A stretch of DNA of 41,267 bases from Chloroflexota bacterium (GTDB lineage Bacteria > Chloroflexota > Limnocylindria > P2-11E). The notes beneath the pieces are model-generated. The model saw nothing but the letters and a program-made list of their open reading frames with translations, was not told the origin of the DNA and searched no databases. The position numbers and the translations under genes were made by a program. The stretch is from contig JAGWSB010000013.1 in assembly GCA_028876375.1 (NCBI GenBank), positions 1-41,267 of the forward strand. Direction: 5' to 3'. Positions 1-41,267 of this stretch are shown piece after piece (within the stretch, counting starts at the first letter, position 1; each line of letters begins with the position of its first letter).

Positions 1-857
1 CCGCCACGGCGTTCAGCGTCCCCGCGCTCGGCGCCCTGATCCCCGAGCTCGTTCCGGAGGATGTCCTCATCCCCGGCAACGCGCTACGCGGTCTCTCGCG
101 TCAGTTCGCCTCGACGGCGGGGCCGATCCTCAGCGGGATCCTCGTCTCCCTCGGCACGCCGGCGACGGCCTTCGCGTTCGACGCGGCCACCTTCTTCGTC
201 TCGGCCGCGCTCGTCGCGGCGACCATCCCTCGGCCGCTGGGCGGGAGGACGCGGACCTCGGTGCTGTCCGAGATCCGCGGAGGCTTCGCCTTCGTGTTCT
301 CGGTCCAGTGGCTCTGGGTCACCATCTTCGGCTTCGCCGTGGTGAACATGGCATCCATCGCGGCGACCATCGTCGCGCTCCCCATCCTCGTCGCGACGGT
401 CATCGGCGGCGGGGCGGCGGCGTACGGCCTCGTCGTCGCGTCGACGGGGATCGGCCAAGCCATCGGAGCCGTTCTCCTCAGCCAGTTCCGCATACGGCGC
501 GCGGGCCTCGCTATGTACGCCTCGACGATCGTCTCCGGCGTCGCGCTCTTTGGATACGGCCTGATCCCGAGCCTCCCGGGGGCCATCGCGGCGAGCCTGG
601 TGCTGGGCATCTCGTACGCGTGGTTCGGCATCCTCTGGCAGAGCGCGCTGCAGAAGCACGTGCAGCGCGAGCTCCTCGGACGCGTCACGAGCGTCGACTG
701 GTTCGGCGGGACGCTCCTCGCGCCGGTCGCCCCGGTGATCGCGGCCTTCGTCATCCAGTCCGCGGGCGCGCCCATGCTCTTCATCGCTGCCGGCGTGGTC
801 GTCATCGCCTTCGCCCTGGGCGGTCTCCTGTCCCCCTCGGTCCGCGCGCTGGAGTGA
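1..857 (+). CDS. MFS transporter, EntS-like exporter family (5' partial)
   Basis: The frame is open from base 3 of the window, so the N-terminal part of the gene lies outside; 284 residues are visible. The product is a polytopic membrane protein. A cytoplasmic-loop segment with PGNALRGLSRQFASTAGP matches the central loop of MFS exporters of the EntS/MFS_3 type, followed by about six hydrophobic helices (for example around FGFAVVNMASIAATIVALPIL and the C-terminal GVVVIAFALGGLL). Such proteins export small molecules or drugs by proton antiport; the substrate cannot be told from the sequence. An ATG at 261 exists, but homology clearly begins upstream of it. The gene ends 55 bp before the convergent HAD hydrolase, and I see no clear terminator between them. 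Family assignment is secure, substrate unknown. Confidence 0.85.
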   Translation, partial: ATAFSVPALGALIPELVPEDVLIPGNALRGLSRQFASTAGPILSGILVSLGTPATAFAFDAATFFVSAALVAATIPRPLGGRTRTSVLSEIRGGFAFVFSVQWLWVTIFGFAVVNMASIAATIVALPILVATVIGGGAAAYGLVVASTGIGQAIGAVLLSQFRIRRAGLAMYASTIVSGVALFGYGLIPSLPGAIAASLVLGISYAWFGILWQSALQKHVQRELLGRVTSVDWFGGTLLAPVAPVIAAFVIQSAGAPMLFIAAGVVVIAFALGGLLSPSVRALE

Positions 858-912
858 CGAGAAGATCCGCTCAAGGCCCAGCGCCGCAGCGGTGAGAGCT
901 ACGGCCATCTAC

Positions 913-1551
913 TCACTTGACCGGGACACGCTGGGGGCCTTGCCGCCGCGCCCCGAGCGCCGACCGGAGAGCCGCGACCGTGCGGAGGGCGTCTCCTGAC
1001 GAAGCCGTTCCGCCGAAGTCCACGAGGATCGCGTCGAAGCCGAGCGCCGCCGCGGCCTCGACGTTGACCGCGCGGTCGTCGACGAAGACGACGTCGCCGG
1101 CCGCGAGGCCGGTCTGCTCGAGGAACGCGAGGTAGATCTCGCGCTGCGGCTTGCGCGAGCGCACCGCGCCGCTGATCGTCCAGTAGTCGACGCGCGCGTC
1201 GATGCCGTGCGCACGCCGAGCGGCGAGCGACCACTCGACGATGTCGTTCGAGATACAGCCGACGACGACGCCCTGCGCTCGCAGCTCGTCGATGAGCGCG
1301 GCGACCCCCGGCGTGACCTCCAGTCCCCGGACGTAGGTCGCGTCGAGCTCGGCCGCGTCGCCCGCGACGCCGAGCTGGGTCCACAGCTCCGCGGACGTCG
1401 CCTCTCCGAGCGACGCGCGACGGTACGCGACCCGGATGTCGTCGTCGGAGAGAGTGCTGCCACGAGCCCGCGCGAACGGCACGAGGATGTCCCTGACGTC
1501 GTCGCCCGAGCGATAGAGGACGCCCATCGCGTCAAAGGCGACGGCACGCAC
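913..1551 (-). CDS. HAD-superfamily hydrolase (subfamily IA)
   Basis: The 212-residue protein starts at a GTG (1549-1551). It carries the haloacid dehalogenase motifs in order: motif I FDAMGVLY near residue 7 (the nucleophile Asp is kept, the second Asp is Met-Gly shifted as in many subfamily IA members), motif II CISND near residue 99, a Lys in SRKPQREIY as motif III, and motif IV VVFVDDRAVNVEAA. The alpha-helical cap lies between motifs I and II. These enzymes remove phosphate or halide from small metabolites; the substrate is unknown. It is divergent from the GNAT remnant at 1558 and convergent with the MFS gene, so it is probably transcribed alone. Confidence 0.85.
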   Translation of the reverse strand: MRAVAFDAMGVLYRSGDDVRDILVPFARARGSTLSDDDIRVAYRRASLGEATSAELWTQLGVAGDAAELDATYVRGLEVTPGVAALIDELRAQGVVVGCISNDIVEWSLAARRAHGIDARVDYWTISGAVRSRKPQREIYLAFLEQTGLAAGDVVFVDDRAVNVEAAAALGFDAILVDFGGTASSGDALRTVAALRSALGARRQGPQRVPVK

Positions 1552-1557
1552 CGGCGA

Positions 1558-1700
1558 ATGCTAGGCGCCCATCCTTTCCGCGGCGTGTTCGCGCCGATCC
1601 TCGAGGGAGCGAAGGTCACACTGCGCCCGCCGTGCGACGAGGACGCGGCCAAGCGCGTCGAGTGGTCCGCGGACGCGGAGGTCACGCGGGCGATCGCCCT
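1558..1700 (+). pseudogene. N-terminal remnant of a GNAT acetyltransferase (RimJ/RimL type)
   Basis: Starting at an ATG at 1558, the plus strand reads about 45 residues with the typical start of the Acetyltransf_3 family: LEGAKVTLRPPCDEDAAKR then VEWSADAEVTRAI, matching the family pattern of a LxGxxVxLRP strand, an acidic ED, and W..D.EV. The match stops at about 1690-1700, exactly where the stop codon of the peptidase on the other strand lies (1699-1701). The frame stays open beyond this point only because it is antisense to the GC-rich peptidase gene. The acetyl-CoA-binding motif is absent. I read this as a gene cut by a deletion or rearrangement whose join is next to the peptidase stop. 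Confidence 0.55.
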
Positions 1701-3039
1701 ACGCGAGGACCTCGCGCGCGGCGCTCTCCCACAGCTCGACCATCAGCCCGAGGGACGCCTGGTCGATGCGCTCGTTGCGGCCGTGGAACATCTGCATGAA
1801 CTCGTCGAACGCGACGCGCTCGCTGAACAGGCCGTAGCCGTACGCCGTCGTCCCCTTCCGGCGGAAGAAGCGCGCGTCGGTGGCGCCCATGACCATGAAC
1901 GGGACGACGCGCGAGCCGGGGACGAGCCGCATCGTCGCGCGCGCGAGCGCGTCCCACAGCGCGCCCTGGGCCGGAGACGCGGTCGCGACGTTGTCGCCCT
2001 CCGCCGCGATGTCGAGTCGCGGCCACAGGTCGCCCAGGGCCTCGCGCAGCATCGCGCGCACGCTCTCCCCGTCCTGTTCGGGCAGCGTCCGGATGTCGAC
2101 GTCGACCTGCGCGGACTCGGCGACGACGTTGACCTTGTTCCCGCCGCGGACGATGTTCGGCGAGAAGGTCGTGTGCGTGAGCGCGTGGAGCGTCCGCGCG
2201 ATCCCGAGGGGCATCGCCTCGAGGCGGCGCTCCAGGCGCCGCGGGTCCTCGAGCTCGGCCCGCTCGGCGCCGTCGACGCCGAGCGACGCGACGAACGCGC
2301 ACCACAGCGGATGGAGGTCCGCCGGCGGGCGGTAACGCCCGATCCGCGCGATGACCTCGCCGATGGAGACGACCGCGTTCTCGGTCCGATACGGCATCGA
2401 GCCGTGCCCCGGGACGCCGCTCGCGCGCAGCCGCGTCCAGTGCGAGCCCTTCTCCGCCGCGGCGATGGGCAGGACGACGCCGCTGCCGAGCGGAAGGCGC
2501 GTCCCGCCGAACTCGGTGACGAGGAGGTCGCAGCCGACGGCGTCCCAGTGCTCGTTCACCATCCACTCGGCGCCGTACGTCCCCATCGCCTCCTCGTCGG
2601 CGACGGCGAAGTAGATGAACGTGCCGCGGGGTCGCCACCCACTTCGCATCATTCGCTTGGTCGCGACGGCCATCGACGCCGTGATGCCGAGCATGTCGAT
2701 GGCCCCGCGCCCCCAGACCTCGCCGTCGACGACCTCGCCGCCGAAGGGGTCGTGCGACCAGCCCTCCGCCTCGGCCGGCACGACGTCGGTGTGGCCCATG
2801 AGGCAGAGCGTCGGCGCTTTGCGGTCGCGGCCCTCGACGCGAAGGACGAGGCTGGTGCGGCCCGGGACGGGCTCGTAGCGGCGCATCTCCGCGCCGGGCG
2901 CGGCGAGGTACGAGGCGAGCGTCTCGGCGCTGCGCGCCTCGTGGCCCGAGCCCTCGCTGCCCTCGTTCACGCAGCGGTTGCGGATGAGCTGCTGGAGGAG
3001 CTCGGTCGTCTCGCCGACCGCGTCGCCGCTCGCGCTCAC
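1699..3039 (-). CDS. M20 family metallopeptidase (ArgE/DapE/CPG2-like)
   Basis: Predicted 446 residues from a GTG at 3039 that overlaps the TGA of the upstream lyase gene in the four bases GTGA (3036-3039), so translation is probably coupled. Zinc-site motifs are visible: GHTDVVP with the first His/Asp, WGRGAIDM with the bridging Asp, ADEEAMGT with the catalytic Glu pair, and a C-terminal MFHGRNER with the last His. The lid domain is present (GSHWTRLRASGVPGHGSMP and FSPNIVRGGNKVNVV). Members hydrolyse amide bonds of N-acyl amino acids or dipeptides. Coupling to an aspartase-like lyase suggests amino-acid catabolism, which is an inference. Its C-terminus is intact although the sequence just beyond it holds a truncated gene. 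Confidence 0.9.
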   Translation of the reverse strand: MSASGDAVGETTELLQQLIRNRCVNEGSEGSGHEARSAETLASYLAAPGAEMRRYEPVPGRTSLVLRVEGRDRKAPTLCLMGHTDVVPAEAEGWSHDPFGGEVVDGEVWGRGAIDMLGITASMAVATKRMMRSGWRPRGTFIYFAVADEEAMGTYGAEWMVNEHWDAVGCDLLVTEFGGTRLPLGSGVVLPIAAAEKGSHWTRLRASGVPGHGSMPYRTENAVVSIGEVIARIGRYRPPADLHPLWCAFVASLGVDGAERAELEDPRRLERRLEAMPLGIARTLHALTHTTFSPNIVRGGNKVNVVAESAQVDVDIRTLPEQDGESVRAMLREALGDLWPRLDIAAEGDNVATASPAQGALWDALARATMRLVPGSRVVPFMVMGATDARFFRRKGTTAYGYGLFSERVAFDEFMQMFHGRNERIDQASLGLMVELWESAAREVLA

Positions 3040-4439
3040 TCCATCACGCCTCCGCGGGTCATGGGCAGCGGGTCGAGCACGCGGCGCAGGTCCGCCTCGG
3101 GCATCACCTTCTCCTCGAGCGCGACGTCGAGGAGCGGACGGCGCTCCGCGAGGGCGCGCTTCGCGAGCGCGGCGGCGCGCGCGTAGCCGATGTGCGGCGA
3201 GAGCGCCGTCACGATGAGCGACGGGCTCGCGTCCACCAGCTCCTTGGCGCGCGCCTCGTCGACGCGCAGGCCCTCGATCGTCCGCGTCCGCAGCTGACGC
3301 ACGGCGTTGGTGAGGATGGTGGCCGAGAAGCAGACGGCGAAGTTGACCTCGGGCATCATCACGTTCAGCTCGAGCTGCCCCGCCTGCGCCGCGAGCATGA
3401 CCGCGGTGTCGTTCCCCACCACCTGGAAGCAGACCTGATCGACCATCTCCGCGATGGCCGGGTTGATCTTCCCCGGCATGATCGACGAGCCCGGCTGGAC
3501 CGCGGGGATGACGAGCTCGCCGAAGCCCGTCCGCGGCCCCGACACGAGCAGGCGGATGTCGTTGCACAGCTGGATGAGCTCGATCGACGCCGTGCGCATC
3601 CCGCTCGACACACGGACGAAAGGCGCCATCGACTGCATGGCCTGGAAGAGGTCTTTCGCCGGCACGATCGGCTCGCCGTACCACTGCGCGAGGTGCCGGC
3701 ACACGCGCTCGCGGAAACGCGGATCAGCGTTGAGGCCGGTCCCCGCCGCGGTCCCGCCGATCCCCAGCTCGCACAGCTCCCCGCGCGCGGCGCGCAGCCG
3801 GGCCGCGGCCGAGCGGATGCGGCCGGCCCAGCCGCCGATCTCCTGGCCGAAGGTGATGGGCACCGCATCCTGGAGGTGAGTGCGGCCGGGCTTCACGACG
3901 TCGCGCAGCTCGGAGGATCTCTCCGCGAGCGCGTCCGCCAGGCGGTCGAGCTCGGCCGCGAGGTCCTTGGTCAGCTCGAGGTGCGCGAGCCGCATCGCGG
4001 TCGGGGTCACGTCGTTCGTCGACTGCGCCATGTTGACGTGGTCGTTCGGGCCGACCTTCGTGTAGCTACCGAGCGCGCCGCCGAGCTTCCGGTCGGCGAG
4101 GTTGGCGATGACCTCGTTCGCGTTCATGTGGAACGACACGCCGGCGCCGGCCTGGAACGCGTCGATGACGAACTGGTCGTGGTGCTTCCCGCCGAGGATC
4201 TCGTCGCAGGCCCACACGATCGCGTCGCGCCGCTCCCCCGTCAGCCTCCCGGCCTCGGCGTTGGCGAGCGCCGCGGCCTTCTTGACGGCGACGATGCCGC
4301 GGATGAACGCGGGGAACGCGCGATAGCCGCTGATCGGGTAGTTCTCGACGCCGCGCTGCGTCTGAGCCCCGTACAGCGCGTCCGCCGGGACGTGCACCTC
4401 GCCGAGGGTGTCCTTCTCGATCCGTTCGCTGCTCGTCAT
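3036..4439 (-). CDS. aspA: Aspartate ammonia-lyase / class II fumarase family lyase
   Basis: The protein has 467 residues, the usual length for aspartase or class II fumarase, starting at ATG 4439. The N-terminus RIEKDTLGEVHVPADALYG, the middle block GPNDHVNMAQSTNDVTPTA and the signature GSSIMPGKINPAIAEM are all present. Following residues (CFQVVGNDTAVMLAAQAGQ then LELNVMMP) resemble aspartases more than fumarases, which normally show GNH and GxFELN variants there. The reaction would be L-aspartate to fumarate plus ammonia, in the cytoplasm as a homotetramer. Fumarase activity cannot be excluded. It is first in a two-gene unit with the M20 peptidase and is divergent from korA, sharing the 84-bp region 4440-4523. 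Confidence 0.85.
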   Translation of the reverse strand: MTSSERIEKDTLGEVHVPADALYGAQTQRGVENYPISGYRAFPAFIRGIVAVKKAAALANAEAGRLTGERRDAIVWACDEILGGKHHDQFVIDAFQAGAGVSFHMNANEVIANLADRKLGGALGSYTKVGPNDHVNMAQSTNDVTPTAMRLAHLELTKDLAAELDRLADALAERSSELRDVVKPGRTHLQDAVPITFGQEIGGWAGRIRSAAARLRAARGELCELGIGGTAAGTGLNADPRFRERVCRHLAQWYGEPIVPAKDLFQAMQSMAPFVRVSSGMRTASIELIQLCNDIRLLVSGPRTGFGELVIPAVQPGSSIMPGKINPAIAEMVDQVCFQVVGNDTAVMLAAQAGQLELNVMMPEVNFAVCFSATILTNAVRQLRTRTIEGLRVDEARAKELVDASPSLIVTALSPHIGYARAAALAKRALAERRPLLDVALEEKVMPEADLRRVLDPLPMTRGGVME

Positions 4440-4523
4440 GCGTCCCCTGTAGCCGTCGTGATCCGTTCGGTCCATCGCACGCGATCGAACGGCTCTGCGC
4501 ACGTAGAATAGGTTCTGGAACAG
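4440..4523. promoter_or_regulatory. Divergent intergenic region between aspA and korA
   Basis: This 84-bp stretch is one of the few real intergenic gaps and must hold promoters for both directions. A TAGAAT hexamer at 4504-4509 could be a -10 box for korA, placing transcription start about 8-10 nt before the ATG at 4524; no convincing -35 hexamer lies 16-18 nt upstream. A short GGAA at 4518-4521 is the only ribosome-binding-like sequence, so korA could have a very short leader. This is a weak prediction. Confidence 0.3.
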
Positions 4524-7401
<2,878 letters not shown>

Positions 7402-7409
7402 TCCGCGCG

Positions 7410-7784
7410 GTGCGCCTCGACCACGTCGTCATCACCGTCTCCGACCCCGCTCGATCCGACGCCTTCTACCGCGACGTCCTCGGCGCGGAGGTGCGCGATC
7501 TCTCCCGCGGGCGGCACGCCTACCGCTTCGGCGACCAGCAGCTGAACGTCCACATGCCCGGATCGACGCCGGAGCCCGTCGCGCGCGTCCGCATCCAGCC
7601 CGGCAACAGCGACCTGTGCTTCCTGTGGGATGGGCCCATCGATGGGGCCGTTCGGCACCTCCGGGAGCACGGCGTGGCCATCGAGCTCGGGCCGGTGGAG
7701 CGGACGGGCGCCCGCGGCAACGGCACCAGCGTCTACTTCCGCGACCCCGACGGCTCCCTCCTCGAATTCATCAGCTACGCCTGA
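7410..7784 (+). CDS. VOC superfamily protein (glyoxalase/dioxygenase fold)
   Basis: This 124-residue protein starts at a GTG and has the paired beta-alpha-beta-beta-beta units of the vicinal oxygen chelate fold. Candidate metal ligands are His5 (LDHVVITVSD), the His in QQLNVHMPG and the Glu near the C-terminus in DGSLLEFISY. The DPDGSLLEF ending is the common signature of the glyoxalase I/fosfomycin-resistance group. No substrate can be assigned. It follows korB closely and is probably read from the same transcript. Confidence 0.85.
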   Translation: MRLDHVVITVSDPARSDAFYRDVLGAEVRDLSRGRHAYRFGDQQLNVHMPGSTPEPVARVRIQPGNSDLCFLWDGPIDGAVRHLREHGVAIELGPVERTGARGNGTSVYFRDPDGSLLEFISYA

Positions 7785-7898
7785 GCCGCTCGGCGGCGGG
7801 ACTATTCCCGCTCACCGCGGCGTTGTAGAGAGCGCAGACGAAACGGGCACGCCGCGTGCGGCCCGCGACAGAGCGGCACAGAGGAGGTACGCGGAGAG
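7785..7898. other. Short intergenic gap with small stem-loop
   Basis: This 114-bp gap between the VOC and DoxX genes contains a perfect 6-bp stem GCGGGA/TCCCGC with a 4-base loop at 7796-7811. It lacks a following T-run, so I do not call it a terminator. A ribosome-binding site AGGAGG lies about 10-15 nt before the ATG at 7899, with a further GGAGAG directly ahead of it. No gene is seen here. Confidence 0.35.
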
Positions 7899-8498
7899 AT
7901 GAACGAGATCCAGCGCGGCCAGGTCATCGTGATGGAGGACCCGTCCTTCTGGCGGACGCTCACGAGCGACACGCGGTGGGCGTGGGTGTGGCTCCCCCTC
8001 CGCCTCTACCTCGCGTACACGTTCATCGAGTCCGGGACCGCGAAGCTCACGAACCCGGCGTGGATGCAGACGGGGACCGCGCTTCGCGGCTTCTGGCAGA
8101 ACGCGGTGGCCATCGGCGCGCATCCCGTCATCACCTACGACTGGTACCGCTCCTTCATCCAGGGGATGCTCGGCGCGCAGGCGTACGTGTGGTTCGCCAA
8201 GGTCGTCGCCGTCGGCGAAACGACGGTCGGCATCGCGCTCCTCCTCGGAGCGTTCACCGGCATCGCCGCGTTCACCGGCGGATTCCTCAGCTGGAACTTC
8301 ATCATGGCCGGGACGGCGTCGGTCAACGCGCTCGTCTTCGCCATCGCTACCTGGCTCGTGCTGGCATGGAAGACCGCGGGCTGGATCGGCGTCGACCGCT
8401 GGCTGCTGCCGGCGCTCGGGACGCCGTGGCACCGCGGCCATCTCGCCCGGACGCGGATGGCGCACGAACAGGAGCGCGAGGAGCGCCTCGCGGGCTGA
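7899..8498 (+). CDS. DoxX-family integral membrane protein
   Basis: The 199-residue protein has four predicted membrane segments: one around WVWLPLRLYLAYTFIESG, a second in AYVWFAKVVAVGETTVGIAL, a third in FTGIAAFTGGFLSWNFIMAG and a fourth in NALVFAIATWLVLAWK. The first segment followed by SGTAKLTNPAW (the family R..Y..F...G..K pattern) marks the DoxX/DoxD group, whose best-known member is the small subunit of archaeal thiosulfate:quinone oxidoreductase. Most bacterial members have no proven function. The C-terminal tail is charged and cytoplasmic. It lies 37 bp before the response regulator and may be co-transcribed with it. Confidence 0.85.
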   Translation: MNEIQRGQVIVMEDPSFWRTLTSDTRWAWVWLPLRLYLAYTFIESGTAKLTNPAWMQTGTALRGFWQNAVAIGAHPVITYDWYRSFIQGMLGAQAYVWFAKVVAVGETTVGIALLLGAFTGIAAFTGGFLSWNFIMAGTASVNALVFAIATWLVLAWKTAGWIGVDRWLLPALGTPWHRGHLARTRMAHEQEREERLAG

Positions 8499-8535
8499 CG
8501 TACTCTCCACGGCCGAGACCGTGAACGGAGAGCAC

Positions 8536-9234
8536 ATGGCCACGCCGACCGCGCCCATCCGCCTCGCCATCGTCGAGGACGAGCACCTGTACCGCGACCT
8601 CCTGCGCACCGTCCTCCAGCTCGACACGCAGCTCGAGGTCGTCGGTGACTACGCGACGGCGCAAGAGGCGCTCGACGAGGTCCCGCGCGTCTCCCCCGGC
8701 GTCGCGCTCCTCGACATCGAGCTCGGTGGGTCGATGAACGGCGTGCAGCTCGGCCTGCTGCTGCGCGAGAAGCTCCCGGACCTCGGCATCGTCCTTCTCT
8801 CGAACGTCCGCGCGCCCCGCCTCCTCGCGTCGATCCCGCAGGCGCAGGTATCGGGCTGGTCGTACCTGCTGAAGAAGTCGGTCCGCGACGCGCGCGTCCT
8901 CCGCCGCGCGATCGACGGCGCGGGCATGGGCCTCGTCACCCTCGACCCCAGCCTCGTCGCGGGACGCCACCCGCGCGACCACGGCGCGCTCTCCGCGGTG
9001 ACGCCGCGCCAGCTGGAGATCCTCTCCCTCGTCGCCGAGGGCTGGTCCAACGACGCGATCGCGCAGCGGCTCGGGCTGTCGGTGAAGACCGTCGAGAACC
9101 AGCTCACGCTCACGTACGGGGAGCTGGGCCTCGACCGCGACAAGGACCCGGTACACCCGCGCGTGAAGGCCGTGCTCCTCTACCTCGCCGAGACGAGGGA
9201 GACGACGCCGCTAGTCGATCCGCCCCAGGGGTAG
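8536..9234 (+). CDS. Response regulator, NarL/LuxR type
   Basis: I chose ATG 8536 over the GTG at 8521 because GGAG at 8525-8528 is correctly spaced; this gives 232 residues. The receiver domain has the acidic pair in LAIVEDEHLYRDLL, the phospho-acceptor Asp in VALLDIELGG, the Ser in VLLSNVRAP and the conserved Lys in SYLLKKSVRDA. The C-terminal LuxR-type helix-turn-helix is clear: LSAVTPRQLEILSLVAEG then SNDAIAQRLGLSVKTVENQL. It is a DNA-binding transcription factor controlled by phosphorylation, and its likely partner is the convergent double histidine kinase whose 3' end it overlaps by 24 bp (9211-9234). Target genes are unknown. Confidence 0.9.
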   Translation: MATPTAPIRLAIVEDEHLYRDLLRTVLQLDTQLEVVGDYATAQEALDEVPRVSPGVALLDIELGGSMNGVQLGLLLREKLPDLGIVLLSNVRAPRLLASIPQAQVSGWSYLLKKSVRDARVLRRAIDGAGMGLVTLDPSLVAGRHPRDHGALSAVTPRQLEILSLVAEGWSNDAIAQRLGLSVKTVENQLTLTYGELGLDRDKDPVHPRVKAVLLYLAETRETTPLVDPPQG

Positions 9235-11646
9235 CGTCGCCGCCACGGTCGTGCCCGCGGTCGAGGTCTGGAGGAGGAGGGCGCCGCCGAGACGCTCGAT
9301 CCGGTCGCGGATGCTGCGCAGGCCGACGCCCTCGCGCACCGCCGCGGGGTCGAAACCGCGGCCGCGGTCCGATACCGCGACCGACAGGATCCCCGTGGTG
9401 TCGACGTCGAGCGTCACGCTGGCGGCGGCCACTCCCGCGTGGCGTGCCACGTTCGCGAGCGCCTCCTCCGCGAAGCGGTAGACACCCAGGCGAACGCTGC
9501 CCGCGAGCGCGCCGTCGAGCGACGCCACGCGGTCGGACGCTTCGACGCTCACCGCGAGGCGCGGCCCCAGGCTGTCGCCGAGCTGGCGCAGCGCCGCGAC
9601 GAGGCCGGCGTCGAGCGCGGACGGGTGGAGCTGGCCGCTCGCTTGCCGCACGTCCTCCTCACGGATGCGGTCGAACTCCGCCGCGAGCGCGGCGAGCTCG
9701 TCTTGGCAGCTCTCGGCGTCGCTCCCGATGAGCATCCGACACCTGCGGAGGCGCTCGGTCGCGACGAGGAGACGGGTCTGGACGCGACCGTGCAGGAGCT
9801 CGGCGATCTCCCGGCGCGTGCGCTCCTCGGCGGACGCGATGCGCTCGCGCGAGCGCGAGAGATCCTCCGCCCGCTGGTGCAGCGCCTCCGAAAGGCGGAC
9901 GTTCTCGAGCGTGAGCGCGGCCTGCTTCGCGAACGCCTCCGCGACCGGGAGCTTCTCTTCCCCCGGCCGCTCGGCGTAGTGGAACGCGAGGGCACCGGCC
10001 ACAGAGCCGCTCACGCGGAGCGGCACCGAGTGGACCCATCCCACGCCGAGGAGCGCCGTCGCCGCGCGCAGCACGTTGTCCGGAAGCGCGCCGGCCGCCT
10101 GATCGGCCAGCGGCGCGAGCACGGCACGCCCTTCCACCAGCACCTGCCTCGTCGCCGCGTTGACGTCCGCGGGGAACCGGATGCGCGACGGGTCGAGGCC
10201 GGGCACGACGGCACGCGCCGCCGCGAGGACGCGCGTGTACAGCGGCAGCGGCGCGATGGCGCCGAGCGCCTGCACCTGCGTCGACGCTTCGTAGAGGGAA
10301 AGGCTGACGAAGCGCGCGCGGGTCACGACGAGGGCGTTCTCGGCGACGCGCTGGAGGACGTCGTCGCGCTCCTTGGTCCGGTCGGACGCGTTGCTCCCGC
10401 GGCGCGGCCAGCGCCGCCGCTCCCGGCGCGACGGAGCGCCGGCGAGCGGGACGAGCGCCTCGACCGTCGTCCCCGTCGCCGGAGCGCTGATGAGCCGCAC
10501 GTCGCCGCCGAGGCGCTCGACGTGGTCGCGCATCGTCGGCAGCCCGATCCCCTCGCGAACGGTCCGCGCGTCGAACCCGCGGCCCGCGTCGCTCACCTTG
10601 ACGCGCAGCCAGCCGGGAGCGTCCACCTCGAGGGCGATGCGCGCGGACGGGGCGCCGGAATGACGCGCCGCGTTCGCGACGGCCTCTTCGACGAAGCGAT
10701 AGACGCCGAGACGCAGCCGTTCGGGCAAGGCGTTGTGGGCGACGCTGTCGAGCTGCGCCGCCTCGGGCGCGACGTCGACCGTCACGTCGATGCGCGGACC
10801 GGCCCCCTCGGCGAGCAGCTCGAGCGCGGGGACGAGGCCCACGCTGAGCGTCGATGGGTGCAGACGGTGGCTCGCGCCGCGAACGTCCTCCTCGCGGATG
10901 CGGTCGAGCTCGTCGCCCAGCTCGTCGAGAAGGGCCACCGCGCGGAGGCCATCGGTCAGCGCGACGGCGCGGCTTTCGAGGAGTCGCTCGCTCGCGGCGA
11001 GCAAGCGCGACTCCACGCGCCCGTGCAGCACGGCCGCGATCTCCCGCCGCAGACGCTCCTCGCCGGTGGCGATGCGCTCCCGCGAGCTCTCGAGGTCCGC
11101 GGCGCGCTTGCGCAGCGCGTCGGAGAGCCGCGCGTTCTCCAGGGTGAGCGCGACCTGATAGGCGAACGCCTCCGCCACCGCGAGCATGTCCTGCGGCGGA
11201 CGATCGACGAAGTGGTACGCGAGGGCGCCGGCGACCGCGGTCCCGATGCGCAGCGGGACGGAGTGCGTCCAGCGCAGCCCGACGACGGTCTCCGCGATGC
11301 GGATGGCGACGGGATGCACGGTCCCCCGCACGTGCTCGCTGAAGGCGGCGAAGCACGCCTCGCCCTCGACGAGAACGCGGTGCACCGCGGGGTTCGCGTC
11401 GGCGGAGAAGCGCACGTCGATCGGCGAGAAGCCGGGGATGATCCTCTGCGCCGCGCGCATGGCCTCGTCCATGATCCCCCGCGGCCGGATCGCCCACGCC
11501 GAGCCGGTGATCTGGTTCTCGCTAGCGTCGTACCAGGAGAGGTTGACGTACCGCGCGCCGGTGACCTCGATGGCGTTGTCGACGATCTCCTGGTAGAGGG
11601 CCTCACCCTCGCGGAACAGCTCCCAGCGCGTCGTGACCGTGGTCAC
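9211..11646 (-). CDS. Tandem double histidine kinase (GAF-kinase-GAF-kinase)
   Basis: This 811-residue protein consists of two homologous halves of about 400 residues in one open frame starting at GTG 11646. Each half has a GAF-like sensor region (WTHSVPLRIGTAVAGALAYHF in half 1, WVHSVPLRVSGSVAGALAFHY in half 2), a helical dimerisation segment with the candidate phospho-His (His208 in RREIAAVLHGRVESRLL, His619 in RREIAELLHGRVQTRLL) and a HATPase domain with N-box (EEAVANAARHS; EEALANVARHA) and G-box (DAGRGFDARTVREGIGL; DRGRGFDPAAVREGVGL). No membrane segment is visible, so it is a soluble sensor. It starts 6 bp after the rel stop and is convergent with the NarL-type regulator, its likely substrate. 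Both kinase units look complete. Confidence 0.92.
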   Translation of the reverse strand: MTTVTTRWELFREGEALYQEIVDNAIEVTGARYVNLSWYDASENQITGSAWAIRPRGIMDEAMRAAQRIIPGFSPIDVRFSADANPAVHRVLVEGEACFAAFSEHVRGTVHPVAIRIAETVVGLRWTHSVPLRIGTAVAGALAYHFVDRPPQDMLAVAEAFAYQVALTLENARLSDALRKRAADLESSRERIATGEERLRREIAAVLHGRVESRLLAASERLLESRAVALTDGLRAVALLDELGDELDRIREEDVRGASHRLHPSTLSVGLVPALELLAEGAGPRIDVTVDVAPEAAQLDSVAHNALPERLRLGVYRFVEEAVANAARHSGAPSARIALEVDAPGWLRVKVSDAGRGFDARTVREGIGLPTMRDHVERLGGDVRLISAPATGTTVEALVPLAGAPSRRERRRWPRRGSNASDRTKERDDVLQRVAENALVVTRARFVSLSLYEASTQVQALGAIAPLPLYTRVLAAARAVVPGLDPSRIRFPADVNAATRQVLVEGRAVLAPLADQAAGALPDNVLRAATALLGVGWVHSVPLRVSGSVAGALAFHYAERPGEEKLPVAEAFAKQAALTLENVRLSEALHQRAEDLSRSRERIASAEERTRREIAELLHGRVQTRLLVATERLRRCRMLIGSDAESCQDELAALAAEFDRIREEDVRQASGQLHPSALDAGLVAALRQLGDSLGPRLAVSVEASDRVASLDGALAGSVRLGVYRFAEEALANVARHAGVAAASVTLDVDTTGILSVAVSDRGRGFDPAAVREGVGLRSIRDRIERLGGALLLQTSTAGTTVAATLPLGRID

Positions 11647-11652
11647 GGGACG

Positions 11653-13911
11653 CTAGCGGACGTCGCGGCTGACGCTGAAGACGTCGCGGACGTGCTCGAG
11701 CTTCGCGAGCACGCGCGACAGCTGCTCGACGCTCGTCACCTGCATGACGACGCTCACCGTCGCGGTCTTGTCCGCGTCCGCGTTCGCGTTCGCCGCGAGG
11801 CTGAGGAGCTGGACCTGATCCTCGCTGATCACCGAGGCGATGTCGCGCACGAGGCCGGTCCGGTCCCAGGCGACGATCTTCACCGCCACGGGATACGTCT
11901 GCGGCCCGGTGCGCTCCCAGTCGACCTCGACGATGCGCTCGCGCTCGGCCATGTTGCGCACGTTCGTGCAGTCCGCCCGGTGCACCGTCACCCCGCGCCC
12001 GCGCGTGACGTACCCGACGATGGGATCGCCCGGGACCGGGTCGCAGCACACGCCGAAGCGCACGAGCAGGTCCCCCGTCCCCTTGACGCGCACGCCGCCC
12101 TTCGCCGTCGGCGGCGGCGCCGGCGGCGCCTGGCTGGGGATGGCCTGCGCCTGCTCGTCGAGGATCCCCAGGCGCGCGACCACCTGGGCCGCGCTCACCG
12201 CGCCGTAGCCGAGCGCGGCGAAGAGCGAATCGACGTCGTGCACGTTGAGCTCGGTCGCGGCCCTGAGCAGGTCCGGCGCGGCGATGTCGGGCAGCGACCG
12301 CTTCGTGATGCGCCGCAGCTCGCGGTCCAGGAGCTCCTTGCCGTGCGAGACGTTCTCCTCGCGCTGCTCGCGCTTGAACCATTGGCGGATCTTCTCGCGC
12401 GCGCCGGGCGTCCGGACGATCTGCAGCCAGTCGCGCGACGGCCCGCGCGCCGCCTTGCTGGTGATGATCTCGACGATGTCCCCCGACGCGAGCTTGTGGT
12501 CGAGCGGCACGATCCGCCCGTTCACCTTCGCGCCGATGCAGCGGTGGCCGACGTCGCTGTGGATGCGGTACGCGAAGTCGATCGGCGTCGAGCCGGCGGG
12601 GAGCTCCTTCACCTCGCCCTTGGGGGTGAACACGAAGACCTGGTCGTGGAAGACGTCGACCTTGAGCGACTCGATGAACTCCGTCGCGTCGGAGACGTCG
12701 TGCTGCCACTCCATGAGCTGGCGGATCCACGCGAGCTTCGATTCGTACTTCGGGTCGGCCTTCCCGCCTTCCTTGTATCGCCAGTGCGCGGCGATGCCGT
12801 ACTCCGCGAGCTGGTGCATCTCCTGGGTGCGCACCTGGATCTCGAGCGGCTGCCCGTCCGGACCCATGACCGCGGTGTGGAGCGATTGGTAGAGGTTCGG
12901 CTTGGGGACGGCGATGTAGTCGTCGAACTGCCCGGGGATGGGCGGCCACAGGCTGTGGACCACGCCGAGCGCGGCGTAGCACGCGGGGACGTCGTCGACG
13001 ACGACGCGCACCGCGAGCAGGTCGTAGACCTCGTTCATCGTGACGCTCTTGCGCCGCATCTTCTGCGCGATCGACCAGAGGTGCTTCGCGCGGCCGCTGA
13101 TCTCGGCGCGCACGCCGGCCTTCTCGAGCTCGCGCGCGAGGATGCGCATCGCCTGATCGATGGAACGCTCGCGGATCTGCCGCCGCTGCGCGAGCTGCTC
13201 GGTGAGCTGGCCGTAGTGCTCGGGCTCGAGGTACTTGAACGCGAGGTCCTCGAGCTCCCACTTGATCTGCCAGATGCCGAGGCGATGTGCGAGCGGCGCG
13301 TAGATCTCCATCGTCTGCTTGGCGATGCGCTGCTGCTTCTCCGGCGCGAGCGGCGTGAGCGTGCGCATGTTGTGCAGCCGGTCGCACAGCTTGATGACGA
13401 CGACGCGCAGATCGGTCGCCATCGCGAGGAACATCTTCCGCAGGTCCTCGGCCTGGCGCTGCTCCGTGGTCACCGCGGTGCGCTGCCCGCCGACCTTCGA
13501 CAGCTTCGTCACGCCCTCGACGAGCCGAGCGACCTCCTCGCCGAACTCGCGGCGTACGTCGTCGTTGGTGTGAGCGGTGTCCTCGGGGACGTCGTGGAGG
13601 AGCGCGGCGGCGATGCTCTGCGGATCCATCCCCAGCTGCGCCATGAGCAGCGCCGTCGCCGCCGGGTGCTCGATGTACGGACCGCCCGTCGCTCGCATCT
13701 GGCCTTGGTGCGCCGCGGCCGCGTAGTCGTACGCGCGGTGGATGAGGTCCGCCGGGACGTCGGCGTAGTGGCGGCGCATCTCCGCGACGATCGCCTCGGC
13801 GTCGGCGGCGCCGTGCCGCTGCGGCCGCAGCCGCTCGGTGACCCCGACGATGCGCGTGAGCGCGCCGTGCAGCGCGCCTTGATGCGTGCGGATCGTGGCG
13901 CCTTCGGCCAT
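11653..13911 (-). CDS. rel: Bifunctional (p)ppGpp synthetase/hydrolase
   Basis: A 752-residue RelA/SpoT homologue, the usual length. Domains in order: HD hydrolase (about residues 50-200, with the HD..ED core AALLHDVPEDTAH), synthetase (about 240-370, with YDLLAVRVVVDDVPACYAAL and YQSLHTAV then EIQVRTQEMHQLAEYGIAAH), TGS (VFVFTPKGEVKELPAGSTP), a helical/zinc-finger-like region (VCCDPVPGDPIVGY then VHRADCTN), and C-terminal ACT (WDRTGLVRDIASVISED). The intact HDxxED motif shows that hydrolase activity should be kept, so this is a Rel enzyme and not a RelA. The ATG at 13911 shares its A with the recJ TGA (TGATG), so the two are translationally coupled. Confidence 0.95.
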   Translation of the reverse strand: MAEGATIRTHQGALHGALTRIVGVTERLRPQRHGAADAEAIVAEMRRHYADVPADLIHRAYDYAAAAHQGQMRATGGPYIEHPAATALLMAQLGMDPQSIAAALLHDVPEDTAHTNDDVRREFGEEVARLVEGVTKLSKVGGQRTAVTTEQRQAEDLRKMFLAMATDLRVVVIKLCDRLHNMRTLTPLAPEKQQRIAKQTMEIYAPLAHRLGIWQIKWELEDLAFKYLEPEHYGQLTEQLAQRRQIRERSIDQAMRILARELEKAGVRAEISGRAKHLWSIAQKMRRKSVTMNEVYDLLAVRVVVDDVPACYAALGVVHSLWPPIPGQFDDYIAVPKPNLYQSLHTAVMGPDGQPLEIQVRTQEMHQLAEYGIAAHWRYKEGGKADPKYESKLAWIRQLMEWQHDVSDATEFIESLKVDVFHDQVFVFTPKGEVKELPAGSTPIDFAYRIHSDVGHRCIGAKVNGRIVPLDHKLASGDIVEIITSKAARGPSRDWLQIVRTPGAREKIRQWFKREQREENVSHGKELLDRELRRITKRSLPDIAAPDLLRAATELNVHDVDSLFAALGYGAVSAAQVVARLGILDEQAQAIPSQAPPAPPPTAKGGVRVKGTGDLLVRFGVCCDPVPGDPIVGYVTRGRGVTVHRADCTNVRNMAERERIVEVDWERTGPQTYPVAVKIVAWDRTGLVRDIASVISEDQVQLLSLAANANADADKTATVSVVMQVTSVEQLSRVLAKLEHVRDVFSVSRDVR

Positions 13912-15647
13912 CAGGACGCCACCGTGGGCGCGAGCGAGGCGATGCGCTCCGCGGCGACGCTCGCCATACGGCTCGCGGTCCCCACCGGCCCGAGGTCGCG
14001 CAGCTCGAGCTCGACGAGGCCACGCACGCCGATGCCGACCGTGACGACGGCGTCGACGCGGCCCTCCCCCGAGACGGCGTCGGCGTGATCGCCCCGACGG
14101 AAGGCCATCGCGTCGAAGGTGAAGCGTCCGACGGTGAGCTTGCAGCGGAGGTGGTCGGCGTCGACCCCGACGGGACGCACGCCGTGCACCTTCACGTCGC
14201 GCAGGAGGAGGTGCGGCCGCGGGTTGGCCGCGCCGCACGGCTCGAGCATCGCGAGCTCGACCGCCAGGCGCGGCGTGAGCCCGTCGGGCTCGAGCTCGGC
14301 GTCGACGATCACCGTCGGTATGGGGCGCACGTCGTGCAGCCGCGACCGGACGGACGCGTCGAGGCGCTCGCGGAAGGCGTCGATGCGCTCGACGGGGATG
14401 GAGAAGCCCGCGGCCATCGCGTGCCCGCCGTGCTTGGTGAGCAGGTCGCCGCACTCGACGAGCGCCTCGGCGATGTGGACGCCGGCGATGGACCGGCAGC
14501 TGCCCTTGCCCTCGGCGCCGTCGATCGCGATGACGGCGGCGGGGCGGCCGAGGTCCTCGACGAGGCGCGAGGCGGCGAGGCCGACGATGCCCGCCGGCCA
14601 TCCCGTGTCGGCCACGACCGTCGCCCAGGCGTCGGGCCGCTCCGCCGCGCGCTCGCGCGCCCCGCGCACGACGTCCAGCGTGAGCCGCTGCCGCTCGGCG
14701 TTCCTCTCTTCGAGCCGGTCCGCGAGGGCCCTGGCCTCGGCCGCGTCCTCCGTGAGCAGCAGGCGCAGGGCGTCGGTCGCGTCGGCGATGCGCCCCGCGG
14801 CGTTGAGGCGCGGCCCCAGCACCCAGCCGATCTCCGCCGAGGTGATGCGCCCCGCCTTCAGCCCGGCGCGCTCGGCGAGCGCCCGCACGCCGACGAGCGG
14901 GCTCGCGTTCGCCGCGGCGAGGCCGCGCCGCACCAGGTGGCGGTTCCCGGCGCGCAGCGGGACGACGTCCGCGACGGTCGCGAGCGCGGCCAGCTGGACG
15001 AGCTCGGCGTCGTGCTCGGCGGCGCGCTCCGGACCGAGGAGGTCGCGCGCGATGGCGTACGCGACACCGGCGCCGGCGAGATCCTTGTCCACCGACGCGT
15101 CCCCCTCGCGGCGCGGGTTGACGACGGCGTACGCGTCGGGGATCGCCGCCGGCGGATGGTGGTGGTCGGTGACGACGAGGTCGATGCCGAGCTCGCGCGC
15201 GAGCCGCGCCTCCGCGACGGCGGTGATGCCGCAGTCGACGGACACGACGAGCCGCGCACCGTCGGCGGCGAGGCGCCGCAGAGCGGCGGCGTTGATGCCG
15301 TAGCCCTCCTCGTAGCGGTCGGGGATGTAAGCCGCGACCGTGGCGCCGAGCGCTTGGAAGGCGCGCACCAGGACGGCCGACCCGGCGACGCCGTCCACGT
15401 CGTAGTCGCCATAGACGACGATGCGCTCGCCCCGCGCGAGCGCGCCCTGGATCCGCTCGACCGCCCGGCTCTGATCGAGCATCGGCGGCCCCATCGGCGA
15501 CGGCGCGGCGTCCAGGAACGCCTGCATGTCGGCGTAAGCGATGCCGCGCGCCGCCATGATGCGTGCGATGAGAGCGGGTATGCCGCTGGGCGGGTCTCCC
15601 GCGGTCACGACGGGCAGTACCCAGCGCCTTTGCGCTACAAGTGCCAC
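13911..15647 (-). CDS. recJ: Single-stranded-DNA-specific exonuclease RecJ
   Basis: The protein has 578 residues, matching bacterial RecJ. DHH-family motifs are visible: YGDYDVDGVAGSAVL (motif I), SVDCGITA (II), VVTDHHHPPAAIP (III, DHH), and in the DHHA1 domain GPRLNAAGRIAD and the GGHAMAAGFS motif. It degrades single-stranded DNA 5' to 3' in recombination and repair and needs Mn or Mg. The start is a GTG at 15647 that directly abuts the GTG of the divergent lipoprotein gene. recJ, rel and the histidine kinase form one operon; recJ next to rel is a common arrangement in bacteria. Confidence 0.95.
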   Translation of the reverse strand: MALVAQRRWVLPVVTAGDPPSGIPALIARIMAARGIAYADMQAFLDAAPSPMGPPMLDQSRAVERIQGALARGERIVVYGDYDVDGVAGSAVLVRAFQALGATVAAYIPDRYEEGYGINAAALRRLAADGARLVVSVDCGITAVAEARLARELGIDLVVTDHHHPPAAIPDAYAVVNPRREGDASVDKDLAGAGVAYAIARDLLGPERAAEHDAELVQLAALATVADVVPLRAGNRHLVRRGLAAANASPLVGVRALAERAGLKAGRITSAEIGWVLGPRLNAAGRIADATDALRLLLTEDAAEARALADRLEERNAERQRLTLDVVRGARERAAERPDAWATVVADTGWPAGIVGLAASRLVEDLGRPAAVIAIDGAEGKGSCRSIAGVHIAEALVECGDLLTKHGGHAMAAGFSIPVERIDAFRERLDASVRSRLHDVRPIPTVIVDAELEPDGLTPRLAVELAMLEPCGAANPRPHLLLRDVKVHGVRPVGVDADHLRCKLTVGRFTFDAMAFRRGDHADAVSGEGRVDAVVTVGIGVRGLVELELRDLGPVGTASRMASVAAERIASLAPTVAS

Positions 15648-15650
15648 GTG
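15645..15650. other. Back-to-back GTG starts forming a CACGTG palindrome
   Basis: The start codon of recJ (minus strand, 15647-15645) and the start codon of the lipoprotein gene (plus strand, 15648-15650) touch with no base between them and together spell the palindrome CACGTG. The promoters and ribosome-binding sites of each gene must therefore lie within the coding sequence of the other, or one of the two starts is elsewhere. No other ATG, GTG or TTG start that keeps the lipoprotein signal is available for the plus-strand gene. Confidence 0.55.
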
Positions 15651-16697
15651 ACCATCAAGTATCCGGTATGGGCATGCATCCTGGCGGTCGTCGCGGCCGC
15701 CTGCGTGTCCACGCCCGCGCCCACGCCAGCACCGCGCGCGAGCGCCCCCGCGACCGCCCCGCTATCCGCGGCCTCGGCCTCACCGGCCGCGACGCCGCTC
15801 CCCACCCCGTCCCCGACGCCCGCTCCGGCCTACTACGTCGTCTGGACCCTCGACTTCGAAGGCGACGCGGCGAGCGACCAGGCGCTGGCGAACACCGCGG
15901 CCATCGCCGACGAGCTCCACATCCCGACGACCGTCCTGTGGAACCCTCGGGCCTGGACGACGACGTCGGTGACCGCCGAGCGCGCCGCGGCGATGCTGCG
16001 CTGGACGCGGGATCGCGCCGCGAAGGGCGACGAGGTCGGGCTCCACCTCCACATGTGGACCGACTTCGTGCGCGCCGCCGGCGTCGCGCCGCGAACGGCG
16101 CCCAGCTGGGCCGCACGCGGCGACGGCTACGACGTGCCGATGACGTCGTACTCGGAGGACGACCAGCGAAAGCTCATCGCGTACGGGCTCAAGCTCATGG
16201 CCGATCACGGCGTGAGCGGCGTGACCTCGTTCCGCGCCGGCGGCGACATCGCCGACGCCGCGACGCTCCGGGCGCTCGTGGCCAACGGCATCGGCGTCGA
16301 CTGCACCGCCGTCGCCGCCGGCAGCTTCGGCTCGCTGCGCCTGCCGTGGACGCTCCGCTCCGACGCGCAGCCCTATCACCCCGCGCGGGACGACGCGAAC
16401 TCCTCCGGCGACCTGCCGATCCTCGAAGCGCCGACCAACGGCGGCAACACCTACGGCTACACGACGCTCTCGATCGTCCCCATCGCCCGTGCGGACCTCG
16501 CGATGCTCGGCCCGCCCGGCCGGCCGGCGACGCGGAGCAAGGCGATCGTCATCGTCAGCCACCCCGCGACGATCGACGCGGTCGAGCATGCGGCGATCGA
16601 GTCGCTGCTGCGCTCGTTCGACCCGTACCGCGCCGACACCGCGGGCGGGCCGTTGCGCTTCGTCACGCTGCGCGATCTCGCGCGGCTGTGGCGCTGA
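15648..16697 (+). CDS. Putative lipoprotein with polysaccharide-deacetylase-like domain
   Basis: The 349-residue product starts at GTG 15648. An N-terminal signal ends in a lipobox-like VVAAAC with Cys19 as the likely lipid-modified residue, followed by a low-complexity Pro/Thr/Ser/Ala linker (about residues 20-60) of the kind that tethers a domain to the cell surface. The globular part begins YYVVWTLDFEGDAASD and contains EVGLHLHMWTDF and a later SFRAGGDIADAATLRAL; the acidic DFE, the HLH pair and the R..G block recall NodB-type deacetylases, where Asp and two His bind the metal. The substrate (peptidoglycan or another glycan) is unknown. The domain call is moderate; the lipoprotein call is good. 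Confidence 0.65.
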   Translation: MTIKYPVWACILAVVAAACVSTPAPTPAPRASAPATAPLSAASASPAATPLPTPSPTPAPAYYVVWTLDFEGDAASDQALANTAAIADELHIPTTVLWNPRAWTTTSVTAERAAAMLRWTRDRAAKGDEVGLHLHMWTDFVRAAGVAPRTAPSWAARGDGYDVPMTSYSEDDQRKLIAYGLKLMADHGVSGVTSFRAGGDIADAATLRALVANGIGVDCTAVAAGSFGSLRLPWTLRSDAQPYHPARDDANSSGDLPILEAPTNGGNTYGYTTLSIVPIARADLAMLGPPGRPATRSKAIVIVSHPATIDAVEHAAIESLLRSFDPYRADTAGGPLRFVTLRDLARLWR

Positions 16698-16713
16698 CGC
16701 GTACCCTCGACGG

Positions 16714-17700
16714 ATGACCCCTGCCGCGACCGCGGCCGACCTCGCCCTCCGTCCGGCGACGCTCGACGACGCGGAGCTCGCCGCCGACCTCGTGACCGAG
16801 GCGCGGCCGCGGGATCCGACCGACCCCGTGCTCCTGCGCTATCACTGGGAGCACCCCTGGGACGACAGCGTGTGGGTGCGCCTGATCGCGTCGCTCGGCG
16901 GACGCGACGTCGGCCTCTGCGCGCTGAACCATCCCCGCGACTGGGCGCGGATGCCGGAGCGCTACGCGAGACTGCAGGTCGAGCTCCTCGCTTCGCGGCG
17001 GTCGCCGGAGCGGCTCGACGCCCTCTTCGCGGCGGCGGAGGCCGACGCGGCCTCGGCGGGCGCGCTGCGCGCGTCGACGTGGGCATGGGAGGACGACGCC
17101 GCGAAGATCGCCGCCGCGTACGCGCGGGGGTTCCGCGAGGAGCGGCGCGAGCGCTTCTGGGAGCTCGACCTCCGTGAGCGGCGTGAGGAGCTCGAGCGCA
17201 TGAGCGACGCGTCGCGCCGGCGAATGCGCGAGCAGGGCATCGCGGTCCTCACGCTCGACCGCGACGGCGATCCCGACCGCTACCGCAAGCTGTGGGCGAT
17301 GAGCAACGAAGCGCAGGACGACGTGCCGACGACGGTGCCCCACACCACGCCCCCGCTCGAGAGCTTCGTCACGTCGCTCCGCAGCCCCGGGCTGCGCGAG
17401 GACCGCATCTGGATCGCGCGCGCCGGCGAGGAGGTCGTCGGCGTGTCGATGCTCGAGTACCCGCCGGTCCGCGGCGTGGTCCAGACGGATTGGACGGGCA
17501 CGGCGCGGCGGATCCGCGGGCGGGGCGTCGCGCGCGCACTCAAATGCGAGACGCTCGTCCAGGCGATCGCGCTCGGCGTCGACCGCGTCCGCACGGACAA
17601 CGACTCGCGGAACGCGCCTATCCTCCACCTCAACGAGACGATGGGGTACCGGCCGGCGGGCGAGATGGTCCAGCTCCTCAAGGAGCTCGCGCGATCCTGA
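16714..17700 (+). CDS. Two-domain GNAT acetyltransferase
   Basis: The 328-residue protein has an N-terminal degenerate GNAT domain (RPATLDDAELAADLVTEARP onward) and a C-terminal one with the acetyl-CoA loop RRIRGRGVARALKCETL followed by TDNDSRNAPILHLNETMGY, the classic N..N...LGF-type ending. It resembles the mycothiol synthase-like arrangement of paired GNAT domains. The acceptor is unknown. The protein on the other side of the insertion element (19519-20535) has the same architecture and is probably a paralogue. Its TGA overlaps the probable CTG start of the thioesterase gene (CTGA, 17697-17700). Confidence 0.85.
   Translation: MTPAATAADLALRPATLDDAELAADLVTEARPRDPTDPVLLRYHWEHPWDDSVWVRLIASLGGRDVGLCALNHPRDWARMPERYARLQVELLASRRSPERLDALFAAAEADAASAGALRASTWAWEDDAAKIAAAYARGFREERRERFWELDLRERREELERMSDASRRRMREQGIAVLTLDRDGDPDRYRKLWAMSNEAQDDVPTTVPHTTPPLESFVTSLRSPGLREDRIWIARAGEEVVGVSMLEYPPVRGVVQTDWTGTARRIRGRGVARALKCETLVQAIALGVDRVRTDNDSRNAPILHLNETMGYRPAGEMVQLLKELARS
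17680..17685 (+). promoter_or_regulatory. Ribosome-binding site AAGGAG ahead of a non-standard start
   Basis: A perfect AAGGAG lies inside the end of the upstream GNAT gene, 11 nt before the CTG at 17697 and 8 nt before an in-frame ATC at 17694. No ATG, GTG or TTG follows at usable distance in the thioesterase frame, so this site supports initiation at CTG or ATC. Confidence 0.5.
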
Positions 17701-18164
17701 CCGGCCCGTCGCTCCAGGAGCGCTACGCCCCGCGGAGCACGTGCTTCGGCTGTGGCCCGGCGAACGAGAAGGGCCTGCGCATCCGCAGCTTCCCGCGCGA
17801 GGACGGGAGTGTCGGCGTGCGCTTCCGCGCGCGGACCGAGCACGAGGCGTTCGCGGGCTACCTCAACGGCGGGATCGCCGGCACGCTCGCGGACTGCTCG
17901 ATGAACTGGGCCGCGACGTACGCCCTCATGCGCGCGAAGGGTCTCGACCGCGCGCTCCCCACGGTCACGCTCGCGTACGAGCTGCGCTTCCAGCGCCCCA
18001 TTCCGACCGCGGGCGAGATCGAGCTCACCTCGCGGGTCGTCGATCTCGGCGAGGACCGCGCGACGGTCGAGGCGACGATCGACGCCGGCGGCCGCACGTG
18101 CGCCACGGCGCGCGGCACGTTCGTCGCGGTGAAGGAGGGACATCCCGCGTACCACCGCTGGTGA
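17697..18164 (+). CDS. PaaI-type hotdog-fold thioesterase, non-AUG start
   Basis: About 155 residues from CTG 17697. The N-terminus reads LQERYAPRSTCFGCGPANEK and GLRIRSF, with the paired cysteines seen in this thioesterase subgroup; the hotdog core has HEAFAGYLNGGIAGTLADCS, in which the GG.....D pattern carries the catalytic Asp of PaaI-like acyl-CoA thioesterases. The first ATG in frame lies only about 65 residues in, past the conserved region, so a canonical start is not possible. CTG overlaps the upstream TGA as CTGA, the same geometry as the ATGA/GTGA couplings elsewhere in the window. ATC at 17694 is the alternative. It ends 4 bp before the target duplication of the insertion element. 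Confidence 0.75.
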   Translation: MTGPSLQERYAPRSTCFGCGPANEKGLRIRSFPREDGSVGVRFRARTEHEAFAGYLNGGIAGTLADCSMNWAATYALMRAKGLDRALPTVTLAYELRFQRPIPTAGEIELTSRVVDLGEDRATVEATIDAGGRTCATARGTFVAVKEGHPAYHRW

Positions 18165-18168
18165 TGCG

Positions 18169-18172
18169 CTAG
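18169..18172. repeat. Left copy of the CTAG target duplication
   Basis: CTAG directly precedes the left terminal repeat of the element and is matched by CTAG at 19519-19522 directly after the right terminal repeat. IS5-group elements duplicate YTAR targets, so CTAG fits. Confidence 0.7.
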
Positions 18173-18184
18173 GAGGCCGCTGAA
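18173..18184 (+). repeat. Left terminal inverted repeat of the insertion sequence
   Basis: GAGGCCGCTGAA, identical to the reverse complement of bases 19507-19518. The identity extends through the flanking CTAG (AG) if the target bases are counted. Confidence 0.8.
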
Positions 18185-18270
18185 CTATTCGCCACGAGGA
18201 TCTTCTCATCCACGCGGCGGTGTGCGATCATCCGTCCGGGGGAGCGCATCACCTCACGTGGAGGACGGCG

Positions 18271-19365
18271 ATGCGCGGAGAGGACCGGCGGGCAGCGGCG
18301 ATGTGGAGCTACGTGCGCCTCGAGGAGCGCGTCCCAGCTGACCACCCCTTGCGCGCCATCCGAGCGATGACCGATCGGGCCCTCGCCGAGCTCGATCCGC
18401 TCTTCCGGCGCCTGTACAGCCGGCGCGGCCGGCCGTCCATCCCGCCCGAGCAGCTGCTGCGGGCCCTGGTGCTCCAGCTCCTCTATTCCATCCGCAGCGA
18501 GCGCCTCCTGGTGGAGCGCATCGACGCCGACCTGTACTTCCGCTGGTTCGTCGGCCTCGAGCTCGACGACCCGGTCTGGCACCCCACCACCTTCACCCAC
18601 GCCCGCGACGGCGCGCTCGGCGGCGAGGTGGCCGCGGCCTTCTTCGCCGCGGTCGTCGGCCAGGCGCGCGCGGCGGGGCTCCTGAGCGACGAGCACTTCT
18701 CGGTGGACGGCACGCTCCTGGAGGCCTGGGCCGGCCAGAAGAGCTTCCGGCCCATCGACGAGCGCCGGGACCAGGGCGGCCCCGGCGCGACCGCAGACTT
18801 CAAGGGCCGGCCGCGGCGCAACGACACCCACCGCTCGACGACCGACCCCGAGGCGCGCCTGTACCGCAAGGGCGACGGGCAGGAGGCGCACCTTTCGTAC
18901 CTCGGGCACCTGCTCACCGACAACCGCTGCGGCCTGGCCGTCGGGGGCGAGGTGAGCATCGCCACGGGGGACGCCGAGCGCACCGCGGCGCTCCGGCTCC
19001 TCGGTCCCCCGAAGCGGCGCGGCCGCCGTCGCCGACGGCGCATCACCCTCGGATGCGACAAGGGATACGACGCCCGTGGGTTCGTCGCCGCCTGCCGCGA
19101 GCTGGGCGTCACCCCGCACGTCTGCCAGAACACCACGGGCCGCCGCTCGGCCATCGACGAGCGCACCACCCGCCACGTGGGGTACGCCATGAGCCAGGCC
19201 GCGCGCCGCCGCGGCGAGCGCGTCTTCGGCTGGCTCAAGACCATCGCCCTCTTGCGCAAGCTCCGCCACCGCGGACGCGACCGCGTCGACGGGATCTTCA
19301 CCTTCGCGCTCGCCGTCTACGACCTGGTGCGTCTGCGCACGCTGACCGCGGAAAGGTCGGCCTGA
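18271..19365 (+). CDS. IS5-family transposase
   Basis: Predicted 364 residues from ATG 18271, preceded by GGAGGA at 18260-18265; a GTG at 18220 would add 17 residues without homology. The N-terminal DUF772-like region is clear (LEERVPADHPLRAIRAMTD, then YSRRGRPSIPPEQLLRALVL). The DDE catalytic residues are likely the Asp in FSVDGTLLEAWA, the Asp in LGCDKGYDARGF and the Glu in RRRGERVFGWLKT, with the Y/R..E pattern of IS5 transposases. The protein would cut and join the element ends by a DDE mechanism. The reading frame is intact. Confidence 0.92.
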   Translation: MRGEDRRAAAMWSYVRLEERVPADHPLRAIRAMTDRALAELDPLFRRLYSRRGRPSIPPEQLLRALVLQLLYSIRSERLLVERIDADLYFRWFVGLELDDPVWHPTTFTHARDGALGGEVAAAFFAAVVGQARAAGLLSDEHFSVDGTLLEAWAGQKSFRPIDERRDQGGPGATADFKGRPRRNDTHRSTTDPEARLYRKGDGQEAHLSYLGHLLTDNRCGLAVGGEVSIATGDAERTAALRLLGPPKRRGRRRRRRITLGCDKGYDARGFVAACRELGVTPHVCQNTTGRRSAIDERTTRHVGYAMSQAARRRGERVFGWLKTIALLRKLRHRGRDRVDGIFTFALAVYDLVRLRTLTAERSA

Positions 19366-19506
19366 GCGGGATGCGCACCAGGGCGGGTCGAACGGACGCG
19401 AGGCGCGTCGATGAGCGCCGGATCGCCTGGATCGGATCAAAGACGATCGGCTCCACCCGATGAGCGCCGCTGCGTCGATGAGAGAAGCTGCCTTCATGTG
19501 CAGTTC

Positions 19507-19518
19507 TTCAGCGGCCTC
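19507..19518 (-). repeat. Right terminal inverted repeat of the insertion sequence
   Basis: TTCAGCGGCCTC on the plus strand, the exact reverse complement of the left end. Confidence 0.8.
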
Positions 19519-19522
19519 CTAG
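19519..19522. repeat. Right copy of the CTAG target duplication
   Basis: CTAG immediately outside the right terminal repeat. Read on the minus strand, it also provides the TAG stop (19521-19519) of the adjacent GNAT gene, so that gene kept its natural end after insertion. Confidence 0.7.
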
Positions 19523-20535
19523 AGCGTCTTCTCCAGCTGGATGTGCGCCGGCAGCGGCTCGTACCCGAGCGTGTAGTTGACGGCGCGCATGGCCTTGTTC
19601 GGCTCGTCGTTCGTCGTGATCATCCAGCGCATACCGCTCGTCTTCGCGCGGGTCAGCGCCTCGATCTTGAGCGCGAACGCGATGCCGCGCCCACGGTACG
19701 CGGGTAGCACGGCGGTGTACCCGGTGCCGCCCTTCCTCCCGCCCTCGCCGCGGAAGCTCGAGGTGAGTCCGACGACTGTGTCGCCGTCGAGCGCGAAGAC
19801 GTCGAGGTCGGGCGCGCTCCCCCGCTGCTCGAGGAGGAGCCGGCGGAAGACGTCGTAGCCCCAGTGCGCCAGCGGCGTCGCGACGGGGATGTCCGCCCAG
19901 GTCACCGTCTCGACGTCGTACACCCGGTGGAGGAACGCCTCGAGGCGCTCCGCGTCCATCTCGCGCTTCAGCTGTTCGAGCGTCGTGAAGCGGACCCCGC
20001 TCTCGAGGGGCCGTCGCGCGCGCTCCCGCCAGCGGGCGGGGTCGAAACGGTCGAGGTCGACGGCCGCTTGGATGCGGCGGCCGATCTCGCGGTACCCGCG
20101 CTTCTGGGCCCACGCGAGCGCCTCCGGCTCGCGCGCGGACACGCCGCCGTGAAGCTTCGGCGCCGCCATGTCCCGCGCCGCGGACTCCACCGCCGCGACG
20201 AGCGCGCCACCCAGACCGAGCCGGCGGTGCGCGCGCGCGACGAAGACGCCTGCGCGCGCCGAGCCGTCCGGCGCGCGTAGCAGCCCGCCCTGCCCGACGT
20301 CCATGTTCCCGGCGTACGCCCCGCTCGCGGCGTCGACGACGACGCGCACGCGGGTCGGGTCCGGCGTACTCCGCTCCCACTCGCGCCACTCGGCGGCGCT
20401 CTCATGCTCGACCTCCGGCAGATCGGCGTTGCGCTCCGCCACGATCGCCTCGCGGTCCTCGTCGCGGAACGGGCGCGCGCGATAGCCGGCCGGGAGCGCC
20501 CGCGCGACCGCGTCGAGCGTCGCGACGATCGTCAT
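19519..20535 (-). CDS. Two-domain GNAT acetyltransferase
   Basis: The 338-residue protein carries two GNAT domains. The N-terminal one (from YRARPFRDEDREAIVAERNA) has FVARAHRRLGLGGALVAAVE as its acetyl-CoA loop; the C-terminal one has VLPAYRGRGIAFALKIEAL and the asparagine-rich TTNDEPNKAMRAVNYTLGYE ending. Both loops keep R..G.G/A, so both sites may bind acetyl-CoA. The substrate is unknown. It has the same plan as the GNAT protein at 16714-17700 and may be its paralogue. The stop codon lies in the target duplication of the insertion element. Confidence 0.88.
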   Translation of the reverse strand: MTIVATLDAVARALPAGYRARPFRDEDREAIVAERNADLPEVEHESAAEWREWERSTPDPTRVRVVVDAASGAYAGNMDVGQGGLLRAPDGSARAGVFVARAHRRLGLGGALVAAVESAARDMAAPKLHGGVSAREPEALAWAQKRGYREIGRRIQAAVDLDRFDPARWRERARRPLESGVRFTTLEQLKREMDAERLEAFLHRVYDVETVTWADIPVATPLAHWGYDVFRRLLLEQRGSAPDLDVFALDGDTVVGLTSSFRGEGGRKGGTGYTAVLPAYRGRGIAFALKIEALTRAKTSGMRWMITTNDEPNKAMRAVNYTLGYEPLPAHIQLEKTL

Positions 20536-20545
20536 CGCGCCGAGG

Positions 20546-21604
20546 CTAGCCCGCCATGCGCAGGGCGTCGATGGTGAAGCGGAGCAGGCGCCAGAGCTCG
20601 CCGGCGAGGCCGAGCGCGCTCCGGCCCTTCGTCGCCGCCCCCACCTCCGCGTGCTGCACGAGCGTCGGGACGACGAGCTCGAAGCGACGGCCGCGGGCGG
20701 CCGCCTCCGCCGCGTACGCCTCGGCCGGCGGCTCGTACGTGTCGTTCGGGTCGTGGATCCAGAACACCGGAGGCTGGACGCGCGACCACACGGTGCTCGG
20801 GGAGAGCGCGTCCAGCGTCGCGCGTCCCGCCGGCGAGAGCGCCTCGAGGCGCGCGAGGGCGCCGTCGTAGCTGCCCGACGCGAACGCGGCGCTCACCGCC
20901 GCGCGGTCCGCCTCGTCCGGCATCGCCGCGAGGACCGCCGGGGGCAGGCGCGTCCTCACCTCGTCGCTCGGCTGCCACGGCTCGAGCCTCCCGCCGATCC
21001 GCTGCTGGTGCGACGCGACCGCGGCGACGTACGTGTCGAGGTCGAAGTACGAGCCGAGCACGACGATCTCGTCGGCGTCCGCGGCGGCCCCTGCCGACGC
21101 GGCGACGAGCGCGAGGCCGGCCCCCACCGACGCGCCGAAGATGCCCACGGGGCGCCCGCGCGTCTCGGGGAGCGAGCGCAGGTGCGCGAACGCGGCGTCG
21201 ATGATCGCCGGGGCGCCGGGGTCGAGGCGCCCCTCCACCAGGAAGGGGAACTGCGGGAGCATCACGAGATAGCCGGCGCGCGCGAGCGTCGCGCCGAACT
21301 CCCGCGTCGCTTCGTTGTCGTTCCCGACCGGCGTCGCGCCGTTGACGATCATGAGCGCCGGATGGCGGTCTCCCCAGCCCGGCCGCCACCACGACACCCG
21401 CATCTCGACGCCACCGAGCGTCTCGCGTGTCTCCGCAGCGCGCACCGCCGGGGTGATGCGCTCGGCGAGGTCGCTACCCGCCAGCGACGGCGAGTACACG
21501 TCGAGGAGGAGGAGCGCGGCCTTGCCGCCGGGGTAGAGGAGGGGCCGCCACAGCAGGCCGAACGCGACGACGATCGCGAGGAGGATGCCGCTGCGCCGCC
21601 GCAC
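20546..21604 (-). CDS. Alpha/beta-hydrolase, membrane-anchored
   Basis: The 352-residue protein starts at GTG 21604. It has an N-terminal hydrophobic segment (SGILLAIVVAFGLLWRPLLY) that may anchor it or act as an uncleaved signal. The hydrolase fold shows the oxyanion strand LMIVNGATPVGND, the nucleophile elbow GIFGASVGAGLAL (Ser in GxSxG), an acidic residue in WIHDPNDTYEPP and a late His in VQHAEVGAA. This fits dienelactone hydrolase/esterase-like enzymes; the substrate is unknown. It lies 25 bp after secF on the same strand and may be read with it. Confidence 0.85.
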   Translation of the reverse strand: MRRRSGILLAIVVAFGLLWRPLLYPGGKAALLLLDVYSPSLAGSDLAERITPAVRAAETRETLGGVEMRVSWWRPGWGDRHPALMIVNGATPVGNDNEATREFGATLARAGYLVMLPQFPFLVEGRLDPGAPAIIDAAFAHLRSLPETRGRPVGIFGASVGAGLALVAASAGAAADADEIVVLGSYFDLDTYVAAVASHQQRIGGRLEPWQPSDEVRTRLPPAVLAAMPDEADRAAVSAAFASGSYDGALARLEALSPAGRATLDALSPSTVWSRVQPPVFWIHDPNDTYEPPAEAYAAEAAARGRRFELVVPTLVQHAEVGAATKGRSALGLAGELWRLLRFTIDALRMAG

Positions 21605-21629
21605 GAGCGCGGACGCTAGCGCACGGGCG

Positions 21630-22574
21630 TCAGGCCGCGGCGGGCTGCGCCTTCCCGCGCCGGCGCCAGACGTCCTCGATCTCCTGCCACAGCGAGACGA
21701 CCTGGGCGGCGTTGAAGATCGAGGAGTACGTCCCCGAGATGATCCCGATGAGGAGCGCGAGGGCGAAGTTACGGACCGAGTAGCCGCCGAAGAGGAACAG
21801 CGCGAGGAGCGTGAGCAGGACGGTGAGCGAGGTGATGACGGACCGGGTCATGGTCTGCATGACCGAGAAGTTGATGACCGGGTTGAGGGCCTCGCCCGGG
21901 TTGAGGCGCAGGTTCTCGCGGATGCGGTCGAACACGACGATCGTGTCGTGCACGGAGAAGCCGATGATCGTGAGCACCGCGGTGACGAACAGGCTGTCGA
22001 CCTCGACGCCGAGGAAGTATCCGAGCATGGCGAACAGGCCGAGCACGAGGAAGGCGTCGTGGAGCAGCGCCACGATCGCGGCGATGCCGTAGCGGAACGC
22101 CGCCCAGCCGAACGTGCGGAACGCGAACGCGATGAGCAGGACGATGAGGATCGAGGCGAAGACGATCGAACGGATCGCGTTCTGGACCAGCTCACCACTG
22201 AACGACGGGCTGACCGACGAGGCGTCGACGCCGAGGATCTTGCCCGGGAACGCCTTCTCCAGCGCCTGCTGGGTCGTCGCGACCTCGACCGGCTTCATCT
22301 CCTTCGTACGGATGAGGAGCCGCGAGCCCTCGGCCCCCTGCAGCTGCGCCTCGCTGTGGCCGAGCGAGGTCATGACGTCGTGAACGGCCGTCGCCGCGGG
22401 GACGTCGCTGAAGCGCACGTCGAGCAGCGTGCCGCCGAGGAACTCGATACCCGGCTTCAGACCGCCCAGGAGGAGGAACGCGATGCCAGGCACGATGAGG
22501 AGCCCCGAGAGCAGGAAGTACAGCCACTTACGCTCGACGACCCGGAACAGGGCGGTGCGCGTCTCGCGGCTCAC
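21630..22574 (-). CDS. secF: Protein translocase subunit SecF
   Basis: The 314-residue membrane protein has the expected six helices: an N-terminal one (WLYFLLSGLLIVPGIAFLLL), the periplasmic P1-like domain with GLKPGIEFLGGTLLDVRF, and a five-helix RND-type block (including IIGFSVHDTIVVFDRIREN, a SecF signature). With SecD it uses the proton motive force to assist late steps of Sec export. GTG 22574 overlaps the secD TGA as GTGA (22571-22574), giving tight coupling. Confidence 0.96.
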   Translation of the reverse strand: MSRETRTALFRVVERKWLYFLLSGLLIVPGIAFLLLGGLKPGIEFLGGTLLDVRFSDVPAATAVHDVMTSLGHSEAQLQGAEGSRLLIRTKEMKPVEVATTQQALEKAFPGKILGVDASSVSPSFSGELVQNAIRSIVFASILIVLLIAFAFRTFGWAAFRYGIAAIVALLHDAFLVLGLFAMLGYFLGVEVDSLFVTAVLTIIGFSVHDTIVVFDRIRENLRLNPGEALNPVINFSVMQTMTRSVITSLTVLLTLLALFLFGGYSVRNFALALLIGIISGTYSSIFNAAQVVSLWQEIEDVWRRRGKAQPAAA

Positions 22575-23920
22575 GGGCGCACCGCCGCCGGTCCGAGACG
22601 GCCGGCCTCCGCCGCGCGCTCCTCGACGCCGTACAGCGGCCGCCTCCGCAGGCGCTCGACCTCGATCGCCCCGCGCAGCAGCATCTGCGTCACGACGACC
22701 GCGGTGAAGAACGACACGGCGACGCCGATGCCCAGCGTGAGCGCGAAGCCCTTCACCTCACCGGTGCCGAACTGGAACAGGATGAACGCGGTGATGATCG
22801 TCGCGAGGTTCGAGTACCAGATCGACGGGAACGCGCGCTTCCGGCCCTCCTCCACCGCGGCGCGCAGCGACTTCCCGCTGCGCAGCTCCTCCTTGAGCCG
22901 CTCGAAGGTGAGGACGTTCGCGTCGACGGCCATCCCGATGGAGAGGATGAATCCGGCGATGCCCGCGAGCGTGAGGGTCACCGGGACGAGACGGAAGACG
23001 GCGTACGTGAGCACCGTGTAGAAGATGAGGGCGATCACCGCGAGCGCGCCGGGCAGGCGGTAGTAGAGGATCATGAACAGCGCGACCAGGAGCAGCCCGA
23101 TCGCGCCGGCCACGAGGCTGCGCTGGACCGATTCGGCTCCGAGGGTCGGCTCCACGCGCGAGGACTGCAGGATCTCCAGCGGGACGGGCAGCGCGCCGGA
23201 GTTGAGCAGGAGGCTCAGCTCCTTCGCGCTCTGAGGCGTGAAGCTGCCTTGGATGATCCCCTTGCCGGAGGTGAAGACCTGCTGGATCACCGGCGCGGAG
23301 ATCTGCTTGCCGTCGAGGACGATCTGGACCTGCTGGTTGACGTACTGCTTCGACAGGTCGACCCAGCGCTGGTCGTCGGGCGGCCCGAACTCGAAGTTGA
23401 CGACGGGCTCACCGTTCTGCTGGAACGACACGTACGTCGGCTTGAGGTTCGCGCCGGTCAGGGCCGGCGTGAGCGACTTGTACTGGCCGGCGTTGGCCGC
23501 GTCGGGGACCTTGAACTCGAGGAACGCCTGCTTCGTCACGATGTCCTGGGCCTGCTGAAGGTCCGAGACCCCCGGCAGCTGGACGAGGATCTTGTCCGTC
23601 CCCTGCGCCTGGATGACCGGCTCCGACACGCCGAGGCCGTTGATGCGCCGCTCGATGACGCCGCGCGCCTGGTCGTTGAGCGTGGATACCGGGGTGGTGA
23701 CGCCGGGCGGGAGCTTCTCGGTCTCGAGGCGCAGCACGAGCTCCGTCCCTCCCTGCAGGTCGAGCCCGAGGTGCGTCTTGATCTCCTGCTGGTACGACGA
23801 GCCGCCGATGTTGAAGCAGATCCCCGGGCAGCCGAAGGGGAAGTCGACGCGGTGGTGCGGGATGTCCACCCACACCGCGACGACGGCGATGAGCGCGATG
23901 AGCCACGGACCGATACCCAT
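22571..23920 (-). CDS. secD: Protein translocase subunit SecD
   Basis: The 449-residue protein starts at ATG 23920. Recognisable are the signature HLGLDLQGGTELVLRLE after the first membrane helix, the P1 head region, and the C-terminal helices with GIAGFILSIGMAVDANVLTF and FERLKEELRSGKSLRAAVEEG. An unusual detail is a Cys pair (about residues 31 and 35, FGCPGICFN) just outside the first helix, before the conserved QQEIKTHLGLDLQGG block. It starts 30 bp after the tatB-like gene on the same strand. Confidence 0.96.
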   Translation of the reverse strand: MGIGPWLIALIAVVAVWVDIPHHRVDFPFGCPGICFNIGGSSYQQEIKTHLGLDLQGGTELVLRLETEKLPPGVTTPVSTLNDQARGVIERRINGLGVSEPVIQAQGTDKILVQLPGVSDLQQAQDIVTKQAFLEFKVPDAANAGQYKSLTPALTGANLKPTYVSFQQNGEPVVNFEFGPPDDQRWVDLSKQYVNQQVQIVLDGKQISAPVIQQVFTSGKGIIQGSFTPQSAKELSLLLNSGALPVPLEILQSSRVEPTLGAESVQRSLVAGAIGLLLVALFMILYYRLPGALAVIALIFYTVLTYAVFRLVPVTLTLAGIAGFILSIGMAVDANVLTFERLKEELRSGKSLRAAVEEGRKRAFPSIWYSNLATIITAFILFQFGTGEVKGFALTLGIGVAVSFFTAVVVTQMLLRGAIEVERLRRRPLYGVEERAAEAGRLGPAAVRP

Positions 23921-23950
23921 GGGAACGCTCTCGATGTTAGACGGAGGCGG

Positions 23951-24292
23951 CTATCCCTGTCGCTTCGCGTTCTCCTCGAGCCGCTCGCGCGCGAGGCGCG
24001 CCTCCCGATCGAACTCGGTCTCCGCGGGCTCCGTCGGCGTCGTCACCTCCGCCGGCGCCGCGCCGGCGGAGGGGGGCTCGACCGCTGTCGGCGGCTCGGG
24101 CGCGGGCGGCGGCGGCGGGGGCGCCGGATGGTCGGCGTTGAGCAGCTCGCGCTGCAGCTCGTCCGACGTGCGGCGCAGGTCGTTCATGATCCGCCCGAGG
24201 TCTCGCGCGACCTGCGGCATCCGCTCGGGCCCCAGGACGATGAGCGCGATCACGAGCAGGAGGAGGAGCTCCCCCGTTCCGATGCCGAACAT
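23951..24292 (-). CDS. tatB: Twin-arginine translocase component, TatB-like
   Basis: The 113-residue protein has one N-terminal membrane helix (IGTGELLLLLVIALIVLGPE) with the conserved Glu of GTGE and the GPERMPQVARDLGR hinge and amphipathic helix, which fits TatB (GPERLP-type) better than TatA. The C-terminal part is a Pro/Ala-rich linker followed by a charged segment ending in ENAKRQG. It would form the receptor for folded twin-arginine substrates with TatC, which is not in the window. ATG 24292 shares its A with the pyrF TGA (TGATG). A TatA role cannot be excluded. Confidence 0.85.
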   Translation of the reverse strand: MFGIGTGELLLLLVIALIVLGPERMPQVARDLGRIMNDLRRTSDELQRELLNADHPAPPPPPPAPEPPTAVEPPSAGAAPAEVTTPTEPAETEFDREARLARERLEENAKRQG

Positions 24293-25140
24293 CAGCGAAG
24301 GCGGGGGGCGCCGCCCCCCGCCGACCCCCCGACGTGCGCGACGCGGGCGGCGTTCGCCGCGTCCTTGAGCTCGCGCGCCGCGCGCTCCGCCGCGGCCTCG
24401 AAGTCGGCGCCATCCGACGCGTAGAGGACCGAGCGCGAGGCGCTCGGCAGGACGCCGCCGCCGCGCTCGTCGAGCGCCATGCGCAGCGCGTCGTCGACGG
24501 CCCCGCCCTGCGCGCCGACGCCGGGCATGAGGAAGAGGCGGTCGGGCGCGAGCTCGCGGAGGCGCCGCGCCTCGCGCGGGTACGTCGCGCCGACGACGAA
24601 GCCGCACTGCTCCGCCGGGAAGCGCCGCACGCACGCCTCGACGACCCGCTCGTAGAGCGGCCGCCCCTCGACGCTGAGATCCTGGAAGTCGCGCGCTCCC
24701 GGGTTGCTCGTCCGCGCGAGCACGAGGACGTACCCGAGGTCGGCGAACGCCGCGATCGAGTCGAGGCCCACGTACGGCGGGACCGTCGCCGCGTCGCCCC
24801 CGAGCTTGTCGAACAGCGCGCGCGCGTATGCCGCCGCGGTGTTCGGCACGTCGCCGCGCTTGCCGTCGAGGATCACCGGGATGTCGCGCGGGATCTCCTG
24901 CAGCGTGAGCGCGAGGACGTCGACGCCGGCCTGCCCGTACTGCTCGAAGAAGGCGAGGTTCGGCTTGTACGCGCAGACGTGGTCCGAGGTCGCGTGGACG
25001 ATGCGCCGCAGGAAACGGCTGGCGGCCTGCGCGCCGCGGCCGAGGTGATCGGGGATCCGCTCCGCCTCGGGATCGAGGCCGACGCACACGATGCTGTCGC
25101 GAGCTCGCGTGGCATCAGCGAGCTTTTCGAGGAATCGCAT
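24292..25140 (-). CDS. pyrF: Orotidine 5'-phosphate decarboxylase (subfamily 2)
   Basis: I start this 282-residue protein at ATG 25140 (MRFLEKLADATRARDSIVCV); the open frame extends further upstream but without homology and into the divergent promoter region. The catalytic block VILDGKRGDVPNTAAAYA holds the Lys of the decarboxylase, and the N-terminal VGLDPEAERIPDH and AYKPNLAFFEQYG and the late MPGVGAQGG fit the subfamily 2 enzymes of about 270-300 residues. It makes UMP from OMP in pyrimidine synthesis. The C-terminus is Gly/Ala-rich and encoded by a strong GC palindrome. Confidence 0.94.
   Translation of the reverse strand: MRFLEKLADATRARDSIVCVGLDPEAERIPDHLGRGAQAASRFLRRIVHATSDHVCAYKPNLAFFEQYGQAGVDVLALTLQEIPRDIPVILDGKRGDVPNTAAAYARALFDKLGGDAATVPPYVGLDSIAAFADLGYVLVLARTSNPGARDFQDLSVEGRPLYERVVEACVRRFPAEQCGFVVGATYPREARRLRELAPDRLFLMPGVGAQGGAVDDALRMALDERGGGVLPSASRSVLYASDGADFEAAAERAARELKDAANAARVAHVGGSAGGGAPRLR
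24300..24322 (-). other. GC-rich hairpin at the pyrF/tatB junction
   Basis: A 10-bp perfect stem (GGCGGGGGGC/GCCCCCCGCC) with a 3-base loop spans 24300-24322 inside the last codons of pyrF and ends 7 bases before the tatB ATG. No T-run follows, so it is not a standard terminator; it could slow or mask tatB translation or stabilise the pyrF end of the mRNA. Confidence 0.4.
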
Positions 25141-25199
25141 TCCGTCCGCAAGCCTATGATACGGGCGCTTCCGCAAGGTAAAGGGAGGAAAGGGACCCC
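25141..25199. promoter_or_regulatory. Divergent promoter region between pyrF and phnD
   Basis: This 59-bp gap must serve both genes. TATGAT at 25155-25160 is a plausible -10 box for phnD, but no good -35 hexamer is visible 16-18 nt upstream. A strong ribosome-binding site GGGAGGAAAG lies about 8 nt before ATG 25200. No Pho-box-like direct repeat was recognised by eye. Confidence 0.35.
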
Positions 25200-26231
25200 A
25201 TGCACCGCACTCTTCGTGCACCTCTGGGGCTCACGCTCGCCCTCGTCGCGGTCGTGTCCGCGGCGTGCGGCGGCACCGCCGCCCCGACCACGTCCGCACA
25301 GCCTTCGGCCGCGGCGGCGTCGCCCGCCGCGTCGAAGGGGCCGCGCCTCGGGTCGTTCGACCGTCCCATCGTGATGGCGTTCGTGCCCTCGCAGGACACC
25401 GCGCGCATCACGGCGAGCGGCAAAGCGATCGCCGCGTCGCTCGAGAAGGCGACCGCCCTGAAGTGGGACGTCAAGGTCCCGACCAGCTACGCCGCCACCA
25501 TCGAGGGCATGTGCGCCGGGCAGATCGACGTCGCCTGGCTCGCGCCGCTCTCGTACGTGACCGCGCACCAGAAGAACTGCGCGAACGTCCTGCTCGCCTC
25601 CGTCCGTAACGACGAGACGGGCAAGCCGAGCACCACGTACAACAGCCAGATCGTCGTCCGCAGCGACAGCGGGATCAAGGATCTCGCCGGCCTGAAGGGC
25701 AAGAAGTTCGCGTTCGTCGACCCGCTCTCGACCTCGGGCACGCTCTTCCCGATGGTCCAGATCAAGCAGCAGACGAACATGGAGCCCAAGGCGTTCTTCT
25801 CGCAGACGATCTTCGCCGGCGGGCACGACAAGTCGATGCTCGCTGTCTACCAGGGCCAGGTCGACGGCGCGGCCTCGTTCATCGACGCGCGCGACCAGCT
25901 CGAGAAGACCTTCCCGGACATCAAGCAGAAGACCACGCGGATCCTGACCGCGGGCCCCATCCCGAACGACACCGTCTCGGTCCGCAGTGGCTTCCCGCAG
26001 GATCTGGCCACCCAGATCCAGAAGGCGCTCCTCGACTACGCCAAGACCGACGACGGCAAGAAGGCCCTCAAGGCCCTCTACAGCATCGACGGCCTCGCGA
26101 CGACCGACGCCAAGCTGTACGACCCGCTCCTCGCCGCGGCCAAGATCGCGGGCCTCGACCTCGAGAAGGAGGCGCAGGCGACCGCGGTGCCCGTCAAGAC
26201 GGCGGCGCCCAGCCCGACCAAGGCCCCGTAG
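25200..26231 (+). CDS. phnD: Phosphate/phosphite/phosphonate ABC transporter, substrate-binding lipoprotein
   Basis: The 343-residue protein has a signal peptide ending in a lipobox VVSAAC, with the lipidated Cys at residue 23, and an Ala/Ser/Pro-rich tether. The mature part matches the PhnD family: RPIVMAFVPSQDTARITASG at its start, VPTSYAATIEGMCAGQIDVA, a GKKFAFVDPLSTSGTLFP block and VYQGQVDGAASF. It is held on the outer face of the membrane and delivers an oxidised or reduced phosphorus compound to PhnCE. No C-P lyase or phosphite dehydrogenase genes are in the window, so the ligand is open. A long Ala/Pro/Lys tail follows the domain. Confidence 0.93.
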   Translation: MHRTLRAPLGLTLALVAVVSAACGGTAAPTTSAQPSAAAASPAASKGPRLGSFDRPIVMAFVPSQDTARITASGKAIAASLEKATALKWDVKVPTSYAATIEGMCAGQIDVAWLAPLSYVTAHQKNCANVLLASVRNDETGKPSTTYNSQIVVRSDSGIKDLAGLKGKKFAFVDPLSTSGTLFPMVQIKQQTNMEPKAFFSQTIFAGGHDKSMLAVYQGQVDGAASFIDARDQLEKTFPDIKQKTTRILTAGPIPNDTVSVRSGFPQDLATQIQKALLDYAKTDDGKKALKALYSIDGLATTDAKLYDPLLAAAKIAGLDLEKEAQATAVPVKTAAPSPTKAP

Positions 26232-26252
26232 GAGGTCCGCTCACGGACATCG

Positions 26253-26283
26253 AAGGGCCGCCCCCCGCGAGGGGGCGGCCCTT
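26253..26283 (+). terminator. 13-bp hairpin between phnD and phnC, attenuator-like
   Basis: AAGGGCCGCCCCC at 26253-26265 pairs perfectly with GGGGGCGGCCCTT at 26271-26283 around a 5-base loop. No T-run follows, so it is not a standard intrinsic terminator. Its 3' arm contains the first two bases of the TTG start codon of phnC (26282-26284). It could terminate some transcripts, block ribosome access to phnC, or protect the phnD mRNA end, giving more binding protein than transporter. Confidence 0.6.
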
Positions 26284-27052
26284 GCTCGTCATCCAGCACC
26301 TCACGAAGGTGTACCCGAACGGCACGCACGCCCTCGACGACGTCTCCCTCGACGTCGCCAGCGGCGAGTTCGTCGTGCTCATCGGCCTCTCGGGGTCCGG
26401 GAAGTCCACGCTCCTGCGCTGCATCAACCGGCTCGTCGAGCCCACCTCGGGCAGCGTCGTCTTCGACGGGCAGGATGTCACCGCGGCGGGCGGCGGCGAG
26501 CTCCGCCGCATCCGCCGGCAGATGGGCATGATCTTCCAGCAGTTCAACCTCGTGAAACGCACGTCCGTCTTCTCGAACGTGCTCGCGGGACGCCTCGGCT
26601 ATCGCACGACCGTCGCGACGTTCAGCGGGCACGCGAGCAGGGACGACGTCCAGCTCGCCTTCGAGAACCTTCAGCGCGTGGGGATCCTCGACAAGACCTA
26701 CCAGCGTGCCGACGCGCTCTCCGGCGGGCAGCAGCAGCGCGTGGGGATCGCCCGCGCGCTCATGCAGAAGCCGCGCCTCATGCTGGCGGACGAGCCCGTC
26801 GCGAGCCTCGACCCCGCGACGAGCCACTCCGTGATGAAGTACCTCGAGGAGATCAACAAGAAGGACGACATCACGGTCATCTGCTCCCTGCACTTCCTCT
26901 CCCTCGCCCGCCGGTACGGCACACGGGTCGTCGCGCTGAACGCCGGGCGGGTCGTGTTCGACGGGGCGCCGGCCGAGATCGACGAGCGCCGCTTCAAAGA
27001 GATCTACGGCGAGGATGCGGTCGAGGTGGAGATCGGGCCGGTGGCCTCCTAG
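26282..27052 (+). CDS. phnC: Phosphonate/phosphate-type ABC transporter ATP-binding protein
   Basis: The 256-residue protein begins at TTG 26282 (LVIQHLTKVYPNGTHALDDV matches the normal start of PhnC). Walker A is GLSGSGKSTLLRC, the Q-loop lies in MGMIFQQFNLVKR, the signature is ALSGGQQQRVGIAR, and Walker B is LMLADEPVASLDP with the following H-loop in VICSLHFLSLA. It powers uptake with PhnE as channel. Upstream in frame there is no other start, so the start codon really is in the 3' arm of the hairpin. It overlaps phnE by one base (TAGTG). Confidence 0.94.
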   Translation: MLVIQHLTKVYPNGTHALDDVSLDVASGEFVVLIGLSGSGKSTLLRCINRLVEPTSGSVVFDGQDVTAAGGGELRRIRRQMGMIFQQFNLVKRTSVFSNVLAGRLGYRTTVATFSGHASRDDVQLAFENLQRVGILDKTYQRADALSGGQQQRVGIARALMQKPRLMLADEPVASLDPATSHSVMKYLEEINKKDDITVICSLHFLSLARRYGTRVVALNAGRVVFDGAPAEIDERRFKEIYGEDAVEVEIGPVAS

Positions 27053-27903
27053 TGGCCGACTACTTCCGCGCGCGCGGCCTCGCCGTCCCACCCGAGCTCG
27101 ACCGGCACTGGTATACGGACTGGCGCCGGCTGATCACCGTCTCGACCGCCCTTGTCGTCCTCGGCATCGGCTTCCAGCTCACCGACTTCGACCCACGACA
27201 CCTGCAGTTCGACTACGCGCCCAAGATCCTCGCGCAGCTCGCGCGGCCCGACGTCAGCGTCTGCGGCCCGCAGAACGAATATGAGACCTGGCTCGACGGC
27301 GCCTGCGGCCTCATGGTCGTCACCATCTTCCTCGGCATCGTCGCCACCCTCATCGCGGTCGTCATCGCCCTGCCGCTCTCCTTCCTCGCGGCGCGCAACC
27401 TCATGACCGGCCACCCCGTCACGGCCGCGATCTACACCCTCGTGCGCTTCGTCTTCACCGTCATGCGCTCGATCGACGTGCTCATCGTCGTCATCCTCGC
27501 CGCCGTCATCTTCGGCATCGGCACCGCCGCGGGGATCATGGCGCTCGCCTTCCACAACGTCGGCGTCATCGGCAAGCTCTACTCCGAAGCCATCGAGGGC
27601 ATCGAGACCGGGCCCATCGAGGCCATCACCGCCACCGGCGCAAACCGCCTCCAGGTCATCTGGACCGCCGTCGTGCCGCAGCTGGTGAACCCGTTCATCT
27701 CGTTCACCATCTACCGCCTCGACACGAATGTGCGCCTCGCGCCGATCCTCGGCTACGTCGGCGGCGGTGGGATCGGCGTCATGCTGTTCCAGAACATCCA
27801 GCTGCTCAACTACCGCGCGACGTCGTTCATCATCCTGCTGATCATCGCGACCGTCGCGGTCATGGACTTCCTGTCGGCCCAGGTACGGAAGCGGCTCGCC
27901 TAA
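27052..27903 (+). CDS. phnE: Phosphonate/phosphate-type ABC transporter permease
   Basis: The 283-residue protein starts at GTG 27052, sharing its G with the phnC TAG. It has an N-terminal helix (VSTALVVLGIGFQLTDF), then a binding-protein-dependent permease core with about five helices and the cytoplasmic coupling motif IEGIETGPIEAITATGANRL (EA....G pattern). The phnD-phnC-phnE order is the standard minimal transporter. Its stop overlaps the convergent propeller gene by four bases (27900-27903). Confidence 0.94.
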   Translation: MADYFRARGLAVPPELDRHWYTDWRRLITVSTALVVLGIGFQLTDFDPRHLQFDYAPKILAQLARPDVSVCGPQNEYETWLDGACGLMVVTIFLGIVATLIAVVIALPLSFLAARNLMTGHPVTAAIYTLVRFVFTVMRSIDVLIVVILAAVIFGIGTAAGIMALAFHNVGVIGKLYSEAIEGIETGPIEAITATGANRLQVIWTAVVPQLVNPFISFTIYRLDTNVRLAPILGYVGGGGIGVMLFQNIQLLNYRATSFIILLIIATVAVMDFLSAQVRKRLA

Positions 27904-28943
27904 CGGGCCCACGACGGGCGCGATGACCCGTCGATCCCCTCACCCCGCGTGACCTTGACCGCTTCCTTCGGCGCGCCGCCGCGCAGCGCGTCGCCCAGCT
28001 CCATCGCGTAGAGGTCGATCGTCCCGTCCTTCTCGCGCAGGAACGCGATCTGCGAGCCGTCCGGCGAGAACACGGCGTTCCAGCTCGCACCGTCGCTCGT
28101 GAGCGCGACGTCGCGCTTCGACGTCGGGTCGTAGGCGTGGACGTCGTTCTTGGTCGCGTCGTGGCGGAGCGTGTACAGGATCCAGGTGCCGTCCGGCGAG
28201 TACGACGGCGCGTAGGCGCCGCCCTCGGGGAGCCCCGCGAGGCGCTGGGCGCCGCCCTTCGTCAGGTCGAAGACGAGGATGCCGGGCGTCAGCCCCGTGT
28301 ACGTCGTCGCCGCGATGCTCGTGCCGTCGGGCGACCACGCCGGGTCGGCGAGGTCGGAGCCCTGCGACAGGAGCGTGCGCACCGGCGTCTGGGCCATGGT
28401 CCACAGCGCGAGGTCGGCCGCTCCGTCGCCGTCGTCCTCGGCCACCGCGAGCCGCTTCCCGTCCGGCGACACCGCCGGGCCGAGGAACCACGACACCAGG
28501 TGCTGACCGTTCGGGCGCTTCTGGCGCAGGCCGCTCAGCACGATCGTCTCGGGTCCGCCGCCGGATCCCTTGCGCACGATCGACGTGAACCCGAGCTGCG
28601 CGTTGACGACCGCGCCGTCGACGACGCGCTGACCGTCGATCTCCTCCTTGCGCGCGAAGTAGAGCGTCGATCCGTCGGCGGAGAGGAAAGGCTGCTCGTT
28701 GCGGCCCTCGGAGGTGAGCGGCGCGTAGCGTCCGTTCCGCAGCACGTAGACGTCGCCGCGGAGCATGAAGGCGATGGTCCCCGGGAGCTTGGCCACGCCC
28801 GTCTGCTCCGCCGGACGCGTCGGCGTCGGCGTCGCCGCGCTGACCGGCGACCCCAGCGTCGGCGACACGCGGGCGTAGCCGACCGCGTACGCCGCGACGA
28901 CGAGCGCCGCGACGACGCCGAAGGTCACCTCGCGGCGCGCCAC
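27900..28943 (-). CDS. TolB-like beta-propeller protein, membrane-anchored
   Basis: The product has 347 residues from GTG 28943, which has GGAGG 4 nt ahead and gives an Arg-Arg before the single N-terminal hydrophobic helix (TFGVVAALVVAAYAVGYA). A GTG at 28928, overlapping the upstream TGA as GTGA, is an alternative. A Pro/Thr linker leads to repeated WD40/PD40-like blades with SPDG or SADG turns (FLSADGSTLYFAR, VSPDGKRLAVAED, WSPDGTSIAATT, YSPDGTWILYTL, FSPDGSQIAFLR). Such outward-facing propellers bind proteins or sense the wall; the role here is unknown. It is last in the murE-kinase-propeller unit. Confidence 0.82.
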   Translation of the reverse strand: MARREVTFGVVAALVVAAYAVGYARVSPTLGSPVSAATPTPTRPAEQTGVAKLPGTIAFMLRGDVYVLRNGRYAPLTSEGRNEQPFLSADGSTLYFARKEEIDGQRVVDGAVVNAQLGFTSIVRKGSGGGPETIVLSGLRQKRPNGQHLVSWFLGPAVSPDGKRLAVAEDDGDGAADLALWTMAQTPVRTLLSQGSDLADPAWSPDGTSIAATTYTGLTPGILVFDLTKGGAQRLAGLPEGGAYAPSYSPDGTWILYTLRHDATKNDVHAYDPTSKRDVALTSDGASWNAVFSPDGSQIAFLREKDGTIDLYAMELGDALRGGAPKEAVKVTRGEGIDGSSRPSWAR

Positions 28944-29584
28944 GACGCCTCCAGCCGAGAAGCGACGCGCTCGATCTCGGACGCCACGTCCGGCCCGTTG
29001 CGCAGCGTGAGGTATCCATCGTCCGGCTCCTCGAAGCCGCGCTCGCGCATCATCTCGTAGACGGCGCGGTCCGCGTCGGAGCGGTCCTCCGGCGCGCGCG
29101 CGGAAGCGCGCGCGGCGAGGCGGGCGAGGACGTCGGACTCGTCGGAGGTGACGAGGACGAGCGCCAGCGGCACCCCGCGCCGGCGCGCGACGTCGACCGC
29201 GCTGGCGCGCTGAAAGGCGCGCAGGTGGGTCGCGTCCACTATCACGCGGTGCCCCTCCTCGAGCAGCGTCTCGACGAGGCCGTCGACGAGCCGGAACACG
29301 GCCGCGTTCTCCTCCCGCGCGTACGACGCGGCGATGAACAGCTGCGCGCGGAGGTGATCGCTCGCGACGTGTGCCGCGCCGAGCCGCTCCGCGAGGAGAC
29401 GAGCGCAGTGCGACTTCCCGACGCCGGGGAAGCCCATGAGGAGCACGAGCGCGGGTCGTCCGACGGGCGTCTCGGGAGCGGGGACCGCGGCGCGCAGCCC
29501 GCGCGCGACGTCCTCGGCGCGCTCGGCGAGCACACGCGTCTGCGACCGCACGGCCTCGCCCGAGGCGCGCGAGCGCCGGCTCAC
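28925..29584 (-). CDS. P-loop kinase (AAA_33/zeta-toxin-like ATP-binding protein)
   Basis: I start this 219-residue protein at GTG 29584, which overlaps the murE TGA as GTGA (29581-29584). It has a Walker A VLLMGFPGVGKSHCARLLAE, a following ASDHLRAQLF segment, and a Walker B-like HRVIVDATHLRAFQRASAVD, as in small-molecule kinases of the AAA_33 family (zeta toxin and shikimate kinase relatives). The first 40 residues are charged and helical. Its place behind murE raises the possibility of acting on a UDP-sugar or wall precursor, as zeta toxins do, but no antitoxin-like partner is seen and this is speculation. Confidence 0.75.
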   Translation of the reverse strand: MSRRSRASGEAVRSQTRVLAERAEDVARGLRAAVPAPETPVGRPALVLLMGFPGVGKSHCARLLAERLGAAHVASDHLRAQLFIAASYAREENAAVFRLVDGLVETLLEEGHRVIVDATHLRAFQRASAVDVARRRGVPLALVLVTSDESDVLARLAARASARAPEDRSDADRAVYEMMRERGFEEPDDGYLTLRNGPDVASEIERVASRLEASWRAAR

Positions 29585-31077
29585 GCCTGGTGGCCGTGCG
29601 CGCGGAGCGCGGCGCGCGCCGCCCCCACCTCGTCCCACGGCGCCTTCTCCTCACCGACGATGATCGAGGACTCGTGCCCCTTGCCGCAGAGGACGACCGT
29701 GTCGCCCTCGCGGGCGCGCTCGATCGCCGCGGCGATGGCCTCGGCCCGGTCGGGCACGACGAGGTAGTCCGCGCCGCGACGCTTACCGGAGGCGATCGCG
29801 CCCGCCTCGACCTCGCGCAGGATCGCCTCCGGATCCTCGAGCCGAGGGTCCTCCTGGGTGATGACGAAGAGATCGGCCAGCCGCGACGCCACCTCCGCCA
29901 TCTTCGGGCGCTTCTCGCGGTCGCGCTCGCCGGCGCTCCCGAACACGGCGATGAGGCGTCCGGCGGTGAGCGGCCGCAGGAGCGCCAGGACCTTCTCGAG
30001 CGACGCCGGCGTGTGCGCGTAGTCGACGATGACGCTGAACGGCTGGGATCCCTCCACCCGCTGCATCCGCCCGGGCACCGGCCGCGCCGCCGCGAGCGCT
30101 GCGCGCGCTCGCTCGAGAGGGACGCCCGCGGCGACGCCCGCCGCGGCGGCGGCCAGCGCGTTCTCGACGTTGAAGCGGCCGACCAGCGGCAGGTCGAGCT
30201 CCACCGTGTCCCCGAACGCGGCGATCTCGACGTGCGAGCCCGACGCGTCGGCACGGTCGATGCGGCCCTGCACGTCGGCGAGCGCGTCGAGGCCGTACGT
30301 GATGGTGCGCGCGGGGCGCGCGCGGTCCGCGAGGTAGCTCCAGTGCGGATCGTCGGCGTTGAGCACCGCCGTCTTCTCGACCCCTTTGCCCGGTCCCTTG
30401 AGGAGCTCGGCGAAGAGGATGGCCTTCGCTTCGAGGTACGCCTGCAGCGTGCCGTGGAAGTCGAGGTGCTCCGCCGACAGGTTCGTGAACACGGCGATGT
30501 CGACGTCGCACCCGCGCAGCTTCTCGAGCGCGAGCGCGTGGCTCGTCGCCTCCAGCACGCCCCACGTCCCGCCGGCGACGAGGAGCTCGGCGAAGAACTC
30601 CTGCACCTCGACCGCTTCCTGCGTCGTCTGCCGCGTCTCGTTCGCCCACTCGTGGTCGCAGCACTTGAAGTCGACGGTGGTCGCGTAGCCCGTCCGCTCC
30701 CCCGCCGCCTCGAGGACGTCGGAGAGGAGGTGCACCGTCGTCGTCTTGCCGTCGGTCCCGGTGACCGCGGCGAGACGCAGCTTCCGCGTGGGGTGGTCGA
30801 ACAGCTCCGCGGCCAGGCCGGCGAGCGCGGCGCGCGTGTCCGCTACGACCGCGACGGGGACGGCCAGCGGCAGCGGCCGCTCCGCGACGACGGCGACGGC
30901 GCCGCGAGCGACCGCGTCGTCGGCGTGGTCGTGGCCGTCGCGGTGCGCCCCCTTGATGGCGACGAACAGCGAGGCCTTCGACGCGCGGCGCGAGTCGTAG
31001 ACGATGCTCCGCACCTCGACGTCCGAGCCGTCGGGCGTCGGCAAGCCGGCGCCGGCGAGGAGCGGTCCGAGCTTCAT
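29581..31077 (-). CDS. murE: UDP-MurNAc-tripeptide synthetase (MurE family)
   Basis: The 498-residue ligase has the ATP loop AAVTGTDGKTTTVHLL (Lys111), the UDP-binding N-terminal domain (SIVYDSRRASKASLFVAIKG), a central EATSHALAL with Glu and His, and the C-terminal domain VIVDYAHTPASLEKVL and FGSAGERDREKRPKM. The amino-acid specificity motif that is DNPR in meso-diaminopimelate enzymes reads EDPR here (residues 409-412), so the third residue of the stem peptide may be Lys, Orn or diaminopimelate. The ATG 31077 overlaps femX2 as ATGA. The two Fem-type genes upstream suggest an interpeptide bridge on that residue. Confidence 0.93.
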   Translation of the reverse strand: MKLGPLLAGAGLPTPDGSDVEVRSIVYDSRRASKASLFVAIKGAHRDGHDHADDAVARGAVAVVAERPLPLAVPVAVVADTRAALAGLAAELFDHPTRKLRLAAVTGTDGKTTTVHLLSDVLEAAGERTGYATTVDFKCCDHEWANETRQTTQEAVEVQEFFAELLVAGGTWGVLEATSHALALEKLRGCDVDIAVFTNLSAEHLDFHGTLQAYLEAKAILFAELLKGPGKGVEKTAVLNADDPHWSYLADRARPARTITYGLDALADVQGRIDRADASGSHVEIAAFGDTVELDLPLVGRFNVENALAAAAAGVAAGVPLERARAALAAARPVPGRMQRVEGSQPFSVIVDYAHTPASLEKVLALLRPLTAGRLIAVFGSAGERDREKRPKMAEVASRLADLFVITQEDPRLEDPEAILREVEAGAIASGKRRGADYLVVPDRAEAIAAAIERAREGDTVVLCGKGHESSIIVGEEKAPWDEVGAARAALRAHGHQA

Positions 31078-32078
31078 CGCCCGATCGCCTGCAGCGCGCG
31101 CGTGTACAGCGGCTCGGCCGCGACGAACGCGCGGTAGCGCAGCGCGCTCGGCGCGGCGTCGTGCGCGCCCACGTACCGCCTGACTTCGCCTCCGAAGCCC
31201 TTCTTGAAGAGGTACGGCCCGTGCATGGGGTCCGCCTTGTTCGAAGGGTCGACGGGGATGCCGCCCAGGTCGTAGGTCCGGCGGCCGCGGGTCTTCGCGG
31301 CGCGGATGCACTCCCACTGCAGGCCGTACGAGGCGTAGCAGCGGCGGCCCTCCGCGGTGCTCGCGCCGTACATGTACACCTCGCGCTCACCGCAGGCCCA
31401 CGTCATCGCGCCGGCGACCGGCCGCTCCTCCTGGTACGCGAGGCGGAGCGTCGCCAGGCCCGCGTCGATGAGCGTGCGCCACACCAGGCGGTAGTACTCC
31501 CACGTCCGCGTGATGAACTTCGCGCGCTCGCCGGTCGCGCGATAGACGTCGTAGAAGGCGCGGAGCGACGCCTCGTCGGCGCAGGCGCGGACGGCGACGC
31601 CGCGCTTCGCCGCCTGACGGACGCTCCAGCGCGTGTCCTTCTCGAGGCCGGCGAGGAGGCCATCCTCGTCGCGGTCGAGGTCGATGACGAGCGTCGCCAG
31701 GACGGGCTGCACGTCGGGCCCGCGGCGGTAGCCCGCGTGCGCGAGCGGCGCGGCGGCCTCCTCCGTCGTGAGCTCGGGGTCGACCTTCACGAGCAGCGCG
31801 CGGCGCTCCCGCGCGAGCGCGGCGAGCGTGTCCAGCGCGTGGGCGAGGCCGTCGCGGTCGCCGGGCGCGACAACGGGTCCGCGCGGGGCGTAGCCCACCT
31901 CGCCGAAGACGGGAAAGCGCTTCCACAGCACCAGCGCGACGGGGAGCGGCTCGCCGACGCGCACGAACTCCGGCCGCCATCCCTGCTCCGCGCGGATCCG
32001 CGCCCAGGCGCTCGACTGCAGGACGTGGCCGCCGGGCGATCGCACCGCGGCGTCGTCCCAGCCGTCCGGCGCGCTCAC
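31074..32078 (-). CDS. FemAB-type peptidoglycan bridge aminoacyltransferase (second copy)
   Basis: Predicted 334 residues from GTG 32078, overlapping the TGA of the first copy as GTGA. The two GNAT-like lobes of Fem proteins are visible: HVLQSSAWARIRAEQGWRPE at the N-terminus, DEDGLLAGLEKDTRWSVRQA and AKRGVAVRACADEASLRAFY in the middle, and YDLGGIPVDPSNKADPMHGP with YLFKKGFGGEVRRYVGAHD near the end. Such enzymes move amino acids from aminoacyl-tRNA onto lipid II or UDP-MurNAc-pentapeptide at the membrane. It overlaps murE as ATGA, which supports a wall role. Confidence 0.88.
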   Translation of the reverse strand: MSAPDGWDDAAVRSPGGHVLQSSAWARIRAEQGWRPEFVRVGEPLPVALVLWKRFPVFGEVGYAPRGPVVAPGDRDGLAHALDTLAALARERRALLVKVDPELTTEEAAAPLAHAGYRRGPDVQPVLATLVIDLDRDEDGLLAGLEKDTRWSVRQAAKRGVAVRACADEASLRAFYDVYRATGERAKFITRTWEYYRLVWRTLIDAGLATLRLAYQEERPVAGAMTWACGEREVYMYGASTAEGRRCYASYGLQWECIRAAKTRGRRTYDLGGIPVDPSNKADPMHGPYLFKKGFGGEVRRYVGAHDAAPSALRYRAFVAAEPLYTRALQAIGR

Positions 32079-33057
32079 GTGGCCGCCCGCGCGAGGCGTG
32101 ATCGCCCCACGAGCTGCCACAGCGGGAAGAGCGCGCGGTCCACGGGCGTCTCGAGCGCGCCGACGAACTCGACGACCTCGCCGCCGAAGCCGAGCTTGAA
32201 CTGCTCCACGCCCGCGAGCGCGTCGTCCTCGCTCCCGCGCTCGGTGAGCCCCCACATGTCGTAGCGCGTCACCCCGAGCTGACGCATGCGCTGCAGCGCC
32301 CGCCACTTGAGCAGATAGAAAGGACGGTCCTCGGCGTGGGTCCCGCTCCAGCCGCCGTACAGCTCCCAGGCGCGGTCGCGCATGCGCGCCAGCATGAGGC
32401 CACCGACGTCCTCGCCGCCGACGGTCGCCATCAGCGTGTGCAGGCCGTCGCCGAGCCCGTCGCGCAGCCGCTCGAGGTAGGCGAGGGAGTGGATGGCGAA
32501 GCCGTCGCGCTCGCCGACGACGCGCAGCAGGCGGTGGAAGCGCGCGAGGTCGGTCGTCTCCTCGGTCGCGACGCCCGCGCGCTCGGCCTTGTGGATGTAC
32601 TGCCGCGTCTTCTTGCGCATCGCCCCGAGCAGCTCCTCGGGCTCTCGCGAAGGATCGAGGATGAGCGTGCGTCCCGGCTGAACGTGCACCAGCGCGACGG
32701 CGACGCCCGCGCGCGCGAGCGGACCGCGCAGCGACGGCGGCGCCTCCGGGTCGCACAGGAGCGCGGCGCAGCGCCCCGCCCGCCCGAGGGCACGCCGCAG
32801 GGCGACGATCGCGTCGGGGAGCGCCTCGTCGGCGACGAGCGGGCCGCGGGGACAGTAGGCGAGGGTGATCCCCAGCGGCAGCGTCTTCACGAGGACCTGC
32901 GCCGCGCCGCCGCCGTCGATGACGAAGCGCCGCGCCGTCCACCCGGTCAGGGACTTCGCCAGCGCCCAGCCCCGCGTTTGAAGGAAGTGGCCGCGCGACG
33001 TGGCCAGGACGAGATCGTCCCAGGCCGCATCGTCGGCGGCGGACGCCGGTCGGGCCT

Positions 33058-33061
<4 letters not shown>
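32075..33061 (-). CDS. FemAB-type peptidoglycan bridge aminoacyltransferase (first copy), non-AUG start
   Basis: A second Fem-type protein of about 328 residues: GHFLQTRGWALAKSLTGWTA at the N-terminus, AMRKKTRQYIHKAERAG in the middle, YDMWGLTERGSEDDALAG and QFKLGFGGEVVEFVGA at the end. The first ATG/GTG/TTG in frame is a GTG at residue 58, after the conserved W..FLQ...W block. Reading upstream, the frame offers only ATA at 33061, which overlaps the topA TAG as ATAG, the same spacing as the ATGA and GTGA couplings nearby. ATA initiation is therefore likely by position, though rare in bacteria. Its product presumably adds the first or second bridge residue before or after FemX2. Confidence 0.82.
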
Positions 33062-35247
<2,186 letters not shown>

Positions 35248-35273
35248 CCGCAGCTCCTCCAGAACATGCCGAA

Positions 35274-35302
35274 GGCGCCCTATCCGGGCGCCCTCCCTTT
35301 TT
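35274..35302 (+). terminator. Intrinsic terminator facing the plus strand, upstream of topA
   Basis: GGCGCCC (35274-35280) pairs with GGGCGCC (35286-35292) around TATCC, followed within a few bases by five Ts (35298-35302). The T-run is on the plus-strand side, while topA and manC are both read from the minus strand. It would stop plus-strand (antisense) transcription coming from within topA. On the minus strand the same hairpin would sit in the topA leader about 27 nt before the TTG. Confidence 0.5.
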
Positions 35303-35341
35303 CCAAGATACGCGAACGCGGAAATCGGCCGGAAAAGCGGC

Positions 35342-36412
35342 CTACAGGAGGTCTTCGCGGCCCTCGGCGCGCAGGCGATCGACCACGGCTTTCACGTCCT
35401 CGGCGCGCTCGCGCGAGGCCACCAGCAGGGCGTCGCCGGTGTCCACGACGACCAGGTCGCTCACGCCGACGAGCGCGACGAGCTTCCCCGGCGCCCACGC
35501 GTACACGCCCTCGGAGTCCACCGCGACGTGTCCGTCGGCCGACCACGTGTGGCTCCCGGCGACGATCTGCGCGAGCCGCTCCCAGCTGCCGACGTCCTGC
35601 CAGCCGATGTCGGCGGGGACGACCGCGACGTTCTTCGCCTTCTCGGCGATGCCGTAGTCGATCGTGGTGCGGTCCGTCTCCTCCCACACCTCGGCCAGCA
35701 CCGACTCGTAGCGCGGACCGCCGTGCGCCTCCGCCAGCGCGTCGATGGCGCGGGCGGTCGCCGGCAGGTGCGCGCGGTACGCGTCGAGCACGGTCGCCAC
35801 CTGCCACACGAACATCCCCGCGTTCCAGTAGTGGCCGCCCGCCGCCACCATCCGCTCGGCGTCCTCGCGCTTGGGCTTCTCGATGAAGCGCTTCACGGCG
35901 CGCACGGGCACCGGCGCGTCGACCGGCAGCGCGTCCCCCGCCTCGATGTATCCGAACCCGGTGTCCGCGCGCTCCGGCTCGATCCCCAGCGTCACGATGT
36001 TCCCCGCCTCGGCGCCCGCCGTCGCGGCGATGAGGACGGTCCGGAAGCGATCCGGCCGCGCGACGACGTGGTCCGACGGCAGCACGGCGACGACCGCCTC
36101 CGGGTCGAACGCGTGGAGCGCGGCCATGGCCAGCGCGATCGCGGCGGCGTTCCCGCGCGGGTACGGCTCGACGACGACGTGGTCGACCGCGAGGTCCGGC
36201 AGCTGCTCGTGGATGAGCGCGCGATGCTCCGGCGGCGCGACGAGGAAGATCCGCTCGCGCGGGATGAGCTCGCCGACGCGGTCCACCGTGGACTGGAGCA
36301 GCGTTCGCGCTCCCACGAGGTCGAGGAACTGCTTCGGCAGCGACCGCCGCGAGCGCGGCCACAGGCGCGTTCCCGACCCGCCCGAGAGGATGAGCGCGTA
36401 GAGGCGGGGCAG
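35342..36412 (-). CDS. manC: Mannose-1-phosphate guanylyltransferase, probable CTG start
   Basis: Predicted 356 residues. The nucleotide-binding signature YALILSGGSGTRLWPRSRR then PKQF lies upstream of the first ATG/GTG/TTG (GTG 36316), so that start would remove the active site. The only codon in position is CTG at 36412-36410, giving M-P-R-L before the signature, 7 nt after the trpS stop and 4 nt after AGGGG. The rest is typical: VLPSDHVVARPDRFR, TGFGYIE, VKRFIEKPKREDAERM, YWNAGMFVWQ and the IGWQDVGSWE metal site. It makes GDP-mannose from GTP and mannose-1-phosphate for glycan synthesis. Other NDP-sugar specificity is possible. Confidence 0.85.
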   Translation of the reverse strand: MPRLYALILSGGSGTRLWPRSRRSLPKQFLDLVGARTLLQSTVDRVGELIPRERIFLVAPPEHRALIHEQLPDLAVDHVVVEPYPRGNAAAIALAMAALHAFDPEAVVAVLPSDHVVARPDRFRTVLIAATAGAEAGNIVTLGIEPERADTGFGYIEAGDALPVDAPVPVRAVKRFIEKPKREDAERMVAAGGHYWNAGMFVWQVATVLDAYRAHLPATARAIDALAEAHGGPRYESVLAEVWEETDRTTIDYGIAEKAKNVAVVPADIGWQDVGSWERLAQIVAGSHTWSADGHVAVDSEGVYAWAPGKLVALVGVSDLVVVDTGDALLVASRERAEDVKAVVDRLRAEGREDLL

Positions 36413-36419
36413 AGGTCCC

Positions 36420-37415
36420 CTACTCGCCGAAGTAGTCGAGCCGCATCGCCGCGCGCATCTCGTGGAGGGTGCGCCGCGCCTCGGCGCGGGCGCGCTCGCT
36501 CCCGCTGCGGACGATCTCCTCGACGATCTTCGGATCGCGCGCGTACTCCGCCCGCCGCTCGCGGATGGGCGCGAGAAAGCGCTCGAGCGCCGCGACCAGC
36601 CGCTGCTTCACCTCGACGTCGCCGACGCGCCCCTGGCGGTAGCGCTGCGTCAGGTCCTCGACCTCCGCGTGGTCGTCGTTGAACGCCTCGTGATAGATGA
36701 ACACCGGGTTGCCCTCGACCCGCCCGGGATCCGTCGGATGGACGCGCTCCGGATCGGTGTACATGCGCATGACCTTCTGCTTCACCGTGGCCGGGTCGTC
36801 GGCGAGGTCGATGGCGTTCCCCAGGCTCTTTCCCATCTTCGACGCGCCGTCGATCCCGGGGAGGAGCTTCTCCGACGGGATGAGCGCCTCGGGCAGCGGG
36901 AAGACCGGCGCGAACAGCTCGTTGAAGCGGCGCGCGATCTCGCGCGTGAGCTCGACGTGCGACTCCTGGTCGCGCCCGACGGGGACGAGGTCGCCCTTCA
37001 CGCAGAGGATGTCCGCCGCCTGGAGGATCGGGTAGCCGAGCAGCCCGTACGAGGGCTGCGTGATCTCGTGATCGCGCATCTGCTCCTTCAAGGTCGGGAT
37101 GCGCTGCGCGCGCCCGACGCTGACGAGCATCGAGAAGTACAGGTGGATCTCGGCCGTCTCGGGCACGAGCGACTGCAGGTAGATCGTCGTCTTCTCCGGA
37201 TCGATGCCGACCGAGAGGTCGTCGAGGACGACGTCGCGGACGTTCCGGCCGATCTCATCGAGGTGCTCGAGGCGCGTCGTCAGCATGTGGTAGTCGGCGA
37301 TGAGGACGAACGTCTCGTACGAGTCCTGCAGCTTCACCCGATTGGCGAGCGTGCCGATGTAGTGACCTAGGTGGAGACGCCCGGTCGGGCGGTCGCCCGT
37401 GAGGATGCGCTTCAT
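36420..37415 (-). CDS. trpS: Tryptophanyl-tRNA synthetase
   Basis: The 331-residue class I synthetase has the HIGH motif as TGRLHLGHYIG and KMSKS as GASKMGKSLGNAI, with the tryptophan-site block GYPILQAADIL and VPVGRDQESHVELTREIA. The length is that of bacterial TrpRS. Its ATG at 37415 overlaps the stop of the upstream hydrolase as ATGA. No T-box leader is apparent, and none would fit since the gene is internal to an operon. Confidence 0.96.
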   Translation of the reverse strand: MKRILTGDRPTGRLHLGHYIGTLANRVKLQDSYETFVLIADYHMLTTRLEHLDEIGRNVRDVVLDDLSVGIDPEKTTIYLQSLVPETAEIHLYFSMLVSVGRAQRIPTLKEQMRDHEITQPSYGLLGYPILQAADILCVKGDLVPVGRDQESHVELTREIARRFNELFAPVFPLPEALIPSEKLLPGIDGASKMGKSLGNAIDLADDPATVKQKVMRMYTDPERVHPTDPGRVEGNPVFIYHEAFNDDHAEVEDLTQRYRQGRVGDVEVKQRLVAALERFLAPIRERRAEYARDPKIVEEIVRSGSERARAEARRTLHEMRAAMRLDYFGE

Positions 37416-38029
37416 GGGAGCGTCAATGCTAGATGGTCCATCACCACGCCTGCCATCTCGTCGCGCTTGCCGGTGAAGAAGTGATCCGTCTCGGGGATCG
37501 CGACGACCGCGGCGCGCGGGTACGCCGCGCGGATCTCCGCCGCCGTCGCGAACTCGTCGTTCGAGCCGTTGACGACGAACGCGCCGTCCGGGACGGGCGG
37601 CATCTGCGCGTGCGGCTCGCCCGTCTCCGATCGCAGCGGCAGGCCGAGGAGCGCGTACGTCTCCGGCCGGCCGCCGCTCGCGAGCCAGCGCAGCGTTGTG
37701 AGCGCGCCGAAGCTGAAGCCGACGACGCCGAGACGCAGGCTCGGCGCGACGCCGCGCGCGTGCGCGACGGCGTCGGCGAGGTCATGGTGCTCGAGCGCGC
37801 CGCCGCTCCAGTCGCCCTTGCTCGCCCCGACGCCGCGGAAGTTGAACCGCAGCGCGTACCAGCCGCGGTCCGCCGCGACCCGCGCGAGGAGGGCGATGAG
37901 CGGATTGCGCATCGTGCCGCCGTGGGTCGGAAGCGGATGCGCGATGACCACGATCCCCGTGACGAGGCCGTCTGGGATGCGGAGCGTCCCTTCCAGGCGC
38001 CCCGCGATGATCTGCGCTTCCTCTCTCAC
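37412..38029 (-). CDS. Small alpha/beta-hydrolase (COG2945-like)
   Basis: The 205-residue protein starts at GTG 38029. It contains VVIAHPLPTHGGTMRN, YALRFNFRGVGASKGDW, the nucleophile elbow GVVGFSFGALTTLRWL (Ser in GxSxG), an acidic GSNDEFATAAE and a late IPETDHFFTGK with the catalytic His. This is the compact hydrolase type that lacks a large cap; substrates are unknown. It is coupled to trpS by ATGA. No signal peptide, so cytoplasmic. Confidence 0.88.
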   Translation of the reverse strand: MREEAQIIAGRLEGTLRIPDGLVTGIVVIAHPLPTHGGTMRNPLIALLARVAADRGWYALRFNFRGVGASKGDWSGGALEHHDLADAVAHARGVAPSLRLGVVGFSFGALTTLRWLASGGRPETYALLGLPLRSETGEPHAQMPPVPDGAFVVNGSNDEFATAAEIRAAYPRAAVVAIPETDHFFTGKRDEMAGVVMDHLALTLP

Positions 38030-38057
38030 TCCCGTTCCGACCAGCGTACGTCGCGCT

Positions 38058-38582
38058 TCAACGCGGCGGGTCGCCGGTGGCGGCCTTCGCCACGTCCCCG
38101 CCGCCCACTCGCGCGATCCCGGCGAGCAGGCGGCGCGACATCACCGAGCGCGGCTTCGCGAGCGTGACGTCCTTCGCCGACGCATGGCGGTCGCGCGACT
38201 TCATCAGCAGCCACTGCCGCCCGCGGGTGCGGACGAGCGCCCACGCCCCCTTCAGCTTGCGGCCGCGCAGCGTGAAGCCGATGCGGCCCGCGCGGAACGC
38301 GCTCTCGGCGTCCTCCGCCGGCTCCCACGTTCCGATGTCCCACACCATCACCGTGCCCCCGCCGTACTCGCCGGCCGGGATGACCCCCTCGAACGTCGCG
38401 TACTCGAGCGGGTGATCCTCGACCTGCATCGCGAGCCGCTTCACTTTCGGATCGAGCGACGGTCCCTTCGGGACGGCCCAGGAGCGGAGGACCCCCGCGC
38501 TCTCCAGACGGAAGTCGTAGTGGAGCGCGGTCGCGCGGTGCTTCTGTACGACGAACGTGAGGGCTCGGGGAGCGCGTGGCAT
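38058..38582 (-). CDS. Stand-alone LigD-type 3'-phosphoesterase domain
   Basis: The 174-residue protein is the phosphoesterase (PE) domain that is normally fused to LigD in bacterial non-homologous end joining. The catalytic signature [18 protein letters not shown] (His/His/Asp), the [10 protein letters not shown] loop, [13 protein letters not shown] and [15 protein letters not shown] are all present, and the domain continues to LLMKSRD. It trims 3' ribonucleotides and phosphates at DNA breaks. No ligase, polymerase or Ku is in the window. It sits between dprA and a hydrolase gene, an unremarkable context that does not define its partner. Confidence 0.9.
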
Positions 38583-38603
38583 CGCTCCCAGTTGTACGCG
38601 ATG

Positions 38604-39461
38604 TCAGCGAAGAGCGAAGCGGCCGTCGCCCGTCGCGATCACCACGCCCCCGATGAGCATCTCGGCCAGGAGCGTCGCGACGTCCGCCGAGGCGACGCCC
38701 GCCGCCGACGCGATCGCGTCGACGTCCGCCGGTCCGCCCGATAGCAGCGCGACGACCCTATCGGCCAGCGGACCGAGGGCGCTCTTCTCGGCGCCGCGTG
38801 CGGCCAGCCGGACCCGTAGCACCGTCGCGACCTGGTCGGCCGAGGTGAGGAGCTGGGCCTGACCGTCCGAGATGAGCTGGTTCGATCCTTGCCAGGTCGG
38901 GGCGGCGGGCGGGCCGGGGATCGCGAAGAGCGCGCGTCCGATCCGCACCGCGTACTGCGCAGTGATGAGGGCGCCCGACCCACGCGGCGCCTCGATGACC
39001 ACCACGGCGTCCCCGAGCGCCGCGACCGTCGCGTTGCGGCGCGGGTACGACCAACGGTCGCCATGGGCGTCCACCGGGAACTGCGAGAGCAGCGCTCCGC
39101 GCTCGAGGATCGCCGACGCGATCCGCCGTCGACGGACCGGCCCCATCGTCTCGAAGAAGAGCAGACCCTCGCCGAGGACGGCGACGGTGACACCGTCCGC
39201 GGCGATCGCCGCGGCGTGGGCCGTCGAGTCGATGCCCTGCGCCAATCCGGACACGATCACGACGCCCGATCGCGCGAGGACCATCGCCAGCTCGCGCGCC
39301 ATCCGCCGCCCGAGGTCGGTCATCCTCCGCGTCCCGACGATCGCGACGGACGGGACATGTCGCGGTGGAAGGCGACCGCGCAGCCAGAGCCGCGCGGGGG
39401 CGAAGCTCGTCTCGCGCAGACGCTCGGGATAGCGGGGATCGCTCGGCTGCAGCTCGATCAC
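38604..39461 (-). CDS. dprA: DNA processing protein DprA
   Basis: Predicted 285 residues from GTG 39461, overlapping the comM TGA as GTGA. The Rossmann-fold core has the motifs VAIVGTRRMTDLGRRMA, SGLAQGIDSTAHAAAI, FPVDAHGDRWSYPRRNATVA and IEAPRGSGALITAQYA. A C-terminal winged-helix follows (residues about 230-285). The N-terminal SAM-like part is short. It loads RecA on single-stranded DNA taken up in transformation. It lies in the common comM-dprA order, although comM is broken here. Confidence 0.93.
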   Translation of the reverse strand: MIELQPSDPRYPERLRETSFAPARLWLRGRLPPRHVPSVAIVGTRRMTDLGRRMARELAMVLARSGVVIVSGLAQGIDSTAHAAAIAADGVTVAVLGEGLLFFETMGPVRRRRIASAILERGALLSQFPVDAHGDRWSYPRRNATVAALGDAVVVIEAPRGSGALITAQYAVRIGRALFAIPGPPAAPTWQGSNQLISDGQAQLLTSADQVATVLRVRLAARGAEKSALGPLADRVVALLSGGPADVDAIASAAGVASADVATLLAEMLIGGVVIATGDGRFALR

Positions 39462-40099
39462 GCCTCGGCTCGCAGCAGCAACGCCGCCGCGACGTGATCC
39501 GAGGTGATCGCTCCCAGGTCCGCGAGGTCGGCGACCGTGCGCGCAACGCGCAGCAGACGGTGGTAGCCGCGCGCCGAGATGCGTCGAGCGGAGACCGCTC
39601 CTGACAGGAGCCGCTCGCCGGCGCCGTCCAGCTCGCAGAACGTCTCGACTTCGCGCTTGGTCATCTCCGCGTTGCAGCGTCGGCGCGTACCGGCGAGCCG
39701 CTGCCGCATCCGCGCTCGCGCTCGCTCGACGCGGCGGCGCACGGCGGCCGACGTCTCGCGTTCTCGCCGGTCGCGCAGTTCGCGGTACGGGACGCGCGGC
39801 ACCGCGACGCGCATGTCGATGCGGTCGAGCAGCGGACCCGAGATGCGGGCGCGATACCGCGCGACGGCGTCCGGAAGGCACGTGCACTGCGCCTCGGCAT
39901 CGCCCAGACGGCCGCACGGGCATGGATTCTGGGCCGCCACCAGTGTGAAACGCGCGGGATACGTCGCCGACGAGCCTGCGCGCGAGATCGTGACGGCGCC
40001 CTCCTCGAGCGGCTCGCGCAGCGTCTCGAGCACGCGCGGCGGGAACTCGCCGACCTCGTCGAGGAAGAGCGCGCCGCTGTGAGCCAGCCTTTCAATATG
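39458..40099 (-). pseudogene. comM: ComM/YifB Mg-chelatase-like ATPase, 5'-truncated
   Basis: Only the C-terminal part (about 209 residues) remains: Walker B HSGALFLDEVGEF, then LREPLEEGAVTISRAGSSA, the CPCG...CTC zinc-like cluster (QNPCPCGRLGD and AQCTCLPDAV), the arginine-finger block SGPLLDRIDMRV and the C-terminal helical domain. Full-length ComM has about 500 residues; the N-terminal domain and the Walker A loop are missing. Upstream of LAHSGAL (40087) family similarity ends, and the frame hits TGA at 40102-40100. The junction at about 40087-40099 is a rearrangement breakpoint or assembly join. An ATG at 40033 would give a protein without an ATP site. Confidence 0.8.
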
Positions 40100-40303
40100 T
40101 CATCTGGCGCCTCTTGCGCTGCCATAAGACGGACGGGCACGCCGCCCGTCTGCCTTAGCGCGCGCAGCTCGATCTTCGCGTCATGCTGGTCCGAGAGTCG
40201 GAGGTCCAGGAAGCACTCCCGGACCCGTGATCGAGGGCGGCCACGCCTCGGTTCCGCTGAGCATCGGCGCCCCTTTTTTCGAAACTCTGGACGCCATAAC
40301 GCG
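40100..40303. other. Unassigned stretch between the comM breakpoint and the redoxin gene
   Basis: These 204 bp hold no gene that I can support. On the minus strand one frame reads a short stretch CFLDLRLSDQHDAKIELRAL that is faintly like the middle of a response-regulator receiver domain, but the frame upstream is unlike a protein and the piece runs directly into the comM join. It contains a run of six Ts at 40275-40280 and is less GC-rich than its surroundings. Confidence 0.3.
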
Positions 40304-41092
40304 TCAGGCGCTCGTCACGTCACATGTCAGCGCCCCTGGCGGCGGCGGCAGGGTCGGGTTCGCGGCGCCGAAGCCGAGCTCCCGTTCGCACCTGATCTGC
40401 TCGCGCTGCCACTCGGTGTCGATTGGGTCACCGAAGCGCTCGGGATAGAGCGCGCGCCAGATCTGCTTGCGCACGACGAAGCTCTCGGGGTCGGCCAGGT
40501 AAGCGGCGTGCCACGTCGCGAGAGCCTCCCGCCGCTCCCCGCGCTTCATAAGCGCGTCGCCGCGCGCGAAGAGTGCGAGCGCCTCGTGAACAGAGGTCGC
40601 CAGGCCGGGACGCGGCGCGTGGCGCTCGGGCTTAGGGCCCAGGCCGAGCCAGCTCCGGACAATGTCGCGTGTGGTGTCCTTGTCGCGGAGCAGGTCGAAA
40701 CCGGACACCACCTCGTCGAGGAGCACGCCGTCGAGGGCGAAGGCGTAGCCATTCGGGATAACCCGATAGCCGAGGATCTTCGCGAGAGCGTTCTCCGCGT
40801 CCACGAGCGTCGGGAAGTCATACGACGCCGCGAACTTCCGTGCCGACTCGAGGTCTGCGTCCGCGGCGACGCTCACAAAGCGCGCGCCCGGCGTCCGCAG
40901 GGTCGACCATTCTTGCTGCCAGACCGGCAGCTGTCCCCTGCAAACTCACCAAGAGGACCAGACGAGCACGATGAGCGGGTCGGCGAGATACTCGGCCAGC
41001 GTGGTCATGCTGCCATCGAAACGCCGCAGGGGGACGGCCAGCGCCTGCCGCCCTGCGATGATGCGGTCTGGCTGAAGCACGGACGTCCTCAT
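40304..41092 (-). CDS. Thioredoxin-like (redoxin) protein with in-frame TGA: selenoprotein candidate or pseudogene
   Basis: Read through one TGA, the frame runs 262 residues from ATG 41092. Before the TGA are helix and strand LAEYLADPLIVLVWSSW; after it are VCRGQLPVWQQEW and FVSVAADADLESARKFAASY with the cis-Pro block GYRVIPNGYAFALDGVLLDE, all as in TlpA/redoxin proteins. The TGA (40948-40946, residue 49) sits immediately after the Trp that precedes the first active-site Cys, giving W-U-V-C. Standard CxxC would have one more residue. A helical tail with VVRKQIWRALYPERFGDPID follows. Without read-through, only an N-terminally cut product from GTG 40876 could be made, lacking the active site. 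No clear ribosome-binding site is seen. Confidence 0.6.
40915..40931 (-). promoter_or_regulatory. bSECIS-like hairpin downstream of the in-frame TGA
   Basis: On the mRNA (minus strand) GCUGCC and GGCAGC form a perfect 6-bp stem around the loop GGUCU, with the first loop G 20 nt after the UGA. Bacterial SECIS elements are known to be short hairpins just 3' of the UGA with an early G in the apical loop; the E. coli fdhF loop also contains GGUCU. The stem codes for ordinary residues (QLPVWQ), so a chance palindrome remains possible. Confidence 0.45.
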
Positions 41093-41152
41093 CGCCGGGA
41101 GTCTACTGGAGCGCAGCCCGCGCCGAGCGGTCTGCTGGATGCCGCCAATCCC

Positions 41153-41266
41153 TTACACCCTACTTATGCTTGGCGACACCGATGGCGTAGTGGTGTCACG
41201 GTCGGCGCTTGTGACGGCTTGCAGCACCTTACCAATTACATCTTGCGCGTGTTCTACTACTTGGTG
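41153..41266 (-). CDS. C-terminal end of an unknown protein (partial)
   Basis: At the window end the minus strand is open from the edge to a TAA at 41155-41153 and reads 37 residues, starting HQVVEHAQDVIGKVLQAV and then a Ser/Thr-rich tail. The first part could form an amphipathic helix. Codon third positions are less GC-rich than in the rest of the window. No family is recognised, and a short open frame of this size can occur by chance. Confidence 0.25.
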   Translation of the reverse strand, partial: HQVVEHAQDVIGKVLQAVTSADRDTTTPSVSPSISRV

Positions 41267-41267
41267 T

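Follow-up and report, generated by a model that had tools for sequence, protein, structure and literature searches.

The question raised by this locus is whether a gene with a stop codon in its most conserved stretch is broken, or whether the apparent stop is itself read as an amino acid. The window, by which we mean the whole stretch of DNA analysed, comprises 41,267 nucleotides of contig JAGWSB010000013.1 from a Chloroflexota bacterium. On its minus strand it contains a redoxin gene (40304..41092) that begins with ATG at 41092-41090 and ends with TGA at 40306-40304. The sole interruption of this frame is the TGA at 40948-40946, in the context W-U-V-C-R, and both the coordinates and the single interruption at residue 49 agree with the preliminary description, which had noticed a thioredoxin-like frame with one TGA only. 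Frame, translation, Pfam matches and a full-length alignment of homologues delimit a product of 262 amino acids, including selenocysteine (Sec) at residue 49 (40946..40948, minus strand). The apparent stop is almost certainly the selenocysteine codon of a thioredoxin-like enzyme rather than a lesion, a reading that rests on the Sec machinery of the genome, the corresponding column in the protein family and the covariation of a hairpin downstream of the UGA.

A mechanical call of open reading frames at this position returns 40304-40876, and this would be the correct gene if translation truly began after the TGA, at the GTG at 40876, to give a 190-residue protein without the active site, the upstream frame being open by chance. 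Yet codon composition is equal on either side of the TGA: GC content at the three codon positions is 0.65/0.50/0.85 before it and 0.71/0.51/0.86 after it, and so both halves of the gene look coding. Furthermore, conservation within the family peaks in the residues that precede and surround the TGA (WxSWUxCRxQLPxWQ), and a downstream start is therefore very improbable. With the TGA read as selenocysteine, the shorter, post-stop gene of the mechanical caller becomes a full selenoenzyme.

The predicted protein combines a ResA/TlpA-like redoxin domain, at approximately residues 14-135, with a distinct C-terminal region. Pfam AhpC-TSA (PF00578) matches residues 14-110 (6.5e-7; 29.8 bits against a cut-off of 26), while the match of TPR_2 to residues 171-203 is weak and falls under the curated cut-off. 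This TPR-like segment, together with a conserved (V/I)RKQIWxxxxPERF that opens the C-terminal signature, occupies approximately residues 171-215 (40448..40582, minus strand) and was delimited by the TPR_2 match and invariant columns; in the homologue alignment these are R208, K209, Q210, W212, P217, E218 and F220, and the signature as a whole (RKQIW...PERF...ID..WQ) is conserved. Such conservation suggests a binding function, and the probable role of the TPR-like tail is to bind a partner protein. Three short-branch homologues (L053, L054 and L055) have an extra C-terminal cysteine pair (CGPDGC or CGPSGC), possibly a redox or metal site, which is missing from the window protein. A structure model built from 13 sequences (mean pLDDT 78) adopts a thioredoxin fold, in which residue 49 immediately precedes the first long helix (50-65) and the conserved Pro113 lies right ahead of the strand that comes next; in ResA/TlpA-type proteins a cis-proline faces the active site at the spot equivalent to Pro113. 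The solved structures that best match the model are ResA, DsbE and TlpA-like proteins. No signal peptide is evident by eye in the window protein, and a cytoplasmic location is accordingly likely.

Homologues provide the first independent test of the TGA. The TGA motif is present in 26 of 400 genomes from the phylum, and a reversed-pattern control in none; a homologue search of 400 phylum genomes also returned closer short homologues, 29-39% identical, which carry the TGA and resemble the window protein in their C-terminal part. Relatives from the same bacterial family read AWASWUGCR...LPVWQ(E/D)L, with TGA in the identical column and no gaps. The closest relative of all (G009/L136, approximately 70% identical) ends at a contig edge before the UGA, which leaves homologues of 29-39% identity as the nearest that can be compared over their full length. 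A scan of public genome contigs with the single protein gave no confirmed relative, but an alignment query found 53 further loci in public genomes. By record title, the TGA form is mostly from Chloroflexota but is found also in Acidobacteria, Planctomycetes, Armatimonadetes, Poribacteria and Verrucomicrobia. A Cys codon occupies the same column in Frankia, several proteobacterial genomes and one genome each labelled Bacillota, Myxococcaceae and Planctomycetota. Counted as distinct sequences, 53 have Sec (TGA) at the redox column and 11 have Cys, which is the Cys/Sec pairing used for recognising selenoproteins. Within the 400 phylum genomes the Cys form of the motif was not found, with a pattern slightly stricter than that for TGA, and for this reason we rely on the Cys homologues from the alignment-query scan.

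The preliminary description had proposed examining this column in homologues, where we find TGA one residue before a cysteine. That cysteine, Cys51 (TGC, 40940..40942, minus strand), is the presumed resolving residue of the U-x-C pair and is invariant in the alignment, an invariance that among the counted Sec and Cys homologues is set by the search pattern. The spacing bears on a counter-explanation offered at the outset, that three bases were deleted from TGC-CCA, or lost through assembly error, so that a WCPVC-like motif became W-stop-VC, leaving a dead or truncated gene. The arithmetic of this works, and the assembly is fragmented with the gene near a contig end; however, every Sec and Cys homologue counted has the same one-residue spacing, the Cys homologues reading CxC, and no residue is missing. 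Since the spacing is common to the family, Cys members included, deletion from WCPVC is refuted. Nor does the sequence resemble a pseudogene, the frame being open and conserved for 213 residues beyond the TGA.

Downstream of the UGA lies a putative SECIS hairpin (40915..40931, minus strand), identified by its fold, conservation and covariation, with a 6-bp stem (GCUGCC/GGCAGC) and a GGUCU loop that has G at its first two positions. The perfect stem and loop noted previously are indeed present, and constitute both the minimum-energy and the centroid structure of their stretch (40931-40915; -11.6 kcal/mol); for the 59 nt counted from the UGA the folding energy is -27.6 (z = -2.9). The hairpin had been placed twenty nucleotides downstream, which holds for the distance from the UGA to the apical loop but not for the stem, whose first base is at 14 nt. 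There are no indels between the UGA and the LPxWQ motif, and the stem can therefore be compared base by base. Its inner five pairs occur at the same offset from the UGA in 53/53 distinct Sec sequences, against two of the 11 Cys sequences, five of these 11 being close relatives from Frankia. The Leu codon of LPxWQ ends in G throughout the Sec sequences (CTG or TTG), and its first base pairs with the third base of the Gln codon as C-G in 41, U-A in nine and U-G in three of the 53; the outermost pair is G-C in 21, including the window, and C-G in 16. Hence two stem pairs covary among the Sec sequences, and do so at synonymous sites. When partners were shuffled, the pairing was reproduced in 0/20,000 trials for either variable pair, although relatedness inflates this test and the contrast between Sec and Cys sequences is thus the stronger argument. 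A G stands in one of the first two apical-loop positions in 52 of 53 Sec sequences.

Judged by these comparisons, the hairpin is more than chance, because the inner five pairs are kept at a constant offset in all 53 Sec genes. The hairpin is kept in the window gene and lost in Cys homologues, which, together with the spacing and the long conserved frame, makes a deletion or a dead gene highly unlikely. The conserved LPxWQ protein motif overlaps the SECIS stem, so that the same bases are constrained both as codons and as RNA structure, with the Cys homologues as a natural control. We considered a longer lower stem beneath the window hairpin as part of the SECIS and rejected it, as homologues do not have the same form, and a scan of the window against Rfam at gathering thresholds gave no match. 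The lone Sec sequence without an early loop G, from a SAR202 cluster bacterium (L111; CCT ATA TGG), may be a SECIS variant or a questionable gene.

Selenocysteine also requires dedicated machinery, and selA, selB, selC and selD, which the preliminary description had suggested looking for, were all found in the genome. The assembly searched is 2.6 Mb in 134 contigs and approximately 90% complete; it encodes SelA (3.6e-133), SelB (4.3e-103), near SelA on one contig, SelD (8e-101) and a full-length tRNA-Sec (75.5 bits) whose TCA anticodon was confirmed by ARAGORN. The selD gene (L019, G000:C28:88193-89119, minus strand) has an in-frame TGA of its own, in STCAGUGAKLGPG, at the position where SelD enzymes usually have Sec or Cys, and its product is thus likely to be a selenoprotein too. 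Together these observations indicate that the genome has a Sec system, which appears to be used by at least one further gene. Strong SelA matches occur in 24 of the 26 genomes examined that have the TGA redoxin gene, the two exceptions being 77% and 86% complete. That the TGA is decoded by another route, for instance as Trp or by a natural suppressor, has no specific support; the presence of tRNA-Sec with selA, selB and selD, the occurrence of Cys rather than Trp in the homologous column and the use of TGA as the redoxin gene's own terminator all stand against it, leaving it the most improbable of the alternatives.

Very probably, then, the gene product is a thiol/selenol oxidoreductase that contains selenocysteine and belongs to the UGC-containing Prx-like / TlpA-like family, to judge from its domain, motif and homologues. 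In the mechanism we propose, SelB and Sec-tRNA(Sec) would decode UGA as residue 49 under the direction of the hairpin, whose stem begins 14 nt downstream. The Sec49 selenolate would attack a disulfide or hydroperoxide, Cys51 would resolve the Sec49 intermediate as a Se-S bond and a cellular thiol reductant would recycle that bond. The Sec-Cys pair would most likely form a fast selenol/thiol redox centre that acts on disulfides or peroxides.

The genomic setting suggests how the gene may have arrived. Just downstream of it, at 39458..40084 on the minus strand, is the 3' half of comM (Mg-chelatase-like), without the 5' half; Pfam Mg_chelatase matches from profile position 108, followed by Mg_chelatase_C. 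The ComM N-terminal domain has just one strong match in the genome, on another contig (C100; G000:C100:1-1751, L163). There comM breaks at the same codon and is followed immediately by a gene for a serine recombinase, which has Resolvase and Recombinase domains and extends as far as the end of that contig. When aligned to the intact comM of congener G003, the two halves overlap by about 12 bases, and the comM frame is uninterrupted in all four congeners searched. The split is probably the signature of site-specific insertion of a mobile element into comM, with a probable crossover (CAC) at 40079..40081 (minus strand), where both comM halves end, marking the right end of the element. With comM split beside a serine recombinase, the redoxin gene probably lies just inside one end of this element, which is drawn across two contigs rather than assembled end to end, and the sequence from the crossover to the contig end at 41267 would probably be inside it. 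This would fit the fact that no TGA-containing copy of the redoxin gene was found in the four congeners searched. Searching the literature for comM as a target of serine recombinases yielded nothing but 'comm.' as an abbreviation, and no shared operon was evident by eye among the neighbours of ten short-branch homologues. It is conceivable, although we hold the idea only tentatively, that the short proteins with U-x-C and TPR form a functionally separate family with a partner-binding tail, and that in this lineage the gene travels on a comM-inserting serine-recombinase element as selenoprotein cargo among hosts with Sec machinery.

The likely selenoprotein is not without precedent. The Global Ocean Sampling selenoproteome of 2008 (PMC2398784) already included a UGC-containing Prx-like family in its counts; later reviews (PMC9312934, PMC13188914) mention it as well, the second under the name 'UGC-containing TlpA disulfide reductase family protein'. 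Likened by description, this family and the window protein have in common an AhpC-TSA domain, a Sec-x-Cys pair and the existence of Cys homologues; the window protein differs in having Val rather than Gly in the middle and a C-terminal TPR-like region. U49-V-C51 nevertheless aligns without gaps to UGC members, and Sec homologues read UGC, UAC, URC, USC, UTC, UIC or UVC (G in 31, A in nine, R in five, S in three, V and T in two each, I in one), so Gly does not define the wider family, the motif of which is widened from UGC to UxC. Val is rare (2/53 Sec sequences), and L107 provides its precedent. On alignment, therefore, the window gene is a member of an already described family, within a short, TPR-tailed branch. 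A possible selenoprotein with an unusual U-x-C centre had been suspected; the selenoprotein and the U-x-C pair stand, but the pair is the hallmark of a known family and not unique.

The nearest curated model is the NCBIfam equivalog NF041054 (WAxxUGC_long, ResA-like); the redoxin domain of the window protein matches it at 1.7e-22, and the two agree in the position of the Sec column. The window protein scores 80.2 bits and does not reach the cut-off of 300; the scores of two further members of the short branch are 141 and 161, and those of the long-form relatives tested range from 302 to 501. Long-form relatives from the same bacterial family have the SECIS in the same position as the window gene, whereas the window protein is without the N-terminal extension of the long form and has a different C-terminal half. 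Five Frankia sequences (L138, L140, L141, L143 and L144) are a Cys version (WASWCGCAHDLP) of the long-form family that has lost both the Gln of LPxWQ and the hairpin. The release searched contains no NCBIfam model for the short TPR-tailed branch, and its members, scoring below the only curated model found, risk annotation as truncated fragments; with a dedicated model, many gene predictions in Chloroflexota, Acidobacteria and Planctomycetes would be put right.

More distantly, ResA, TlpA and DsbE have the same fold as the window protein and likewise place the redox pair where the first long helix begins, but they use CxxC and are mostly exported, whereas the window protein uses UxC and shows no evident signal peptide. 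Thioredoxin-like UxxC/UxxU selenoproteins (Prx-like 1, SelL-type) resemble it as thioredoxin-fold proteins whose redox pair begins with Sec, and differ in having two residues between the pair where the window protein has one.
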